64,000 nucleotides of DNA. It comes from Tenacibaculum sp. Bg11-29. GTDB lineage: Bacteria > Bacteroidota > Bacteroidia > Flavobacteriales > Flavobacteriaceae. A program made the translations under genes and the position numbers. This document shows positions 1 to 64,000 of this stretch, piece after piece. The stretch lies in the NCBI RefSeq assembly GCF_002836595.1, contig NZ_PJBB01000003.1:2727001-2791000 (forward strand). The letters are read 5' to 3'. Within the stretch, counting starts at the first letter, position 1. The number at the start of each line of letters is the position of its first letter. Under the pieces are notes generated by a model. It saw nothing but the letters and a program-made list of their open reading frames with translations, had not been told where the DNA came from and ran no database searches.

Positions 1-1410
1 GGAGATAATGCGTATTACACCCCTACGAATGACTTTGTGCAAATGCCTAAGCTGAATGACTTTGATACTAAGGAAGATTACTATAGAACGTTGTTTCATG
101 AGTTTATTCATAGTACAGGCCATAAAAAAAGATTAGATCGTTTTGTACCTGGTGTAAGTTTTGGAAATGCAGCTTATGCAAAAGAAGAATTAGTGGCAGA
201 ATTTGGGGCTATTTTTTTAAGTGCAGAAGCGGGTATTATGTGGCGTAATAATTCTAATCATGCAGAATATATAAAGAATTGGAAAAGTGCTTTAAAACAC
301 CTAAAAGAGGATAATAAATTACTCTTTAGAGCAAGTTCACAAGCGCAAAAAGCAACGGACTTTATTTTGCAACGCGATGAAAATGGCGTTCCAAAGTATT
401 TACATGGATTATTAAAAACAGTCAAAAAGAAAGTTACAAGACAAAAAGAAGTTGTGGGAATGAACGCACCCGAAATAATTCTTGATTTACCACCAATTAA
501 AGAAATGATTCTTAGGTTACCACCAAAGCAAGAATTACTTGTTGCAACAAGTAGCAGCAAAATTGCAACAAAACTGCAACAAGAAGAATTTAAAGAAGCA
601 ACTGTACAAGCCCCTGTAAATACAGTGCTTTCTGAAGTTGTTGCAGAAAACAAAACACCTTTGTTGCAACAAAACAACAACGTTGCAACAAAACCGCAAC
701 AAGTGTTGCATGAATCTAAAAGAGGAACAACAAAGCAACACAAAAATGTTTTGTCTACTTCAGATATTAATAATATGACTTTTGATACGTTGCCTTTTAC
801 AGGGGAGTGGGCTAATTTTATGCAAGAACCTGCAAAAACAATGAAATTAGCAATTTGGGGGAAACCTAAAAATGGTAAAACAGCAGGAGCAACAAAACTG
901 GCAAATTACTTGACTAATTTTGGAAGTATACTTTATAATTTTGCAGACCAGGGAATAAATAAAAGTACGCAAGATTTATGGAAGTTATCAGGATTACATG
1001 AAAAAGAGAATGCTTTTCTTTCTGAAGCAAGAGAAATAAAAGACCTTGAAAAATTATGTGCTAGTGGAGATTATGATTTTGTTTTTATTGATATGATAAA
1101 TACCTACATTCATAGAACAGGAATGAAACCTCATGAGTTTGAAGATCGATTTATAAAGAAATTTCCTAATATTTCATTCATTTTAATTTTTGAGGTAACC
1201 AAGTCTGGGAATTTTAAAGGAGATCAAGGATGGACGCATTTAACTGATGCATTAATTACGGTTGATAGTTTTGTGATGCATAACCAAGGACGTTATGGAG
1301 TAGGTGAGTATGTTGTATGGGAAGAAGGTTTAAGAAAAGTAAACCCTAAGAAGTACAAAGAGTATTTTGGTGAAGAAGAGGAAGAAAAAGAAATCGTTAT
1401 AGATTTATAA
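1..1410 (+). CDS. ArdC-like zincin metallopeptidase fused to a P-loop ATPase (5' end outside window)
   Basis: The frame is open from base 1, so the gene starts upstream; 469 codons are visible. The first part matches the peptidase domain of ArdC-type antirestriction proteins of plasmids and integrative elements. It has a zinc-binding HEFIH at 97-111, a following TGHKKRLDR stretch, and the AYAKEELVAEFGAIFL segment that supplies the third ligand in that family. A low-complexity linker (about 450-760) is filled with TTGCAACAA repeats. The C-terminal part is a RecA/AAA-like ATPase with a Walker A motif GKPKNGKT at 859-882 and a Walker B-like strand FVFIDMIN near 1081. It ends in an acidic tail. 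A terminator follows. ArdC family members bind single-stranded DNA and protect incoming DNA. The job of the fused ATPase is unknown; a DNA-handling role in a mobile element is inferred. Confidence 0.8.
   Translation, partial: GDNAYYTPTNDFVQMPKLNDFDTKEDYYRTLFHEFIHSTGHKKRLDRFVPGVSFGNAAYAKEELVAEFGAIFLSAEAGIMWRNNSNHAEYIKNWKSALKHLKEDNKLLFRASSQAQKATDFILQRDENGVPKYLHGLLKTVKKKVTRQKEVVGMNAPEIILDLPPIKEMILRLPPKQELLVATSSSKIATKLQQEEFKEATVQAPVNTVLSEVVAENKTPLLQQNNNVATKPQQVLHESKRGTTKQHKNVLSTSDINNMTFDTLPFTGEWANFMQEPAKTMKLAIWGKPKNGKTAGATKLANYLTNFGSILYNFADQGINKSTQDLWKLSGLHEKENAFLSEAREIKDLEKLCASGDYDFVFIDMINTYIHRTGMKPHEFEDRFIKKFPNISFILIFEVTKSGNFKGDQGWTHLTDALITVDSFVMHNQGRYGVGEYVVWEEGLRKVNPKKYKEYFGEEEEEKEIVIDL
538..711. 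repeat. Intragenic cluster of TTGTTGCAACAA palindromes
   Basis: The perfect 12-bp palindrome TTGTTGCAACAA occurs at 539-550 (extended to a 14-bp palindrome with flanking C and G) and at 661-672. The half-motif TTGCAACAA also occurs at 563-571 and 683-691, and weaker TGCAACAA or CGCAACAA copies at 575-582 and 695-702. Copies are read in two different frames: GTT GCA ACA (Val-Ala-Thr) at 541 and TTG TTG CAA CAA (Leu-Leu-Gln-Gln) at 661. The repetition is therefore at DNA level, not protein level. Confidence 0.85.
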
Positions 1411-1442
1411 ATTCTACTACACTATTTATTTTTTTATGATAA

Positions 1443-1473
1443 AAAACCCACTCAGTTTTTGAGTGGGATTTTT
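1443..1473 (+). terminator. Rho-independent terminator of the ArdC-like gene
   Basis: The stem CCCACTC (1447-1453) pairs with GAGTGGG (1461-1467) around a T-rich loop. A-rich sequence precedes it and a T tract follows. It lies about 35 bp after the stop codon. The first extragenic TTGTTGCAACAA starts inside its T tract. Confidence 0.85.
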
Positions 1474-1635
1474 GTTGCAACAACTTTAAATTCTGTTGCA
1501 GTTTTGTTGCAGTTTTGTTGTTGCTTGTTGCAACAGGGTGTTTAATTTTCTATAATATTTTTTAAAAGTACTGTGTTTATTGGTGTTGCAGTGTTGTAAG
1601 CGTGCTGCAACAATAATTCGTTTTTGTTGCAACAA
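1472..1635. repeat. Extragenic cluster of TTGTTGCAACAA palindromes
   Basis: Exact copies lie at 1472-1483 and 1624-1635, and an 11/12 copy at 1525-1535. Several half copies (TGTTGCAG, TGCAACAA) fill the space between. This is the same motif as inside the preceding gene, now in non-coding DNA. The gene-free stretch 1411-1816 holds the terminator, this cluster, a 22-bp palindrome and the first cassette boundary. I see no convincing gene in it. Confidence 0.85.
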
Positions 1636-1754
1636 ATTAATTTATACTATAGGTTTTTATATCCTAGAACTGAAAAAGTTCTTAGAGATAATTGTGGTTA
1701 GTAAATTTTTAATTGATAAAAAATCAATTAAATTTGTAAAAAAGTATAATGAAA

Positions 1755-1776
1755 ATATATGTACTAGTACATATAT
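1755..1776. repeat. 22-bp perfect palindrome just upstream of the first cassette boundary
   Basis: The run ATATATGTAC-TAGTACATATAT reads identically on both strands. It ends 7 bp before the G|TT boundary (1783-1785) of the first cassette. It could be part of an attI-like insertion site, the remnant of an earlier attC site, or an operator. Nothing here decides between these. Confidence 0.6.
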
Positions 1777-1816
1777 CCCATTGTTGGCAGTAATCTAAAA
1801 AAAAAACGAAAACCGA

Positions 1817-3265
1817 ATGAAAAACTTACTTGTAATTACAATTCTACTAATTACAACAAATTTATACTCTCAAAATATCTTTATTGAAAAATATGATGAT
1901 TGTCATATTGGAAAATTTTGCCTTGATTGTGGAAGTCCGAAAGCCAAATTTGCAAATGATATTGATAGTTACTTCAAAAAAGAGTTGACTGATTTTTCAA
2001 AGAAACTAAAAGGTAATATTTATGTTCAAATACTTGTAGACAGTATAGGAAATCAATGTGTAAAAAGCATACAAAGAGATGTAAATATAAGCACGGAAAA
2101 CCTAAAGATTAGAGAAACAATTAATTCAATGCCTATTTGGCTTCCGTCAATTGACAAGAATAACAATGCAACAAATGCAACTGTATTCTTAAATTTTGAA
2201 TTCAGAAAAGGAAAAGTAACTACAAAGTATCAAGATTTTTTTGATAACTCTTTTATGAAAAAAATCAAATCCGAGAAAACAGAATTAGAAATAACCAATT
2301 CCTTTAAAGGTTATAAAAATGACTTAACAGACAGTAATTTCAATATTTACAATAGTAAAAACTCAAAAATCAGACACAATTATTCCAGAGCAGTAACTAT
2401 CGATAAAGAAGGAATTTTATGGTTAGGTACCGATAACGGACTTATTAAAATACAGGATAACAAAATGGAACTTTACAATTCAAAAAATTCTGCATTGAAA
2501 GCCACAAAATATAATAAAAATTTAACATCTACTATTAGACACGCAATGGTTGACAGTTTAAATAACAAGTGGTTTAGCGCAGGCTATAACACATATCTAT
2601 TTGATAATCAAAACTGGACGGTCTTTGACTCGATAAATTCTCCCTTAGGTTGGATTAGAGGATTCCATGCTGATAATAAGAACAACGTTTGGGCTGCATC
2701 TGGAAAAGGTTTAGCAAAATATAAAAACAAAACTTGGACTGTTCTAAACAAAGAAAAAAGTAACCTACCGAGTAATCGAATTAGCGGAGTGTTTGTAGAT
2801 AGTAAAGAAAGAATATGGGTTGGTACGTATGATGGAAATGCAATGATTGAAAATGGAGAAACCACTCAATTCAATAATTCAGGAACTCCACTTGACAATA
2901 ATTCAATATTGAATGGATTTGAAGACAAAAAAGGAAACTTATGGTTTTCACTTCATAGCGAAGGAGATAAATATTCTGGTTTGGCAAAATTAACTACTGA
3001 AAATGAATGGAGTATTTTAAACATAAATAATTCAAAAATACCTTCAAATTCAATTTCTGACTTCGTGGTTGACGAAAAACGAAACATAATTTGGGTAGGT
3101 GTTTGGAAGGTTGGACTTGCCAAATATGATGGTAAAGATTGGTTTTTATATACTATTGAAAATTCAAAAATCCCAAGTGTTTATCTTTCCGATTTACAAC
3201 TTGACAAAAATGGAGATTTATGGATTGGAACATATTCGGGACTTGTGAAAGTGAATGTAGAATGA
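1817..3265 (+). CDS. Cassette 1: secreted protein, TonB C-terminal-like domain plus beta-propeller repeats
   Basis: This 482-residue protein has a signal peptide (first about 18 residues, ending LYSQ). Residues about 50-130 resemble the TonB C-terminal fold (NIYVQILVDSIG, then SMPIWLPSID). Residues about 190-480 carry at least six blades of the two-component-regulator propeller type, with the recurring pattern GxxWxGTxxGLxKY (GILWLGTDNGLIKI, ERIWVGTYDGNA, GDLWIGTYSGLVKV). Such propellers are usually sensor domains of hybrid histidine kinases; here there is no membrane segment or kinase, so the protein is probably periplasmic or secreted. It is large for cassette cargo. The ATG follows a 33-nt A-rich cassette leader. 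The gene ends 8 bp before the R'' box. Function unknown. Confidence 0.85.
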   Translation: MKNLLVITILLITTNLYSQNIFIEKYDDCHIGKFCLDCGSPKAKFANDIDSYFKKELTDFSKKLKGNIYVQILVDSIGNQCVKSIQRDVNISTENLKIRETINSMPIWLPSIDKNNNATNATVFLNFEFRKGKVTTKYQDFFDNSFMKKIKSEKTELEITNSFKGYKNDLTDSNFNIYNSKNSKIRHNYSRAVTIDKEGILWLGTDNGLIKIQDNKMELYNSKNSALKATKYNKNLTSTIRHAMVDSLNNKWFSAGYNTYLFDNQNWTVFDSINSPLGWIRGFHADNKNNVWAASGKGLAKYKNKTWTVLNKEKSNLPSNRISGVFVDSKERIWVGTYDGNAMIENGETTQFNNSGTPLDNNSILNGFEDKKGNLWFSLHSEGDKYSGLAKLTTENEWSILNINNSKIPSNSISDFVVDEKRNIIWVGVWKVGLAKYDGKDWFLYTIENSKIPSVYLSDLQLDKNGDLWIGTYSGLVKVNVE

Positions 3266-3272
3266 AAAGACT

Positions 3273-3471
3273 ACTGCTAACAATGGCTATAATTAATACG
3301 GGTTTTGGTGCTTAACCCAAAGTTTAGTCGCTTAAACCAAGTCCGCCAAATTTTTTTGATTTGGCTTTATAAAGAAAAAGATAAAACAAAATAAAAAGTT
3401 TTAGCTAAGTGCTTAATCGGAAATTAATTGTTTTTTAATCCCGTACTAACCATAGCCCGAAACGTTGGGTG
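3273..3471 (+). repeat. attC-like site 1 (long family), between cassettes 1 and 2
   Basis: The left box is ACTGCTAAC (3273-3281) and the right box GTTGGGTG (3464-3471), which fits GTTRRRY. Inner arms pair: GGCTATAATTAATACGGG (3285-3302) against CCCGTACTAACCATAGCC (3440-3457), with mismatches. A central hairpin GCCAAAT (3345-3351) / ATTTGGC (3359-3365) sits between them. The site closely resembles the one at 5024-5225, including the GGCTTTATAAAGAAAAA and AAAAAGTTTT.GCTAAGTGCT blocks. Confidence 0.75.
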
Positions 3472-3515
3472 TCATTAAAAACCGAACATAAAAGAAAAAT
3501 CGAAAAATAAATAAT

Positions 3516-3899
3516 ATGAAAAAACTTGTACTTATAACATTCTTAATCATTTCTTCATTTCAAACAATTAACTCTCAAGAAAAAAATGAGGAAGCTTTAA
3601 TTTCATCTGGAAAATGGCATATTGAATATATGGAAATGGGTGGAAAAAAAATGGATTTACCTTCAGAAATGCAAAAAATGAATTGGGTAATGTTTCATAA
3701 AGGTGGAAAACAAGAAGGAATGGAAAACGGTCAGAAATATGTTGGGAAATGGGAATTTGACAAAAAAAGGAGAATAATAAAAACAAATGATTTAGACGGA
3801 ATAGCTGAACAAAAATTAATTTCTGTTACAAAAAACAAATTAATTGTTTCAATAAAAGAGCAAGGTTCTGAAATGATAATGGCAATGAAAAAGCAATAA
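3516..3899 (+). CDS. Cassette 2: small secreted lipocalin-like protein
   Basis: This 127-residue protein has a clear signal peptide (residues 1-20, ending INSQ). The mature part opens with SSGKWHIEYMEMGGKKMDLP and contains YVGKWEFDKKRRIIKT. That pattern of a W-containing strand followed by alternating charged strands is typical of small lipocalin-like (DUF4488 or lipocalin_4-type) proteins of Bacteroidota. The assignment rests on the pattern only. Start: an ATG after a 51-nt A-rich leader that begins at the cassette boundary. The stop lies 3 bp before the R'' box of attC-like site 2, so the gene fills the cassette completely. No promoter is seen, and expression probably depends on read-through. 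The ligand is unknown. Confidence 0.8.
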   Translation: MKKLVLITFLIISSFQTINSQEKNEEALISSGKWHIEYMEMGGKKMDLPSEMQKMNWVMFHKGGKQEGMENGQKYVGKWEFDKKRRIIKTNDLDGIAEQKLISVTKNKLIVSIKEQGSEMIMAMKKQ

Positions 3900-3902
3900 C
3901 GC

Positions 3903-4037
3903 CACCCAATACCATATATAATTTATTGCTGGCTTCTTGCCTACTTGCGAAAGTCCTCACGGACTTTCTTGGGCGGTAATTATTTACTGAATTAGTTGCT
4001 TTAAACACGCAACAAACCATATATAGCAACGTTAGCT
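3903..4037 (+). repeat. attC-like site 2 (short family), between cassettes 2 and 3
   Basis: The left box is CACCCAAT (3903-3910), pairing with the start of cassette 2. The right box is GTTAGCT (4031-4037). Inner arms ACCATATATAATTTATTGC (3911-3929) and GCAACAAACCATATATAGC (4009-4027) are largely complementary. The apex has a perfect hairpin GAAAGTCC-TCAC-GGACTTTC (3949-3968). At 135 bp it is shorter than, and unrelated in its middle to, the other two sites. The R'' box ends in AAT instead of the usual AAC. Confidence 0.7.
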
Positions 4038-4053
4038 ATAATTCAAAAAAAAA

Positions 4054-5028
4054 ATGAAAAAAAAACTATTCCTAATAATAACTTTAATTGCTTTACCTAA
4101 TTTAATAATTGGACAAAAAAGCTCTGAGGAATTAAATCAATACAAACAATTCTTACCATATGTAATAAAAGATATTCAAGAAAATAAAACACAAAAAAAA
4201 TCTCCTCATATAGAAAGCAAAATAGGTAAAAAGTTTAATAAGCCCTGGGATGTAGAAAAATTAGATAAAGAGACTATTAAAAAGACTATTAATACATTAA
4301 TTGACAATCATACTTTACATGTTGAACAAGATTATAGAAAAAAATGGAATCTTGATTTTCACTCTACTTTAAATTTAAATAGTGCCATAGAAGAGACTTC
4401 CAATACTGATAACCTTCTATCAAATATAATTGTGTCAATTTCAAATATTGAATTATTAGATAGAAACAGAATACCTGTTATAGAAACAGAAGAAAGAAAA
4501 GTAAAAATAAATCAAGACACCGAGTTATCGTTTCATAGTGCTGGTATAAATATCGAATTTCCTCTCCAAAAAAAATATGATACCATAAATGGAACGATAA
4601 GTTTAACATTGGTCGAATACCAAAAAATCTCTTATAAAGAGTTTAGAGAAAATGATAAAAACAAATCTTTTAATTTAGGTGATTTTAAAGGATTAAAGCT
4701 TTTAAAAATACAGCAAGACAAGGCTTACGTTTATTTACCGAAATTAGATGAAAACATAAAAATCTCTGGAACAAGTAAAACAGGTGAAGAATACATTGGT
4801 GGAAATTTTAATATAAATATACCTAAAAGTGTTTATGACTATGCTATTGGAGATAATATTACTGAAAAATTAACAAAATCATTAATAGATAATTTGACTA
4901 TAAAAGATTTCAAAGAGGAGCCACAAATATTGATATATAAAACAAGTGGAATCATTGAAAATTTATTTATATACCTCAAATCAAGCCCTAAGAATTTGAC
5001 TTCAAAAACACTAAATATAAAACTATAG
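4054..5028 (+). CDS. Cassette 3: exported protein of unknown function
   Basis: This 324-residue protein begins with a signal peptide (MKKKLFLIITLIALPNLIIG, cleavage near GQK). I do not recognise a family. The mature part is Lys/Asn/Ile-rich. It has an N-terminal helical stretch (EELNQYKQFLPYVIKDIQ) and then beta-rich segments, for example the repeated NINIPKSVYDYAIGDNITEK-like and FHSAGINIEFPL strands. There is no lipobox and no second membrane segment, so the protein is probably periplasmic or surface-associated. The ATG comes only 22 nt after the cassette boundary. The TAG stop codon (5026-5028) lies inside the R'' box TATAGCTAAC, so coding sequence and recombination site overlap. Confidence 0.75.
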   Translation: MKKKLFLIITLIALPNLIIGQKSSEELNQYKQFLPYVIKDIQENKTQKKSPHIESKIGKKFNKPWDVEKLDKETIKKTINTLIDNHTLHVEQDYRKKWNLDFHSTLNLNSAIEETSNTDNLLSNIIVSISNIELLDRNRIPVIETEERKVKINQDTELSFHSAGINIEFPLQKKYDTINGTISLTLVEYQKISYKEFRENDKNKSFNLGDFKGLKLLKIQQDKAYVYLPKLDENIKISGTSKTGEEYIGGNFNINIPKSVYDYAIGDNITEKLTKSLIDNLTIKDFKEEPQILIYKTSGIIENLFIYLKSSPKNLTSKTLNIKL

Positions 5029-5225
5029 CTAACAAAATCTATAATTAATAAGGGGTTTTGTGCTTAAAATTAAGTTTAGTACTTTTTAATAAAGCCCGCC
5101 AAATCTTTTGATTTGGCTTTATAAAGAAAAAAATAAAATAAAATAAAAAGTTTTGGCTAAGTGCTAGATCGAAAGTTCACTACTTTTAATTCCCGTACTA
5201 ACCATACGAGCCTAAACGTTAACAC
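5024..5225 (+). repeat. attC-like site 3 (long family), between cassettes 3 and 4
   Basis: The left box TATAGCTAAC (5024-5033) is an exact inverse of the first bases of cassette 3. The right box is GTTAACAC (5218-5225). The central hairpin GCCAAATC-TTTT-GATTTGGC (5098-5117) has one more base pair than its counterpart in site 1. Left arm TCTATAATTAATAAGGGG and right arm CCCGTACTAACCATACGAG pair imperfectly. The site contains the stop codon of the cassette 3 gene. Confidence 0.75.
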
Positions 5226-5237
5226 AAATAAAGAAAA

Positions 5238-5747
5238 ATGGAAAAAGTAAATTGCCCAGCTTGTAAATCTGAACAGACTGAAAATATTGAATTTTGTAAA
5301 AATTGTGAGTTTCCTTTCAAGGGAACAGAAAAAGAAAGAGCCATTCATATTGGGAAATTTATAAATAAAAAAGGGGTCTTATTTGATTCTGGTGACTCAA
5401 TAGAAAGGAGTCAACAAATCCTATATGGAATTGCAGGAATTAATCTTCTTTTTATGATTATTGGTTTTTTTTCAATTGGTAGTGATTATATTACCATAAT
5501 TATCAATTTAACAATCACATCAATAATAGCTTTTTGTGGGTATAAGATTATGGAAAACCCTATACGCTATACAATAATACCTTTAATTTTATTATTGACT
5601 GTTTATACTTTTAACCTCATATTTGACCCAACCTTTTTTACTAGAGGAATTATGGTCAAATTAATGATTATTGGAAGTCTTATTTATAGCATATATTTAA
5701 TTAAAAGCGCTGAAAAATTTAAGGCTAAATATAATGTCGAGAAATAA
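5238..5747 (+). CDS. Cassette 4: zinc-ribbon membrane protein
   Basis: This 169-residue protein starts with a double-CxxC zinc ribbon (residues 5-23: NCPACKSEQTENIEFCKNC). About four hydrophobic transmembrane segments follow, at roughly residues 60-82, 84-103, 108-128 and 134-154. Zinc-ribbon plus membrane proteins of this kind are common and mostly uncharacterised; no catalytic motif is visible. The ATG comes 20 nt after the cassette boundary with a leader AACACAAATAAAGAAAA and no Shine-Dalgarno site. The gene ends 4 bp before the R'' box at 5752-5761. It is the last gene of the array in this window. Confidence 0.8.
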   Translation: MEKVNCPACKSEQTENIEFCKNCEFPFKGTEKERAIHIGKFINKKGVLFDSGDSIERSQQILYGIAGINLLFMIIGFFSIGSDYITIIINLTITSIIAFCGYKIMENPIRYTIIPLILLLTVYTFNLIFDPTFFTRGIMVKLMIIGSLIYSIYLIKSAEKFKAKYNVEK

Positions 5748-5751
5748 ATAC

Positions 5752-5785
5752 TTGTGTTAACAAACAATAGCTATAGTTTTTTAAA
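5752..5785 (+). repeat. Partial attC-like site at the right end of the array
   Basis: TTGTGTTAAC (5752-5761) is an exact inverse of the first ten bases of cassette 4 (5218-5227, counting the shared G). It is followed by an arm-like AAACAATAGCTATAG. No complementary right arm or GTTRRRY box was found up to 6000, so the site looks truncated or rearranged. The remaining DNA to 5986 is AT-rich and featureless to me. Confidence 0.6.
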
Positions 5786-5986
5786 CATAAAATAAAAGTA
5801 AATTTGTTTTACGATTTTTATGTGCTAGAAACTTATTATGGTCTTAAACTAGGTGAAAAGAAGTTTGTAGTTTCACTTATACTTCACTTTTAATTTTATG
5901 TATTGCTTAATTAGTTGATTAAAAGTTGTTTATTCTGTTTTATTGAATCCCTTTTGAGCAAAGTATAAAAAGTTAATATAATAGTG

Positions 5987-5994
5987 TAAATTTG
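5987..5994 (+). promoter_or_regulatory. Candidate -7 element (TAAATTTG) of the Crp-like gene
   Basis: TAAATTTG fits the Bacteroidota -7 consensus TAnnTTTG. It lies only 6 bp before the ATG at 6001, so a transcript from it would be leaderless or nearly so. No well-placed -33 TTG was found. Confidence 0.4.
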
Positions 5995-6000
5995 AGGTAT

Positions 6001-6588
6001 ATGAGTTCAGAGCTATTTAATCAAATATCAAAGATAATTTCTATTACAGAAAAGGAATTATCTGTATTAAAAGATACTTTTAAAAAAAAAACACTTAAAA
6101 TTTCTGAAATATTAAATTTAAAAGGAAGTGTTTGTAATTTTGAAGCGTATGTTCAAAAAGGAGTACTACGAAGTTTCTATACCATTGAGAACGGAACAGA
6201 ACGTATTATTCAATTTTTTGAAGAAGGGCAATGGGTGGGAGATTTAGAAAGTTTTTTATCTTCTAGTCCATCTAAATTTACGATTCAAGCTTTAGAAAAT
6301 TGTGAGTTAATTCTTTTTTCAAAAGAAACGATTAATACTTTATCTACTCAAATTTGTAATTGGGGAAAACTTAGAGAGTTTTTTTATGAAAAAATACTTA
6401 TTGAAAAAGATAAACACACCCAGGCTTTATTAACAAATACACCTGAGCAATGGTATACTGATTTGTTGAAAAATAGACCTAAATTACTGAATAGAATTCC
6501 GCAATATCACATCGCTCAGTATATTGGTGTTCAGCCAGAGAGTTTAAGCCGTATTCGAAAAAGAATTACTAAAATTAACTTTTCTTAA
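6001..6588 (+). CDS. Crp/Fnr-family transcriptional regulator
   Basis: This protein of about 195 residues has a cyclic-nucleotide-binding-type beta-barrel (KGVLRSFYTIENGTERIIQF, then GQWVGDLESFL). The C-terminal winged helix includes RIPQYHIAQYIGVQPESLSR, the recognition-helix region typical of the flavobacterial Crp/Fnr-like group. The effector is unknown: the usual cAMP-contacting Arg/Ser pair is not obvious, as in most family members of this phylum. The ATG at 6001 is preferred over an upstream in-frame TTG (5992), which overlaps the candidate -7 element. An alpha/beta hydrolase gene follows 70 bp downstream, and the regulator may control it. Confidence 0.85.
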   Translation: MSSELFNQISKIISITEKELSVLKDTFKKKTLKISEILNLKGSVCNFEAYVQKGVLRSFYTIENGTERIIQFFEEGQWVGDLESFLSSSPSKFTIQALENCELILFSKETINTLSTQICNWGKLREFFYEKILIEKDKHTQALLTNTPEQWYTDLLKNRPKLLNRIPQYHIAQYIGVQPESLSRIRKRITKINFS

Positions 6589-6658
6589 CCGAGGTCAATG
6601 AATTTCTAAGCGTATTTTTTTTTCTTTGTTTCATTAATTATTTAATCAATATAGAAAT

Positions 6659-7468
6659 ATGAATACAAAGAAGTTTTTTAGACTAATAGAACGTGTTTCG
6701 CCTAAAGTAACAGCAAAAATAGCATTTCATTTTATCTCAAATCCAAGAGTTAAGAAATTTAGGTCTTTTGAAAAATCTATTATTGAGCAATCTAAAAGGA
6801 GTAGTATAGTGTTCAAGAAGTTTGATATTGCTATGTACGAATGGGGTAAAGGAGAAAAAACAGCATTACTTGTTCATGGATGGGAAGGAAGAGCTTCTAA
6901 TTTTGGCGCGATAATTCCGGTTTTAGTTAAAAAAGGATATAGAGTTATTAGTTTTGATGCTCCAAGTCATGGAAATAGTACCAAAAGAAAAACAAATTTT
7001 TTTGATATCCCTGAATTAATAGAAGTTCTTTTAAAGAGAGAAACCTATAATCTTGTTGTAACACATTCAATAGGAAGTGTGTTGGCTTTAATGGCAATGA
7101 GTTCTTTGAAATATAAAGGAGATACATTGATACAATGCACAACTCCAGATAAATTTGTAGATTATATTCAAGAAACAATACGGTATTTCGGGTTGACAGA
7201 TAAAACAAAAAATGCTTTTATTAAGTTAATAAGAAAGACGACCAATTATGAACCTCTAGATATGGAGGCGAGTCTTTTTGTGAAAAATATTTCATTTGAC
7301 AATGCTTTTTTTATTCATGATAAAAAAGATAGGGTTGTTAAGATAGAAAACTCAAAGCAGGTTTGTAGTCAAATGAAAAATGCAATGTTTATTGAGTTAG
7401 AGAAAACCGGTCATTTTAAAATGCTTTGGTCTGATAAGCTTTTAGCTATTATAGAAGAAAAAGTTTAG
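6659..7468 (+). CDS. Alpha/beta hydrolase
   Basis: This 269-residue cytoplasmic protein has an alpha/beta-hydrolase core. LLVHGWEGRASNF (about residues 70-82) forms the oxyanion-hole strand, and VISFDAPSHGNS follows. The nucleophile elbow is THSIGS (about residue 138, with T in place of the usual first Gly). An acid region FIHDKKDRVV and a final GHF histidine complete the triad. The substrate is unknown. It follows the Crp-like regulator in the same direction and is closed by a terminator shared with hemJ. No signal peptide is visible. Confidence 0.8.
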   Translation: MNTKKFFRLIERVSPKVTAKIAFHFISNPRVKKFRSFEKSIIEQSKRSSIVFKKFDIAMYEWGKGEKTALLVHGWEGRASNFGAIIPVLVKKGYRVISFDAPSHGNSTKRKTNFFDIPELIEVLLKRETYNLVVTHSIGSVLALMAMSSLKYKGDTLIQCTTPDKFVDYIQETIRYFGLTDKTKNAFIKLIRKTTNYEPLDMEASLFVKNISFDNAFFIHDKKDRVVKIENSKQVCSQMKNAMFIELEKTGHFKMLWSDKLLAIIEEKV

Positions 7469-7728
7469 AAGATGTTTTTAGTACACTTTTTGAAAACTAA
7501 AAAGATTGGATTTTAGTGGCTTTACAAGTAAGGAAGAGAATTTCTTATTGTATTGTTTTTTTGCTAAATAAGAAGATATTGTTAAGTTTATAAGTAGGTT
7601 GAAAAATGTAATATAACAACTTCAACTATTTATTGCTTGTGGAGTTTCTGTTGGTGATGAATTAGAGTATGCCGATGAAGTTATCTTAGGTAGAAATATG
7701 TGAGTATATTTGTTTTTTATCAGCCATT
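7469..7728 (+). other. Non-coding stretch with a possible gene remnant
   Basis: Most of this stretch shows nothing. From 7617 to 7702 a short plus-strand frame without a start reads QLQLFIACGVSVGDELEYAD-EVILGRNM and stops. Its composition is protein-like, unlike the flanking AT-rich DNA, so it may be the tail of a decayed gene. I do not recognise the family. Confidence 0.3.
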
Positions 7729-7756
7729 AAAAGCGAAGTTTTAAAACTTCGCTTTT
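7729..7756. terminator. Bidirectional terminator between the hydrolase and hemJ
   Basis: AAAAGCGAAGTT (7729-7740) and its inverse AACTTCGCTTTT (7745-7756) surround TTAA. A and T tracts on both sides let it serve both convergent genes. Confidence 0.85.
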
Positions 7757-7762
7757 TTAACT

Positions 7763-8347
7763 TTATAATTCCTCATCCTCTTCAATTAATTCTTTTTCAA
7801 ACTTATCCCAAGATTTTTTTGCTCTTACTTTTTTGTAAAAGCGAATACCTATCATTAGTAAAACGCCAAAGAGGATAATACCTACAACACCCCAAATCCA
7901 ATTAATTGCATTTTTTAAAACTACTAAAAATACTACAGCGAATAAAATTACTGTGGGAGCTTCGTTAAATATTCTAAGTTTTGTAGGAGAATATTTAATT
8001 TCATCACGCTGCAATTCTTTATATATTTTATGACAAAACCCATGGTAAAAATATAAAGCTAAAACAAATGCTAATTTAACATGCATCCAAGGCATTTCTA
8101 AATAAATAGGGTTTTTCCAAAGTAACCAAAAAGCAAAGAAGCTTGCTAAAAATAATGAAGGCCAAGTAATAATATACCACAAGCGTTTTGACATTAATTT
8201 ATATTGAGTTTGTAAAATTGATTTAGCAGGTTCTTCTTTTGATTCAGCTTCTACATGATAAATAAATAACCTACCTATGTAAAACAAACCAGCAAACCAA
8301 GTAACTACAAAAATAATATGTAATGCTTTTATGTATAAAAAATCCAT
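7763..8347 (-). CDS. hemJ: HemJ-type protoporphyrinogen IX oxidase (CopD-like membrane protein)
   Basis: This 194-residue integral membrane protein has about four to five transmembrane helices. It opens with MDFLYIKALHIIFVVTWFAG, where the conserved histidine (residue 10) of the HemJ family is visible. Further family features are the RLFIYH segment, a second histidine in MPWMHVKLAF, and a lysine/tyrosine-rich cytoplasmic tail. HemJ is thought to oxidise protoporphyrinogen IX to protoporphyrin IX, the step before ferrochelatase. That fits its place 12 bp downstream of hemH in the same direction. No HemG- or HemY-type oxidase is seen in the window, so this is the likely enzyme of the locus. Confidence 0.85.
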   Translation of the reverse strand: MDFLYIKALHIIFVVTWFAGLFYIGRLFIYHVEAESKEEPAKSILQTQYKLMSKRLWYIITWPSLFLASFFAFWLLWKNPIYLEMPWMHVKLAFVLALYFYHGFCHKIYKELQRDEIKYSPTKLRIFNEAPTVILFAVVFLVVLKNAINWIWGVVGIILFGVLLMIGIRFYKKVRAKKSWDKFEKELIEEDEEL

Positions 8348-8359
8348 AATTGATTTATT

Positions 8360-9370
8360 TTAAAATTCGTTAATCCATCCAGCTAAAACATCTACCCATT
8401 CTTCATTATCATTAATACAAGGTACTGTGTAAAATTCTTCACCACCAGCTTCTAAAAACTCATGTTTTCCTTCCATAGCTATTTCTTCTAAAGTTTCTAA
8501 ACAGTCAGAAACAAAAGCTGGGGTAACGATAGCTAATTTTTTAACTCCATCTTTCTCAGCTTTATTTACAATGGTTCTGTCAGTATATGGTTGTAGCCAA
8601 GGATCAACTCCTAAGCGAGACTGAAAAGATGTTGATACCGTAGTTTCATTCAAACCTAATTCAGAAATTACATTTTTTGTGGTTTGAAGACATTGGTGAC
8701 GGTAACAAAACTCATGTGCTTTTGAAGGAGTATTGCAACAACTACCATCAATTTTACAATGACTCTTTGTAATGTCAGATTTACCAATGTGTCGCTCTGG
8801 AACTCCGTGGTATGAGAATAAGATATGATCATAATCTTTATCAGTTAAATAATCTTTAATGCTATTTGATAGGGCTTTAATGTATTCAGGTTTCTTGTAA
8901 AAAGCAGGAACATCTGTAATCTTCATTTCAGGAAAATAGGCAGCACGTATTTCTTCAGCTAAAACCACAATTGTTTCAGTAGTTGCCATAGCAAATTGAG
9001 GATATAAAGGGATTAACATAACTTCAGTAACTCCTTTATTATGTAATTCTTGTAATCCTTTTTTGATGGTCATTGTACCATAACGCATTGCTAGTGCAAC
9101 AGGAAGTTCTGTTTTTTGTTGAACCTTATTTTGTAGGCGTTCAGATAAAACAATTAAAGGAGAGCCTTCTTTCCACCAAATCTTTTTATAAGCTGCTGCA
9201 GATTTTTTAGGGCGTGTATTTAATATGATTCCTTTTACTAAAAAAGCTCGAAACCAATATGGAACATCAATTACACGTTCGTCCATTAAAAATTCGCCTA
9301 AATATTTTTTTACATCCTTTGGAGATGTACTTTCTGGTGATCCTAAGTTTACTAATAAAGCTCCTTTCAT
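8360..9370 (-). CDS. hemH: Ferrochelatase
   Basis: This 336-residue protein inserts Fe2+ into protoporphyrin IX, the last step of heme synthesis. It opens with MKGALLVNLGSPESTSPKDV, the standard N-terminus, and carries the active-site histidine in LFSYHGVPERHI (about residue 186). Cysteines in CKIDGSCCN and CYRHQC lie where some bacterial ferrochelatases hold an iron-sulfur cluster; cluster binding here is inferred. The C-terminal VTPAFVSDCLETLEEIAMEG contains the conserved glutamates. It is the first gene of a hemH-hemJ pair. The TrmH-like gene upstream ends 70 bp away, so the pair may have its own promoter. Confidence 0.95.
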   Translation of the reverse strand: MKGALLVNLGSPESTSPKDVKKYLGEFLMDERVIDVPYWFRAFLVKGIILNTRPKKSAAAYKKIWWKEGSPLIVLSERLQNKVQQKTELPVALAMRYGTMTIKKGLQELHNKGVTEVMLIPLYPQFAMATTETIVVLAEEIRAAYFPEMKITDVPAFYKKPEYIKALSNSIKDYLTDKDYDHILFSYHGVPERHIGKSDITKSHCKIDGSCCNTPSKAHEFCYRHQCLQTTKNVISELGLNETTVSTSFQSRLGVDPWLQPYTDRTIVNKAEKDGVKKLAIVTPAFVSDCLETLEEIAMEGKHEFLEAGGEEFYTVPCINDNEEWVDVLAGWINEF

Positions 9371-9440
9371 TATTTTATTTATCTATTACGAATAAAGTAA
9401 AGTAATTTGATTTTAAAATTATTTTACAATCTTTATAATG

Positions 9441-9947
9441 CTATTTTTTATTTAATTGATTTGTTGTTTCATATAGGGCAATACTTAAACTATGTATTAC
9501 ATTCATTGATGAATTACGTCCATACATAGGTATAGCAATTGTAGCGTCTGCAAGGTTTATGTTCTCAATCCCGTTTCTTTCACTTCCCAAAAGTAAAACT
9601 ATTTTTTCTTTTGTCGTAAAATCAAAATCTTGAATTCTTATACTCTCATCAGCAATTTCAATACCTATAATAGTATTCCCTTCTTCTTTTAATTTATTGA
9701 TTAGTAAATCAAAATCAGTATATATTTCATGTTCAATTTGAGTATCCGTATTTCGAGCGGTACGTTTTACATTTCTATTCTCGATAGATGGAGAATTTTC
9801 GTGTAAAAATATCTTTTCAACACCAAAACTCTCAGAAATACGGAAACACATTCCAATATTTTCAGGAGTCCTAATGGCGTCACAAACAATCGTTATAGGG
9901 AATTTTTGTTGCTTGTTTTCGATATCGTAATGTGTAAGTTGTTTCAT
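9441..9947 (-). CDS. TrmH-family (SPOUT) RNA methyltransferase
   Basis: This 168-residue protein shows the three SPOUT motifs: IRTPENIGMCFRISESFG (motif 1), IVLLLGSERNGI (motif 2) and IPMYGRNSSMNVIHSLSIAL (motif 3). Members use S-adenosylmethionine bound in a trefoil knot to 2'-O-methylate rRNA or tRNA. The short length lacks the extra N-terminal domain of RlmB-type enzymes, so the substrate cannot be named. The start codon directly follows the stop of the upstream hydrolase gene, pointing to translational coupling in an AraC-hydrolase-methyltransferase operon. Confidence 0.88.
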   Translation of the reverse strand: MKQLTHYDIENKQQKFPITIVCDAIRTPENIGMCFRISESFGVEKIFLHENSPSIENRNVKRTARNTDTQIEHEIYTDFDLLINKLKEEGNTIIGIEIADESIRIQDFDFTTKEKIVLLLGSERNGIENINLADATIAIPMYGRNSSMNVIHSLSIALYETTNQLNKK

Positions 9948-10796
9948 TTATTTTTGTAAATCAGTTAAGAATTCTTGCCAAATTGAATCTTTAAAATGTG
10001 TTCTAAAAAATCCAAAATGCCCTATTTTTTTTACATTATAATTACTTGGAATTAGATGTTTGCGTGTAATATTTGCATTGTTAAATTTATAAACCATCCA
10101 GTCTACTGCTTTTTCAGGTGCAAATTTATCATTAGTACAACTATAGCCAACTAAATTTGAATAAATTTGGTGGTGATATAGTTCGTTATTTGTTTTTAAA
10201 TTGAAATAATATTCTTTTTGTTGAGACCATTTACTAAATTCACGAGCTACATCTTTTGGTAAATTTTCCATTTTAATAAAATGTTTACTTGGGAAATATT
10301 TAAAAAAAGTTGTAAAAAAGGGAAAGATAATAAACCAATTAAAAAATATTCTTATTTTATTAAGGCCATTCCAAAAAGAATAATGATTCGTTTGTGAAGC
10401 TACTAATATTATGTTGTTTAAAGTTTTACTTGAGGGAGTTAAGCCTAATAATTGACCACCTAGACTATGTGCTATACAATTAATTTTTTTTAAAGGATAT
10501 TGTTTTTTTATATACGAAAGAACAGTTTCGATATCATTGGTAGCCCAATTAGAAAGAGTGATGTTGAATTGAGTAAGTGGTTTCTTTTTTGATCGACCAA
10601 TACCACTATAGTCAAAGGTAAAAACAGTGTGGTTTTTTGATTGTAAAAATTGTGAAAACTTAGCATAATATTTTTGTAATACACCTGTAGCAGATAAAAT
10701 AATAACAATATCGTTACTATTAATTGAAGGAAACTCGGTAACAGAAACCTTATGTCCTAGTGGGGTATTTAAATCAAAAATCCTAGCCTTAATCAA
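9948..10796 (-). CDS. Alpha/beta hydrolase
   Basis: This 282-residue protein has an alpha/beta-hydrolase fold. VIILSATGVLQKYYAKF is the oxyanion strand, FDYSGIGRS follows, and the nucleophile elbow is CIAHSLGGQ (about residue 112). An acid candidate lies near CTNDKFAPEKAVDWM and a terminal histidine in KIGHFGFFR. The sequence resembles the serine-aminopeptidase-like or predicted esterase group. It is sandwiched, with gaps of 0 and 4 bp, between the TrmH-like gene and the AraC regulator gene, so it probably shares their promoter. The substrate is unknown. No signal peptide is seen. Confidence 0.8.
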   Translation of the reverse strand: MIKARIFDLNTPLGHKVSVTEFPSINSNDIVIILSATGVLQKYYAKFSQFLQSKNHTVFTFDYSGIGRSKKKPLTQFNITLSNWATNDIETVLSYIKKQYPLKKINCIAHSLGGQLLGLTPSSKTLNNIILVASQTNHYSFWNGLNKIRIFFNWFIIFPFFTTFFKYFPSKHFIKMENLPKDVAREFSKWSQQKEYYFNLKTNNELYHHQIYSNLVGYSCTNDKFAPEKAVDWMVYKFNNANITRKHLIPSNYNVKKIGHFGFFRTHFKDSIWQEFLTDLQK

Positions 10797-10800
10797 AATT

Positions 10801-11691
10801 TTAACTCTCTTTTTGTAAGTTCATTACGTATTGCTTTGGTGTTGTGCCAAATTTCTTTTTAAATGCAGCTATAAAATGACTGGAAGTACTGTAGCCAACT
10901 TGTAAGCCAACTTCATTTACATTAAACTGATTGCTTTCTAAAAGTTTACGAGCATGTTCCATCTTATAATCAAAAAGAAAACTATAAACAGTGTCACCGT
11001 ATATTTGTTTAAATACTTCTTTTAATTTTTTTAAATTTAAACCAACTTCATTTGCTAATTCTTGTAGGGTTGGAGGTTCGCTCATTTTAGAGATAATAAT
11101 ATCTTTAGCTTGCCTAATTTTTAAAACTTCACGATCATCAACTAAAAACGGACAGTATTCATTTTCTGTATTTTCACCAGTATCGAAATGAAGACTTAAA
11201 AGTTCGTATGTTTTTCCTTTAATATAAAGGTCTTTCATACTGCTATGGTTCTTTGCTGTTAAAATTTGATGAAGAACCATTAGTGCGTTAGACTTAATTT
11301 CGGTATTGTCGTAATATTTTTTGTTTTTATTGTCTTCGCTTAGAAAAGGAATATAGCTGGCTTCTTTTGAAAATAAAGCATGAAATTTTTCGATTGATAT
11401 TATAATCGAAACTAAAGATGTTTTAGGTAGAATTTCTAAATTTATTGGTAAGTTTTGTTGGGGGTTGTATAGAAAGATAGAATGTTTATCTAATACATTA
11501 AAAGTATAACTGTTATTGTTAAAATGAAATTTACAATTACCTTTTATACAGTAATGTAACTGTATATAAGAGTTGTCAATATCTCTTTTATATAGTTCTG
11601 TTTCGTTTGAATTATTTTGGAATTTTAATACAAAAAAACCTTTTTCTAATACTATTTCTCTAAATGAACTTTCTGCGATGTTTTTTGACAT
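10801..11691 (-). CDS. AraC-family transcriptional regulator, divergent from hemA
   Basis: This 296-residue protein has a PchR-like layout. A cupin-like N-terminal half (YIQLHYCIKGNCKFHFNNNS) precedes a C-terminal AraC domain with two helix-turn-helix units: LQELANEVGLNLKKLKEVF and VNEVGLQVGYSTSSHFIAAF, closing with KKFGTTPKQY. It is the first gene of an operon with the hydrolase and the SPOUT methyltransferase, and is divergent from hemA. A direct repeat with 21-bp period lies next to the hemA promoter, as expected for an AraC-type operator. A role in iron- or heme-responsive control of the heme genes is inferred from position. Confidence 0.9.
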   Translation of the reverse strand: MSKNIAESSFREIVLEKGFFVLKFQNNSNETELYKRDIDNSYIQLHYCIKGNCKFHFNNNSYTFNVLDKHSIFLYNPQQNLPINLEILPKTSLVSIIISIEKFHALFSKEASYIPFLSEDNKNKKYYDNTEIKSNALMVLHQILTAKNHSSMKDLYIKGKTYELLSLHFDTGENTENEYCPFLVDDREVLKIRQAKDIIISKMSEPPTLQELANEVGLNLKKLKEVFKQIYGDTVYSFLFDYKMEHARKLLESNQFNVNEVGLQVGYSTSSHFIAAFKKKFGTTPKQYVMNLQKES

Positions 11692-11718
11692 GATTGAAAA
11701 TGTATTTAAAAATAATTT

Positions 11719-11737
11719 ATTTAGAACGAGTCTAAAT
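11719..11737. promoter_or_regulatory. Inverted repeat ATTTAGA-N5-TCTAAAT before the AraC-type gene
   Basis: A perfect 7-5-7 inverted repeat lies 28 bp upstream of the regulator ATG, inside the predicted 5' leader. It looks like an operator for a dimeric repressor. Its TTTAGA/TCTAAA halves resemble iron-control boxes described in other bacteria, but the binding protein is unknown. Confidence 0.5.
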
Positions 11738-11766
11738 TGAGATGTCTCTAATAGTTGATTTCATTG

Positions 11767-11774
11767 CAAAAATA
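11767..11774 (-). promoter_or_regulatory. Candidate -7 element (TATTTTTG) of the AraC operon
   Basis: On the minus strand the bases read TATTTTTG, matching TAnnTTTG. Transcription would start near 11760, giving a leader of about 70 nt that contains the inverted repeat at 11719-11737. No exact -33 TTG is seen. Confidence 0.5.
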
Positions 11775-11819
11775 CACTTTATCTGCGTTTTAGAGATGTT
11801 TTTATGCTAAAAAACTGAT

Positions 11820-11849
11820 AGCGACATTAAAAGTTCTTTCAGCGACATT
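11820..11849 (+). promoter_or_regulatory. Direct repeat AGCGACATT x2 with 21-bp period: predicted AraC-type operator
   Basis: AGCGACATT occurs exactly at 11820-11828 and 11841-11849, 21 bp apart (two helical turns). The second copy covers the expected -33 region of the hemA promoter (-7 element at 11869-11876). AraC-family dimers typically bind direct half-sites with this spacing, and sites abutting -35 or -33 usually activate. Confidence 0.65.
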
Positions 11850-11868
11850 TTTATTTATTTAATCTTTA

Positions 11869-11876
11869 TATTTTTG
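11869..11876 (+). promoter_or_regulatory. Candidate -7 element (TATTTTTG) of hemA
   Basis: This is an exact TAnnTTTG match, 24 bp before the hemA ATG, with the repeat at 11841-11849 occupying the -33 region. A leader of about 18-20 nt is predicted. Confidence 0.55.
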
Positions 11877-11900
11877 AACCACCTTATTGAATAAGACTGA

Positions 11901-13169
11901 ATGACAGCAGATATACATAATAAGAATTTATATAACATAGGTGTTAGTTACAAAAAAGCTGACGCAACTATTAGAGGGAAGTTTAGTATTTCTAAAGAAA
12001 ACCAAGTTGAACTTTTAAAAGAAGCTAAACAAAATGGGATGGATGGTATCTTTGTATTATCTACTTGCAATAGAACTGAAATTACTGGTTTTGCAGAGCA
12101 TCCTTTTCAATTAATTAGTTTGTTATGTAAGTATTCAAACGGAGCAGTTGAAGAATTTGCAGAAGTATCTAATGTTTATAAGAATAATGAAGCTATAAAC
12201 CATTTGTTTAGAATGGGTACAGGTTTAGATAGCCAAATATTAGGAGATTACGAAATTGTTGGTCAATTGCGTCAAGCATTTAAATTAGCAAAAGAAGTAG
12301 GTACTACCAATGCATATTTTGAGCGCTTGTTAAATCATGTGATGCAAGCTAGTAAACGCGTAAAGAATGAAACTAAGTTAAGCTCAGGAACAACATCAGT
12401 TTCTTACGCAGCAGTTCAATATATTATTAAAAATTCACCATGTTATAATTCGAAAAATATTTTAGTTTTTGGATTAGGTAAAATGGGAAAGCATACTTGT
12501 AAAAACTTAGCAGAGTATACTCAAAATAAATCGGTAAGTTTAATTAATAGAACAGAGCAGAAAGCAAAAGAGTTTGTTAAAGAACACCCTTCTATTAAAA
12601 AAGCTAAGTTTGAAAACTTAAATAAAGAAATTGCAAATACAGATGTATTAATCGTTTCTACAGGAGCTTCTGAAGCTACTATTACAAGAGATCATATTTT
12701 AACAAACAATGAGTTGTTGATTTTAGATTTATCAATGCCTGCAAATGTTTCAAAAGAAGTAGCAAATTTAGCAAATGTTACTTTGATAAATGTAGATGAA
12801 TTATCGAAGATTACAGATGAAACATTAGCAATTCGTCAACAAGAAATACCAACAGCCGAATTAATTATAGAAACTCATAAAACTGAATTTAGTGAGTGGT
12901 TAAATCATAGAAAATTTACTCCAGCTATTACAGCATTAAAAGAATCGTTAAAAACAATTCAACAAGACGAAATAGCTTTTCATAAGAAAAAAATAAAAGA
13001 TTTTGATGAATCTCAAGCAGAAGTAATCACATCAAGATTCATCCAGAAAATAACCACCCAATTTGTAAAACACTTAAAAGCTGAAGAAACTTCTGTAAGT
13101 AATAGTATAGAAGTAATGGCAAAAGTGTTTGGTGCAAATTTAGAAACTATCCATGCAGAAGACAATTAG
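11901..13169 (+). CDS. hemA: Glutamyl-tRNA reductase
   Basis: This 422-residue enzyme reduces glutamyl-tRNA to glutamate-1-semialdehyde with NADPH, the committed step of C5 tetrapyrrole synthesis. The catalytic cysteine is in STCNRTEI (about residue 56). LDSQILGDYEIVGQLRQAF is the family signature. A Rossmann NADPH site VFGLGKMGK appears near residue 192, and a C-terminal dimerisation helix bundle ends the protein. It is the first gene of the plus-strand heme run and overlaps hemCD by 17 bp. An AraC-type operator and a TAnnTTTG element precede it, so regulation of the pathway probably acts here. Confidence 0.96.
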   Translation: MTADIHNKNLYNIGVSYKKADATIRGKFSISKENQVELLKEAKQNGMDGIFVLSTCNRTEITGFAEHPFQLISLLCKYSNGAVEEFAEVSNVYKNNEAINHLFRMGTGLDSQILGDYEIVGQLRQAFKLAKEVGTTNAYFERLLNHVMQASKRVKNETKLSSGTTSVSYAAVQYIIKNSPCYNSKNILVFGLGKMGKHTCKNLAEYTQNKSVSLINRTEQKAKEFVKEHPSIKKAKFENLNKEIANTDVLIVSTGASEATITRDHILTNNELLILDLSMPANVSKEVANLANVTLINVDELSKITDETLAIRQQEIPTAELIIETHKTEFSEWLNHRKFTPAITALKESLKTIQQDEIAFHKKKIKDFDESQAEVITSRFIQKITTQFVKHLKAEETSVSNSIEVMAKVFGANLETIHAEDN

Positions 13170-14739
13170 AATAGGTACACGTGATAGCCAATTGGCTATG
13201 TGGCAAGCAAACAAAGTTCGTAAAGAATTAGAAGCGTTAGAGTATAAATGTGAAATAGTTCCAATTAAATCTACAGGAGACCTTATTTTAGATAAGCCTT
13301 TATATGAGTTAGGAATTACAGGGATTTTTACTAAAAATTTAGATATCGCGATGTTAAATGGCGATATTGATATTGCAGTACATTCTTTAAAAGATGTTCC
13401 AACAGTTTTACCAGAAGGAATCATTCAAGGAGCCGTTTTAAAACGAGCAAATTATAATGATATCTTAGTATTAAAAGATAACGAAGAATTTTTCGGACAG
13501 CCAAACGGTGTTATAGCGACGGGTAGTTTGCGTAGAAAAGCACAATGGTTAAATCGTTATCCAACACATGAGGTTGTTGGTGTACGAGGAAACGTAAATA
13601 CGAGATTAGAAAAATTAGAAAATAACGATTGGGATGGTGCTATTTTTGCAGCAGCAGGGTTAGAAAGATTAGGTAAGCGTCCTGAAGGTGCAATTAACCT
13701 TTCTTGGATGATACCTGCACCAGCTCAAGGTGCTATTATGATTACAGTTTTAAAGGAAGATGAATTTTCTACAGATGCATGTGAACAATTAAATCATTAC
13801 GAAACACAAGTTTGTGTAGGTATTGAGCGTGAGTTTTTAAATTTATTAGAAGGCGGATGTACAGCACCAATAGGAGCTTTAGCATACATTGATCCTAAAA
13901 CAGAAGAAATAAACTTTAAAGGTTTATTATTAAGTAAAGATGGTAAAAAGAAAATAACAGTAACAAAAAACGAAAAAGTAGGTCGTCACCGTCTTTTGGC
14001 TAAAGATTGTGCTGATTATGTAATAAATAGGGGAGGTAAAGAATTAATGTTAGATGATGTAGAAGAACAAAAAGAGTTTTCTATTTATTCTACTAAAAAA
14101 TTATCTGAGCTTCAAAAGAAATTATTACCAAAATCGGTAGGTGTAGCCGATAGTGATTTTATCAAAATTCGTTTTAATAGAATTGCTCCTAAAGTAATTA
14201 AAAACGAAATTGAAAACGTAATTATTACAAGTAAAAATGGCGTAGAAGCAATTGCTAATTCTTTTACTTCTGATGAATTAAAATTTAAGAATATTTATTG
14301 CGTTGGTCGTAGAACCAAAAAGTTAATAGAGCAAAAAATAGGTGCGGTAGTAAAATCTGAAAGAAACGCAGAGAAATTATCAAAGTATCTCTCTAAAGAG
14401 ATCAAAGGAAAAGAAGTAACTTACTTCTGTAGTGATTTACGTTTAGATACTTTGCCAAATGCTTTAAAAGTAAATGATATTACAGTAAATGAAGTAGAAG
14501 CGTATAAAACATTGTATAGCCCTTCTAAAGTAGCTGATACTGTAAATGGAGTATTGTTTTACAGTCCATCAACTGTAGAAAGTTATATGCAAGAAAATAA
14601 AGCTGATAAAGTAGCATTTTGTATAGGCGAGAGTACTGCAAAAGAAGCAAGAAAACATTTTGAAGATGTACAAGTAGCTAATTTACCAACAGTAGAAAGT
14701 ATTATTGAATTAGTGAATTTACATTTTGTAAAAGAGTAA
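13153..14739 (+). CDS. hemCD: Fused porphobilinogen deaminase / uroporphyrinogen-III synthase
   Basis: This 528-residue fusion is about the sum of the two enzymes. Residues 1 to about 300 are HemC: TIRIGTRDSQLAMWQANKV at the N-terminus, the HSLKDVPT and ATGSLRRKAQ substrate loops, and the cofactor cysteine in LEGGCTAPIGA (about residue 237). Residues about 325-528 are HemD-like (NVIITSKNGVEAIANSF, then GVLFYSPSTVESYM, then FCIGESTAKEAR). HemC polymerises four porphobilinogens to hydroxymethylbilane, and HemD closes the ring to uroporphyrinogen III. Fusion would allow channelling of the unstable linear intermediate; that benefit is inferred. The start overlaps the end of hemA. Confidence 0.95.
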   Translation: MQKTIRIGTRDSQLAMWQANKVRKELEALEYKCEIVPIKSTGDLILDKPLYELGITGIFTKNLDIAMLNGDIDIAVHSLKDVPTVLPEGIIQGAVLKRANYNDILVLKDNEEFFGQPNGVIATGSLRRKAQWLNRYPTHEVVGVRGNVNTRLEKLENNDWDGAIFAAAGLERLGKRPEGAINLSWMIPAPAQGAIMITVLKEDEFSTDACEQLNHYETQVCVGIEREFLNLLEGGCTAPIGALAYIDPKTEEINFKGLLLSKDGKKKITVTKNEKVGRHRLLAKDCADYVINRGGKELMLDDVEEQKEFSIYSTKKLSELQKKLLPKSVGVADSDFIKIRFNRIAPKVIKNEIENVIITSKNGVEAIANSFTSDELKFKNIYCVGRRTKKLIEQKIGAVVKSERNAEKLSKYLSKEIKGKEVTYFCSDLRLDTLPNALKVNDITVNEVEAYKTLYSPSKVADTVNGVLFYSPSTVESYMQENKADKVAFCIGESTAKEARKHFEDVQVANLPTVESIIELVNLHFVKE

Positions 14740-14784
14740 GGTCACTTTCCTCCTGGTAATGACGTATATAAAAATATTGTCACT

Positions 14785-14832
14785 TCGAGCGCAGTCGAGA
14801 GGTTTCAATGAAATTATCTCGACTGCGCTCGA
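14785..14832. repeat. REP-like hairpin between hemCD and hemB
   Basis: TCGAGCGCAGTCGAGA (14785-14800) and its perfect inverse TCTCGACTGCGCTCGA (14817-14832) flank a 16-nt loop. The 16-bp GC-rich stem stands out in AT-rich DNA. There is no T tract, so it is more likely a dispersed extragenic palindrome or a processing/stability element than a terminator. Similar CTTCGAGCGCAGTCGAGA units recur in flavobacterial genomes, from memory. Confidence 0.7.
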
Positions 14833-14851
14833 TTAGACAAAAAAATAAGTA

Positions 14852-15814
14852 ATGTTCAGAACAAGAAGACTTAGAAAAACAGAAGGAATTCGTAGATTAG
14901 TAAGAGAAACTAAACTATCTGTAGATGATTTTGTATATCCTTTATTTATTGAAGAAGGGGAAAATATAAAAACAGAAATTTCTTCAATGCCTGGGATTTT
15001 TAGATATTCCTTGGATTTAATTTCAGAGGAATTAGAAGAATTAGTTTCTTTAAATATTCCAGCGGTAATGTTGTTTGGTGTTCCTTTAAAAAAAGATGCT
15101 ATTGGAACAGAAACTTGGAATGATAATGGAATTATGCAGCAAGCAATCCGATTCATTAAAAAAAAATACCCGAGTTTATATGTAATTACAGATGTTTGTT
15201 TTTGTGAATACACTTCACATGGTCATTGTGGTGTAATTCACGATAACGATGTAGATAACGATGCAACAATTGTAAATCTAGCAAAGCAAGCAGTCTCTCA
15301 TGCAAAAGCAGGAGTAGATATGTTAGCTCCTTCAGGTATGATGGACGGAATCGTAGCAATGCTAAGGGAGTCTTTAGATAATACAGGTTTTGTTGACTTA
15401 CCAATTATGGCATATTCAGTTAAATATGCATCAGCATTTTACGGACCTTTTAGAGAAGCTGTAGATTCTTCTCCAAGTTTTGGAGATAGAAGAACATATC
15501 AAATGGATGCAGCTAATAGAGATGAAGCAATAAGGAGAGCAACTTTTGATGATCAGGAAGGAGCTGATGTTTTAATTGTAAAACCTGCATTGTCATATTT
15601 AGATATTATAAGAGATTTAAAAAATAATTTTGATAAACCAATTGCATGTTATAATGTGAGTGGTGAATATTCAATGGTTAAAGCAGGGTCAGAAAAAGGT
15701 TGGATTGATGGTGAAAAAATAATGATGGAAAGTTTACTATCTATGAAAAGAGCAGGAGCAGATATTATTATTACCTATTTTGCAAAAGAAGCAGCAAGAG
15801 TTTTAAATAGGTAA
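14852..15814 (+). CDS. hemB: Delta-aminolevulinic acid dehydratase (porphobilinogen synthase)
   Basis: This 320-residue enzyme condenses two 5-aminolevulinate molecules to porphobilinogen. The metal-binding cysteine segment [14 protein letters not shown] (about residues 115-128) is of the zinc type. The Schiff-base lysines lie in [15 protein letters not shown] (about 195) and [12 protein letters not shown] (about 249). The N-terminus [20 protein letters not shown] is standard. The ATG comes 20 bp after the REP-like hairpin, so hemB may be set apart from hemCD post-transcriptionally. A VOC-fold gene follows 4 bp downstream. Confidence 0.96.
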
Positions 15815-15818
15815 AAAA

Positions 15819-16220
15819 ATGAGGCAATCAATAGTGCATATTGCTTTGGTAGTTGATGATTATGATGAAGCAATTCAATTTTATACTAAAAAATTAAATT
15901 TTGAATTGATAGAAGATACGTACCAATCAGCTGAAAATAAGCGATGGGTTGTTGTTGCCCCTCCAAATTCAAAAGGAACAACAATATTATTAGCAAAAGC
16001 ATCTAAAGAAGAGCAGAAAAAATTTATAGGAAATCAAACAGGAGGTAGAGTTTTTTTGTTTTTAAGTACGGATGATTTTTGGAGAGATTATAACCAAATG
16101 GTTTCTAATGAAATTGAATTTGTTAGAGCTCCTAAAGAAGCAGACTATGGTACCGTTGCGGTATTTAAAGATTTATATGGTAACCTTTGGGATTTGTTAG
16201 AGTTAAATCAAAACACTTAG
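15819..16220 (+). CDS. VOC-family (glyoxalase/bleomycin resistance) protein
   Basis: This 133-residue protein has the paired beta-alpha-beta-beta-beta units of the vicinal-oxygen-chelate fold. It opens with SIVHIALVVDDYDEAIQFYT and ends with FKDLYGNLWDLLEL. Candidate metal ligands are His7, a mid-protein Thr/Glu, and the Glu of the last strand. It lacks the full ligand set I would need to call glyoxalase I or a dioxygenase, so the reaction is unknown. It begins 4 bp after hemB and precedes hemL, and is therefore co-transcribed with the heme genes. Confidence 0.8.
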   Translation: MRQSIVHIALVVDDYDEAIQFYTKKLNFELIEDTYQSAENKRWVVVAPPNSKGTTILLAKASKEEQKKFIGNQTGGRVFLFLSTDDFWRDYNQMVSNEIEFVRAPKEADYGTVAVFKDLYGNLWDLLELNQNT

Positions 16221-16267
16221 GTCACTAAAAGTAATTAGTTAATAAAAAAGATAACTGAAATTAAGTT

Positions 16268-17557
16268 ATGGAATTTAAAAAATCACAAAAATTATATACT
16301 AAAGGATTAGTAAACTTAGTAGGAGCAGTAAATTCTCCTGTAAGAGCATTTACTTCAGTAGGAGGTAACCCTTTATTTATAAAAAAAGCAAAAGGAACTA
16401 AAATTACTGATGTAGATAATAATACCTACGTAGATTTAGTATTGTCTTATGGACCAATGATTTTAGGTCACCGTCATAAAAAAGTACAAAAAGCAATAAC
16501 AAAGGCGTTAAAAAACGGATATTCATTCGGAGCATCGACTGAAAATGAAATTAAGCTCGCAAAAATTGTTTGTGATGCTTTTCCTGGAATGGATAAGGTT
16601 CGTTTTGTAAACTCTGGTACAGAAGCTGTATTAAGCGGAGTTCGTTTAGCAAGAGCTTTTACAGGAAAAGATAAAATTATAAAATTTGCAGGTTGTTATC
16701 ATGGGCATCAAGATGCTTTATTAGTAGCAGCAGGTTCTGGTTTAGCAACATTAAGTTTACCTGGTTCTAAAGGGGTTCCTGAAGGAGCCGTTAAAAACAC
16801 TTTAATTGCAAATTATAACGATTTAGATAGTGTAAAAGCACATTTTTCAGCCCATGATGATATTGCTGGAGTTATTTTAGAACCAGTTGCTGGTAATATG
16901 GGAGTTGTAATTCCTCAAGATAACTTTTTACCAGAACTAAAAGCGTATTTAGAGTCTAAGGGAGCGTTGTTAATTGTTGATGAAGTAATGACAGGTTTCC
17001 GTTCTAAATTTGGTGGAGCACAAGAACTATTAGGGGTAGAAGCTGATATTACTTGCTTAGGGAAAGTAATAGGAGGTGGTTTTCCGGTGGGGGCTTACGG
17101 AGCGCGTAATGAAATAATGGAAGAAGTAGCACCTTTAGGCGGAATGTATCAAGCAGGAACTTTATCTGGGAATCCGATTGCTATGGCAGGAGGAATTGCG
17201 ACTTTAAGAGAATTGAAAAAGCAAAACCCGTATGAGAAATTTAATGAGGTAGCTCAAATTATTGAAGTATTCTTATTAGAGTCAGCTAAAAAACATGGCG
17301 TAGAAATTACCGTGAATAGATTTGGGTCTATGATTAATCCATTTTTCACAAATGTAACAGTAACTAATTTTAAAGAAGCTCAGACTTCAGATACTAAAAA
17401 GTTTGCAACATTTTTTTGGGAAATGATGAATAACGGTGTATTCTTACCACCGTCACAATTTGAAGCATGGTTCTTATCATCAGCTTTAACAGAAAAAGAC
17501 CTTAAGAAAATAACAAAAGCTATTGATAAAGCAATGGAGGCTGTTGCTAAAATGTAA
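16268..17557 (+). CDS. hemL: Glutamate-1-semialdehyde 2,1-aminomutase
   Basis: This 429-residue PLP enzyme converts glutamate-1-semialdehyde to 5-aminolevulinate, the step after HemA. The N-terminus contains the signature GAVNSPVRAFTSVGG. VNSGTEAVLSGVRLAR binds the cofactor phosphate, LIVDEVMTGFR holds the PLP-stacking aspartate, and the Schiff-base lysine is in CLGKVIGGGFPVGAYG (about residue 265). The length is normal. It lies between the VOC gene and the PrcB-like lipoprotein gene, in the same direction. Confidence 0.96.
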   Translation: MEFKKSQKLYTKGLVNLVGAVNSPVRAFTSVGGNPLFIKKAKGTKITDVDNNTYVDLVLSYGPMILGHRHKKVQKAITKALKNGYSFGASTENEIKLAKIVCDAFPGMDKVRFVNSGTEAVLSGVRLARAFTGKDKIIKFAGCYHGHQDALLVAAGSGLATLSLPGSKGVPEGAVKNTLIANYNDLDSVKAHFSAHDDIAGVILEPVAGNMGVVIPQDNFLPELKAYLESKGALLIVDEVMTGFRSKFGGAQELLGVEADITCLGKVIGGGFPVGAYGARNEIMEEVAPLGGMYQAGTLSGNPIAMAGGIATLRELKKQNPYEKFNEVAQIIEVFLLESAKKHGVEITVNRFGSMINPFFTNVTVTNFKEAQTSDTKKFATFFWEMMNNGVFLPPSQFEAWFLSSALTEKDLKKITKAIDKAMEAVAKM

Positions 17558-17564
17558 TAGATAT

Positions 17565-18011
17565 ATGAAATTAGTAATAACTATTTTATTTAGTATAATG
17601 TTAACCTCTTGTCCTAATAAAAATCAAATAAATTTACAAGAAGAAGATTCATTTACTTCTTTATATAAAGGAAAAATGAATGGTTCAGAAAATATTAAAG
17701 AGAAGAATAAAGTTATTACATCAGTAAATGAATGGCAGTATTTCCTATCAACATTAAATATCGATAAGAACAATATTCCTGTTGTTGATTTCTCTAAAAA
17801 TACATTAATTGTATTAATAGATAAAGTAAGGAACACAGGAGGGTTTGATATTGGGGTTGAAAAAATTAGCATTCAAGAGCGTAAATTAATAATTAACGTA
17901 AAGCATGCTGGCCCAAAACCAACAGATATGGTTACAATGGCAATAGAGCAACCTTTTCAAGTAATAAAGATTAATAAAACAAACAAAGAAATAATCTTTG
18001 TAACAATATAA
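17565..18011 (+). CDS. PrcB-like lipoprotein
   Basis: This 148-residue protein has a lipoprotein signal ([15 protein letters not shown], Cys about residue 15). The ATG at 17565 is chosen because it places the lipobox correctly, and it sits 7 bp after the hemL stop. The mature part matches the PrcB C-terminal pattern: [10 protein letters not shown], then [20 protein letters not shown], then [10 protein letters not shown] near the end. The PrcB family is named for a Treponema protease-complex subunit; the function in Bacteroidota is unknown. It is wedged between hemL and hemE with gaps of 7 and 1 bp, an odd place for a periplasmic or outer-membrane lipoprotein. Confidence 0.75.
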
Positions 18012-18012
18012 G

Positions 18013-19038
18013 ATGATAAAAAACGATTTATTTTTAAGAGCATTAAAAGGAGAAACTGTTGATCGCCCACCAGTATGGATGATGCGTCAAGCAGGAAGAT
18101 ATTTACCAGAATTTCAAGAAATCAAAAAGAAATATGATTTCTTTACACGTTGTCAAACACCAGAACTAGCATCAGAAATTACTGTACAACCTATTAGAAG
18201 GTATGGTATGGATGCTGCTATTTTATTTTCTGATATTTTAGTAATTCCACAAGCTATGAATATCGAGGTGCAAATGAAACCAGATTTTGGCCCTTATTTA
18301 CCAAACCCAATTAGAGATCAAAAAGGGTTAGATACTGTAATAGTACCTGATGTTAATGAATCTTTAGGTTATGTGATGGAAGCTATAAAAGCAACCAAAG
18401 AAAAGTTAAATGATGAGGTTCCTTTAATAGGTTTTGCAGGATCTCCATGGACAATATTATGTTATGTAGTGCAAGGTCAAGGTTCTAAAAATTTCGATAA
18501 GGCAAAAGAATTTTGTTTTACAAAACCAGTTTTGGCACACCAATTGCTTAGTAAGATAACAGAGACCACAATTGCTTATTTAAAAGCAAAAGTAAAAGCA
18601 GGTGTAAATGCTGTTCAGATTTTTGATTCTTGGGGAGGAATGTTATCTCCAACTGACTATCATGAATTTTCATGGCAATACATTAATCAAATAATAGAAG
18701 CATTAAAAGATGATGCGCCAGTTATAGCTTTCGGAAAAGGATGTTGGTTTGCTTTAGACAAAATGGCTAAATCAAATGCGTCAGCTTTAGGAATAGATTG
18801 GACCTGTTCAGCTAGAAATGCACGTTATTTATCAGGTGGGAATATTACATTGCAAGGTAATTTTGACCCCTCTAGATTATTGTCTCCACCAGATGAAATT
18901 AAAAGAATGGTACACCAAATGATAAATGAGTTTGGTAAAGATAAATATATTGTTAACTTAGGGCACGGAATTTTACCTAATATTCCGCTTGAAAATGCAA
19001 AGGCATTTGTAGATGCGGTAAAAGAGTACAAAGTCTAA
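18013..19038 (+). CDS. hemE: Uroporphyrinogen decarboxylase
   Basis: This 341-residue enzyme removes four acetate carboxyls from uroporphyrinogen III to give coproporphyrinogen III. It shows the N-terminal signature [17 protein letters not shown], the catalytic aspartate region [13 protein letters not shown], and the second signature [12 protein letters not shown]. The C-terminal [20 protein letters not shown] contains the conserved histidine. The ATG comes 1 bp after the stop of the PrcB-like gene, so the two are translationally coupled. A thioredoxin-like gene follows 24 bp downstream. Confidence 0.96.
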
Positions 19039-19062
19039 TTTAATCCCTTTAAATTACTGAAA

Positions 19063-19680
19063 ATGAATAAATTATTACTTTTATTAACCTTGTTGTTTGT
19101 AACACAAACTTTCTCACAAAAGAAAATATATTATAAAGATATAGTAGATGATTGTATAACGACATCAAGCACAGATGCGGCAATGCTAGATGATGTTGTG
19201 TATAATTGCATAAAAGATAAGTATATTTCTAATTATGATTTTACATCAATAAACGGAGAAACGATTAGTACAAAAGACATTAATGTACCTATTGTTTTAC
19301 TTACGGCTGCTACCTGGTGTGCACCTTGTTGGGGAGAAATACCTGCATTGAATAAAATGGTAGAAAAATATGATGGTAAAGTGAAATTTATAATGCTTTT
19401 TTGGGATATGGAAAAAGGTGTTAAAAGAATGGCAGAAAAACTAGATAAAAGAATATTCTTAGTTCCATCTAAAGAAAAATTAAAAAATAAATCTTCAATA
19501 AGAATTTCTGGGTTTATTCATAAATTAGATTATCCTTCAGCGTATTTAATAACAGAAAACAAAAAAATATTAGATTTTAAAAGAGGTGCTTTAACTCCAA
19601 CTAAAAGTAGATCTAAAGATGAAGCTAATAAAATTAATGAAAAAGAACTAGATGATTTTATTAAACATGTAGTTAAATAG
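19063..19680 (+). CDS. TlpA-like periplasmic thioredoxin-fold protein
   Basis: This 205-residue protein has a signal peptide (LLLLLTLLFVTQTFSQ) and a thioredoxin fold with the redox motif ATWCAPCWGEIPALNKM (CAPC, about residues 84-87). Two further cysteines (DDCITTSS and YNCIKDK) lie in the N-terminal extension before the fold. TlpA or ResA relatives reduce disulfides in the periplasm, for example in apocytochrome c before heme attachment. Its place between hemE and hemF makes a heme-protein maturation role attractive, but this is inference. A strong terminator follows. Confidence 0.82.
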   Translation: MNKLLLLLTLLFVTQTFSQKKIYYKDIVDDCITTSSTDAAMLDDVVYNCIKDKYISNYDFTSINGETISTKDINVPIVLLTAATWCAPCWGEIPALNKMVEKYDGKVKFIMLFWDMEKGVKRMAEKLDKRIFLVPSKEKLKNKSSIRISGFIHKLDYPSAYLITENKKILDFKRGALTPTKSRSKDEANKINEKELDDFIKHVVK

Positions 19681-19697
19681 ATTTTTATAAAAAATAT

Positions 19698-19731
19698 AAA
19701 AAACCTCTTTCTTATCGGAAAGAGGTTTTTT
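19698..19731 (+). terminator. Terminator after the TlpA-like gene
   Basis: AAAAACCTCTTTC pairs with GAAAGAGGTTTTT around a 6-nt loop, with a T run after. It splits the EI24-hemF pair from the upstream heme transcript. Confidence 0.88.
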
Positions 19732-19752
19732 ACTTTAGACAAAAAAATAAAT

Positions 19753-20499
19753 ATGATTAAAAATATAATAAAAGGAGTAAAAGCTTATTTCGGAGCATTT
19801 CAATTAATATCGAAGTTAAAATTATGGAAGTACTTTATTATACCAATAACGATTAGTGTTTTAATATCAACTTTAATAATAATTCTAGCCTATAGTTTAT
19901 CTGATAACGTTGGACATTATGTTTCTAGTTTTTGGAAATGGGAATTTGGAAGGAGTGTATTTGAAATGATTAGTACTTTCTTTAGTGGGGTATTAATAGT
20001 TGTTATTGGCTTAGTTTTATACAAGCACATTGTAATGGCTTTATCGGCTCCTTTTATGAGTCCAGTATCAGAAAAAATTGAAGCTCATTTAAGCGAAGAA
20101 AAACATGAGCATAGAATAACTTCATTTCAAGAACAGCTAATAAGAGGTATAAGAATAAATGTAAGAAATCTTTTAAGAGAGCTTTTTTTAACAATTCCAA
20201 TCTTACTAATTGGTATAATACCAGTTATAGGTATACTATCGACAGTATTGTTATTTCTTATGCAAGCATATTATGCTGGTTTTGGAAATATGGATTATAC
20301 TTTAGAACGTCATTTTAAATATAAAGAGAGTATTCAATTTGTAAAAAACAATAAAGGATTAGCAATAGGTAATGGTATTGTATTTATGTTATTTTTATTA
20401 ATACCAATTATTGGAGTTATTTTAGTTTTACCATTGTCAGTAACAGCAGCAACTACAGAAACTATTAAGAATATTAAAAGAAAAGAATTATTAGAATAA
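19753..20499 (+). CDS. EI24-domain (CysZ-like) membrane protein
   Basis: This 248-residue protein has about four to five hydrophobic segments (near residues 25-47, 70-92, 133-155, 160-180 and 205-230). EI24 features are visible: the N-terminal GVKAYFGAFQLISKLKLWKY, the LSAPFMSPVSEKIEAHL loop, and a C-terminal transmembrane hairpin. The family includes the sulfate transporter CysZ, but most bacterial members are uncharacterised. The substrate is unknown, and sulfate transport should not be assumed. It stands directly upstream of hemF (28-bp gap) after a terminator, so the two probably form a transcript. Confidence 0.78.
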   Translation: MIKNIIKGVKAYFGAFQLISKLKLWKYFIIPITISVLISTLIIILAYSLSDNVGHYVSSFWKWEFGRSVFEMISTFFSGVLIVVIGLVLYKHIVMALSAPFMSPVSEKIEAHLSEEKHEHRITSFQEQLIRGIRINVRNLLRELFLTIPILLIGIIPVIGILSTVLLFLMQAYYAGFGNMDYTLERHFKYKESIQFVKNNKGLAIGNGIVFMLFLLIPIIGVILVLPLSVTAATTETIKNIKRKELLE

Positions 20500-20527
20500 G
20501 TATTTTTGCTTACCAAGAATTAAATAA

Positions 20528-21433
20528 ATGAAAGATCAGTTTTACACATATATTCAAAATTTACAAGATAGTATAACTTCTAAACTTGAAGAAGTTGATG
20601 GTGTTGCAAAGTTTAACGAAGATAACTGGAAGCGTACAGAAGGAGGTGGAGGAAGAACACGTGTAATAGAAAATGGAAATATATTTGAAAAAGGAGGAGT
20701 TAATATTTCTAAGGTATTTGGTGAGTTACCAGAAGCTTTACGTAAACAGTTTGGGGTAGATAGCGGTGATTTCTTTGCCTGTGGATTAAGTTTAGTGCTA
20801 CACCCGAAAAATCCATTTGTACCTACAGTACATGCAAATTGGCGTTATTTTGAAATGTATGACGGAGAAGGGAATATTGTAACTCAATGGTTTGGTGGAG
20901 GTCAAGATTTAACACCTTATTACTTATTTAACGAAGATGCAACTCATTTTCATTCAGTTTGTAAAGACGCTTGTGATAAGCATAGTGCTGAGTTTTACCC
21001 GAAGTTTAAAGAAACATGTGATACCTATTTTTGGAATGATCACCGTAATGAAGCTCGCGGAATAGGAGGTTTATTCTTTGATTATTTAAAAGAAACTGAT
21101 GAGTTTTCAATGCAAGACAGATATGATTTTGTAACCGAGGTCGGAAATAGTTTTTTGAATTCATATGTGCCCATTGCAGAAAAAAGAAAAGATATAATAT
21201 ATACTCAAGAGCATAAAGATTGGCAAGAAGTTAGAAGAGGTCGTTATGTAGAGTTTAATTTAGTGCATGATAGAGGAACCTTATTTGGATTAAAAACAAA
21301 TGGACGCATAGAAAGTATTTTAATGAGTTTACCACCAGTTGTACAATGGAAATATAATCATCATCCTGAAAAAGGAAGTGAAGAAGCAAAATTACTTGAG
21401 GTTTTAGCAACTCCTAAAGACTGGATACAATAG
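20528..21433 (+). CDS. hemF: Oxygen-dependent coproporphyrinogen-III oxidase
   Basis: This 301-residue enzyme oxidatively decarboxylates coproporphyrinogen III to protoporphyrinogen IX using O2. Visible signatures include WKRTEGGGGRTRVIENGNIF, HANWRYFEMYDGEG, WFGGGQDLTPYY (active-site region) and GIGGLFFDYLKE. The C-terminus SLPPVVQWKYNHHPEKGS is standard. No oxygen-independent HemN is present in this window, so the locus is arranged for aerobic growth. Two weak hairpins (near 21439-21454 and 21455-21469) follow the stop and may form its terminator. Confidence 0.96.
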   Translation: MKDQFYTYIQNLQDSITSKLEEVDGVAKFNEDNWKRTEGGGGRTRVIENGNIFEKGGVNISKVFGELPEALRKQFGVDSGDFFACGLSLVLHPKNPFVPTVHANWRYFEMYDGEGNIVTQWFGGGQDLTPYYLFNEDATHFHSVCKDACDKHSAEFYPKFKETCDTYFWNDHRNEARGIGGLFFDYLKETDEFSMQDRYDFVTEVGNSFLNSYVPIAEKRKDIIYTQEHKDWQEVRRGRYVEFNLVHDRGTLFGLKTNGRIESILMSLPPVVQWKYNHHPEKGSEEAKLLEVLATPKDWIQ

Positions 21434-21605
21434 TGCTTACTATTAAATAGTATGTACTGATAATCAGTAAAGTTGTTTTTAATGCGAAATATTTAAAATA
21501 AAATTGATTTAGCGAGTTTTAGTTTAATAAAATCTTAATTATGAGCTGTTTTTTATGAATTGTTCAAATAAAAATAAATCACAGTGTTTTTTTAGTCGCT
21601 AAAAG

Positions 21606-21637
21606 TTGAAAAAAATGCTAGGTTTTTAGTAACTTCG
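21606..21637 (+). promoter_or_regulatory. Candidate promoter of the E2 gene
   Basis: TTG (21606-21608), then 21 bp, then TAACTTCG (21630-21637) is close to the flavobacterial TTG-N~19-TAnnTTTG pattern with one mismatch. It lies 23 bp before the ATG. Confidence 0.45.
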
Positions 21638-21660
21638 CAAACGTTTAAAAATTTTACATT

Positions 21661-22962
21661 ATGGCTAGATACGAATTGAAGTTACCTAAAATGGGAGAAA
21701 GTGTTGCTGAAGCAACTATTACATCTTGGGTTAAAGAGATTGGAGAAACTATTGATATTGATGAAACAGTTGTTGAAGTAGCAACCGATAAAGTAGATAG
21801 TGAAGTGCCTAGTGAAGTTGAAGGAACTCTAGTTGAAATATTATTTGAAAAAGACACTGTTATTCAGGTAGGACAAACTATCGCTATTATAGAAACAGAA
21901 GGTGGTACAGAAACAACAAACGATAGTTCATCAGCTAATGTAGAAGTAAAAGAGGCAGTTGTTGCGGTTGAAAAATCGATAGAAGTTGCTAAAGATACTA
22001 CTTCAGAAGCAATTGATACTTCATCTAGTGATCGTTTTTATTCACCTTTAGTAAAAAATATAGCAAAAACTGAAGGTATTTTTCTTGAAGAATTAGAAAA
22101 AATAAAAGGGACAGGTAAAGAAGGAAGAGTAACTAAAGCAGATATGCTTTCTTATATAGAAAATAGAGGAAGTCAGCCAAAAGCTGTTGTATCTCCTGCA
22201 AAAGTAGAAAAGCCGAAAGCCAAAGCTCAAGCAGCACCTGTTACATTAAGCGGACAAGACGAGATTATTGAAATGAGTCGTATGGGTAAATTAGTAGCCA
22301 AACATATGGTTGACTCTGTACAAACCTCAGCTCATGTTCAGTCGTTTATTGAAATAGATGTTACAAATATTGTTACTTGGAGAAATAAAGTAAAAAACGC
22401 TTACCAAAAAAGAGAAGGAGAAAAGTTAACATTTACTCCAATCTTTATGCAAGCAGTTGCACAAACAATAAAAAAACACCCAATGATTAATATTGCTGTT
22501 GATGGTGATAAAATCATTAAAAGAGGAAATGTTAATTTAGGTATGGCAGCAGCTTTACCTGATGGTAATTTAATTGTACCAGTAATTAAAAACGCTGATC
22601 AATTAAGTTTAGTTGGTATGACTAAACAAGTAAATGATTTAGCAGGACGTTCACGTGCTAATAAATTAAAGCCAGACGATATTCAAGGTGGTACTTATAC
22701 CGTAACAAATGTAGGTAGTTTTGGAAGTATTACAGGAACACCAATTATAAACCAACCACAAGTAGCTATTTTAGCCTTAGGAGCTATTGTAAAGAAACCT
22801 GCAGTAATTGAAACACCAGAGGGAGACTTTATAGGTATTCGTCAAAGAATGATTGTAGCACACTCTTATGACCATAGAGTTGTTAATGGTGCTTTAGGAG
22901 GAATGTTTATAAAAACATTAAAAGAAATATTAGAATCTTGGGATGTAAATCAAGATTTTTAA
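21661..22962 (+). CDS. 2-oxo acid dehydrogenase E2 component (dihydrolipoamide acyltransferase)
   Basis: This 433-residue protein has the E2 layout. The lipoyl domain spans residues 1-76, with the lipoylated lysine in VEVATDKVDSEVPSE. Acidic linker, peripheral-subunit-binding domain (SPLVKNIAKTEG, then GTGKEGRVTKADML, about 125-165) and catalytic domain (about 200-433) follow. The active-site stretch reads SYDHRVVNGALGG: the usual HxxxDG aspartate is Asn (codon AAT at 22882-22884). E2 subunits transfer acyl groups from E1 to CoA. Without E1 or E3 neighbours I cannot say whether it serves a branched-chain, pyruvate or 2-oxoglutarate complex. The gene has its own promoter and terminator. Confidence 0.88.
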   Translation: MARYELKLPKMGESVAEATITSWVKEIGETIDIDETVVEVATDKVDSEVPSEVEGTLVEILFEKDTVIQVGQTIAIIETEGGTETTNDSSSANVEVKEAVVAVEKSIEVAKDTTSEAIDTSSSDRFYSPLVKNIAKTEGIFLEELEKIKGTGKEGRVTKADMLSYIENRGSQPKAVVSPAKVEKPKAKAQAAPVTLSGQDEIIEMSRMGKLVAKHMVDSVQTSAHVQSFIEIDVTNIVTWRNKVKNAYQKREGEKLTFTPIFMQAVAQTIKKHPMINIAVDGDKIIKRGNVNLGMAAALPDGNLIVPVIKNADQLSLVGMTKQVNDLAGRSRANKLKPDDIQGGTYTVTNVGSFGSITGTPIINQPQVAILALGAIVKKPAVIETPEGDFIGIRQRMIVAHSYDHRVVNGALGGMFIKTLKEILESWDVNQDF

Positions 22963-22980
22963 ATTAAACTATATTTTACT

Positions 22981-23012
22981 AAAAAGGCTTAAGAAATTTC
23001 TTAAGCCTTTTT
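22981..23012. terminator. Bidirectional terminator, 32-bp perfect palindrome
   Basis: AAAAAGGCTTAAGAAA is followed at once by its exact inverse. It serves the convergent E2 and GNAT genes; its last base is the first base of the GNAT stop codon complement. Confidence 0.88.
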
Positions 23013-23689
23013 TATTTTCTATTAAAATGCCACCAATTCATATCACGAGTTAATTTATAACCTAATTTTTCATAAAGGGGAATTGCACTATTTCCTTTTG
23101 TAGTGTGTAAAATAGGATGTTTATTATCTTTTATAATTTCTTTGGTAACATGAGTTGTTAATTGTTTAGCGTATCCTCTACGAGTGTATTCAGGATGTGT
23201 AACTACAGCACTAATTTCTACAAAGTCATTAGTTTGCATACGCTGGCCAGTAATAGAAACTAATTTATTGTCTTTAAAAATCCCAAAAAAATCTCCCATT
23301 TCAAAAGTTCTTTTTTTGAAGTATCCAGGCATTACCAACCAAACTAAATTATATATTTCGTTAATATGTTCGTTTGTAAGTGGAACAATGTTTTCAGTAA
23401 TATCCACTTCAATTAAACTTTGCAATACCATTTGACAACCGTCAATTTTTCTATCTAAAGAAACAAATCTATCATCAAAAATTGGAGTTTCATTTTCGGT
23501 TACTAAGAAGAAACTATCAGTAAGTTTTGCATACTCATTTAAAGCATTCGCTGTTTTTGATATATCTGAGAATGCACCAAAAGGACAAATTTCAGGGTCA
23601 TAAAATTGCACACCATCATAATTGATAGCAAATTTTTTATGAGTTTCATTTAAAGAATGCCAAACTGGATTTATTAGTTTATTATTCAT
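23012..23689 (-). CDS. GNAT-family N-acetyltransferase
   Basis: This 225-residue protein has an N-terminal region of unknown fold and a C-terminal FR47-type GNAT domain (about residues 115-225). The acetyl-CoA loop is VTHPEYTRRGYAKQLTTHV, and PLYEKLGYKLTRDMNWWHF is the characteristic last strand. It acetylates an unidentified amine. It is the last gene of a four-gene minus-strand operon (M28 peptidase, YdeI-like, epimerase, GNAT) whose genes overlap or abut. Its start overlaps the end of the epimerase gene by 8 bp. Confidence 0.82.
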   Translation of the reverse strand: MNNKLINPVWHSLNETHKKFAINYDGVQFYDPEICPFGAFSDISKTANALNEYAKLTDSFFLVTENETPIFDDRFVSLDRKIDGCQMVLQSLIEVDITENIVPLTNEHINEIYNLVWLVMPGYFKKRTFEMGDFFGIFKDNKLVSITGQRMQTNDFVEISAVVTHPEYTRRGYAKQLTTHVTKEIIKDNKHPILHTTKGNSAIPLYEKLGYKLTRDMNWWHFNRK

Positions 23690-24572
23690 TGTTATAAATA
23701 TTTTTTAAGGAAGTCTTTAAATTAGGAAAGTTAAAAGAGTATAATTCATTTACTTTTTTTGATGAAACTCTACTACCTTTAATAAGGATACTCGACATTT
23801 CACCTAAAATTACTTTTAATATAAAAGAAGGTGCTTTAAATGGGAACATTGGTTTATTAATAACTTCAGCTATTGTTTTGGTAAAAGTTTCATTAGTATG
23901 ATGCTCTGGAGCTATAGCATTGTATATTCCTGTAAAATTAGTGTCTTTTATAGCTTTTATATAAAGATTACATAAATCATCAATATGAATCCATGGCATG
24001 TATTGTTTTCCGTTTCCTAATGCAGCTAAAAACAAAGGAGTATTCATTTTAGATAAAGCTCCACCTGATTTAGCAAGTACAACTCCGGTACGTAAAATAG
24101 TTACAGGAACATTTAATTGGTTAAAATTAAGTGCAGACTTTTCCCATTCAACACAAACTTTAGAAATAAAATCATTTTCAGGAGCATCGGTTTCTGTGAA
24201 AATTTGTGGTGAAGTAACAGCACCATAATAGCCAATTCCTGATGCCGAAATAAAACCTTTCAAATCAATATTTAATTCTTTTACTTTTTTAAGTAACAAA
24301 TCTGTAGATAGTACTCTACTATTAATAAGTTCTTTTTTACGTTTATTCGTCCAACGTTTATCAGCAATTCCTGCACCAGCTAAATGAATAATATGTGTAA
24401 TGTTTTTAAAGGCATTATCATCAATATATTCTTCCGTAATATTCCATCCAAACTCATTTTTTAAAGTAGGAGTACGGGTAAGAATAGCAACTTCGTAATT
24501 TTTATCTTTTAATTTTTTTTGAAGATATTTTCCAACCAAACCTGTTCCACCAGTAATTAAAACCTTTACCAT
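23682..24572 (-). CDS. TIGR01777-type NAD(P)-dependent epimerase/oxidoreductase (SDR fold)
   Basis: This 296-residue protein has an extended short-chain-dehydrogenase fold. The nucleotide site ITGGTGLVGKYL is at residues 6-17. IIHLAGAGIADKRWTNKRK marks the YfcH/TIGR01777 group, and SASGIGYYG contains the Ser/Tyr catalytic pair. A small C-terminal domain (FPFKAPSFILKVILGEMSSI) matches DUF1731. Substrates of this group are mostly undefined; a link to cell-division protein SulA homologues in older names is nominal only. It overlaps both neighbours by 7-8 bp, so translation is coupled. Confidence 0.85.
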   Translation of the reverse strand: MVKVLITGGTGLVGKYLQKKLKDKNYEVAILTRTPTLKNEFGWNITEEYIDDNAFKNITHIIHLAGAGIADKRWTNKRKKELINSRVLSTDLLLKKVKELNIDLKGFISASGIGYYGAVTSPQIFTETDAPENDFISKVCVEWEKSALNFNQLNVPVTILRTGVVLAKSGGALSKMNTPLFLAALGNGKQYMPWIHIDDLCNLYIKAIKDTNFTGIYNAIAPEHHTNETFTKTIAEVINKPMFPFKAPSFILKVILGEMSSILIKGSRVSSKKVNELYSFNFPNLKTSLKNIYNNE

Positions 24573-25144
24573 GTTCCTCTCATTTTTATATTCTCTTCAC
24601 AAAGTCGAATGATTTCTGTAATTCTTTTTAAACGTGTTGTTTCTCTCTTTGCTTGATCTAACCAATATAAGTATCCTTTTTTATATGATTTTGCAAATTT
24701 GTTATAGTTGTTAAAAGCTATTGAGTTTTTATCAAACTCAATTTGTAGATCATCAGGAATAATTAAATTATCTACATTATCTAAAGCTGTCCAAGAACCA
24801 TTTTTTTTGGCAATTTCTACAGATTTCACGCCAGTTTCATGAATTAATTTATTTGTAGTTAATTCTATGATGTATTTTTTATTTAAAGCACTCCAAACAC
24901 TTTTAGGTTTTCTAGGACAAAAGTATTGTTGACGTTTACCATCTCCTAAACTTTTTACGGTAGAATCTATCCACCCGTAGCATAAAGCAACTTTAACAGC
25001 TTCCTCCCAACGCATTGAAGGTTCAGGGTTTTCAACTTTATAAAATATAAGATATATACCCTGGTATTTATCATAATTTTCTGAAAGCCAAGTTCTCCAT
25101 TCGATATCCGTTTTAAAATAGAGTTGAATCTTTTTAGAAGCCAT
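24566..25144 (-). CDS. YdeI/OmpD-associated family protein
   Basis: This 192-residue cytoplasmic protein has the family hallmarks: WRTWLSENYDKYQGIYLIFY, then RWEEAVKVALCYGWIDSTVK, then RQQYFCPRKPKSVWSALNKK. A C-terminal helical part contains YWLDQAKRETTRLKRI. The family is linked to stress and antimicrobial-peptide resistance in enteric bacteria, but the biochemical role is unknown. The start codon shares a base with the stop of the M28 peptidase gene. No signal peptide is visible. Confidence 0.82.
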   Translation of the reverse strand: MASKKIQLYFKTDIEWRTWLSENYDKYQGIYLIFYKVENPEPSMRWEEAVKVALCYGWIDSTVKSLGDGKRQQYFCPRKPKSVWSALNKKYIIELTTNKLIHETGVKSVEIAKKNGSWTALDNVDNLIIPDDLQIEFDKNSIAFNNYNKFAKSYKKGYLYWLDQAKRETTRLKRITEIIRLCEENIKMRGTW

Positions 25145-26484
25145 TATTTTCTAATAATTTTTGAAGGAAAACTAACGATGCTTTCATGTCCGTTTTCACC
25201 AACAGCAGCAACTCCAAAAAAGTAATTGTCAAGTACAATTCCTTCTAAAGTAAATTCATTAATATTATTTTTCACATACCTACTATTATCCCAAGTAGGA
25301 GAAGTAGTATCTCTCCAATAAATTTTGTAGCCTTTTACATTTGAAACTTTATCCCATTTTAATTTTGCAGCAGCTTCTACAATTCCTCCAATAGCTACAT
25401 TTTTGGGAGAAGGAGGGGCAGATGCGATACTTGCTAAATTAATAGCATTAACAGCAGTTAATTTTTTAACATAATTAAAATTCACAAACTTAAGTCTATC
25501 ACCATATTCAATGCCATTTTCTATACGAATATTTTGATGTTGTTGTGTGTAATTTTCATGAGCTTCCATAATTCTGATACCTGAAAAACCAGCATCGTTA
25601 AAAGGGCGATGATGTCCGCCACGACCAAACCTGTCTAAACGATAAATCATTTTAGGATTCATCTCAGGCATATATGTTTTGGTAGTTTTATAAACGTAAC
25701 GAGCTAACTGACGAGAAATTCCATCAACTTCACCACCATAAAATCGACGTGCTTTTCGTTGTTGTTCAGTTTCGGTAGTTGGTGTTGGTTCAGAAAAAAT
25801 TCTAAATGTGCGATTATCTATTACGCCATCTACACCTTTTATATTACCAATCATATCATTATTAATAACGCCGATGATATTCCAATTCTTGTTTTTCGCA
25901 TAATTAGCTAAGCCTTTTCCTCCGAACAAACCTTGTTCTTCACCGGATAAACCAACATAGACAATACTATTATCAAATTTATACTTGCTTAATATACGAG
26001 CAGCTTCAATTGTACCAGCTATACCAGAAGCGTTATCATTTGCGCCAGGAGCATCATCAGTATAATTATTAGGATCAGTAATTCTAGAATCAATATCACC
26101 ACTCATAATTATATAATTATTAGGATTTTTTGTTCCTTTTTGAATAGCAACTACATTAACAACCCAAACATCTTTAGTAATTCTTTTATTAGCTCCTTTT
26201 TTAACCAAATCTTTTTGGTTAAAAACAGTTAAACAGTTATTACAATCTTTAGAAATAGTTTCTAGTTCATATTTAATCCAACGACGAGCAGCACCAATAC
26301 CTCTGGTGTTTGAAAGTGTATCACTTAGTGTATGACGAGTACCAAAATTAACAAGAGTTGTTATATCAGCTTTAATTCTATTAGTAGATATTGTATTAAT
26401 AATATCATACATTTTAGTATCTGTTTGTGCTTGAAGTACTGCTATTGAAAGTAAACAGCATAAAAAAAAGAATATTTTTTTCAT
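25144..26484 (-). CDS. Secreted M28-family zinc aminopeptidase with C-terminal fibronectin type III domain
   Basis: This 446-residue protein has a signal peptide (MKKIFFFLCCLLSIAVLQAQ). The catalytic domain (about residues 90-345) shows the M28 metal-ligand order: DDAPGANDNASGIAG (Asp), YVGLSGEEQGLFGG (Glu pair) and VINNDMIGN (Asp), with a later His in RGGHHRPF. Residues about 355-440 form a fibronectin type III domain (KLKWDKVSNVKGYKIYWRD). No T9SS sorting tail is seen, so it probably stays in the periplasm. It releases N-terminal amino acids from peptides. It is the first gene of a four-gene operon. Confidence 0.88.
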   Translation of the reverse strand: MKKIFFFLCCLLSIAVLQAQTDTKMYDIINTISTNRIKADITTLVNFGTRHTLSDTLSNTRGIGAARRWIKYELETISKDCNNCLTVFNQKDLVKKGANKRITKDVWVVNVVAIQKGTKNPNNYIIMSGDIDSRITDPNNYTDDAPGANDNASGIAGTIEAARILSKYKFDNSIVYVGLSGEEQGLFGGKGLANYAKNKNWNIIGVINNDMIGNIKGVDGVIDNRTFRIFSEPTPTTETEQQRKARRFYGGEVDGISRQLARYVYKTTKTYMPEMNPKMIYRLDRFGRGGHHRPFNDAGFSGIRIMEAHENYTQQHQNIRIENGIEYGDRLKFVNFNYVKKLTAVNAINLASIASAPPSPKNVAIGGIVEAAAKLKWDKVSNVKGYKIYWRDTTSPTWDNSRYVKNNINEFTLEGIVLDNYFFGVAAVGENGHESIVSFPSKIIRK

Positions 26485-26516
26485 TTAATAGATTTTAGAC
26501 AACTAAAATACAAAAG

Positions 26517-26550
26517 AAAAGAGGATGAAATTTAATTTCATCCTCTTTTT
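26517..26550 (-). terminator. Terminator after the DUF6249 gene
   Basis: AAAAGAGGATGAAATT and its exact inverse AATTTCATCCTCTTTT are separated by one T. It lies 23 bp downstream of the DUF6249 stop codon (minus strand) and 33 bp upstream of the M28 gene start. Confidence 0.85.
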
Positions 26551-26572
26551 AAAAACGTAATATGCTTACTAA

Positions 26573-26920
26573 TTATTCGTTATCTAATTTTTTTGTTAAG
26601 TTAAAACCAGCAAATAAACCTAATCCAGCCATAAAAAATATCATTGCAGGGTAAATAGCTTCAGCATCCATAGTTGTATAAGTATCTATTATAAGTGCCA
26701 AAAATACACCTAAACCAATTCCCATTAATAGTAGTGCTAAGTTTAAAACAATTACTCTTCCTGTTAATGTTGATTTTTTTCTTTCTCCTTGCATAAAAAT
26801 TTTAGCATCTACTCCTTTTTCAATTAATGCTAAACGCTCTTTATTACGTGTAGAGTAGAATAAATAAAAGATTCCGAAAATTATTGCGAATAAGAACATA
26901 AATACAATTGCTACTTCCAT
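26573..26920 (-). CDS. DUF6249-type small membrane protein
   Basis: This 115-residue protein has three hydrophobic segments (residues about 3-22, 58-80 and 88-107). Between them lies the charged motif NKERLALIEKGVDAKIFMQG, which recurs in DUF6249 proteins of Bacteroidota. Function unknown. It is divergent from an ECF sigma-factor gene across a 137-bp gap. This arrangement is common in flavobacteria and suggests it is a target of, or partner to, that sigma factor. Confidence 0.75.
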   Translation of the reverse strand: MEVAIVFMFLFAIIFGIFYLFYSTRNKERLALIEKGVDAKIFMQGERKKSTLTGRVIVLNLALLLMGIGLGVFLALIIDTYTTMDAEAIYPAMIFFMAGLGLFAGFNLTKKLDNE

Positions 26921-27057
26921 ATTTTTAATTTTAAATGATTATTTTTAATGTGTTTGCAAGTATGACCATAGACTTATAAAAAAGGTTACAGAAAAATTAA
27001 AAAACTTTTTTCGAAAATAATGTAACCTTTTAAAACAATATACAGTCAAAGATTAAA

Positions 27058-27642
27058 ATGACTACTAAAAACGACCAAACATATATTAATGAAGTGCTAA
27101 ATGGTAATACCAATGCATTTTCTATTTTAATAGAAAAGTATAAGGTTATGGTATTTACTTTGGCTTTAAAAATGGTAAAGAGTAGGGAAGAGGCAGAAGA
27201 AATTTCTCAGGATACTTTTATTAAAGCTTTTAAAAATTTAAATAAGTTTAAAGGAGAATCAAAGTTTTCGACATGGTTGTATAAAATTGGTTACAGAACT
27301 TGTTTAGATAGTTTAAAAAAGAATAAAGAGAAATATAATACTGATACTATAGATGAAATTACAATTAATAAAATAAAATCTACAGAAGGTATTTTAGAAG
27401 GTATTGAACGAAAAGAACGTGCAGAGATAATAAATAAATGTATGTTAAGTTTACCAGAAGACGAACGTTCTATTTTATGGATGTTTTATTTTGAAGAATT
27501 GAGTTTAAAGGAAATTATAGCTATAACAGACTTTTCAGAAGCAAATGTAAAAGTAAAGTTACATAGGGCTAGAAAAAGGTTGTTAAATATTGTAAAACAA
27601 AAAGTTGAACCCGAATTAATAAATCATTATGGGAGAAGATAA
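27058..27642 (+). CDS. ECF-type RNA polymerase sigma factor
   Basis: This 194-residue protein has sigma-70 region 2 (FSILIEKYKVMVFTLALKMV, then EEAEEISQDTFIKAFKNLNKF, with the KFSTWLYKIGYRTCLD -10-recognition helix). Region 4 (LPEDERSILWMFYFEELSLK, then ANVKVKLHRARKRL) follows. There is no region 3, as is normal for ECF factors. It directs transcription of an unknown regulon. The next gene overlaps it by 14 bp and encodes a single-pass membrane protein placed like an anti-sigma factor. Confidence 0.9.
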   Translation: MTTKNDQTYINEVLNGNTNAFSILIEKYKVMVFTLALKMVKSREEAEEISQDTFIKAFKNLNKFKGESKFSTWLYKIGYRTCLDSLKKNKEKYNTDTIDEITINKIKSTEGILEGIERKERAEIINKCMLSLPEDERSILWMFYFEELSLKEIIAITDFSEANVKVKLHRARKRLLNIVKQKVEPELINHYGRR

Positions 27643-28042
27643 AAACATAAATGAATTAGATGCTTTTTCTAAAAAGTATATTAAGGAAATAAAGATAGAA
27701 ACACCATCAATAGATTTTACAGCTAATTTGATGGATACATTATTACAAAAAGAAAATTCTGAAATTTATAAAGCCACTGCTTTAATATCAAAAAAAGTGT
27801 GGTTTGTTCTTGTAGGGGTTTTAGGAGTATGTATTTTATATGTATCAAGAGGAACTTCTTTAACATGGATGAAAATGCCTAAAGTTAATTTAGATTTTTT
27901 CTCTAGAATTCAAATTCCTAATTTATTTGAAGGTATTACTGTTTCTAATACAATGCTATTTGCTTGTTTCTTTTTTACATTAATGTTCTTTGGACAGATT
28001 TACTTATTAAAAAACCATTTCACAAAGAATTTAAATGTGTAA
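27629..28042 (+). CDS. Membrane protein, possible anti-sigma partner
   Basis: This 137-residue protein has a cytosolic N-terminus of about 50 residues (ELDAFSKKYIKEIKIETPS). One transmembrane segment follows near residues 53-70 (VWFVLVGVLGVCILYVS), and a second at about residues 108-128. I do not recognise a zinc-binding anti-sigma motif. The gene overlaps the sigma gene by 14 bp, which is the usual layout for anti-sigma factors, so a regulatory role is inferred from context only. A terminator follows. Confidence 0.7.
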   Translation: MGEDKNINELDAFSKKYIKEIKIETPSIDFTANLMDTLLQKENSEIYKATALISKKVWFVLVGVLGVCILYVSRGTSLTWMKMPKVNLDFFSRIQIPNLFEGITVSNTMLFACFFFTLMFFGQIYLLKNHFTKNLNV

Positions 28043-28114
28043 GGTCTTTTAATGAGTTGAATAAATTTTAAAATAAGAATGTTTGTTCTTTGAAAATCAC
28101 ATTAAATATAAATA

Positions 28115-28155
28115 AAACCACCAATTATTTCTGAATGAAAAAATTGGTGGTTTTC
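28115..28155. terminator. Bidirectional terminator
   Basis: AAAACCACCAATT (28114-28126) pairs with AATTGGTGGTTTT (28142-28154). It lies between the convergent sigma-operon and T9SS-cargo genes. Confidence 0.85.
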
Positions 28156-28189
28156 TATTTTTAATAATCTTAAAAGATATAAAGTTCTT

Positions 28190-30241
28190 TTATTTTTTTA
28201 TAAATTTCTTAGCGTAAACACCTTCTGGAGTGGTTATCTGTATAATATAATTTCCTTGTTTTAATGTTGAAACATTTATTGGTTCATTATTATATTTACC
28301 ACTAGAAATATTTTTACCTATTAGATCAAAAATTTGATAAGCAGTAACTTTTGATGATGTAGATTTTATTTGTAAAATTTCTGTTGCAGGATTAGGAAAT
28401 ATTTTTAAATCATTACTAGTAACCTTAAGTGTATTTATACCTTTTTTAGATTTCGTTAATTCTTGTTTTTCGTTTTTAAGGCGACAAGAAATTAAGTTAG
28501 ACTGAATTCCGTACTCTCTAGCTTCTTGCCAAGGCGCACAGTTATTATTTAAATACATACCATGCTTTACATAATACAAACAACCTGGTTCTAATTGATA
28601 ATTAAATGTAAGTGCATCTGTATTATATATATAAGGAGTTGGTTGTTGCCACCAGCCAATAGAACTCACAGTTGCTGGAGTCATATTAGGTATATTAGGA
28701 TCGTAATATTTAATTAAATACCAATCTGAATTTGGATTAACTCCAAAAGGTTGGTTTGCTCCTACAACGCTTAATGTATTAGTACATACGGTGTATGTAA
28801 AAGAAGTATCAAAATTAGTAGTTGAATTTCCCCATGAAAGGTTAAAAGCATTGGTGTGCCCGATAGCATTAATAGGAAAGTTGACATTTGTATCAGGGTT
28901 TAAATCGATGGTGCCAGAAAGATCTCCAGTTGCAAATATAGTATCGCAATCATTAATAACTATTGATTTAACAGAACCACCATCGCCTCCTTTATGTAAC
29001 CAACCAAGAGCTCCATCTGTAGCACCATATCTTCCTATAAATAGCCCGCCATTAACTGAAAGACCACCAACAACTATTCCTCCTTGATTATCGATAGCAA
29101 TAGCATTTCCTCTGTCATATGCATAATTATTATTTAAACCTGCAATTCTTTGAAACCATCTAAATGCTCCATTATTATTTAAAGAGGTAATAAATACATC
29201 TTTATGTCCTTGGTTTGAAGTCACGTATTGAGAATTATTTGGGTCAAAATCAATAATTCCATTAAAATCACCAATTAAATAGACATTGTTATTATTATCT
29301 ACCTCAATGGCTTTAGCTATTACAGAGCCCTTAGTGTTTTTATTTTTGTTAATTCCTTTTGCCCATAATACATGACCTCCGTTATTAATTTTTAAGACAA
29401 ACGTATTTATACCATACCAAGGAGAAGGAGTATAAGGGGTAGTAAGTAAATTTGAAATTACGTTTGTTGATGGGAATGCACGTTGATCTAGCTTATGAAT
29501 GTAAGTTCCAGTCATGTATACGTTTCCTGCATCGTCTCCAGTCAACCCGTAACTAGACTCACTTTTATTACTACCAAAAGTTTCCACCCAAATATCCGCG
29601 CCAGTTATTGGATTTAATTTATACAGAAAAAAATCGGATGTGACAGAAGATGGTGTTTGAACAGTTGTATAATTTCCTGTAAAATACAATTCATTGGTGT
29701 TTTTATTGAAAAAAATTGAACGTCCATCATCACCTCCAGAAAGGCCAAAGTTTCTTGCCCATAATACATTTCCAATAGCATTTAATTTTAGAACAAAGAT
29801 ATCTGTACCCCCATTAGAAGTAATGCTTGTAGAAGCATCAAAAACTAATACTCCACTAAAAGCACCTACAACATAAATATTATTGTTAGTATCGGTTGTA
29901 ATAGAATTTCCTATAACGATTCCTTGATTTCCAAAGTTTTTATGCCATATATAATTACCATTTTCATCTAATTTTTGTACGTACAAATTTGCTGAGTTAT
30001 CTCCATTGGAAAATGCCTGATTAGTAGGACTAGGGTCAAAATCTGAGTTTCCCCAAGAAAACCCTGTGGTTATTAAATCACCATTTTCATCTTTAGCAAT
30101 ATCGTTTCCTGAGCTAACACCTACCATTCCAGGGGCACTATAAGGTATTGAATTACCCCAATTAAATGATTGTTGGGCTACCACTTTGTTTAGGAATAAT
30201 AAGGCGAATAAAATTCCTAGAATTATTTTTTTTTCTTTCAT
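28190..30241 (-). CDS. Type IX secretion cargo with repeated beta-propeller (SBBP-like) blades
   Basis: This 683-residue protein has a signal peptide (KIILGILFALLFLNKVVAQ). Residues about 45-470 hold eight or so SBBP-like repeats with the pattern ..DxxGNxYxxGxFxGxxxFD.....G..DxFxxKLNxxGxxxWxxxxG, for example NNIYVVGAFSGVLVFDAS. A short Ig-like or carbohydrate-type region follows. The C-terminal 75 residues form a type A T9SS sorting domain, beginning KIFPNPATEILQIKS and ending GVYAKKFIKK. It is therefore expected to be secreted or anchored on the cell surface. Substrate or adhesion partner unknown. It is a single gene, with no partner in the same direction nearby. Confidence 0.88.
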   Translation of the reverse strand: MKEKKIILGILFALLFLNKVVAQQSFNWGNSIPYSAPGMVGVSSGNDIAKDENGDLITTGFSWGNSDFDPSPTNQAFSNGDNSANLYVQKLDENGNYIWHKNFGNQGIVIGNSITTDTNNNIYVVGAFSGVLVFDASTSITSNGGTDIFVLKLNAIGNVLWARNFGLSGGDDGRSIFFNKNTNELYFTGNYTTVQTPSSVTSDFFLYKLNPITGADIWVETFGSNKSESSYGLTGDDAGNVYMTGTYIHKLDQRAFPSTNVISNLLTTPYTPSPWYGINTFVLKINNGGHVLWAKGINKNKNTKGSVIAKAIEVDNNNNVYLIGDFNGIIDFDPNNSQYVTSNQGHKDVFITSLNNNGAFRWFQRIAGLNNNYAYDRGNAIAIDNQGGIVVGGLSVNGGLFIGRYGATDGALGWLHKGGDGGSVKSIVINDCDTIFATGDLSGTIDLNPDTNVNFPINAIGHTNAFNLSWGNSTTNFDTSFTYTVCTNTLSVVGANQPFGVNPNSDWYLIKYYDPNIPNMTPATVSSIGWWQQPTPYIYNTDALTFNYQLEPGCLYYVKHGMYLNNNCAPWQEAREYGIQSNLISCRLKNEKQELTKSKKGINTLKVTSNDLKIFPNPATEILQIKSTSSKVTAYQIFDLIGKNISSGKYNNEPINVSTLKQGNYIIQITTPEGVYAKKFIKK

Positions 30242-30593
30242 AATTTTAATGTTTTGTATAGAAGCAGATAGCTTCTAAAATGTTTTTTAATAAGTAATGC
30301 TTAGATAGTTTTTAAAAGGATTCTTATAGTTAAAAGTAATTTTTTCTTTTCCATTTTTAATAAAGTTTTTGGTTCGTATATTTTTATATAAACAAAGTAA
30401 GTTTACTTCAGTTTAATAGAAGGGAAATTATTTCCGAATGGTTTATTCTATCTTCCGAGAATAAAAAAAGAAACCACTTTTGAATATTCAAAAGTGGTTT
30501 CTTTAAGGTAGCCAATCTATGATATTAATTTTCTAATATGGCTAATAGAGTATAATAAATGTTTTAGGTATGTGTTTTATTTTAAAAAATAAA
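30242..30593. other. Gene-free stretch with an inverted repeat and a terminator
   Basis: At 30259-30277 a perfect 7-5-7 inverted repeat TAGAAGC-AGATA-GCTTCTA lies 18 bp before the start of the T9SS-cargo gene and may be its operator. The rest is AT-rich, with no coding potential on either strand, apart from the terminator at 30467-30504. Confidence 0.5.
30467..30504 (-). terminator. 38-bp perfect palindrome, terminator of the propeller-NTF2 gene
   Basis: AAAGAAACCACTTTTGAAT is followed directly by its exact inverse. An A run on its left gives the U tract for minus-strand transcription. It lies 90 bp downstream of the gene ending at 30594. Confidence 0.8.
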
Positions 30594-31766
30594 TTAACGT
30601 ACAAATCTAACTGAGCTAATTTTACCATTAGTAATTTCATAAATAGCTACTGCTTTAAATGTATTACCGTTTGCAGTAACCAACTCTTCATCTATAACTA
30701 TAGTACCTTTTACAATTCTATTTAGTATTTTACAATGTAAATCGGTCGTTTTTTCAAACATTGGGGCATAACGTTTTCGCATTTCATCGATACCTTTATA
30801 GTTTAATTTATCAGGAAAAGTGTATACCTTTACGTTTTTAGCATATGGTTTTAAAAAGGCATCAATGTCTCTTTTATTATATCCTTCTAACTGCTCTTGA
30901 GCCAAAATTTTAGGAGAAACTTCGGCAACAATAGCTAATTTGGTGCCATTATGGTTTACGGTAATTCTAGATATATTGTTAATGTTTTCATCTTTAAACC
31001 TATGAAAAACACTCCAGTTTTTATCTTTTTTTAGATTAAATTGTAAAATCATATTTTGATTAGCGACCAGTATCGTTCCATTTGGGAGCCAGCAAATATC
31101 TTCTCTAGTTCTTGTAGAGGTAATTTTTTTAGTTTCTTTTGTTATAGGGTTTAAAGACCAAACTTCCCATGTTTTACCATTTTTTTTCATGAAACTCACT
31201 AAGTTAGAGTTTGGTATTTTATGTAAAGAACGCCCTGTTTGTTTTGTAATAGAACTATTTGTTTTCTTTTTTAAATTACTAACAAAAAGCTCTAAAGTAT
31301 CATTTACAATTACTGAAGAAATTAAAGTATTTTTATCATACCAATATGGATATGCAACAACCAAATTTTCGATTAATTCTTTACTTTTACCTGTTTTGAC
31401 AAAGTATTGATAAAAGCGTTGCAATCCGTCTTTATCTAATCTAACAGCCGATACATTTTTAGAACTAGGTATTCTTTGTGGGGAATACTCACTTCCATTT
31501 GGTGTGTTATTTATAAAATTTTTTTCTCCTGTATTCGTATTATATTTAATTATATCAGTTTGGTTGTTTCTTGTTGAAGCAAATAAAATATTTTCATCAT
31601 CATAAAAATGTGGTTGACTATCATAACCTTCGTTATTAGAAATATTTTTCCCATTAGTGATAATAAATTTACCTTCTTTTTTAGTAATATCAAATAAGTG
31701 TATTTCTGTATTAGTTTGCGCAAATGTTATGTTTGATACAAGTAGAAATAAGAATATTTTTTTCAT
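30594..31766 (-). CDS. Exported TolB-like propeller fused to an NTF2/SnoaL-like domain
   Basis: This 390-residue protein has a signal peptide (KKIFLFLLVSNITFAQ). Residues about 40-275 are TolB/WD40-like blades (YDSQPHFYDDENILFASTRN, NGSEYSPQRIPSSKNVSAVR). Residues about 283-390 are a complete NTF2/SnoaL-like domain (LEGYNKRDIDAFLKPYAKNV, KGIDEMRKRYAPMFE and a final NGKISSVRFVR). The two parts are usually separate proteins. A binding or sensing role in the periplasm is likely; no catalytic residues are obvious. It stands alone, with terminators on both sides. Confidence 0.82.
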   Translation of the reverse strand: MKKIFLFLLVSNITFAQTNTEIHLFDITKKEGKFIITNGKNISNNEGYDSQPHFYDDENILFASTRNNQTDIIKYNTNTGEKNFINNTPNGSEYSPQRIPSSKNVSAVRLDKDGLQRFYQYFVKTGKSKELIENLVVAYPYWYDKNTLISSVIVNDTLELFVSNLKKKTNSSITKQTGRSLHKIPNSNLVSFMKKNGKTWEVWSLNPITKETKKITSTRTREDICWLPNGTILVANQNMILQFNLKKDKNWSVFHRFKDENINNISRITVNHNGTKLAIVAEVSPKILAQEQLEGYNKRDIDAFLKPYAKNVKVYTFPDKLNYKGIDEMRKRYAPMFEKTTDLHCKILNRIVKGTIVIDEELVTANGNTFKAVAIYEITNGKISSVRFVR

Positions 31767-31794
31767 TATATGTTCTTTTAGAACTCTAAAAATA

Positions 31795-31832
31795 CTAAAA
31801 AAACCTCTTAAGAAATTTCTGAAGAGGTTTTA
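31795..31832 (-). terminator. Terminator after the DUF885 gene
   Basis: AAAACCTCTT (31800-31809) pairs with AAGAGGTTTT (31822-31831) around a 12-nt loop, with A tracts on both sides. It sits 21 bp downstream of the DUF885 stop on the minus strand. Confidence 0.82.
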
Positions 31833-31852
31833 AAAAAAATAAATAAGAAAGA

Positions 31853-33643
31853 TTACTTTTTACTTGTAATCCATTTATTAATTTTATTTTCTAACAAGGC
31901 TAAAGGGATACAGCCTGTTTCTAAAACTTGATTATGAAACTCTCTGATATCAAACTTATCACCTAATTCCTTCTTAGCTTTAGCACGCAACTCTCTAATT
32001 TTTAATTGACCAATTTTATAAGATAATGCTTGCCCTGGGTTTGCCATGTAGCGTTCAATTTCAGAAACAATACTAGCTTTACTTTCTGCTTCGTTTTCTA
32101 ATGAATATTCAATCGCTTTTTCACGACTCCAACCTTTAGCGTGTATTCCTGTATCAACAACTAAACGAATAGCTCTATGCATTTCCATCCCCAACATTCC
32201 GAAATACTGATAAGGATCGGTATATAAACCTAACTCTTTACCTAAGTTTTCGGTGTATAAAGCCCAGCCCTCACCATAAGCACTGTACCATAATGTTTTT
32301 CTAAAGTCAGGTAAATCTTTATTTTCTTGTGTTAAAGAAATTTGATAATGATGCCCTGGTATTGCTTCATGTAAAAATAAAGCTTCGTCTGAAAATACAT
32401 TGTACTTTGTAGCATCAGGAATTGGTGTGTAAAAAACTCCAGGACGTGTTCCGTCTAAAGAACCAGCGTTATATTCAGCACTCGCAGAAGCTTCTCTAAA
32501 CTTTTCTGTTTGTTTAACAATAAAATCTGTTTCAGGTTTATTATCAAATAATTTTTCTAATTGCGGTTTCATTTTTTCATGAATTGCATTAAAATTATCG
32601 ATAATTTGTTTAGGGTTGGTATAAGGCATCAAATTTTTGTTCTCTCGAACATTATTAAAAAAGGCCTTTAAACTTCCTTTAAAAGCCACTTGTTCTTTTA
32701 CTTTTTCCATTTCTGATAAAATTCTAGCAACTTCACTTAAACCAAGTTTATGAATTTCATCGGCAGTCATTTTTGTAGTTGTATAATTTTTAATAGAATG
32801 ATTATAATATGCTTCTCCATTAGGAACATCAGAGATACCACTACTTTCTCTACCGGCGTTTAAATAATCTGTTTTTAAGAAATTATAAATTGATTTAAAA
32901 GAAGGAATTAATTTAGTATCTAAAAGATTATAAATTTGTGTTGAAATAATTTTAATATCTACTGGTTCAAAACCTTTAGGTAAATCTTTAAAAGGTGTAT
33001 TGAATAGGTGATTTTCAAAAGGAGTATTTGCTAATAATTCAAACTGGGGAATTATTTTTTTTATTAATGATTTAGGCAATACATAACCTTCTTTAATCCC
33101 TTGCTTCATCCTACTTTCTGCAGCTTGTAACCAAACATTATATTTTGCTAATCTACTTAACCAGTTTTGGTAATCTTTAACCGTTTTAAAAGGTTGTGCG
33201 CTACTACCGCTACCTAATTGACCCATTGTTAAATTAATTGTCCACATTTGGTTAATAGGCATTAAAAAGTCATTCTTAAAACTTACTTGTGCTAAAGCCA
33301 TATCACAATCCCAATTTAAAACAGCCTTACTCATTTTTTGACTTTGGTTGAGGTCAATATTTTTAAAATTAGCTAATTGAGATTTGTAGTTTTTATAAAA
33401 AGCGTTATTTTTTATCTGATAAGCACTAGATAGTGTGTTAGGGAATTGATCATTAAAACGGTTGTCACCAGCAAAAGTAGCATTGATAGGGTTTAGTTTT
33501 AATTTTCCTTCGTTGTACTCTTTTAAGAATTGATTAAAAGCTATGTTTTCTTTTGTAGGAACTGTAACGGTGTCTTTTTTTTCTTGCTTACATGAGGTAA
33601 GTAAGATAGTAGCAGCTACAATTGTTAAGAAAATTTTATTCAT
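31853..33643 (-). CDS. DUF885-family lipoprotein, predicted zinc peptidase
   Basis: This 596-residue protein has a lipoprotein signal (IVAATILLTSC, Cys about residue 18). The DUF885 domain fills the rest. Its zinc-site motif LHEAIPGHHYQ (about residue 427) is of the HExxxGH type, and the second ligand region is ENEAESKASIVSEIERYM. Family members resemble M3/M32-like gluzincin peptidases, and the few studied act on peptides. The exact substrate here is unknown. It is flanked by its own terminator and by a 46-bp gap to the helix-hairpin-helix gene upstream. Confidence 0.88.
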   Translation of the reverse strand: MNKIFLTIVAATILLTSCKQEKKDTVTVPTKENIAFNQFLKEYNEGKLKLNPINATFAGDNRFNDQFPNTLSSAYQIKNNAFYKNYKSQLANFKNIDLNQSQKMSKAVLNWDCDMALAQVSFKNDFLMPINQMWTINLTMGQLGSGSSAQPFKTVKDYQNWLSRLAKYNVWLQAAESRMKQGIKEGYVLPKSLIKKIIPQFELLANTPFENHLFNTPFKDLPKGFEPVDIKIISTQIYNLLDTKLIPSFKSIYNFLKTDYLNAGRESSGISDVPNGEAYYNHSIKNYTTTKMTADEIHKLGLSEVARILSEMEKVKEQVAFKGSLKAFFNNVRENKNLMPYTNPKQIIDNFNAIHEKMKPQLEKLFDNKPETDFIVKQTEKFREASASAEYNAGSLDGTRPGVFYTPIPDATKYNVFSDEALFLHEAIPGHHYQISLTQENKDLPDFRKTLWYSAYGEGWALYTENLGKELGLYTDPYQYFGMLGMEMHRAIRLVVDTGIHAKGWSREKAIEYSLENEAESKASIVSEIERYMANPGQALSYKIGQLKIRELRAKAKKELGDKFDIREFHNQVLETGCIPLALLENKINKWITSKK

Positions 33644-33689
33644 GGTTTTGTTTTTTGATTGTAAACAAATATACCAAAAAGAAAACCTC

Positions 33690-34169
33690 TTAAGATTTTT
33701 TGTTATTTAAAAGCTTATTGGCTTGACCTCTCCAGTCATCACTTTCAATTCTTCCAGGAAAAAACTGAATCAAGCGAGTAATTGCTTCTAAGTCAATATC
33801 AGAAGAGTTCGAAAGTTGTTTATAAGTAAAAATTCCTATTCTATTTAATTTTTTTTCAATAACAGTTCCAATTCCTTTAATTTTACATAAATCATCTTTA
33901 TCGTTTTTTGAAGCAATACCAATAGAATCAAAATTTAATTTTGTTGTTCTTTTTATTTCTATACCACCTCTCTCAAAAGTTTTAATAGCTCTTATAACTA
34001 ACTCTTCAGGTTCGTCTAGTATATTGTCTTCTATGGTAGTCTTTTTTACGGTATTTGAGTTTTTTTTATCATAAAATTGTATTGCAAAAAAATATCCAAT
34101 TAAAAAAGAACCTAACATCCAAAAAAATAGCTCGATAGAAAAAGATAAAGTTATGTCGTTAAAAAACAT
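33690..34169 (-). CDS. Membrane-anchored helix-hairpin-helix protein
   Basis: This 159-residue protein has an N-terminal transmembrane segment (IELFFWMLGSFLIGYFFAIQ, residues about 12-31). A charged linker and a C-terminal domain with the HhH-like motif LCKIKGIGTVIEKKLNRIGI (about residues 98-117) follow. The domain resembles the predicted flap-endonuclease-1-like or ribosomal-protein L27-like HhH domains that often follow a membrane anchor in Bacteroidota. DNA binding at the membrane is possible but unproved. It lies 25 bp downstream of an OmpA-like gene in the same direction, and the two recur together in related genomes, from memory. Confidence 0.72.
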   Translation of the reverse strand: MFFNDITLSFSIELFFWMLGSFLIGYFFAIQFYDKKNSNTVKKTTIEDNILDEPEELVIRAIKTFERGGIEIKRTTKLNFDSIGIASKNDKDDLCKIKGIGTVIEKKLNRIGIFTYKQLSNSSDIDLEAITRLIQFFPGRIESDDWRGQANKLLNNKKS

Positions 34170-34194
34170 GGTTGGGTAATTTTTTAGTTTATAA

Positions 34195-34782
34195 TTATTT
34201 TAATTCTTCTGTAGTTTGTTCTATCTTTTTTATAGGTATATTTTGATGTTGAATTGTAATTCCATCAGCATAGAAGCCATTAGAATCGTATTTATAAATA
34301 GCTAATTTATTTTTTGTAATAATTTTATTTGGATTAATACCATGTTTCACGAGCTTGTTTTTTAAATAAACAGCACGAGACATTCCTAAATTTGAGTTGT
34401 TTTTTGTTATTTCATTTTTAAGATAACTGGCTGTAATAATAATTTCTTTTTGCTTATTATTTTTCAAGAAATTTAAGATTGAATCTTTAAAATAATAAAA
34501 ATTTTTAGGAAAAAGAACTCTAGTTTTTTTTGAAGAGGTAATAAATTTATGTTTGAATTTTAGTAGCGTTAAATTATAATTAAATTTAGGACTAAAACTC
34601 TTTTTTATAACAGAATCTTTTTTTACTGAAATTTCAGCAGTTATTATATTTAGCGGTTTCGCTTTAATGCTTTGCGTATTATTATTATTATCTTTTACTA
34701 ATTCGTCTTTTTTAGTAAAAAAAAATTGAGCAATAATAGCAAATATCAAAAAAGCGAGAAAAGCTTGAAAAAAGTTTCTCAT
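34195..34782 (-). CDS. OmpA-like protein with N-terminal membrane anchor
   Basis: This 195-residue protein has one N-terminal transmembrane segment (AFLAFLIFAIIAQFFF). The C-terminal half has the order of an OmpA-type peptidoglycan-associating domain: a first strand with FPKNFYYFKDSILNFLKNN, the IIITASYLKNE strand, and the helix SNLGMSRAVYLKNKLVKHGI with the conserved Arg. The match is distant, and the usual NxxLSxxRA motif is partly changed. It may tether the inner membrane to peptidoglycan. It is followed 25 bp later by the helix-hairpin-helix gene. Confidence 0.65.
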   Translation of the reverse strand: MRNFFQAFLAFLIFAIIAQFFFTKKDELVKDNNNNTQSIKAKPLNIITAEISVKKDSVIKKSFSPKFNYNLTLLKFKHKFITSSKKTRVLFPKNFYYFKDSILNFLKNNKQKEIIITASYLKNEITKNNSNLGMSRAVYLKNKLVKHGINPNKIITKNKLAIYKYDSNGFYADGITIQHQNIPIKKIEQTTEELK

Positions 34783-34873
34783 TATTTAATGGGGATTTAA
34801 TTACTAAATTGATTTGCTAAATATATAATTTTATTTTTAACTAAACCATATTAAATAATCGAGAGGCTATTAT

Positions 34874-37087
34874 TTATTTCTTTTTTTTAAATTTTTCTAC
34901 CAATTCTAACTGTATTAATTTTGCTTTGGTGGTAAATACACCATAATTAATAAAAACTGTTTTCTTTTCAATTTTATCAATTGTACCAACAGAAGTACCA
35001 TCAATTAATCGAACACGATCATTAATTTGATATGCATAAGCAGCTTTTTCGATTGCTATTTTTTTTGCTTCCTCTTTCTTTTCAGCTCTAACTTTTATTA
35101 CTTTTTGAAGTACTTCTTCTTCTACTTTTTTTATAGCTTCTTTTTGTTTCTTTGCTGTAACTTCATCTTGTTTTTTTTCTGTTTTAGTTAGCTTTTTTAG
35201 TGGGCTTTTTTTTATGTGTTTTGTTTTTTCTGCAGTAACCCACTTTAAAAATTCAGTAGATAGTTCTTTTTTGTTATTGGTTTGAAAATATTTATTTAAT
35301 AATTCATTTGTTTTTCTACCTAAAGATAACATTCGTTGATTGTTATCGTATAGTTCTTGAAAACCAGAAAGTTTACTTTGTAATTTTTGTTCTTTCTCTT
35401 GTAAACTTTCAATGTGTTCTTGACCTTTAGATTTTTGTTTAACTAAGCTATCAGAGGTTTTTTGTAAACGGTTACGTTCTTTTTGTAGATTAGATATCGT
35501 TTTATCTAACCTTATTTTTTCGGTTTCTACTCTTTTCTTTGCTCTGTTAATTAAACTATATGGAATTCCGTTTTTCTGAGCTACCTCAAAAGTAAAAGAA
35601 CTACCTGCTTGTCCTATAAATAAATTATATAAAGGTTCTAAGGTGCGTTCATCAAACTGCATGTTTGCGTTAGTTACATTATCTAACTCGTTTGCTAATA
35701 CTTTTAAATTAGCATAATGTGTTGTGATAATACCAAAAGCTTTTCTTTCATAAAACTCTTCTAAGAAAATTTCAGCTAAAGCTCCACCTAATTCAGGGTC
35801 AGAACCTGTTCCAAACTCATCAATTAAAAACAATGTACTATCATCACATTTCTTTAAAAAAGAACGCATGTTTTTTAATCTGTAGCTATAAGTACTTAGT
35901 TGGTTTTCTATAGATTGATTATCACCTATATCTGTTAAGATAGTGTTAAATAAAGTGGTTTCGCTACGTTCATGAACGGGTATTAATAAACCGCTTTGTA
36001 ACATAAGCTGTAATAAACCAATAGTTTTTAGTGTAATACTTTTTCCACCAGCATTTGGTCCTGAAATAACAATAATTTGTTGCTTCTCGTCTAATCGAAT
36101 AGTTTGAGAAAAAGTCTTTATATTTTGTTCTTTATTTTTTTTCCATAAAACAGGATGAAAGGCATCTTTAAAAAATATTTTCTTCTCTTTTGTTATTTTT
36201 GGTAATAAACCATTTATACTTCTTGCATACTTGGCTTTTGAACCAACTACATCTAAATGAGTTAAAAAAGTAATGTATTCGTTTAATAAAGGAGTATAAG
36301 GATGAATTTTACTAGCCAAAGCTCTTAATATCTTTATAACTTCTTGTTTCTCTTCGTAAATTAAGTTTTGTAATTCTCGGCTATAGGCTAAGGTTGCTTG
36401 CGGAGCGATATAAACAATGTTTCCAGATTTTGATGAACCTAATAAACTTCCTTTTATTTTTCGACGATGCATTGCTGTAACGGCTAAAACCCGTTGATTA
36501 TCTATAACGGTTTCTTTTATATCATCTAAATAACCATTAGAAATATTTCTAGTTAAAGCATGCGTAAAACTTTCTGATATTTTACCACGAATACCGTTAA
36601 TGTCTTTTCTTATTTGTTTTAAAATAGGAGAGGCGTTGTCGGCAACTTTACCATAAGAAGTAATTACCTCTTTTATACTATCAGAAACAAAAGAAGTAAG
36701 TTCTATTTTGTCACTTAATGCAAACAGTGTAGGGTAGTAGGTTTGAAATTTTTTTAAAAACTTTTTCATTTCATTTACAGTTTCAGTAACTGTAGCGACT
36801 CTTAAAAAAGCTTCGGTTTCTAAAAAACTATTTTCTATAGCTAATCGTTTAGTCTCTTCTGTAATATCTTCAAAAAAATGATTTGGAAGTCTATTTTCAT
36901 TTTCAAATGAAGATAAGTATTCGTTTACTAAATTTAATTCGAAGAATAAATCCCTCTTATTTGAAATAGGCAAAACTTGTAGTGTCTTTTCTTTTCCTAA
37001 ATTAGTAATACAATGTTCAGCAACTTGTTCTAAAACTGTTGTGAATTCTAAATCTTGAAGTGTCTTATTTGAAATATTCTTAGTCAA
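34874..37087 (-). CDS. mutS2: MutS2 ATPase without Smr domain
   Basis: This 737-residue protein has a MutS2 core, with clamp and lever helices (residues about 1-310). The ATPase has Walker A GPNAGGKSITLKTIG (about 342) and Walker B FLIDEFGTGSDPELGGAL. A long coiled coil (about 515-660) and a KOW-like end (YQINDRVRLIDGTSVGTIDK) follow. The C-terminal Smr endonuclease domain of the Bacillus-type protein (about 780 residues) is absent. MutS2 acts on branched DNA or on collided ribosomes; without Smr, any cleavage would need another protein. The two-component pair lies 12 bp upstream in the same direction. Confidence 0.9.
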   Translation of the reverse strand: MTKNISNKTLQDLEFTTVLEQVAEHCITNLGKEKTLQVLPISNKRDLFFELNLVNEYLSSFENENRLPNHFFEDITEETKRLAIENSFLETEAFLRVATVTETVNEMKKFLKKFQTYYPTLFALSDKIELTSFVSDSIKEVITSYGKVADNASPILKQIRKDINGIRGKISESFTHALTRNISNGYLDDIKETVIDNQRVLAVTAMHRRKIKGSLLGSSKSGNIVYIAPQATLAYSRELQNLIYEEKQEVIKILRALASKIHPYTPLLNEYITFLTHLDVVGSKAKYARSINGLLPKITKEKKIFFKDAFHPVLWKKNKEQNIKTFSQTIRLDEKQQIIVISGPNAGGKSITLKTIGLLQLMLQSGLLIPVHERSETTLFNTILTDIGDNQSIENQLSTYSYRLKNMRSFLKKCDDSTLFLIDEFGTGSDPELGGALAEIFLEEFYERKAFGIITTHYANLKVLANELDNVTNANMQFDERTLEPLYNLFIGQAGSSFTFEVAQKNGIPYSLINRAKKRVETEKIRLDKTISNLQKERNRLQKTSDSLVKQKSKGQEHIESLQEKEQKLQSKLSGFQELYDNNQRMLSLGRKTNELLNKYFQTNNKKELSTEFLKWVTAEKTKHIKKSPLKKLTKTEKKQDEVTAKKQKEAIKKVEEEVLQKVIKVRAEKKEEAKKIAIEKAAYAYQINDRVRLIDGTSVGTIDKIEKKTVFINYGVFTTKAKLIQLELVEKFKKKK

Positions 37088-37098
37088 AAAAAATGTTT

Positions 37099-37836
37099 TT
37101 AAGTAGAGAACAAATCTATAAATTCTTTTCGTTTGGTTTTAGAAACAGGAACTCTTTTTTTATCATCTAATAAAATATAACCTTCGTTTTCAAAAGCACG
37201 TATTTTTTGTAGATTAATAATGTGCGATTTATGACACTTATAAAAGTTGTTATTTAGCATTTTTTCATATTTACCAATATTGTATGAGCTTATAATTTCA
37301 GAAGTATTAGTTGTGTGTATTTTGGTGTAACCTTCATAACCCTCAATATGCAAAATTTCATTATAAGGTATAAATAATAAGCCTTTATTAGTAGGTATAA
37401 TTAACTTGTTTGCTTTAGAATTAATAGAAATTAACTTATTTAATAGCTTTTCATTTTTTTGTAAGGTATTTTTTTGGTTAACATTTTTCATCGCATTATT
37501 AATAGTAGTCTTAAGTTCATCATTATCTATTGGTTTTAAAATATATCCAATAGCACAATGCTGAAAAGCTTCTATGGCATAATTATTATATGCTGTGACA
37601 AAAATAATTTCAAAATTAGGATTTTCAATTTGGGACAATACATCAAAACCATTAAGAACAGGCATTTCAATATCTAAAAAAAGAATGTCTGGTTTATTTA
37701 GATTGATAAATTTTATGGCTTCTTGCGGGTTTTGGAATGTTTTTGTTATTTCAATTTCAGGAAAAAATAGTTTTATTTTTAATAGTAACCCTTCTAAAGC
37801 TTTGTATTCATCGTCAATTAATATTGCTTCTATCAT
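37099..37836 (-). CDS. LytTR-family response regulator
   Basis: This 245-residue protein has a CheY-like receiver (residues 1 to about 118) with the phospho-acceptor Asp in DILFLDIEMPVLNG (about residue 54) and the conserved Thr/Lys (FVTAYN, then LKPID). A LytTR DNA-binding domain follows (about 142-243, with NFYKCHKSHIINLQKIRAFE). The gene overlaps the sensor kinase gene by 23 bp, so the pair is a unit. Targets are unknown. LytTR regulators usually bind pairs of short direct repeats. Confidence 0.92.
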   Translation of the reverse strand: MIEAILIDDEYKALEGLLLKIKLFFPEIEITKTFQNPQEAIKFINLNKPDILFLDIEMPVLNGFDVLSQIENPNFEIIFVTAYNNYAIEAFQHCAIGYILKPIDNDELKTTINNAMKNVNQKNTLQKNEKLLNKLISINSKANKLIIPTNKGLLFIPYNEILHIEGYEGYTKIHTTNTSEIISSYNIGKYEKMLNNNFYKCHKSHIINLQKIRAFENEGYILLDDKKRVPVSKTKRKEFIDLFST

Positions 37837-40696
37837 ATTTAATTTTTTTAAAGGTTAATAATACTAAGGTTCCAGAGCTGTTTTTACCTTTTAAATCAAT
37901 AGTTTCTTGAGAGATATGCCATTCTAAAGATTCATTTATTAATTTAATTTTATCAGCAATTATTAATGTAGATCTTGAAGTATGTTTTTTAATTGATTTT
38001 TTTTGAATTTCTTTAGATTTTAGAAAACCAACACCATTATCTTTTATAGCTATAATAAATTCATTTTTAAAAGGAGATTTTTTTAAAGAAATATCGATAA
38101 ACCCTTTTCCGTTTTTATGAAATAATCCATGATTTACAGCATTTTCTACAATAGGTTGTAATAACATTGTAGGTATTTTGGTGTCTAAATTTAGAGATTC
38201 ATCAATATTGAAGTTAAATTTAAAATCATCTCCAAATCTCATTTTTTCTATTTCTAAATAACTTTTTAATAATAAAATTTCTTGCTCTAAAGTAATATTC
38301 TTTTCTCTTGAATAATCGAAAAACATTCGTATTAATCTTGAAAATTTAACTAAATATTTTTCAGATAATTCCATTTCATTTTTGGTCATGAAATATTGAA
38401 TTGCATTTAAGGAATTGAATACAAAATGAGGATTCATTTGTGAACGTAATGCATAAAGTTGATACTCAATATCTTTTTGTTTTTTTAAAATATTTTTTCG
38501 AGTACTTTCTTTTATGCTTTGTTTAGTCCATCTATTAAATAAGATAATACCAAAAGATATAAATAAAAACAGACCAATTTTACACCATAAGGTTTGCCAC
38601 CATAATGGTGTAATTACTATAACAACTGTTTTTAATATTTCATTTTCTTGATGATTCGTAACTTTTAGTTCTAAATGATAGGTGTTTGGCTTTAAATCGG
38701 TGAAATTAATTTCAGGAGTATTTGTAGTGATCCATTTATTATGAATTGGTTCTAGTTTATATTGATAGGTTAGGTTTTGTTGACTGCCATAATTTATTGC
38801 ACCAAAAGAAACGGTTGTGTAGTTATTGTTTTTATAAGGAATAGAAATACTATCGGTTATATAATTTTTGGTGTTTACTATAATTGATTTTATATATAAA
38901 CCTTGTAATTGATTTGTTCTTCGTTGCTTTAAATCTAGAATAGAAATACCTAAATCTGTAGCCACATAAAGAGAATCATTTTTTTTAACAACACTATTGG
39001 TATTATTAGAAAGTAACCCATCAGATTCAAAATAGGAATGTAAAATAGTATATGTTTTTTTGTTTTTTATGACTTTGTAAATACCTTTTTGTGTAGCTAA
39101 CCAGATACTTTTGTTAGAATCAATAAAGATATTTTGAACACTTAAATCGGTTGTTTTATTAATAAAGATAGCTGTGTTTCCATCGGTTATATAGGCTCCG
39201 AAACCATCAGTACCTATAACCGTAAAAGTGTTGTTTAAATTCACTTGACTTAGTACCGGTTTATTAAATAATTTGTTGCTGTTAAGTTTTACAATGCTGT
39301 CATTTTTTAGTCTAAACAATCCAGCTTGATTTCCTATAAATAATTGTGATGTTGTTTTTGAAAATGAAGAAGCACCATTGAGTTGGTATTCTTTTTCTGT
39401 TGTAAATTTTTTACTATTTATTTTACGAATTCCAAAGGAGTTGTTTCCATATAAAAAACCATTAAACGCTATAATTTTACGAGCAAAAGTATTTCTGCCT
39501 AGTGTTTCATGTGGTGTATTTAGTTTTGTTATTTTGTCGTTTTTATATGAGAAAATATTATATTCTGAAGAAAAAAAAGTAGTTTGTAAAGAGGTTATAT
39601 GAGTAACGCTATATTGAAAACCGTTGTTTTTTATAATAGGTTGTAAAGTATCTATAATTTTAAAAAAACCTTCTTTATATATGCTTGCATATATGTTGTC
39701 TTTAATGAGTTTTAGGCGCTGTACTTTTTTATTTTTTCCTACCGTTTTTACCTGTTGTTTTTCTTTAGGAAGCATAAAAACACCTTTATTAAAGGTTGCC
39801 GACCAGATATTACCCATATTATCTATAAATGAAAAATGAGCATTTAGGTTTTTAGGAATAGATACTGTATTCTTTAATACTCCTTTTTCACCTAAATAAC
39901 TAATAAAGTTCATTCCTGTAAATTGTACCTGATTATTTACATTATGATATCTGAAATATTTAAGGTTGTGAGGTAAATTTTGTGATGTGTAAGAGAATGA
40001 ATATACTTCCTCTTTATTAAAATTTTCTATAAAATAATTATGTGCTCCAATGTTTATATATAAACTATCGTTTATTTGCCCATGTTCTGATATCGTATTA
40101 AGTACTTTACTATCTGTAGAAAGTTTTTTTTCTTTATTTTTTTTATAAAAAAAAATGCTGTCTCTAGAATTATTAATACCCGTAGAATGAATAATAGGGT
40201 GTATTATTTTTAGTGTTGGGGTAATTTTATTTTTTAGAGTAAGGTTTAATGTTGTTTCCCAAATGCTATCTTTTAAAGCAAAAGAGGAAATTCCGTCATT
40301 AAAAATAATTGAATCTTTTGCTTGTAAAATAGCTCTAGGGTATAGTACCTTTTTCTTTTTTGAAGAAAAGGCATATACTTTATCATTTAAAATATAGCCT
40401 AACTTATTTGCTTTAGAGAAGTACCAAATTTTATTATCTGGAGTTATTCTTATACTCCAAATATCATTAGAGGGTAAGCCGTCTTTTACAGTGAAGTTTT
40501 TAAATGTTTTACCATCGAATTTAGAAATACCTTTATCGGTAATTATCCAAATAAAACCTTTGTAATCTTGAGTTATTCTATACACATGGTTACTTGGTAA
40601 ACCATCTTTTATAGAATAATTGATATATTGTTGGGCAAATGAAAAACTCCATATCAGAATTAATAGTAAAGTGATATGGATTTTTTTTTGTTTCAA
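37814..40696 (-). CDS. Propeller-containing LytS-type sensor histidine kinase
   Basis: This 960-residue protein has a signal peptide (HITLLLILIWSFSFAQ). A large periplasmic sensor follows, with two-component-regulator propeller blades (GFIWIITDKGISKFDGKTFK, KSIWLATQKGIYKV) and a Y_Y_Y domain (about 630-695). There is one transmembrane segment (LWCKIGLFLFISFGIILFN). The His_kinase core has NPHFVFNSLNAIQYF as phosphorylation site, and a HATPase domain (LLQPIVENAVNHG, then DNGVGF) ends the protein. Such sensors in Bacteroidota often recognise glycans, but no polysaccharide-utilisation genes lie nearby, so the signal is open. It is partnered with the overlapping LytTR regulator gene. Confidence 0.92.
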   Translation of the reverse strand: MKQKKIHITLLLILIWSFSFAQQYINYSIKDGLPSNHVYRITQDYKGFIWIITDKGISKFDGKTFKNFTVKDGLPSNDIWSIRITPDNKIWYFSKANKLGYILNDKVYAFSSKKKKVLYPRAILQAKDSIIFNDGISSFALKDSIWETTLNLTLKNKITPTLKIIHPIIHSTGINNSRDSIFFYKKNKEKKLSTDSKVLNTISEHGQINDSLYINIGAHNYFIENFNKEEVYSFSYTSQNLPHNLKYFRYHNVNNQVQFTGMNFISYLGEKGVLKNTVSIPKNLNAHFSFIDNMGNIWSATFNKGVFMLPKEKQQVKTVGKNKKVQRLKLIKDNIYASIYKEGFFKIIDTLQPIIKNNGFQYSVTHITSLQTTFFSSEYNIFSYKNDKITKLNTPHETLGRNTFARKIIAFNGFLYGNNSFGIRKINSKKFTTEKEYQLNGASSFSKTTSQLFIGNQAGLFRLKNDSIVKLNSNKLFNKPVLSQVNLNNTFTVIGTDGFGAYITDGNTAIFINKTTDLSVQNIFIDSNKSIWLATQKGIYKVIKNKKTYTILHSYFESDGLLSNNTNSVVKKNDSLYVATDLGISILDLKQRRTNQLQGLYIKSIIVNTKNYITDSISIPYKNNNYTTVSFGAINYGSQQNLTYQYKLEPIHNKWITTNTPEINFTDLKPNTYHLELKVTNHQENEILKTVVIVITPLWWQTLWCKIGLFLFISFGIILFNRWTKQSIKESTRKNILKKQKDIEYQLYALRSQMNPHFVFNSLNAIQYFMTKNEMELSEKYLVKFSRLIRMFFDYSREKNITLEQEILLLKSYLEIEKMRFGDDFKFNFNIDESLNLDTKIPTMLLQPIVENAVNHGLFHKNGKGFIDISLKKSPFKNEFIIAIKDNGVGFLKSKEIQKKSIKKHTSRSTLIIADKIKLINESLEWHISQETIDLKGKNSSGTLVLLTFKKIKYDRSNIN

Positions 40697-40819
40697 GGAT
40701 ACTTTATTAAGTGTTTATGACAAAAGTAATGGTTTTGAAAGTATATTAAAATTAGCTTACTTATCCCATTATAAGAAATAGTAGAAACAACTCTAGTAAA
40801 CTTAAAAAAGAACTAAAAG

Positions 40820-41524
40820 TTAAAACTTTTCTTTAGCTTCTTTTGAATACTCTAAAAGTCCACCTTGCTTATATTTATTTGAAATCTGATATAAATAAAA
40901 AGGAGATACTTCCATTATTTTGGCGCACTTTTCAATATTGTTATGATATGCTTTAACTGAAATTCTCAAATCGTTGTCATAATTACTAGAGAAAAATGAA
41001 TCAAGAAATGTTTTAAGAATAGGGTCATTATATAAGTTAAAATATAAAAGATTGTTATTTGTAACAGGACTATATAAAGTAGTGTATAAACTTATATTTG
41101 CAACATTAATATTAACGTTATTTACAACAGGACTCATATTAATAAAACTTGATGTTACACCTTCCCAGTGGCTAGGAGATACTTTTCTAGATATTGTAAT
41201 TGAAAATTTAGTCCATTCTTGTAATGCAAGTAGAGGGTTTGAAGGGGTATTGTCAATTTTTAAAATTAAGTCTTCTTTTGTACATTTTTGTAATGAAATT
41301 AAAGATGTTTGACTAGAATTATTAAAACCAGTTCTTCTTTTACAAAGTAAAGTGACTTTTTTTAATTTTGGAGAGATACATCCAAATTGTTCAATTTTAT
41401 GGTTGCTAGTATTTGACAATTGTTTAGTCGCTTTTTTAATTGACTGTCTTTTTTTTGCATTCTGAGCTGTTAAGCTTGTACCCATAAAGATAAAGCATAA
41501 AATAAATAGTTTGAAATATTTCAT
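40820..41524 (-). CDS. Exported protein of unknown function
   Basis: This 234-residue protein has a signal peptide (FKLFILCFIFMGTSLTAQ) and no recognisable domain. The mature part is basic at its start (NAKKRQSIKKATKQLSN) and has four cysteines (GCISPKL, LLCKRR, LQKCTKE, EKCAKI) that could form disulfides. It ends in a short helical region (MEVSPFYLYQISNKYKQGG). It lies 59 bp downstream of the lipoprotein operon in the same direction and could be its last gene, though the gap is larger than those inside the operon. Confidence 0.7.
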   Translation of the reverse strand: MKYFKLFILCFIFMGTSLTAQNAKKRQSIKKATKQLSNTSNHKIEQFGCISPKLKKVTLLCKRRTGFNNSSQTSLISLQKCTKEDLILKIDNTPSNPLLALQEWTKFSITISRKVSPSHWEGVTSSFINMSPVVNNVNINVANISLYTTLYSPVTNNNLLYFNLYNDPILKTFLDSFFSSNYDNDLRISVKAYHNNIEKCAKIMEVSPFYLYQISNKYKQGGLLEYSKEAKEKF

Positions 41525-41583
41525 AGTATTCTGTTTTAAAGTACCTACTCTGTTATGGATTTTCGGTTAACTCCTATAAAATT

Positions 41584-42210
41584 TTAATCTAAAATAATAC
41601 CTAAGTTTCCATCATAATGGCCTGTAATTACCATTCCGTTTTGATTCATGAAACTATAATCTAGATCTATTGTGCCAGTATTTGTGTTGCTATTAAAAGT
41701 GTAGTTATTTAAAGTAACTGTAAGTGCACCTGTTCCTGGAGAGTGAAATGTACCTGTATTTTCATTTCCCATTCCAAAATCACTTCCATTTGTATTAAAG
41801 TTAGGAGTAAGTGGATCAATTGATAAATTATGACCAATAGTACTGTCTGTACTAGAAACAATGTATGTGTTTCCTGCAACAGGCCCGTTATTTATTAAGG
41901 AAGAATTACTACCGAAATCTAATTGTAAAAACACGAAATTAGAAGTATTTAAACTAAATAGATAATCGCCAGATGAACCATTCACGTTTAAATCATTATC
42001 ATACATTCTTCCATCTAATAAAAATATATTTAAATGGTCTACAGGAGCATCAGAATCAAATTCAATATAACAATTTGTGGTTTCATAGGTTTGTGTTCCT
42101 ACTGTAAAAATATTTGTAGGCGTTGCAATATCATCGTTATTATCGCAACTAGTAATAGATAATATAAGTGTTAGTAATACTATAATTTTTTTTGCTGTTT
42201 TCATTATCAA
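41584..42210 (-). CDS. Lipoprotein of unknown function (lipoprotein operon gene 6)
   Basis: This 208-residue protein has a lipobox in LLTLILSITSCDNNDD. The mature part is beta-rich and Asn/Thr-rich, with strands such as TQTYETTNCYIEF and NTGTIDLDYSFMNQNGMVIT. A recurring composition (acidic residues right after the lipid cysteine) suggests export to the cell surface, as for many Bacteroidota lipoproteins. Start: Met1 or Met3 are both possible. It is the last gene of the operon, 11 bp after the preceding gene. Confidence 0.78.
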   Translation of the reverse strand: MIMKTAKKIIVLLTLILSITSCDNNDDIATPTNIFTVGTQTYETTNCYIEFDSDAPVDHLNIFLLDGRMYDNDLNVNGSSGDYLFSLNTSNFVFLQLDFGSNSSLINNGPVAGNTYIVSSTDSTIGHNLSIDPLTPNFNTNGSDFGMGNENTGTFHSPGTGALTVTLNNYTFNSNTNTGTIDLDYSFMNQNGMVITGHYDGNLGIILD

Positions 42211-42221
42211 GGTTTTTATTT

Positions 42222-43667
42222 TTATAAAGAAATATAGTTTCCAAACCCATTACTATAGGTTTGTACTAAATTTAAATTGGAACTACTTATATCGTAAATA
42301 TGAAGTCCGTTTGCATCGGTTACATAAGCGTAATTTGCTTTAATTACGACACCGCTGGCAGCATTTAAAGGTTTACTATCTATTACTGTCATCGTTGCGA
42401 GGTTAACCATTGTAACACCATCAAAACTTGTTTGTAGAGGTGCTAGGGAACTAGCTTTAGTCGTAATATATGCATAGTTTCCTTCTATGGTAAGTGCAGT
42501 AACGTATCCGTTAATATTTACTTCATTAATAAGGTTATAACCAAAGTTTGTTTCTTTGAATTTTTTAAACTTTTTGTCGTTTATATTGGCAATATAAAAA
42601 TCAGTTCCATCAGTTCTCGTCCAACTATGATAACTACCTGATGTATGAGGGTAAGAGGCAATATCAACATCAGTTAAATTAAAAGTATTTGTAATAACAG
42701 GAGTGTTTGCATTGGTAACATCAATTTTACGTAAACCAACAGAAAAATCTATTATGGCTAAACTATTGCCTTTTTTTACCATACTCATTACATCGTGTAT
42801 ATCTACTCTGGCATAATCTGTATTAGCTATATGTAGTTTATGAAAGCCCTTATGTTCGTCAGAAATATAGGTGAGATTATCAACTTGTACTACATCGGTT
42901 AACCTACCGTAATTACCTCCTTTAGCTATTGAACCAAAAATATTTGAAGTAGGAGGGTTAGATATATTTACAAAACTGACAAAAGGTTCGATAGCATCAA
43001 AATAACCAACATAGGCAACACTATTAAAAGTATTTACATAATAAGAGGTTGGTGCAGGAATAGTGTGTGTTAAGCTTGGTGCTAACGGGTTAGAAGCATT
43101 AATAACTTTTAGATTAGTACCGTCTGTAATATATACATATTCTGCTAAATTTATTACTTCGTCAATTGTTACACAAAAATCACCTTGAACAGGGGTAAGC
43201 GCAATACTTGGTAGGTAAGAAAACCCTCCATTGTATGTTATTTTAATAGCATCACCTACTTGAGTACCTCCAGTTATTGTATTTAATACAATAGTGTTGT
43301 GTTGAGGAAATGGAGTTCCATCAACGGCATAATAACTACCAGCAGTGGTATTCCATGATTGATCGAAGGTAGAAGTGTCACCTGCATTTATAGCAAAGGT
43401 GTAAAAATCCAGAAAAGGAGAAGATTGTGTACTATATATATGATAATAATCTCCCTGTGGATGCCCTGTAACATATTGTACAATTGTTTTGGCGTCATCA
43501 TAAAAATAATTAAAAGTGTATTGTAAATTTCCATTACCTTGGCTCATTGACACTCCTTGCTCTTCAACATCACATGGGGTTATTGGAATACCTCCTTGAG
43601 TATTTCCACTACTACAACTAAAAAAAAAGAAGGTAGTTATTATTGTTAAGTATTTTAATAGGTTCAT
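42222..43667 (-). CDS. LVIVD-repeat-like propeller lipoprotein (lipoprotein operon gene 5)
   Basis: This protein of about 481 residues starts at the ATG complementary to 43665-43667, which places the lipoprotein signal (KYLTIITTFFFFSC) at the N-terminus. A longer frame upstream would bury it. After a beta-sandwich-like first 180 residues it has repeats of the type YVYITDGTNLKVINASNPLAP, SLAIIDFSVGLRKIDVTNAN and YAYVTDANGLHIYDIS. These are typical of LVIVD beta-propeller repeats, which mediate binding at the cell surface. Partner unknown. It starts 7 bp after the MopE-repeat gene. Confidence 0.8.
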   Translation of the reverse strand: MNLLKYLTIITTFFFFSCSSGNTQGGIPITPCDVEEQGVSMSQGNGNLQYTFNYFYDDAKTIVQYVTGHPQGDYYHIYSTQSSPFLDFYTFAINAGDTSTFDQSWNTTAGSYYAVDGTPFPQHNTIVLNTITGGTQVGDAIKITYNGGFSYLPSIALTPVQGDFCVTIDEVINLAEYVYITDGTNLKVINASNPLAPSLTHTIPAPTSYYVNTFNSVAYVGYFDAIEPFVSFVNISNPPTSNIFGSIAKGGNYGRLTDVVQVDNLTYISDEHKGFHKLHIANTDYARVDIHDVMSMVKKGNSLAIIDFSVGLRKIDVTNANTPVITNTFNLTDVDIASYPHTSGSYHSWTRTDGTDFYIANINDKKFKKFKETNFGYNLINEVNINGYVTALTIEGNYAYITTKASSLAPLQTSFDGVTMVNLATMTVIDSKPLNAASGVVIKANYAYVTDANGLHIYDISSSNLNLVQTYSNGFGNYISL

Positions 43668-43674
43668 AATGTTT

Positions 43675-44346
43675 TTATGTATTATCATTTCCATCACAAT
43701 TGCTATCTTTTCCATCATTTGGTATTTCTCTTATGTATGGATGAATCGCACTATCTGTATCATCACAATCTAAATTATTAAATACTCCTTGAGCAGCTGA
43801 TGCATTTTGTGAACCATACCCATCACCGTCAGCATCGATATAGCGCTCAACAGTGTCTGTTTCTCCATCACAATTATCATCAATTCCATTATTTGCAATT
43901 TCGTCTGCCTTTGGATGAACTTCAACATCATTATCATTGCAGTCACCAGCAAACCAAGAATAATTATTAGGAGCTGTGGTATGATTGTTAATTTCTATGA
44001 TTATAGGATCAGGGCTTCCAAATCCATCACCATCTTTATCGCTATAAAAAGTGTAAGAAAACTTTCCGTTGCAATCTTCATCTATTAAATTATCTGTGAT
44101 TTCTGTACCGTTTGGATGGGCATTAGCATCGTCGTCATCGCAATCTAGAAAATTATCAACATAACCAACTGGTTGTTGTATTGCGTATACAGGAAGACCG
44201 TCTTTACCAAAACTATCCCCATCGACGTCTATATACCATCTAGCTTCATCAGGGTCAGGATGTCCAGAGCATCCAGAACCTGTAATCAAGATTGCTATTG
44301 AAATTAAGACCAGTGGAATAAAAATTTGTAATATTAATTTTTTCAT
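43675..44346 (-). CDS. Lipoprotein with three MopE-type calcium-binding repeats (lipoprotein operon gene 4)
   Basis: This 223-residue protein has a lipobox (IAILITGSGC). It contains three tandem copies of the putative metal-binding motif known from MopE: WYIDVDGDSFG.. ending NLIDEDCNG, FYSDKDGDGFG.. ending NGIDDNCDGE, and RYIDADGDGYG.. ending DGKDSNCDGN. Each repeat has a DxDGDG loop, a DCDD/DCND box and a closing CDG, consistent with Ca2+ binding outside the cell. The repeats make up nearly all of the mature protein. The gene is embedded in an operon of lipoproteins and an Lgt-family gene. Confidence 0.88.
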   Translation of the reverse strand: MKKLILQIFIPLVLISIAILITGSGCSGHPDPDEARWYIDVDGDSFGKDGLPVYAIQQPVGYVDNFLDCDDDDANAHPNGTEITDNLIDEDCNGKFSYTFYSDKDGDGFGSPDPIIIEINNHTTAPNNYSWFAGDCNDNDVEVHPKADEIANNGIDDNCDGETDTVERYIDADGDGYGSQNASAAQGVFNNLDCDDTDSAIHPYIREIPNDGKDSNCDGNDNT

Positions 44347-44373
44347 AATTTTAATTTGAATGAGAATAATTTA

Positions 44374-44811
44374 TTAAGGAGTTACGGCATCAATTATTAC
44401 GCAATATTCAGCTTCAAGACTGTTAGATGTTATATCGTATCTAAATTCATCACCGACAGCTATTCCTGCACGTTGGCAGGTAACTGTTGCTGGGTAAGGA
44501 GTACCATCTATTAAAATATTTATATTTTCAGTAGCTCCGAGGGTAACAGCATTTGTTGTAAATACAACAAATGGAGTTCCTCCATATATTTCTACAGCAG
44601 CAATTCCAGTTCCTCCATTATTGGGAAACAGCTCTGTGGTTAAGTCTACTTCGGGAATTACTGTTTGTGTACTATTATTGGAGTCTAAAGAATATGTAAG
44701 CCCTTCGTAATTACATTGGGTTTCATTTGGAGCATTTCCGTTATCATTATCACAGTTATAAAATGTTGTAAAAAGGATGCTTGCTATTAAATAAAAAAGT
44801 GTTTTTTTCAT
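44374..44811 (-). CDS. Small lipoprotein of unknown function (lipoprotein operon gene 3)
   Basis: This 145-residue protein has a lipoprotein signal (LFYLIASILFTTFYNC, Cys about residue 20), then DNDNGN. The mature domain is beta-rich: GLTYSLDSNNSTQTVIPEVD, AAVEIYGGTPFVVFTTN, ending YDITSNSLEAEYCVIIDAVT. The ending resembles a stretch of the neighbouring propeller lipoprotein (GDFCVTIDEVINL), and both begin with a similar strand, so the two may share an N-terminal domain. That is a hint of duplication inside the operon. Function unknown. Confidence 0.75.
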   Translation of the reverse strand: MKKTLFYLIASILFTTFYNCDNDNGNAPNETQCNYEGLTYSLDSNNSTQTVIPEVDLTTELFPNNGGTGIAAVEIYGGTPFVVFTTNAVTLGATENINILIDGTPYPATVTCQRAGIAVGDEFRYDITSNSLEAEYCVIIDAVTP

Positions 44812-44821
44812 AGTTATAGTA

Positions 44822-45568
44822 TTAAATAGTTATTGTTTTTTTTAATTTTAAATAGAAAAAAGCCATAAGTAATAATAGAGAGAAGGCTATAAATTGTGAA
44901 TGCGATAGTATATTTTCAATTATGAATCCTCTTTTATCCCCTCTAAAAAATTCTAAAAAACTTCTGGTGATGGCATATAAAACAACATAAGACATAAATA
45001 TCTGACCATTAAATTTTTTCTTTTGTTTGATAATAAAAAGCAAAACCATAATAATTAGAATAGAAAAAACTTCATAAAGTTGTGTAGGATGAACTGCAAT
45101 TGATTTTGTATTGGGAAAAGTAATTCCAAATACAGAATTTGTTTCTTTTCCATGACAGCATCCTGCAAAAAAACAACCAATGCGTCCAATAGAGTGAACA
45201 ATTGTTGTAGTAATAGCTAAGATATCTAACATTGGCAAAACAGGAACTTTATGTTTTTTTAGGTACAAAATAATTGTTATTGTAATGCATATAAAGGAAC
45301 CATAGAAAACAAAACCTCCAGAAAAAACGGAAAGTATACTTTGTGGGTTTTGTATATAGGATAAAGGCTTTTCAAAAAACAAAAACAACTTGCCACCAAT
45401 AAAACCGATTATAAATACAATATAAAAAAATGAATTAGGTAGGTATGTTTCTAGTCTTTTTTTAGCCTGCCATTTAGTGTATAGTACAGCCAATAGTGTA
45501 CCGAATACAATACAAATAGCATAAGTATAAATAGTTGTATTTTGAATCTCGAATAGTTTTGGATACAT
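44822..45568 (-). CDS. Atypical prolipoprotein diacylglyceryl transferase (Lgt-family) paralogue
   Basis: This 248-residue integral membrane protein has about seven hydrophobic segments and the Lgt fold signatures YTYAICIVFGTLLAVLY near the N-terminus and HPTQLYEVFSI. The central Lgt motif reads HSIGRIGCFFAGCCHG. The arginine is kept, but the asparagine that normally follows (GRxGN in E. coli Lgt) is Cys, and a CC pair is added. Lgt transfers diacylglycerol to the lipobox cysteine. Members of this Cys-rich subgroup are annotated as Lgt but may have another lipid-modifying role. It lies inside an operon of five lipoproteins. Confidence 0.82.
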   Translation of the reverse strand: MYPKLFEIQNTTIYTYAICIVFGTLLAVLYTKWQAKKRLETYLPNSFFYIVFIIGFIGGKLFLFFEKPLSYIQNPQSILSVFSGGFVFYGSFICITITIILYLKKHKVPVLPMLDILAITTTIVHSIGRIGCFFAGCCHGKETNSVFGITFPNTKSIAVHPTQLYEVFSILIIMVLLFIIKQKKKFNGQIFMSYVVLYAITRSFLEFFRGDKRGFIIENILSHSQFIAFSLLLLMAFFYLKLKKTITI

Positions 45569-45579
45569 AATTTATTGTT

Positions 45580-46167
45580 TTATCTATCATTTCCTCTTTT
45601 CATTCTAGCAGAACCTGTTATTGTACCTGTAATGCTAGCATCTGTAATATGAGTATAACTTCCTGTAAATGTAAACTCCAAATATTCTCCAACGTTTGTT
45701 GCATGTGATATGATGGTACAGTTTATAGGGCTAGAACTATATGAAAAATGTGGTAAAAATTTAAAACCATCATCAGAAAGAAGTTCTGAAAAGTAAAATT
45801 GATTGGTAATGGGTAAAATAGGCGAGGATCCCCATGGAACCAAGTTTGTGGTAATAAAAGAAGTATAATTAGGGAATATAAAATCACCATCAACAAAAAT
45901 ACTACCTCCGTTTGATGTATTTGCAGAAGCTCTAAAGTAAAAGCGTTGGTAATTGGGACTTGGGTTTAGTACATGGTATGCTGTTATATTACCATCAAAA
46001 ACTCTTTCAGTACCACTGTTTAAAGTGTATTTGAAATATTCATCAGTATTTAATGTAGGGGTAATCGTATCGTTATTACTGCAACTGATTAAAATAAATA
46101 AACTGATTATTAATTGAATTAAGTAGGTTCTTTGTTTTGTTTTAAGCATAATTATTTTTTTGAACAA
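45580..46167 (-). CDS. Lipoprotein of unknown function (lipoprotein operon gene 1)
   Basis: This 195-residue protein (or 189 from the second Met at about 46149) has a lipoprotein signal (LIQLIISLFILISC) and an acidic +2 region (SNNDTITP). The mature part is beta-rich with strands such as YQRFYFRASANTSNGGSIFV and EYLEFTFTGSYTHITDASIT, and ends GTITGSARMKR. It resembles gene 6 of the same operon in composition and probable fold, but I see no named family. It is the first gene of the operon; the promoter should lie in the 46168-46260 gap shared with ung. Confidence 0.75.
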   Translation of the reverse strand: MFKKIIMLKTKQRTYLIQLIISLFILISCSNNDTITPTLNTDEYFKYTLNSGTERVFDGNITAYHVLNPSPNYQRFYFRASANTSNGGSIFVDGDFIFPNYTSFITTNLVPWGSSPILPITNQFYFSELLSDDGFKFLPHFSYSSSPINCTIISHATNVGEYLEFTFTGSYTHITDASITGTITGSARMKRGNDR

Positions 46168-46262
46168 AACTAACTGGTAATACCAAACAGGTAAGAGAGC
46201 ATTTAACGAACTACTTGTTTGATGTAAGGAATGTTCTTTTTCATAAAATAAATTTGATATTG

Positions 46263-46270
46263 TATATTTG
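46263..46270 (+). promoter_or_regulatory. Candidate -7 element (TATATTTG) of ung
   Basis: This exact TAnnTTTG match lies 27 bp before the ATG at 46298. Because it overlaps an in-frame TTG (46268), it argues against that codon as the start. Confidence 0.5.
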
Positions 46271-46297
46271 ATTACATATAAAATAGATCATAGTACA

Positions 46298-46960
46298 ATG
46301 CTGGTAGAAATTTCAGATGCATGGAAACATGTTTTAGACTTAGAATTTGAGAAAACATATTTTAAGAAATTACAAAGTTTCATAAAAGATGAATACAATA
46401 GTAACAAATGTTATCCGAAGGAAGAAGCTATTTTTGCGGCGTTTAATTATTGTTCTTTTAATGATTTAAAAGTAGTAATTATTGGTCAAGATCCATATCA
46501 TGGTATCGGGCAAGCAAACGGACTCTGTTTTTCTGTTCATGATAAGATTAAGCATCCTCCGTCATTAAAAAATATTTTTAAAGAAATTGAAACGGATTTA
46601 GAAATACCGTATCCTATTTCAGGAGATTTATCTCGTTGGGCAAAACAAGGAGTTTTATTATTAAATGCAACTTTAACCGTTAGAGAAGGGGAGGCAGGAA
46701 GTCACCAGAAACAAGGTTGGGAACAATTTACAGATGAGGTTATAAAAAAGATATCAGATGATAAAGAAGGTGTAGTTTTTTTACTCTGGGGAAAATTTGC
46801 AGAAAATAAAGGTAGCATTATAGATCGTAAAAAACATACTGTATTTACAGCTCCACATCCGTCTCCTTTAGGAGCGTGGAGAGGGTGGTTTAATTCTAAG
46901 CATTTTTCTAAAACAAATACTTTCTTAAATGCAAAAAATAAAAAAATCATACAATGGTAG
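46298..46960 (+). CDS. ung: Uracil-DNA glycosylase
   Basis: This 220-residue enzyme removes uracil from DNA. It shows the catalytic motif VVIIGQDPYHGIGQANGLCF (water-activating Asp in GQDPYHG), the VLLLNATLTVREG segment, and the minor-groove loop APHPSPLGAWRGW (HPSPLS-type with His). The length is normal for family-1 Ung. The ATG at 46298 is chosen over an upstream TTG because it follows a -7 element and matches the usual N-terminus before WKHVLDLEF. The 3' end overlaps the convergent glycosyltransferase gene by 14 bp. Confidence 0.95.
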   Translation: MLVEISDAWKHVLDLEFEKTYFKKLQSFIKDEYNSNKCYPKEEAIFAAFNYCSFNDLKVVIIGQDPYHGIGQANGLCFSVHDKIKHPPSLKNIFKEIETDLEIPYPISGDLSRWAKQGVLLLNATLTVREGEAGSHQKQGWEQFTDEVIKKISDDKEGVVFLLWGKFAENKGSIIDRKKHTVFTAPHPSPLGAWRGWFNSKHFSKTNTFLNAKNKKIIQW

Positions 46961-47963
46961 TAATAGGTATATGGATTTGCTTATAGTATGGTATCATAAC
47001 TGTATTTAATATATCTTTAGTAATATCGGGATAATTAACTTTTATCGATTGTTTAGCGTTTACCCATGATGAAATTTTTATAACTTGTCTTTTATTAAAT
47101 TTTTTTAAAACAGGTATTCCCATTTGTTTTAAAGACAATGCATTACATTGTTGTTCATATTGGTTTCTCATAGGTATAACCAATAATTTTTTTTGTAGAT
47201 ACAATGCTTCCGCGGGTGTTTCAAAACCAGCACCACATATAACACCTTCACTAGAACAAATACTTTTAATAAAATTGGGACCATTGATTGGTTTTATTAT
47301 AACATTGTTTTTGAAAATGTATTCTTTTGTGTTTTTTGAAAAAACCTCCCATTTTGTGTTTTTAATTTTAGAAAGTATCTTAATAATTTTTTTATCACTA
47401 TATGAAGGAAGGTAAACGGTATAATGCTTCTTATTTGTAATATTACTATACCTTATTTCTTTACGGATGATTGGAGTAAAAGTACTAGATGAATATATAT
47501 TAAAATGGAAACCAAATTTTATTTTTACAGGAGCATAATATTTTAAAATCAATCGTTCTATTCTGTAGATTCCTTGTTTAGGAGCATTCGCGTCTAAAAC
47601 AGCATTTTGATGACTCAAAGATATTATTTGACTACGTTTAAATTTAGATGCCCAAGCTGTAACAGGTTCGAAATCATTGATAATTAGATCGTATTTTTCT
47701 AAGGGGACAGATTTTATTTCTTTTAATAAATTTTTAAGTTTCATTTTTTTTATTGTCTTCCAAAAAGAAATACCGCCTTTTTTTCCAAAAATGAAACTTA
47801 ATCCATAATATTTATATTTTACGTTAAAAGGAAGATCTAAATCACATTGATAACCACTAATTAACACATCAACATCTCCTTTTTGCTGTAAATAAGGTAT
47901 TATTTCGATTGCTCTACTTGCGTGCCCGTTTCCCGTACCTTGAAAAGCATATAAAATTTTCAT
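46947..47963 (-). CDS. GT-B-type glycosyltransferase (MurG/UDP-glycosyltransferase-like)
   Basis: This 338-residue protein begins KILYAFQGTGNGHASRAIEI, the glycine-rich acceptor-domain loop of MurG-like enzymes with the conserved histidine. Its C-terminal half has ICGAGFETPAEALYLQKKLL, then PMRNQYEQQCNA, the nucleotide-sugar-binding region of GT-B glycosyltransferases. There is no transmembrane segment. The 7-bp spacing to the LpxH-like gene suggests that both act on lipid A or a related glycolipid, as inferred from context. The sugar donor and acceptor are unknown. Confidence 0.82.
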   Translation of the reverse strand: MKILYAFQGTGNGHASRAIEIIPYLQQKGDVDVLISGYQCDLDLPFNVKYKYYGLSFIFGKKGGISFWKTIKKMKLKNLLKEIKSVPLEKYDLIINDFEPVTAWASKFKRSQIISLSHQNAVLDANAPKQGIYRIERLILKYYAPVKIKFGFHFNIYSSSTFTPIIRKEIRYSNITNKKHYTVYLPSYSDKKIIKILSKIKNTKWEVFSKNTKEYIFKNNVIIKPINGPNFIKSICSSEGVICGAGFETPAEALYLQKKLLVIPMRNQYEQQCNALSLKQMGIPVLKKFNKRQVIKISSWVNAKQSIKVNYPDITKDILNTVMIPYYKQIHIPITTIV

Positions 47964-47969
47964 GTGTTT

Positions 47970-48827
47970 TTAATTAATATTAAATTCTTTTAAAAGTTCT
48001 TCAAAAATTTTATGGTTACTACTTTCAGTATTCATAAAATCAGGATCATTAGCGTTTGTATTTTTATAAATATTCTTAGCAATTTCATCTTTTTCATATT
48101 CATACAGCGACCAAGATTTGTTATGATATTCTAAAGAGGTTAAGTTCTCAATCCAATCTCCAGAGTTTAAATAGGTAGTACCTCCGTTTTTATTTTGGAT
48201 TGATTTTATTTCGGGATGATGTATGTGTCCGCAAACCACATAATCATATTTTTTTGATATCGCTATTTCTGAAACTATTTTTTCAAAATTATTAATGAAT
48301 TTCACAGCACTTTTAACACTGTTTTTTATTTTTTTAGAAAAAGATAATTTTCCGTAACCAAGTTTATTACTTGTCCAGTTTACGGCTGTATTTATAATAA
48401 TTAAAGTATCATACCCAATACTACCAAGTTTTGCTAACCATTTAGAGTGTTGCATCGTTACATCAAAAACATCACCATGAAAAAACCAACCTTTCTTACC
48501 GTCAATATCAAGAACTAATTTGTTTACAATTTCAAAACTACCAAGACGAAATCCTTTAAATTTCCGTAGCATTTCATCATGATTTCCAGTAATGTAATAT
48601 ACTTTTGTACCAGAAGTAATATAAGACATTAGCTGTTTTATAATCTTCATGTGTGGTTTAGGAAAGTATCTTTTTTTAAACTGCCAAATATCAATGATGT
48701 CTCCATTTAAGATTAATATTTTGGGATTTATAGATTTTAAATAATTATGTAATTCGGTAGCCCTACACCCATAAGTACCTAAATGCACATCAGAAATAAC
48801 AGCAATATCTAATTTTCTTTTTTTCAT
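47970..48827 (-). CDS. UDP-2,3-diacylglucosamine pyrophosphatase-like metallophosphoesterase (LpxH-like)
   Basis: This 285-residue calcineurin-type phosphoesterase has all metal motifs in order: AVISDVHLGTYGC (D-x-H), LILNGDIIDIWQF (GD), YYITGNHDEMLR (GNHD), WFFHGDVFD and VVCGHIHHPEI (GHxH). The DIWQFK stretch and overall length match the LpxH-like group of Bacteroidota. That enzyme cleaves UDP-2,3-diacylglucosamine to lipid X plus UMP in lipid A synthesis. Assignment to that exact reaction is family-level. It is followed by a glycosyltransferase gene in the same direction. Confidence 0.85.
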   Translation of the reverse strand: MKKRKLDIAVISDVHLGTYGCRATELHNYLKSINPKILILNGDIIDIWQFKKRYFPKPHMKIIKQLMSYITSGTKVYYITGNHDEMLRKFKGFRLGSFEIVNKLVLDIDGKKGWFFHGDVFDVTMQHSKWLAKLGSIGYDTLIIINTAVNWTSNKLGYGKLSFSKKIKNSVKSAVKFINNFEKIVSEIAISKKYDYVVCGHIHHPEIKSIQNKNGGTTYLNSGDWIENLTSLEYHNKSWSLYEYEKDEIAKNIYKNTNANDPDFMNTESSNHKIFEELLKEFNIN

Positions 48828-48948
48828 TTTAAAGTATGCTAAATAATCTTAGTAAAAATACTTTTCTAATGTGTTTTAAAATTAAATAAATTGTAAAGTG
48901 TTGTTATGTCGTGTTTTATTAAATTGTGAGGTGAATGTTTTTTTAATG

Positions 48949-48978
48949 TAAAAAGCTCGGTTAAAACCGAGCTTTTTT
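48949..48978 (-). terminator. Terminator after secA
   Basis: AAAAGCTCGG (48951-48960) pairs with CCGAGCTTTT (48967-48976) around TTAAAA. It lies 23 bp downstream of the secA stop on the minus strand. Confidence 0.88.
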
Positions 48979-49000
48979 ATTTATTCTTGTAAAGAAATAC

Positions 49001-52000
49001 TTATTTGTTATATAAGACCCAAGTACCTTTTTCTAGTAAAGGGATAGCTTGTTTATATTTAACTTCTTTTTCTTCACCAGACATAACGTTCTTAATAGTA
49101 ACTTTTTCGTTACGTCCAATTTTTGGTTGTTCACGAACAACTGTTTCAATAACTTGTTGTTCTTGTGTTTGGCTATTACGAGCTCTACTCATTGCTTGTT
49201 CAGATGAATTTTGAACTTCATCTTTACGAGTATCTAATTGTTCTCTTTTTTGTTCAACAGCTTCTGATACTTGTGAGGCATCTTGACTTGGTAATTGACC
49301 TTTAAATAAGAAAGATAAAACTTCTTTATTTACTTTATCAACTGTTTCTTGAAATAATTCAAAAGCTTCAAATTTATAAACTAATAGTGGATCTTTCTGT
49401 TCATATGTTGCGTTCTGAACAGTTTGTTTTAACTCATCCATTTTACGTAAATGATCTTTCCAGTTCTCATCTATAATAGATAACGTAATGTTCTTTTCAA
49501 AATCGTTAACTAAAGATTTTCCTTCAGATTCGTAAGCTTCTTTTAAATTGGTAACAACCTGAAGAGTTTTAACACCATCAGTAAAAGGAACTACGATACG
49601 TTCGTAACGATCTCCTTCATTTTCATAAACATTTTTAATTACAGGAAAAGCACTATCAGCGTGTCTTTCAGTATCATTTTTATAATGATCAGAAACAATT
49701 ACATATAATTTATCTGTTAATTCTTCTTCTGTTAATTTATTAAACTCTTCTTCTGAGAAAGGAGAAGTCATTGATGAAAAACGAATTAATTCAAACTCAA
49801 AGTTCTGATAATTGCTATTCATTTTATTTTGCTTTACAATTGAAACACAAGTATCATAAATCATATTTGCAATATCAACTTGTAAGCGCTTACCATCTAA
49901 AGCATGGCGACGACGTTTGTAAACAAACTCACGTTGAGCGTTCATAATATCATCGTACTCTAATAAACGTTTACGAATACCAAAGTTATTTTCTTCAACT
50001 TTCTTTTGTGCTCTTTCAATAGATTTAGAAATCATAGAGTGTTGAATTACTTCTCCCTCTTTTAATCCCATTCTGTCCATCATTTTTGCAATCCTTTCAG
50101 ATCCAAATAAACGCATTAAGTTATCGTCTAAAGCTACATAGAATTGAGTTGAACCAACATCTCCTTGACGACCTGCACGACCACGTAACTGGCGGTCTAC
50201 ACGACGAGAATCATGACGCTCAGTACCTACGATTGCTAAACCACCAGAAGTTTTTACTTCGTCTGATAATTTAATATCGGTACCACGACCAGCCATATTT
50301 GTTGCAATTGTTACTATTCCAGCATTACCTGCTTCAGCAACAACATCAGCTTCACGTTTGTGTAATTTTGCATTTAAAATATTATGAGGAATCTTACGCA
50401 TTTGTAGCATTCTTCCTAATAATTCAGAGATTTCTACAGAAGTTGTTCCAATAAGAACCGGACGTCCTTGGTTAGATAATACAACAACATCATCAATAAC
50501 TGCGTTGTATTTTTCACGAGTAGTTTTATAAACTAAATCTTCTTTATCATCTCTTTGTATTGGTCTGTTTGTAGGAATTTCAACAACATCTAATTTGTAA
50601 ATTTCCCAGAATTCACCAGATTCAGTAATTGCAGTACCTGTCATACCAGATAACTTGCGATACATTCTAAAGTAGTTTTGTAAAGTAACTGTTGCAAATG
50701 TTTGTGTTGCATCTTCAATCTTTACATCTTCTTTTGCTTCAATAGCTTGGTGTAATCCGTCAGAGTAACGACGACCGTCCATAATACGACCTGTTTGCTC
50801 ATCAACAATCATTACTTTATTATCCATTACAACATACTCAACGTCTTTTTCAAAAACAGTGTATGCTTTTAAAAGTTGATTCATTGTATGAATGCGTTCG
50901 CTTTTTATACTAAAATCACGATATAATTCTTCTTTCTGACTTGCTTTATCTTCAGAGCTATCTTCACTACTATCAATTTGACCTACAATAACACTAATAT
51001 CTGGTAAAACGAAGAAAGTGTCGTTTGCTGTTTTTTCAGATAAATGAGCAATACCTTTATCGCTTAAATCAATTTGATTATTTTTTTCTTCAACAGTAAA
51101 CCATAATTCAGCATCAACCTCAGGCATCAACTTATTATTGTCTTGCATGTAAAAGTTTTCGGTCTTTTGAAGAATTTGTTTTATTCCTTCTTGAGATAAA
51201 AACTTAATTAAAGCTTTGTTTTTTGGAAGTCCACGATAAACTCTTAACAATAAGAATCCACCATCTTTAGAATTTCCTTCTTTTAATAAAGCTTTAGCCT
51301 CTGCTAAAATTCCTACTAAATATTTACTTTGAAGAGATACTAAATCAGCAACTAAAGGTTTTAATTCGTTAAATTCATGACGATCTCCCTGTGGTACTGG
51401 ACCTGAAATTATTAAAGGAGTACGAGCATCATCAATTAAAACAGAATCTACTTCATCAATAATTGCATAGTTAGGTGCTCTTTGAACTAAATCCTCTTTA
51501 GAACTAGCCATATTATCACGTAAATAATCAAAACCAAATTCGTTATTTGTACCGTAAGTAATATCTGCATTATATGCTTTTCTACGTTCTTCTGAATTTG
51601 GTTGATGAAAGTCAATACAATCTGTACTTAAACCATGAAATTCAAAAACGGGAGCCATCCATGCACGGTCACGTTTTGCAAGGTAATCATTTACAGTTAC
51701 AACATGTACACCGTTACCTGTTAAAGCGTTTAAGAATACAGGTAGGGTAGATACTAAGGTTTTACCTTCACCTGTCATCATTTCGGCAATTTTACCATTA
51801 TGTAAAACAGATCCACCGATTAACTGTACATCATAGTGTATCATATCCCAAGTTACTTCTTTACCTGCAGCATCCCATGAGCTATCCCAATATGCTTTGT
51901 CGTTATCTAAAGTAATATGTTCTCTTGTCGCAGATAACTCTCTATCAAAAGAGGTTGCAGTAACTTCTAATTTATCTTCTTTTGTAAAACGTTTGGCAGT

Positions 52001-52351
52001 TTCTTTAACTACAGCAAAAGCTTCACCCATAATATCTAATAAAATAGCTTCAGAAGCTTTATAAGCTTCATCTTTTAAACCATCTATTTCAGCATAAGCA
52101 TCTTCTTGTCTATCAATATCTGCAGTTAATACTTCTTCTTCTAATACAGCTATTTTATCGATAAATATTTTTGTAGCCTCTTTAATTTTTGATTTAAATT
52201 CGATTGTTTTAGCTCGTAACTCATCATTAGATAAACTACTTAATGAATTTTCAAAAGATCGCACTTTATCAATAATAGGTTGTAGAGATTTTAGGTCTTT
52301 TTGTTGTTTGTCTCCAACAAAAAGTTTTATAATCGAGTTTAAAACGCTCAT
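49001..52351 (-). CDS. secA: Preprotein translocase ATPase SecA
   Basis: This 1116-residue motor drives Sec-dependent export with SecYEG. Motifs: Walker A in MMTGEGKTLVSTLP (about residue 194), the DEAD-type YAIIDEVDSVLIDDARTPL, and the motif VI region TNMAGRGTDIKL and GRAGRQGD. It is about 200 residues longer than E. coli SecA because of an insertion in the preprotein-crosslinking region (about residues 335-450), as is usual in Bacteroidota. The C-terminal cysteine-rich zinc (SEC-C) domain is missing; the end reads IPLLEKGTWVLYNK. It is a single gene, with a terminator downstream and a 120-bp gap to the DUF2795 gene upstream. Confidence 0.97.
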   Translation of the reverse strand: MSVLNSIIKLFVGDKQQKDLKSLQPIIDKVRSFENSLSSLSNDELRAKTIEFKSKIKEATKIFIDKIAVLEEEVLTADIDRQEDAYAEIDGLKDEAYKASEAILLDIMGEAFAVVKETAKRFTKEDKLEVTATSFDRELSATREHITLDNDKAYWDSSWDAAGKEVTWDMIHYDVQLIGGSVLHNGKIAEMMTGEGKTLVSTLPVFLNALTGNGVHVVTVNDYLAKRDRAWMAPVFEFHGLSTDCIDFHQPNSEERRKAYNADITYGTNNEFGFDYLRDNMASSKEDLVQRAPNYAIIDEVDSVLIDDARTPLIISGPVPQGDRHEFNELKPLVADLVSLQSKYLVGILAEAKALLKEGNSKDGGFLLLRVYRGLPKNKALIKFLSQEGIKQILQKTENFYMQDNNKLMPEVDAELWFTVEEKNNQIDLSDKGIAHLSEKTANDTFFVLPDISVIVGQIDSSEDSSEDKASQKEELYRDFSIKSERIHTMNQLLKAYTVFEKDVEYVVMDNKVMIVDEQTGRIMDGRRYSDGLHQAIEAKEDVKIEDATQTFATVTLQNYFRMYRKLSGMTGTAITESGEFWEIYKLDVVEIPTNRPIQRDDKEDLVYKTTREKYNAVIDDVVVLSNQGRPVLIGTTSVEISELLGRMLQMRKIPHNILNAKLHKREADVVAEAGNAGIVTIATNMAGRGTDIKLSDEVKTSGGLAIVGTERHDSRRVDRQLRGRAGRQGDVGSTQFYVALDDNLMRLFGSERIAKMMDRMGLKEGEVIQHSMISKSIERAQKKVEENNFGIRKRLLEYDDIMNAQREFVYKRRRHALDGKRLQVDIANMIYDTCVSIVKQNKMNSNYQNFEFELIRFSSMTSPFSEEEFNKLTEEELTDKLYVIVSDHYKNDTERHADSAFPVIKNVYENEGDRYERIVVPFTDGVKTLQVVTNLKEAYESEGKSLVNDFEKNITLSIIDENWKDHLRKMDELKQTVQNATYEQKDPLLVYKFEAFELFQETVDKVNKEVLSFLFKGQLPSQDASQVSEAVEQKREQLDTRKDEVQNSSEQAMSRARNSQTQEQQVIETVVREQPKIGRNEKVTIKNVMSGEEKEVKYKQAIPLLEKGTWVLYNK

Positions 52352-52430
52352 TTTTAGTGTGTTATTTTATAGTTGGTTAGTTTTAACTAATCAACATTAT
52401 TATATATAGTTTTAGTGCTTAAAAGTAAGC

Positions 52431-52460
52431 AAAAAAAAAGCCTCTAAAGAGAGACTTTTT
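52431..52460 (-). terminator. Terminator after the DUF2795 gene
   Basis: AAAAGCCTCT (52436-52445) and AGAGACTTTT (52449-52458) form a stem with one mismatch. An A tract on the left gives the U run on the minus strand. Confidence 0.75.
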
Positions 52461-52471
52461 TATGTGTTTGT

Positions 52472-52693
52472 TTAATATTCGTCTTCGTTCCAAAGATAAT
52501 CTTCTTCGGTCGGATAGTCTGGCCAAATTTCGATTATCGAATCGTATGAGTCTCCTTCATCTTCAATATCTTGTAAATTTTCAACCACTTCTAAGGGTGC
52601 ACCTGTACGAATAGCGTAATCGATTAGTTCGTCTTTAGTTGCAGGCCAAGGTGCATCTGCTAAATATGATGCTAGTTCAAGTGTCCAATACAT
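52472..52693 (-). CDS. DUF2795-family small acidic protein
   Basis: This 73-residue protein begins YWTLELASYLADAPWPATKD, the helical motif of the DUF2795 family. It ends in a very acidic tail (DYPTEEDYLWNEDEY). The family is widespread and small, without known function; its fold suggests a helical nucleic-acid- or protein-binding module. The tail makes the protein strongly negatively charged. It has its own -7 element and its own terminator, so it is a monocistronic unit beside secA. Confidence 0.82.
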   Translation of the reverse strand: MYWTLELASYLADAPWPATKDELIDYAIRTGAPLEVVENLQDIEDEGDSYDSIIEIWPDYPTEEDYLWNEDEY

Positions 52694-52721
52694 TTCTTTA
52701 TCTGTTTAAATAAGATTTTCG

Positions 52722-52729
52722 CAAAAATA
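52722..52729 (-). promoter_or_regulatory. Candidate -7 element (TATTTTTG) of the DUF2795 gene
   Basis: The minus-strand sequence is an exact TAnnTTTG match, 28 bp before the ATG. The upstream stretch is A/T homopolymer-rich (52731-52764), which may help promoter opening. Confidence 0.5.
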
Positions 52730-52796
52730 ATTTTTTTTTTTAAAAAAGCAAGTTTTTTTTTAAAAATGTTGAGTCAATAAAAAAAAGAACTTAATG

Positions 52797-53369
52797 TTAC
52801 AGTTTTTCAGGAATCCATTTAACCTCCTCTGCTTTTAAGTCTTGGGTCAATTTTCGTGCCAGTACAAAAAGATAGTCAGAAAGGCGGTTTAAATACATTA
52901 AAACAACACTATTAACATGTTCTTCTTCATTTAAAGCTACTGATAAACGTTCAGCTCTACGACAGACGCAACGAGCTATGTGACAAAATGACACGGCTTG
53001 ATGACCTCCAGGTAAAATAAAATGAGTCATTTGAGGTAAGCTTTTATTCATTAAATCAATCTCGTCTTCTAAAAATTGAATAGAAGTGTCTGTTATTTTA
53101 TGAATATTCAATCTTTCTTTACCATTTTTTAAAGTTTCCTTTTCAGGAGGAGTTGCAAGCATAGCTCCCAATATAAATAAATCACTTTGAATTTTTGAAA
53201 GGTTTGATTTTAAGAAATCTTCAGTGTTAAGATCTCTTACTAATCCAATATATGAATTTAATTCATCTACTGTGCCGTAGCTTTCTATTCGTAAATGGTG
53301 TTTAGGTACTCGTGTACCTCCAAAAAGAGCCGTAGTTCCTTTATCACCAGTTTTTGTATATATTTTCAT
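52797..53369 (-). CDS. PduO-type cob(I)alamin adenosyltransferase
   Basis: This 190-residue protein transfers the adenosyl group of ATP to cob(I)alamin, giving adenosylcobalamin. It begins MKIYTKTGDKGTTALFGGTR, the ATP-binding N-terminus of the PduO/MMAB type. The family motif DELNSYIGLVRD and the C-terminal CHIARCVCRRAERLSVAL helix, which contains the conserved Arg and Glu, are also present. The length is standard. No cobalamin synthesis genes are near, so it probably serves salvage for a methylmalonyl-CoA mutase or ribonucleotide reductase elsewhere. Confidence 0.92.
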   Translation of the reverse strand: MKIYTKTGDKGTTALFGGTRVPKHHLRIESYGTVDELNSYIGLVRDLNTEDFLKSNLSKIQSDLFILGAMLATPPEKETLKNGKERLNIHKITDTSIQFLEDEIDLMNKSLPQMTHFILPGGHQAVSFCHIARCVCRRAERLSVALNEEEHVNSVVLMYLNRLSDYLFVLARKLTQDLKAEEVKWIPEKL

Positions 53370-53963
53370 TAAATTTCAGTGATTTAGTTATTTTGTAAAT
53401 TTAGTTTTTCTATAGATATAATTTAAGGTAACCTATTATTTTTTTTTAGTAATGAACTTATAAACATTAAAATGTGTTATCTGTGTAAATAATTGGTTGA
53501 TATATTTATTTGTTTTATGCTTAAAAGAAAATTTAATAGAAGGTGTTTTTTAGTGAATTATAAAGATTGTTTTGTATATTATATAAGGAATTTTTTATTT
53601 CATTAAATAAAAATGAAGTTACTTGTAATGTTGCATTATTTTGTTTATATTTTGATGTGTAATATTCAGTTATATAATAAGTTACTTTTATGTGGTCTTT
53701 GTTATTCTATCATGTTTTACTGAGAATAAAGCACTTGTTTAGTTTTTTTAACTATATAAAACAAGGTGATGGTTGTGCTTTTTTATAAAAAGCATACTAC
53801 ATTATATTTAGAAATAACATTACGTAAATAATAATTAAAAACCAATAGTGATTTGATTTTTTTATACTGAATTTTATTCACATTTTTGTTAACCCAAATA
53901 AGCGTATTTGGAGTCCCCAAAAAACTGAGTAAAAATTAACAACTAAAACTGTTTTAAACCAAC
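53370..53963. other. Long gene-free region upstream of dnaA (possible regulatory or origin region)
   Basis: This AT-rich stretch of 594 bp shows no open frame of interest. It holds one DnaA-box-like TTATTCACA (53874-53882) and a perfect 7-4-7 inverted repeat CCAAATA-AGCG-TATTTGG (53894-53911), 52 bp before the dnaA ATG. A small hairpin TGCTTTTT/AAAAAGCA lies at 53777-53795. A cluster of DnaA boxes, as expected of oriC, was not found, so control of dnaA is the safer reading. Confidence 0.5.
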
Positions 53964-55388
53964 ATGATTAAAACTGCTGATTCAGTATGGAAGGAATGTT
54001 TATCTTTTATAAAAGATAATATTAAACCTCAAGCATACAAAACTTGGTTTGAGCCAATTAAACCGATTAAACTAGCAGGGGAAGCCCTTACTGTTCAAGT
54101 GCCAAGTAGATTTTTCTACGAATGGTTAGAAGAGCATTATATTAAATTATTAAGAGTTGCTTTGGTTAGAGAATTGGGGAGTGATGCAAAATTAATTTAT
54201 GATGTGCGTATGGAAAATACGTATAGTAGTAATAGTCCACAAACGGTTAAAATTCCTAGTTCGAATCGTAACCCGTTAAAACCACAAAGAGTAACTATTC
54301 CTTTAGAATCTAAAAGAGAGTTAAAAAATCCTTTTATTATTCCTGGTTTACAAAAGGTGAAAATTGAATCTCAATTAAACCCTAATTACAATTTTGAAAA
54401 TTTTATTGAGGGAGACGCAAATAGACTAGCTCGATCTGCAGGTATGGCTGTTGCTAATAAACCTGGAGGGACATCATTTAACCCATTATTAATATATGGA
54501 GGAGTAGGTTTAGGTAAAACACATTTATCTCATGCTATTGGAGTTGAGATTAAAGATAAATATCCAGATAAAACAGTTTTGTATATTTCTTCAGAGAAAT
54601 TTACACAGCAATTTATAGATTCAGTTAAATCAAACACAAGAAATGATTTTATTCATTTCTATCAAATGATTGACGTGTTAATTATTGATGATGTTCAATT
54701 TTTATCAGGTAAATCAGGTACTCAAGATGTGTTTTTTCATATATTTAATCATTTACATCAAAATGGAAAACAGGTAATTTTAACTTCGGATAAAGCACCT
54801 GTTGATATGCAAGATATTGAACAACGTTTGTTATCTCGTTTTAAATGGGGGTTATCTGCAGAGCTACAAGCTCCCGACTTTGAAACGCGTATTTCTATAC
54901 TTCAAAATAAATTATATAGAGATGGTGTTGAAATGCCAGAAGAAATAGTTGAATATATTGCTAAGAATATTAAATCTAATGTTCGAGAATTAGAAGGTGT
55001 TATTATTTCTATGATTGCTCAAGCTTCTTTTAATAGAAAAGAATTTAGTGTTGAGTTAGCAAAAGAGATCGTCGATAAGTTTGTTAAGAATACTAAAAGA
55101 GAAGTTTCAATTGATTATATTCAAAAAGTGGTATCTAAATATTTTGATATGGATGTTGCTACTTTACAATCTAAAACACGTAAAAGACACATTGTTCAGG
55201 CACGTCAATTAGCAATGTTTTTTGCTAAACGTATGACTAAATCTTCATTAGCAAGTATTGGTAGTCAAATAGGTAAAAGAGATCATGCTACAGTATTGCA
55301 CGCTTGTAAGACTGTTGATAATTTAACAGAGACAGATAAGCAATTTAAGAAGTATGTTGAAGATTTAACTAAGAAATTAACAATGTAA
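53964..55388 (+). CDS. dnaA: Chromosomal replication initiator DnaA
   Basis: This 474-residue AAA+ protein has domain I (residues 1 to about 85: WKECLSFIKDNIKPQAYKTW) and a Pro-rich linker. The AAA+ core has Walker A GGVGLGKTHLSHAIG and Walker B VLIIDDVQFLSGK. Domain IV carries the DnaA-box-binding signature IGKRDHATVLHACKTV near the C-terminus. It opens the replication origin and regulates transcription. It is the first of three tightly spaced plus-strand genes (gaps of 2 and 0 bp) with a phosphatase and a methyltransferase, closed by a terminator. Confidence 0.97.
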   Translation: MIKTADSVWKECLSFIKDNIKPQAYKTWFEPIKPIKLAGEALTVQVPSRFFYEWLEEHYIKLLRVALVRELGSDAKLIYDVRMENTYSSNSPQTVKIPSSNRNPLKPQRVTIPLESKRELKNPFIIPGLQKVKIESQLNPNYNFENFIEGDANRLARSAGMAVANKPGGTSFNPLLIYGGVGLGKTHLSHAIGVEIKDKYPDKTVLYISSEKFTQQFIDSVKSNTRNDFIHFYQMIDVLIIDDVQFLSGKSGTQDVFFHIFNHLHQNGKQVILTSDKAPVDMQDIEQRLLSRFKWGLSAELQAPDFETRISILQNKLYRDGVEMPEEIVEYIAKNIKSNVRELEGVIISMIAQASFNRKEFSVELAKEIVDKFVKNTKREVSIDYIQKVVSKYFDMDVATLQSKTRKRHIVQARQLAMFFAKRMTKSSLASIGSQIGKRDHATVLHACKTVDNLTETDKQFKKYVEDLTKKLTM

Positions 55389-55390
55389 TT

Positions 55391-55846
55391 ATGAAAAAAA
55401 TACTAATGGTTTGTTTGGGGAATATTTGTCGTTCTCCATTAGCTGAAGGTATTTTACAGTCTAAATTATCTGCTGATTCTTTTGAGATTGATTCTGCAGG
55501 TACTGCAGGATATCATGTAGGTGAATTACCAGATAAAAGATCGATAGCTGTTGCAAGAGAATATGGAGTTGATATTACAAATCAACGATCAAGAAAATTT
55601 GTGAAATCAGATTTTAAAGATTTCGATTTAATTTTTGCTATGGATGAGAGTAATTATGATAACATCATTTCGATGATAGATGATAATAATGATGTTCCAA
55701 AAGTAAAGCTTATTTTAAATGAATTATATCCATCTGAAGATAGAAGTGTACCAGACCCATATTATGGGGGTGATCAAGGTTTTGAAAATGTATATAAAAT
55801 GTTAGATGAAGCTTGTGAAAATATAGCATCAAAATTAGAAAACTAA
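55391..55846 (+). CDS. Low-molecular-weight protein-tyrosine phosphatase
   Basis: This 151-residue enzyme has the P-loop CLGNICRSPLAEG (Cys8 and Arg14 of CX5RS) directly after the first strand, and the general-acid loop DRSVPDPYYGG (Asp about 118). These are the two hallmarks of the family. It dephosphorylates phosphotyrosine or arginine-phosphate; the partner is unknown. The gene starts 2 bp after dnaA, and the following methyltransferase starts immediately after its stop, so the three are co-transcribed. Confidence 0.92.
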   Translation: MKKILMVCLGNICRSPLAEGILQSKLSADSFEIDSAGTAGYHVGELPDKRSIAVAREYGVDITNQRSRKFVKSDFKDFDLIFAMDESNYDNIISMIDDNNDVPKVKLILNELYPSEDRSVPDPYYGGDQGFENVYKMLDEACENIASKLEN

Positions 55847-56554
55847 ATGAAAGGTAAATTATACTTAATACCAACAACATTAGGAGATACTGAACCTTTA
55901 GAGGTAATGCCTATATCTGTTAAAAAAGTAATTGAGCATCTTGATTTTTTTATTGTAGAAAATGAAAAATCAGCAAGAAGATTTATAAAAAGAATTACAC
56001 CTAATAAAGCACAACCATCTTTAGAGTTATTATTATTAGATAAGTATTCTAATGATATTGAAATTCAAAATTACTTAGATACATGCGATAAAGGGGTTTC
56101 AATTGGTTTGTTGTCAGAAGCAGGTGTTCCTGCGGTTGCAGATCCTGGAGCAAGTATTGTAAAGTTGGCACATGAAAAAGGAATTCAAGTGGTACCTTTA
56201 GTTGGGCCATGTTCAATTTTAATGGCTATGATGGGATCAGGAATGAATGGTCAAAATTTTGCGTTTAATGGTTATCTACCTATTGATAAATCAGATAGGA
56301 AAAGAACAATTAAAGAATTAGAAAAAATTTCGAGAGATAAAAATCAATCTCAAATCTTTATAGAGACACCGTATCGAAACGAGAAAATGCTAGATGATTT
56401 ACGAGCTACTTTATCACCAGATACGAGAGTTTGTGTAGCTTGTGATATAACGCTTCCGTCAGAATACATAAAAACATTTACGATAAAGGAGTGGGGAAAT
56501 ATAAAAACAGATTTACATAAACGACCAACTATTTTTATAGTACATAAATCATAA
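55847..56554 (+). CDS. Tetrapyrrole-methylase-fold SAM methyltransferase (RsmI-related)
   Basis: This 235-residue protein has the tetrapyrrole-methylase fold. GKLYLIPTTLGDTEPLEVMP is the N-terminal strand and loop, GLLSEAGVPAVADPGASIVK is the RsmI-like motif, and VPLVGPCSILMAMMGSGMNG is the SAM-binding region. RsmI 2'-O-methylates C1402 of 16S rRNA. This version is shorter than E. coli RsmI (286 residues), and Bacteroidota often have a second, typical RsmI, so the substrate is uncertain. It is the last gene of the dnaA operon; its stop codon merges with the terminator. Confidence 0.82.
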   Translation: MKGKLYLIPTTLGDTEPLEVMPISVKKVIEHLDFFIVENEKSARRFIKRITPNKAQPSLELLLLDKYSNDIEIQNYLDTCDKGVSIGLLSEAGVPAVADPGASIVKLAHEKGIQVVPLVGPCSILMAMMGSGMNGQNFAFNGYLPIDKSDRKRTIKELEKISRDKNQSQIFIETPYRNEKMLDDLRATLSPDTRVCVACDITLPSEYIKTFTIKEWGNIKTDLHKRPTIFIVHKS

Positions 56555-56588
56555 AAAAAAGACAGCTTAATTAAGCTGTCTTTTTTTT
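56553..56588 (+). terminator. Terminator of the dnaA operon, 36-bp perfect palindrome
   Basis: AAAAAAAAGACAGCTTAA is followed directly by its exact inverse, ending in eight Ts. It begins within the stop codon of the methyltransferase gene. The IS element inserted 10 bp downstream. Confidence 0.92.
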
Positions 56589-56657
56589 ATGTAAAATATG
56601 TCTCGCCCTGAAATAGCGTTACACTAAAAACTTAGTATACAGAAAAACTCAGTAAAT

Positions 56658-57074
56658 TTGGGTTATGTAAAGCGTACACAAAAAGATTATTCGATTTCTT
56701 TTAAACTTCAATTAGTTTCAGAAATAGAACAAGGATTTCTTACAAAGAGTCAAGCAAAAGTTAAATACGGTATTCAAGCGGGTTCAACGATTCTTAATTG
56801 GTTAAAAAAATATGGTAACTTTGATTGGGAACATGAATCTATTACTGCTATGTCAAAAACACCTGAACAAAAAATATTAGAACTTGAAGCAAAGATTAAA
56901 TTGCTAGAGAAACAAAAGAACCGAGCAGAGCATTTAGCTGAACGAGCTGATAAAAAAGTTATCATCTTTGATATGCTAGTTGATTTAGCAGAAAAAGAAT
57001 ATAGTATTGATATCAGAAAAAATTACACACCCGAGTTATCGATTTCTACAAAGCGGAACGCAAAGAAACATTAG
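56658..57074 (+). CDS. IS3-family transposase OrfA
   Basis: This 138-residue protein has the IS3 OrfA layout: an N-terminal helix-turn-helix (SISFKLQLVSEIEQGFLTKS, then KYGIQAGSTILNWLKKYG) and a leucine-zipper coiled coil (ILELEAKIKLLEKQKNRAEH). The only in-frame start is TTG at 56658, which overlaps a -7-like TAAATTTG (56653-56660). The ATG at 56665 is out of frame and is followed at once by TAA, so the start may be damaged. The slippery site for making OrfAB is at 57017-57023. Confidence 0.85.
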   Translation: MGYVKRTQKDYSISFKLQLVSEIEQGFLTKSQAKVKYGIQAGSTILNWLKKYGNFDWEHESITAMSKTPEQKILELEAKIKLLEKQKNRAEHLAERADKKVIIFDMLVDLAEKEYSIDIRKNYTPELSISTKRNAKKH

Positions 57075-57094
57075 TTTCTTCCTGTGAATTACTC

Positions 57095-57778
57095 GTGCTA
57101 AATAGACAGGTATACTATCTATCTGTAAAAAGATCAAAACACAAAAGAGCTTTAGCGCGGCAGGTGCTATGTTTAGTAAATGAAGTTCGTATTAAAATGC
57201 CTAAAATAGGAACTCGTAAACTCTATTATTTATTAGAGAATGAACTAAAGGATCTAAAAATAGGGCGCGATAAATTATTTAGAATCTTAAAAGCTAATCA
57301 GATGTTGATAAAACCTAAAAGAAGTTATCATATTACTACGGATTCTCATCATCGATTTAGAAAGCATAAAAATCAAATTAAAACCTTAGAAATTAGTAGG
57401 CCAGAAGAGGTTTGGGTAAGTGATATCACTTATATAGGAAATCGAAAGAATCTAAGTTATTTAGCTTTAATAACTGACGCGTATTCTAAAAAAATTGTAG
57501 GCTATAATGTTTCTAACAGTTTAAATGTATCGGGTTCTTTAGGTGCTTTAGAAATGGCACTAAAAACTAGAAAACACAAACAAGAACCGTTAATTCATCA
57601 TTCTGATAGAGGATTACAATATTGTGCTAATGATTATCAAAAGCTTTTGATAGATAATAATATATTACCAAGTATGACAGAACAATATGATCCTTATGAA
57701 AATGCAATAGCAGAAAGGATTAATGGAATACTCAAACAAGAATTTGATATTGATAAATATGATACGGTTAAAAATTAA
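57095..57778 (+). pseudogene. IS3-family transposase OrfB, C-terminally deleted
   Basis: The integrase-core DDE residues are all present: VSDITYIG (first Asp), HHSDRGLQY (second Asp) and ENAIAERINGILKQEF (Glu). The frame extends upstream of the first ATG to about 57024, as needed for -1 frameshifting from orfA. After KYDTVKN it hits TAA (57776-57778). A separate frame just downstream (57795-57867) reads KMQLKRKTYKNKKGSDIKSL, like a normal OrfB C-terminus. The segment between, including the final helical part of the core, is deleted. Confidence 0.85.
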
Positions 57779-57910
57779 AACTGATTTGGTCAAAAATGCA
57801 ATTAAAAAGAAAAACCTATAAAAACAAGAAAGGTAGCGATATAAAATCACTACCTTTAAATTATTAATCATGTAACGCTATTTCAGGACGTCACAATATA
57901 ATTTGATATT

Positions 57911-58492
57911 TTAAATTCGAGGATTTTTATTTGCACTTACATTAGATGTATCATAACCAGCAAATTTTTTCATATAAGATTTTATAGAAGTACCAAAAGC
58001 GTCATTAAATTTTAAAGTTCCGTTTGACCGTAAATACTTCTTAACATTTCCGGCACCACTTAAATGAGCGGCTGCTAAAATACCAGATTCAGTAATTTTA
58101 GTACCATTAATGGTTTTTCCTACGCTTCGTTTTATATCTTTTCTTAAAATCCATTTATTTACTTTACAATAAGCTATGAAAGCTTTTTCTTGTAACTCTG
58201 GAGTTTTAAGGAAGTAAGTGGTATTGTAAATTCTAAATCTCTTTAAAGTTTCTTTTCCAAATTGGTATTTACCTAAATATCCTAGTTTATTTACTACGCG
58301 GTATTTACCTTGAGATTCTTTAAAAGCTAAAGCTTCTTTAAAGCCTACGAAATCTTTTAGTAAAAAAGGAATGTTAATGTTTTTAGCAAAATATGCTGTT
58401 GGAGTAGTGATATTTTTATCTGTTTTAACACTTAGCGTTTTAAAGCTAGTAAGTGTTATAAATCCGATTAATATAAAACTTAAATACTTGAT
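57911..58492 (-). CDS. Lysozyme-like (transglycosylase-fold) exported protein without canonical start codon
   Basis: The minus-strand frame from 58498 to 57911 encodes about 193-195 residues. It opens with a signal-peptide-like IKYLSFILIGFITLTSFKTL. A lysozyme-like domain follows: FKEALAFKESQGKYRVVNKL (catalytic Glu in KES) and GYLGKYQFGKETLKRF, the ESxGxY..N..G..GxYQF pattern, then AHLSGAGNVKKYL. It should act on peptidoglycan. No ATG, GTG or TTG lies in frame between the upstream TAA (58499-58501) and the signal peptide. Translation would need ATC or another rare start at about 58492, or the start has been lost. The IS element lies 15 bp after its stop codon. Confidence 0.72.
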   Translation of the reverse strand: MKYLSFILIGFITLTSFKTLSVKTDKNITTPTAYFAKNINIPFLLKDFVGFKEALAFKESQGKYRVVNKLGYLGKYQFGKETLKRFRIYNTTYFLKTPELQEKAFIAYCKVNKWILRKDIKRSVGKTINGTKITESGILAAAHLSGAGNVKKYLRSNGTLKFNDAFGTSIKSYMKKFAGYDTSNVSANKNPRI

Positions 58493-58519
58493 AGTTAATT
58501 ACTTTCTGTTTTGCGGGTG

Positions 58520-58527
58520 CAAATATA
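58520..58527 (-). promoter_or_regulatory. Candidate -7 element (TATATTTG) of the lysozyme-like gene
   Basis: The minus-strand sequence is an exact TAnnTTTG match. It predicts a transcript starting near 58513, about 20 nt before the signal-peptide codons. The promoter seems intact although no standard start codon follows it. Confidence 0.5.
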
Positions 58528-58816
58528 AGACAATTATATATTAAAATACTAATAGCCAGTATTGTCTTAAAATGTTATGATTATTGATATCACTATACTT
58601 GTTTGTTTTATTTATTGTAAAGTTAGTTTTTTGTTTTTTTTTTTAGTTATTTGACTGTTTTTCAGTTTTTTTTATGTGAATTAAATATTTGTTAATTTTT
58701 GTTGATGAAGATAATTTATCTTATGAGTTGCTGTGTTATAGATGTTTAAGAATAATTTAGTAGCTAATCTTATTTTACTTGTTAAAGGTAGCTTTTCTTG
58801 CAATGTTTTTATAAAA
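58528..58816. other. AT-rich intergenic DNA without recognised features
   Basis: I see no open frame with coding character, no tRNA-like fold and no clear repeat between the lysozyme-like gene's promoter and the mltG terminator. It contains long T runs (58628-58646, 58665-58673). Confidence 0.5.
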
Positions 58817-58862
58817 AAGCATCATTAGTTAACTTATTATGTAAATTAATTAATGATGCTTA
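58817..58862 (-). terminator. Probable terminator of the mltG operon
   Basis: AAGCATCATTAGTTAA (58817-58832) pairs with TTAATTAATGATGCTT (58846-58861) with one mismatch. The A run at 58813-58818 gives a U tract on the minus strand. It lies about 80 bp after the mltG stop. Confidence 0.65.
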
Positions 58863-58942
58863 AAGTTAGAGTAATATTGTAAGAAAAGATACTATTAAAA
58901 AGAATATGAGATAAACTGTATAAATATTTTATCAAGAATAAA

Positions 58943-59971
58943 TTATCTATTTATTCCACGTTCTGTAATCCATCTTTGGTATTTAGTAGCATTTCTATTG
59001 TGTTGTGCTAAAGAATTTGCAAAATCATGAAATCCAATTTTTTCAACGCTAGCACACATATAGTAATAATTGTGTTTTTTATAATTTAAAACAGCATCTA
59101 TAGATGAAACATCAGGCATTGATATTAATGATGGTGGTAAACCTGTATTTTGGTAAGTATTATAAAGAGACTGAATTTTAAGGTCTTTATTTAAAACACG
59201 TTTAACAACAAAATCTTGTCCTTTAAGTTCCTTAATCGCGTAAATAACAGTTGGGTCAGCTTGTAGTGGCCAGCTATCTCTTAATCTATTTAAATACAAA
59301 CCAGCTACAATTGGGCGCTCGCTTTTTTGAGCTGTTTCTTTTTGAACTATAGAAGCCAAAGTAATAACTTCTTTTTTAGATAAATTCAGCATCTTAGCTT
59401 TTTCTAATCTAGCTGTATTCCAAAAGCGATTGTATTCACGTAATATTTTATTACGGAATTTTTCAGCAGAAGTGTTCCAATAAAATTCATAACTATTCGG
59501 AATATACATTCCTAAAGCAGTTTTCTCATTAAAATTGTTTTTTGTAAGAAAAGATTTATCTGACATTACTTTTAATAAAGAAATTGAATCAGTTTCAATT
59601 TGTTGTGAAATTCTTCCCGCTAATTTCTCTAGAGAGTCTTGATTATTAAAAGATAGTTTTATAGGTGTTTGATTTCCACTTCTAAGTAAATTTACGACAT
59701 CGTTTAAACTCATACCTTTTTTAAGTAGATATTTACCCCCTTTTGGTTTTGTAAATTTTTTCTTTTCAGCTACCCAAATAAAATTTTCAGGGTTATCAAT
59801 ATAATTAGAGAGTTGTGTTTTTAAATTATTAAATGTATCGTTAGATTTTATGTAAATAGCACCATTTTTAGTGACAGCTTTACTAAAAATCTTTTGATAA
59901 AAATTAAAAGCAATAATACCTCCAATTAAAATTACTATGGCAATAATGCCGTATATTATTTTTTTATTCAT
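58943..59971 (-). CDS. mltG: Endolytic transglycosylase MltG
   Basis: This 342-residue protein has a single N-terminal transmembrane anchor (IIYGIIAIVILIGGIIAFNF). A LysM-like subdomain follows (GKYLLKKGMSLNDVVNLLRS). The YceG catalytic domain has the active-site Glu in LASIVQKETAQKSERPIVAG and the family motif LQADPTVIYAI. MltG cuts nascent glycan strands and is thought to set their length. It is the last of three overlapping minus-strand genes (dapF, GNAT, mltG); its start overlaps the GNAT gene by 8 bp. Confidence 0.94.
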   Translation of the reverse strand: MNKKIIYGIIAIVILIGGIIAFNFYQKIFSKAVTKNGAIYIKSNDTFNNLKTQLSNYIDNPENFIWVAEKKKFTKPKGGKYLLKKGMSLNDVVNLLRSGNQTPIKLSFNNQDSLEKLAGRISQQIETDSISLLKVMSDKSFLTKNNFNEKTALGMYIPNSYEFYWNTSAEKFRNKILREYNRFWNTARLEKAKMLNLSKKEVITLASIVQKETAQKSERPIVAGLYLNRLRDSWPLQADPTVIYAIKELKGQDFVVKRVLNKDLKIQSLYNTYQNTGLPPSLISMPDVSSIDAVLNYKKHNYYYMCASVEKIGFHDFANSLAQHNRNATKYQRWITERGINR

Positions 59972-60488
59972 TGATTAGTTGAAATAAAATTTCGTTTTTA
60001 TAAATTTTGTTAGTTAAAATCCAATCTTTTTTAACACCTATTTCTTTAAAGTCATGTTTTGTAAAAAGACGAATGCTATTCGTATTGTCATCAGTAATAT
60101 TTGCGTATAACTGATGTAGTTGTAAATGTGTAAAGCTATAATTAATTAAGAGTTGTAAAGCTTCAGAAGCAAATCCTTTTTGTTGATAATCTGGATGGAT
60201 TAAAATTCCGATACCAGCCCTTTTATGCTGCGGATTAAAATCAAAAAGATCAATCATGCCAATAGTGTTTGAAGAGAGATTATCTTTTATAGCTAATCGT
60301 AATTGTTTAGCTTCGTAAATATCTAAATGTGCATTTTCTAAATATTGTTTTAAAATAAATTTCGAAAATGGAGTTTGTGTATGACTAACTTCCCAAAAAG
60401 ATTCATTGTTTTCTATTTGAAATAGAAACTTTAAATCTTCTGGTTCAAGAGCTCTTAAATTTATATATGTTCCTTGCAAAGTATTCAT
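59964..60488 (-). CDS. RimJ/RimL-type GNAT acetyltransferase
   Basis: This 174-residue protein has the single-domain GNAT fold of the RimJ/RimL group. It opens with YINLRALEPEDLKFLFQIEN, has the acetyl-CoA loop HPDYQQKGFASEALQLLINY, and ends FTKHDFKEIGVKKDWILTNK. The substrate is unknown; relatives acetylate ribosomal protein N-termini, spermidine or antibiotics. It sits between dapF and mltG with overlaps of 1 bp and 8 bp, so it is co-translated with cell-wall genes. That hints at, but does not prove, a cell-envelope role. Confidence 0.85.
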   Translation of the reverse strand: MNTLQGTYINLRALEPEDLKFLFQIENNESFWEVSHTQTPFSKFILKQYLENAHLDIYEAKQLRLAIKDNLSSNTIGMIDLFDFNPQHKRAGIGILIHPDYQQKGFASEALQLLINYSFTHLQLHQLYANITDDNTNSIRLFTKHDFKEIGVKKDWILTNKIYKNEILFQLINE

Positions 60489-61261
60489 TATAAATCAATA
60501 GTCCCTTTAAACACACAAACGGCTGGTCCTTTTAGGAAAATATTGGTGTAATCTCCATTTTTTTCATTAAAAGTAACTTCTAACAAACCACCCTCTACAG
60601 GTAAGTTAATTGAGGTGTCTGTTGTTTTTTTTGTTGCATACATTGCAATAGCAACTGCAGTAACCCCAGTACCACAAGCTAAAGTTTCATTTTCTACACC
60701 TTTTTCGTAGGTCCTAACTCTAAAAGTATTTGAGTTTAGTTGCTCAACAAAATTTACATTACTACCCTTTTCACCGTAAATATTATATCTAATATCTTTT
60801 CCTTTTTCAAAAACAGGATAATTATCTAAACTATCTACAACTTCAACATGATGTTGTGTGCCTGTGTTAGCAAAAGTATATCCGTTATTTAATATAAGCT
60901 CATTAACATCAATCATTTGTAATGAAACAAGTTTATTTGTGATTTCTGCATAATGTGCACCATCAACAGCAGTGAAAGTTGTTTCAGAATTAATTATATG
61001 TAGTTTTTTAGCAAAAGCGACAGCACATCTAGCGCCATTACCACACATTGCTTGGGTGCCGTCAGCATTAAAATAAATCATTTTAAAATCAGTACTAACA
61101 TCATTTTCTAAAAGAATTAAACCGTCCGCTCCAATACCAAAATGCCTATCGCATAATTCAGTAATTAAAGGAGTGTTGTTTTTTGGAAAGGTTTTTTCAC
61201 GATTATCAATAATAATAAAATCGTTTCCAGTTCCTTGATATTTATAAAAAGTTGTACTCAT
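60488..61261 (-). CDS. dapF: Diaminopimelate epimerase
   Basis: This 257-residue enzyme interconverts LL- and meso-diaminopimelate for lysine and peptidoglycan synthesis, with two catalytic cysteines and no cofactor. Both are visible: MCGNGARCAVAFAKKL (about residue 74) and ETLACGTGVTAVAIAMY (about 197). The N-terminus FYKYQGTGNDFIIIDNRE is standard. The ATG complementary to 61259-61261 is preferred over an upstream TTG. A -7-like TATATTTG on the minus strand (61268-61275) would give a nearly leaderless transcript. It is the first gene of the dapF-GNAT-mltG operon. Confidence 0.95.
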   Translation of the reverse strand: MSTTFYKYQGTGNDFIIIDNREKTFPKNNTPLITELCDRHFGIGADGLILLENDVSTDFKMIYFNADGTQAMCGNGARCAVAFAKKLHIINSETTFTAVDGAHYAEITNKLVSLQMIDVNELILNNGYTFANTGTQHHVEVVDSLDNYPVFEKGKDIRYNIYGEKGSNVNFVEQLNSNTFRVRTYEKGVENETLACGTGVTAVAIAMYATKKTTDTSINLPVEGGLLEVTFNEKNGDYTNIFLKGPAVCVFKGTIDL

Positions 61262-61342
61262 ATAAAGCAAATATACATATTTTATTGAGTAATAAAGAGT
61301 GTTAAAAAGGGGTTAAAATGAGTTAAACAAAGTTAAACAGAT

Positions 61343-61371
61343 TTGTTTAGAATGTTAAAATGTTATCTTTG
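61343..61371 (+). promoter_or_regulatory. Promoter of the htrA-type protease gene
   Basis: TTG (61343-61345), then 18 bp, then TATCTTTG (61364-61371) is a full match to the Bacteroidota TTG-N~19-TAnnTTTG pattern. It lies 23 bp before the ATG. Confidence 0.65.
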
Positions 61372-61394
61372 ATTATATTAAATTTTGTAAGAAT

Positions 61395-62774
61395 ATGAAA
61401 AAAATATTAGGAACATTAGGAATAGCGTTTTTAGGAGGAGTGATATCACTTGCAGGATATAAGGCAATGATAGAGAGCCCTCAAGTAATTGTAGAGAGAA
61501 ATATAGAACCAACACTACAAACAGTAAAAGCAAATTACACACCGACAGTTATAAATTCATCATCTACGCCAACTGATTTTACTGACGCAGCAGATAAAAC
61601 TGTACATGCAGTAGTACATGTAAAAAATACTGCTGTAAGAACACAGCAAAATCCGTATGCACGACTTTTTGGAAGAAATGAAACAAGAAAATACGAGCAG
61701 GTAGGAACAGGGAGTGGGGTTATAATTTCACCAGATGGTTACATTGTAACAAATAATCATGTAATAGATGGGGCGAGTGAAATTGAAATTACGTTAAATA
61801 ATAGGAAGAAACTAAAAGCTGTTTTAGTAGGTGCAGATAAAGACAACGATATTGCTTTATTAAAAGTTGAAACAGATGAAGATTTACCAAATTTACCGTT
61901 TGGGAATTCTGATAATGCAAAAATAGGAGAATGGGTTCTAGCGGTAGGAAATCCTTATAATTTAACGTCTACAGTTACTGCTGGTATTGTAAGTGCAAAA
62001 GGTAGAGATTTAGATGGTAACAGAAATATTGAAGCCTTTATTCAAACAGATGCCGCGGTAAATCCTGGTAATAGTGGAGGAGCGTTAGTAAATACGAGAG
62101 GAGAATTAATAGGTATTAACACGGCTATTTCGTCAAAAACAGGCTCTTTTATAGGGTATTCATTTGCAGTGCCATCTAATATAGCTAAAAAGGTAGTAGA
62201 CGATTTGTTAGAGTATGGTTCAGTACAACAAGCTTTAATAGGATTTAAACCAGATTTTAAAAACACAGAAGAACTACAAGGTGTAAAGATAGCAGAAGTT
62301 TTTGAAGATAGTGGCGCAAAAAAAGCAGGATTACAGCAAGGTGATGTTATTATTAAATTAAATGATGTTAAAATTACGAAATATTCTGATTTAAAAGGGC
62401 AATTAACGGCTAAACGCCCTGGAGAATCGGTAAACGTAAACATTGATAGAAATGGAGAACTCTTAACCAAGGTTGTTAAGCTTACTAAGGTGATTAAACT
62501 GCCAATAAGTAACGTCTTACAGACTGAGTTTGAGAATATAAATTCTGAAGATAAAAAAAGGTTCAATATAAAGGGAGGAGCAAAGATTAAAAGAACTGAA
62601 AATAGAGCCTTCAAAGAATTTGAAGTTGGTAAAGGTTATATTTTAACTAAAGTAAATGGTGAAAATATAAGCTCGCCTTTAAATGCTGTTGAATTATTAG
62701 ATAAAGGCTCTAATAGAAGACTCCTTTTGGAAATGATAAGTCCTTCAGGTCAAATTGAAAGATTTAGGTTTTAA
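61395..62774 (+). CDS. Do/HtrA-family periplasmic serine protease
   Basis: This 459-residue protein has an N-terminal membrane anchor or signal (LGTLGIAFLGGVISLAGYKA). The trypsin-like domain has the full triad: YIVTNNHVIDG (His), NDIALLKVE (Asp) and NPGNSGGALVNTRG (Ser). One clear PDZ domain follows (about residues 285-365: VFEDSGAKKAGLQQGDVIIK), and then a second, degenerate PDZ-like region (about 385-455). Such proteins degrade or refold misfolded periplasmic proteins. It is a single gene with a good promoter and terminator. It is divergent from dapF. Confidence 0.93.
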   Translation: MKKILGTLGIAFLGGVISLAGYKAMIESPQVIVERNIEPTLQTVKANYTPTVINSSSTPTDFTDAADKTVHAVVHVKNTAVRTQQNPYARLFGRNETRKYEQVGTGSGVIISPDGYIVTNNHVIDGASEIEITLNNRKKLKAVLVGADKDNDIALLKVETDEDLPNLPFGNSDNAKIGEWVLAVGNPYNLTSTVTAGIVSAKGRDLDGNRNIEAFIQTDAAVNPGNSGGALVNTRGELIGINTAISSKTGSFIGYSFAVPSNIAKKVVDDLLEYGSVQQALIGFKPDFKNTEELQGVKIAEVFEDSGAKKAGLQQGDVIIKLNDVKITKYSDLKGQLTAKRPGESVNVNIDRNGELLTKVVKLTKVIKLPISNVLQTEFENINSEDKKRFNIKGGAKIKRTENRAFKEFEVGKGYILTKVNGENISSPLNAVELLDKGSNRRLLLEMISPSGQIERFRF

Positions 62775-62846
62775 TATTAAATTACTTTATTCCTATTTTA
62801 ATTTATAGAATGATGAATGTTATGAAGATGGTTTATTATTAAGTAA

Positions 62847-62882
62847 TAAAAACTCGTTAAAAATTATTTAACGAGTTTTTTC
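62847..62882 (+). terminator. Terminator after the htrA-type gene
   Basis: AAAAACTCGTTAAA (62848-62861) pairs with TTTAACGAGTTTTT (62867-62880), followed by further Ts. It lies about 75 bp after the stop codon. Confidence 0.85.
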
Positions 62883-62918
62883 TTTGGTAAAAACATTTAC
62901 GAAACCGTTTGAAATACT

Positions 62919-62926
62919 TATTTTTG
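62919..62926 (+). promoter_or_regulatory. Candidate -7 element (TATTTTTG) of the GAPDH gene
   Basis: This exact TAnnTTTG match lies 35 bp before the ATG. A TTTAC at 62896-62900 occupies the -33 position. Confidence 0.5.
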
Positions 62927-62961
62927 CAGCAAATTTTTTAAAATTTAGTTAACACACAACT

Positions 62962-64000
62962 ATGTCAACAATAACAAATTACGAAAAAGAAGTAGTAGAT
63001 CAAGCCCAAGTTCGAAGAGCTACGGTTGAATTTATTAATATCGTTAATGATTTATGGTACGATAAATCAATAGAATTAGTTTTATTTAGAAATCAATTAG
63101 TCGATAAAAGAGCTAGTGAGGTTTTAAATTTAATTGATTATTCGAAAGAGTTTGTCGCTAAACCAATCTTAATTAACGATGCTTTAGAAATTGCAAAAGC
63201 AATACAATCAATTGATTTACCTGCATCAAAATTGGATATAGGTAAACTAGCGTACGAATATCAATTACAAGATGATGTTACTGTAGATAAATTAACTTTT
63301 GTAAAAAATCAATTAAAAGACGCTACTGAAGCAGAAAGTATTCAGCCAAAAGATGTTGTTTTATATGGTTTTGGTCGTATAGGTCGTTTATTAGCTCGTG
63401 AGTTAATGAGTAAAATGGGTAAAGGTTCTCAATTAAGGTTAAGAGCTGTAGTTACTCGTGGAGAAATAAATGAAGCAGTATTAGAGAAAAGAGCATCATT
63501 ATTAAGTATCGATTCTGTCCATGGTGACTTTTTAGGAACTGTTCAGGTAGATGTGGATAACAATGCATTAATTATAAACGGAACAACAGTATATATGATT
63601 TCTGCTGGTAAACCAGAAGATATTGATTATACAACTTACGGAATTAACGATGCATTAATTATAGATAACACAGGTGCTTTTAAAGATAAAGAAGCTTTAA
63701 GTCGTCATTTAGTACCAAAGGGAGCAAGTAAAGTTTTATTAACTGCACCAGGAAAAGGAATTCCGAATATTGTACACGGAGTAAATCATTCAGAAAACAA
63801 CCCTGATAAAGTAGATATATTCTCTGCAGCTTCATGTACTACAAATGCTATTACACCAGTATTAAAAGTATTAGAAGATAATTTCGGTATTAAGAAAGGA
63901 CACTTAGAAACTATTCATGCATATACTAATGATCAAAATTTAGTAGATAATATGCATAAAAAGTACCGTAGAGGTAGAGCAGCAGCTTTAAATATGGTGA
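62962..64000 (+). CDS. Glyceraldehyde-3-phosphate dehydrogenase, long type (3' end outside window)
   Basis: The frame opens with ATG at 62962 and runs to the window edge (346 codons visible). An extra N-terminal region of about 130 residues (TITNYEKEVVDQAQVRRATV..) precedes the Rossmann start VVLYGFGRIGRLLARELMSK. This is the layout of the 480-residue GAPDH type of Bacteroidota. The catalytic cysteine is in FSAASCTTNAITPVLKVLE (about residue 295), with HAYTNDQNLVDNMHKKYRRG after it. It oxidises glyceraldehyde-3-phosphate; cofactor preference cannot be read from here. It has its own promoter, and a terminator separates it from htrA. Confidence 0.93.
   Translation, partial: MSTITNYEKEVVDQAQVRRATVEFINIVNDLWYDKSIELVLFRNQLVDKRASEVLNLIDYSKEFVAKPILINDALEIAKAIQSIDLPASKLDIGKLAYEYQLQDDVTVDKLTFVKNQLKDATEAESIQPKDVVLYGFGRIGRLLARELMSKMGKGSQLRLRAVVTRGEINEAVLEKRASLLSIDSVHGDFLGTVQVDVDNNALIINGTTVYMISAGKPEDIDYTTYGINDALIIDNTGAFKDKEALSRHLVPKGASKVLLTAPGKGIPNIVHGVNHSENNPDKVDIFSAASCTTNAITPVLKVLEDNFGIKKGHLETIHAYTNDQNLVDNMHKKYRRGRAAALNMV

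What the first reader, a model, noticed from the sequence alone, without database searches (positions are those of the whole stretch)
1784..5785. Integron-like gene-cassette array in a flavobacterium without a visible integrase
Seen: four single-gene units in one direction, each bounded by G|TT, and each ending in an inverse of its own first bases (8/9, 7/8, 10/10 and 10/10 matches). The match is between the two ends of the same unit, not with the neighbour: AGCTAAC at 5027 matches GTTAGCT at 4031, while the next unit starts GTTAACAC. Established: integron cassettes obey this rule, because R' and R'' of an attC come together in the circular cassette and are split by recombination between G and TT. 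Two of the three complete inter-gene sites are about 200 bp and closely alike, as in large sedentary chromosomal arrays. Inferred: this is a chromosomal integron or a cluster of attC sites lacking integrase. I do not know of such a system being described in this lineage.
Basis: partly seen in the sequence, partly recalled or inferred. Interest (0 to 1): 0.95.

Follow-up and report, generated by a model that had tools for sequence, protein, structure and literature searches.

The report
Second integron lineage in flavobacteria
A flavobacterial genome carries strings of single-gene cassettes closed by attC-like hairpin sites, and in relatives the same sites line up behind a recombinase gene that lacks the part reported as necessary for integron integrases, so this bacterial family likely swaps genes with a second, overlooked kind of integron.

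Summary
Window 1784-5785 holds four units whose ends are inverse to their own starts (8,8,9,9 of 9; other pairings at most 7). Its stop codon is followed by an attI-like palindrome plus G|TT; the same site, with a relic of the integrase tail, stands before the window array (1704-1786). About 80 attC-like sites lie in this genome. In 80 related loci a model made from this genome alone finds 191 sites, all on the integrase strand, 189 downstream. Sites occur in 172 of 199 family genomes. The bottom strand folds better (17 of 17; 127 of 149), with G.T wobbles at fixed positions. This is integron architecture, but two defining features fail: the integrase lacks the IntI-specific insertion (42 of 42 proteins) and sites rarely fit GTTRRRY (16 of 167). 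Canonical IntI was found in 0 of 199 family genomes but in 105 of 395 across the phylum. I read it as a second, patch-less integron lineage. Recombination itself is inferred, not shown.

The parts
1704..1739 (+). relic of the integrase 3' end (about the last 12 codons), no intact gene
   Evidence: C3:2728704-2728786 matches the integrase tail plus attI at 86%; alignment
1755..1783 (+). attI-like site: palindrome ATATATGTACTAGTACATATAT (1755-1776) then CCCATTG; junction G1783|T1784
   Evidence: same motif directly after the intact integrase stop codon; six forward copies with 0-1 mismatch in the genome; equivalent palindrome + GTT in other species
1784..3464 (+). cassette 1 (gene 1817-3265, 482 aa, two-component regulator propeller repeats PF07494)
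   Evidence: own ends 8 of 9 inverse; Pfam
3270..3476 (+). attC-like site 1, long class (about 185 bp AAC to GTT)
   Evidence: 41 genome matches at E<=1, itself included; alignment
3465..4031 (+). cassette 2 (gene 3516-3899, 127 aa, no Pfam match)
   Evidence: own ends 8 of 9 inverse
3899..4044 (+). attC-like site 2, 121-bp class
   Evidence: model R1 130 bits, E 1.3e-22 (it is one of the 17 sequences of the model)
4032..5218 (+). cassette 3 (gene 4054-5028, 324 aa, weak LolA-like match under cut-off)
   Evidence: own ends 9 of 9 inverse; Pfam
5022..5231 (+). attC-like site 3, long class
   Evidence: 81% identical to site 1
5219..5785 (+). cassette 4 (gene 5238-5747, 169 aa, no Pfam match) with a truncated attC from 5750
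   Evidence: own ends 9 of 9 inverse; no good partner arm within 250 bp

Best explanation
The window holds an array of four gene cassettes that was likely built by an integron-type recombination system whose predicted integrase (376 aa, XerA/IntI-like, without the IntI-specific insertion) is encoded 0.64 Mb away in the same genome. Shown by sequence: integrase gene, then an attI-like palindrome with G|TT, then single-gene units in the same direction, each closed by an attC-like site whose outer boxes are complementary within one unit. Shown by computation: the bottom strand of the attC-like site folds into a long stem in which fixed positions are A.C on the top strand and hence G.T on the bottom strand. 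Inferred: the integrase recombines this folded bottom strand with double-stranded attI or with another attC between G and TT, so that circular cassettes enter at attI in a fixed direction and leave again. Inferred and weaker: the missing IntI patch is made up for by the N-terminal domain (residues 7-78), which may read the hairpin. The window array kept attI and a 36-bp relic of an integrase gene, and would now be served in trans.
For: Integrase, attI and first cassette in one locus. In 80 related loci model R1 gives 191 matches at E<=0.01, 191 on the integrase strand; by my reading of the table 189 lie in the 363,273 bases downstream and 2 in the 743,510 bases upstream, and 51 of 80 loci have at least one. 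In 20 more loci, 17 of them with integrases only 35-50% identical, 20 of 20 have matches; 102 of 106 on the integrase strand, the other 4 being shadows of stronger sense matches. Sites in 172 of 199 family genomes, integrase (E<=1e-60) in 112; 109 of 112 genomes with integrase have a site against 63 of 87 without, and ten or more in 80 of 112 against 23 of 87. Arm pairs in 149 distinct sites of other species: 1984 Watson-Crick, 323 A.C, 11 G.T, 23 other of 2341; one pair A.C in 147 of 147, with changes on both sides at other pairs. Bottom strand more stable in 17 of 17 and 127 of 149. Contigs end within 10 kb downstream of the integrase in 58 of 78 loci, upstream in 11 of 78. Alike cassettes with other neighbours in other species. 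In congeneric genomes the listed matches to window 1700-7500 are almost only the attC sites (capped).
Against: No recombination, circle or mobility was observed. The IntI-specific insertion is absent, a domain reported as necessary for IntI activity (title of Messier and Roy 2001, seen only in a reference list). GTTRRRY holds in 1 of 17 and 15 of 150 sites. 63 of 87 genomes without an integrase at E<=1e-60 still have sites, so an integrase is not always near or was missed. 17 of 37 consecutive pairs in this genome fall below 8 of 9 (missed sites, IS insertions or decay). The DNA folds of the three complete window sites are only modestly better than shuffles (z -1.2, -2.7, -1.8). 20 of 149 sites fold better on the top strand. 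The place of the integrase among Xer/IntI is not settled (p-AU 0.073 for joining XerA instead).
Confidence: 0.88

Rival explanations
1. Canonical chromosomal integron or CALIN of the IntI family, merely unannotated.
For: Same order of parts, same G|TT rule, same bottom-strand preference; canonical IntI is common elsewhere in the phylum (105 of 395 genomes over cut-off).
Against: 0 of 199 family genomes have IntI at E<=1e-50 (its 14 control genomes rang nowhere, the positive control is); integrase 198.6 bits against a cut-off of 265; spacing between the catalytic G-x-R and H-x-x-R-H boxes 88-89 in 42 of 42 against 130 in 11 of 11 readable IntI of 12; GTTRRRY rarely met.
Confidence: 0.05
2. Non-autonomous transposon (MITE-like) units: the inverted ends are terminal repeats moved by a transposase.
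For: Each unit has inverted ends; the sites are numerous and dispersed (about 80 sites in 32 clusters).
Against: The terminal boxes differ from unit to unit while staying complementary within a unit; the conserved DNA lies at one end of the unit only; the sites point the same way behind a tyrosine recombinase. Target duplications were not looked for systematically.
Confidence: 0.03
3. The palindromic intergenic sites are transcription terminators or RNA elements of an ordinary conserved gene cluster.
For: They lie just after stop codons and fold; window folds are modest.
Against: Folding and wobble pairs favour the strand that is not the coding one; gene content is not seen in congeners while the sites are (only 7 candidate places scored per genome); no Rfam match there at gathering scores.
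Confidence: 0.02
4. The attC-like units are real cassettes but are moved by another recombinase, for example one of the 400-490 aa tyrosine recombinases that also lie next to several arrays.
For: Such genes lie near arrays at C3 0.39, 2.70, 3.23, 3.97 and 4.50 Mb.
Against: The 376-aa type sits directly before attI with cassettes in the same direction, in dozens of species and in two diverged groups; the others were not examined in relatives.
Confidence: 0.05

Closest known systems
Integrons with IntI-type integrase (class 1 to 3, sedentary chromosomal integrons)
   Same: integrase + attI + single-gene cassettes in one direction; attC outer boxes complementary within a cassette; junction G|TT; bottom strand is the better folder; sites alike within a genome
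   Different: integrase lacks the IntI-specific insertion and has an N-terminal extension of about 85 residues; R boxes about 12 nt, seldom fitting RRRY; G.T wobbles at fixed arm positions; attI holds a palindrome; integrase and cassettes read in the same direction (in class 1 they diverge: recalled)
CALIN (cluster of attC lacking integrase)
   Same: the window array has sites but no integrase
   Different: it keeps an attI-like site and an integrase relic, and the sites are not of the canonical kind
XerA / NF040815 recombinases
   Different: XerA is known as a chromosome-dimer resolvase (recalled); none is known to me to move cassettes
Homology-independent gene uptake in Riemerella anatipestifer (PMC13148043, section 11 read; passages)
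   Same: a gene enters by natural transformation with fixed flanks (27 bp and 140 bp), the 140 bp folding like attC, with no homology; same bacterial order
   Different: no recombinase and no attI were named there; I did not test that genome

Membership tests
Integron (IntI type) | integrase with the IntI-specific additional domain (patch) | tested here: not met
   42 of 42 have 88-89 residues between the boxes, 11 of 11 readable IntI have 130; gap against IntI4; TIGR02249 under cut-off
Integron (IntI type) | attI next to the integrase, first cassette inserted at it | tested here: met
   palindrome and GTT after the stop codon (60 of 78 loci with a scored palindrome, 51 of 78 with GTT within 12 nt), variable box after it; insertion itself inferred
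Integron (IntI type) | array of cassettes in one direction, each with an attC whose R boxes are complementary within the cassette | tested here: met
Integron (IntI type) | core sites RYYYAAC / GTTRRRY | tested here: not met
   GTTRRRY 1 of 17 and 15 of 150; RYYYAAC 1 of 17 and 10 of 150
Integron (IntI type) | folded bottom strand is the substrate | tested here: inconclusive
   fold favours the bottom strand (17 of 17; 127 of 149 with 20 against and 2 ties; pair counts); use by an enzyme cannot be tested here
Integron (IntI type) | recombination by the integrase, circular cassettes | not testable with these tools
   needs bench work
Integron (IntI type) | promoter Pc in integrase/attI driving the cassettes | not tested
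   -
XerA / NF040815 recombinase | score over the curated family cut-off | tested here: met
   234.6 bits, cut-off 220; a family name, not a tested function
CALIN | two or more attC within 4 kb without integrase nearby | tested here: inconclusive
   the window array fits by layout, but the sites are not canonical attC

The most novel reading that the evidence does not exclude
Flavobacteriaceae run a second, family-wide integron lineage that works without the IntI patch: its integrase reads the G.T-marked bottom-strand hairpin through an N-terminal domain shaped like the XPB damage-recognition / HARP DNA-fork domains, so hairpin recombination either predates the patch or was re-invented, and this platform is what first loaded genes such as tet(X3) as cassettes before they reached clinical plasmids.
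Probability: 0.35. Interest if true: 0.96.

Novelty: new variant of a known kind. Interest (0 to 1): 0.92.

Why it matters
The survey methods I could read select for the IntI patch (PMC2426708, passages) or for canonical IntI and attC profiles (PMC9024848, passages), so this lineage would be missed by design. IntegronFinder 2.0 reports only In0 in Bacteroidetes in its authors' earlier study and then one complete integron in Salinibacter ruber. If true, attC-like sites are in 171 of 198 and the integrase in 111 of 198 sampled genera of the family; it gives a candidate mechanism for unexplained uptake of genes without homology, it ties tet(X3) to an attI-like site, and it makes the question 'is the IntI patch needed to recombine hairpins?' directly testable. 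In the PMC open-licence library (10 searches; listings, with passages of seven papers read) I saw no description of it; bioRxiv and most subscription journals were not searched.
Full report
WHAT IS THERE. The window (C3:2727001-2791000 of a 4.54-Mb flavobacterial genome) begins its finding at G1783|T1784. Four units follow on the + strand, starting at 1784, 3465, 4032 and 5219, each with one gene and each closing with the inverse of its own first bases. Over nine positions the own ends agree 8, 8, 9, 9; no other pairing passes 7. The genes are a propeller-repeat protein and three without a Pfam match over cut-off. The fourth attC is truncated.

THE SITES ARE MANY. A search with the first site gave 41 matches in the genome at E<=1, itself included (40 of 157 candidates scored), 37 of them at E<=1e-3. 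The aligned sites share an outer variable box, then AACA, an arm, a variable middle, the opposite arm, and GAAACG|TT with a new variable box. A second, shorter class of about 121 bp was found by a stem scan; 17 of these were aligned and made into covariance model R1, which gives 49 matches at E<=1e-3 in the genome. Together about 80 sites in 32 clusters, merging matches closer than 260 bp.

THE INTEGRASE. Eleven tyrosine-recombinase matches lie in the genome, eight over the family cut-off. One, C3:2090134-2091264, 376 aa, is over the cut-off of NF040815 and under that of the IntI model, which it matches in two stretches. Directly behind its stop codon stands ATAATGGAAATATATGTACCAGTACATATATCCCGTTG|TTGTAAAAC, and the first unit behind it ends in GTTTTACAACAATG. 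The same motif stands before the window array at 1755-1783; the window also keeps a 36-bp relic of the integrase end. Further attI-like copies lie at about 2.113, 2.701 (diverged), 2.702, 3.439, 4.515 and 4.518 Mb. One integrase of this type was found in the genome at E<=1e-60.

THE SAME IN OTHER SPECIES. Eighty loci with the gene were fetched from named genomes (Tenacibaculum, Aquimarina, Maribacter, Winogradskyella and others; 569 stretches encoded a relative, the best 80 were kept). In most, the stop codon is followed within tens of bases by a palindrome and a GTT: a scored palindrome in 60 of 78 intact loci, GTT within 12 nt of it in 51 of 78 (2 of 80 loci dropped for broken frames). Behind GTT the columns are variable for about six positions, then A and T return at +10 and +11. 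The first cassette ends in its own inverse with an attC-like start behind it in 50 of 58 loci (57 related loci plus this genome; the other 21 of 79 had under 900 bp downstream), against 47 of 771 swapped pairings. Because the own test could try several GTTs, the stricter figure is 36 of 56 against 20% of 655.

POSITION AND STRAND. R1, made from one genome, was run over the 80 loci: 191 matches at E<=0.01, all on the integrase strand; by my reading of the table two (L127 1592, L137 6116) lie upstream, though upstream DNA was twice as long (743,510 against 363,273 bases). Twenty further loci, 17 with integrases at 35-50% identity and mostly a different attI (ending CATATAACCAGTTG or alike), gave 106 matches in 20 of 20 loci, 102 on the integrase strand, 4 being antisense shadows of stronger sense matches. 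Contigs end within 10 kb downstream of the gene in 58 of 78 loci and upstream in 11 of 78, as expected before repeats.

SPREAD. In 199 genomes of the family, nearly one per genus, R1 matches in 172 (at most 15 candidates scored per genome) and the integrase at E<=1e-60 in 112. Sites and integrase go together: at least one site in 109 of 112 against 63 of 87; ten or more in 80 of 112 against 23 of 87, Fisher p 4e-10 (genomes are related, so p is indicative). In 247 genomes spread over the class 33 match at E<=1e-4, 4 of them of this family (at most 12 candidates scored per genome). Canonical IntI: 0 of 199 in the family, 105 of 395 over cut-off in the phylum, one of them in the same class and none in the family.

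FOLD. Arms pair without a bulge over 16 positions in the 17 model sites: 228 Watson-Crick, 40 top-strand A.C, 1 G.T, 3 other of 272. In 149 distinct sites of other species (the best 150 of 191): 1984, 323, 11 and 23 of 2341; one pair is A.C in 147 of 147, another in 124 of 147, and other pairs change on both sides (that alignment was fitted to the model). A.C on top is G.T on the bottom, so the bottom strand pairs better: 17 of 17 and 127 of 149 by DNA energies, 20 the other way, 2 ties. Two example sites fold into the full stem on the bottom strand; the three window sites on their own beat shuffles only modestly. The cassette-end boxes show the same: position 10 is A.C in 38 of 50. This is the strand that integrons use (PMC8946536, passages).

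MOBILITY, INDIRECTLY. Of 40 congeneric genomes (own included) 32 match window 1700-7500, and the listed matches are almost only the attC sites; exceptions seen are 154 bp of cassette 2 with its attC start in G818 and part of the right flank in G802 (seven candidate places scored per genome and the list is cut, so absence of the genes is not proven). Alike units with different neighbours occur between species, for example L074/L090 starting at AAACG|TT (90%, 489 bp) and L096/L137 ending inside attC (97%, 408 bp). An insertion element of IS110 type (my recall from its transposase) begins directly behind the AAC of an attC-like site in 5 of 5 copies found in six stretches, like the attC-seeking IS of known integrons (recalled).

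WHAT FAILS FOR A CANONICAL INTEGRON. The distance between G-x-R and H-x-x-R-H is 88-89 residues in 42 of 42 of these proteins, 130 in 11 of 11 readable IntI, 90 and 92 in XerA, 92 in XerC (XerD misread); the alignment to IntI4 shows the gap. GTTRRRY fits 1 of 17 and 15 of 150 sites. An earlier survey took only genes with the additional domain or patch (PMC2426708, passages). A tree joins the 42 with IntI at 99/98.6 against XerA, XerC and XerD, but joining them with XerA is not rejected (p-AU 0.073), and branches are long.

LINKS. On Acinetobacter plasmids a truncated relative of the integrase (58% over residues 164-376; annotated tpnF on FJ012881.1) stands about 190 bp before tet(X3), and the DNA just before tet(X3) is an attI-like palindrome with G|TT. 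The context xerD-tet(X3) is known (PMC8635130, passages); reading xerD as an integron integrase with attI is new to me. R1 also matches downstream of the gene, on its strand, on Chryseobacterium, Persicobacter and Rufibacter plasmids. In Riemerella a gene enters without homology, with a 140-bp attC-like flank (PMC13148043, section 11); this system would explain it, untested.

VERDICT. It works, most likely, like an integron; it is not a member of the IntI family as tested. New variant of a known kind.

Noticed in passing
L204 4590-4841 and L200 (plasmids NZ_CP041297.1, FJ012881.1): Truncated integrase relative ('tpnF') and an attI-like palindrome + G|TT directly before tet(X3): tet(X3) looks like a first cassette of a flavobacterial-type integron (cassette ends fit only 8 of 12 by eye).
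   Followed up: partly
L043 (- strand 6137), L045 4898 and 9203, L048 19814, L050 5429: An IS110-type element (type recalled) begins directly behind the AAC of an attC-like site in 5 of 5 copies (..AACA|AAGAACTGAGG), as if it seeks attC.
   Followed up: partly
C3 0.39, 2.70, 3.23, 3.97, 4.50 Mb: Other tyrosine recombinases of 400-490 aa lie next to several of the arrays; whether they belong to integrative elements using the arrays as landing sites is open.
   Followed up: no
C3 about 2.701 and 2.702 Mb: Two attI-like copies about 0.85 kb apart, one diverged, each with an integrase-tail relic, besides further attI copies elsewhere: attI itself has multiplied.
   Followed up: partly
C3 0.396, 3.95-3.97 and 4.52 Mb: Several cassettes start with TTAGCAAAAAGAATA or nearly so, a recurrent unit in several arrays.
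   Followed up: no
window 37-1410: Gene with a zincin-like metallopeptidase domain (MPTase-PolyVal, PF18818), usual in mobile elements (recalled), just left of the array.
   Followed up: no
window 41542-41576 (- strand): Rfam DUF805b RNA match, 40.9 bits.
   Followed up: no
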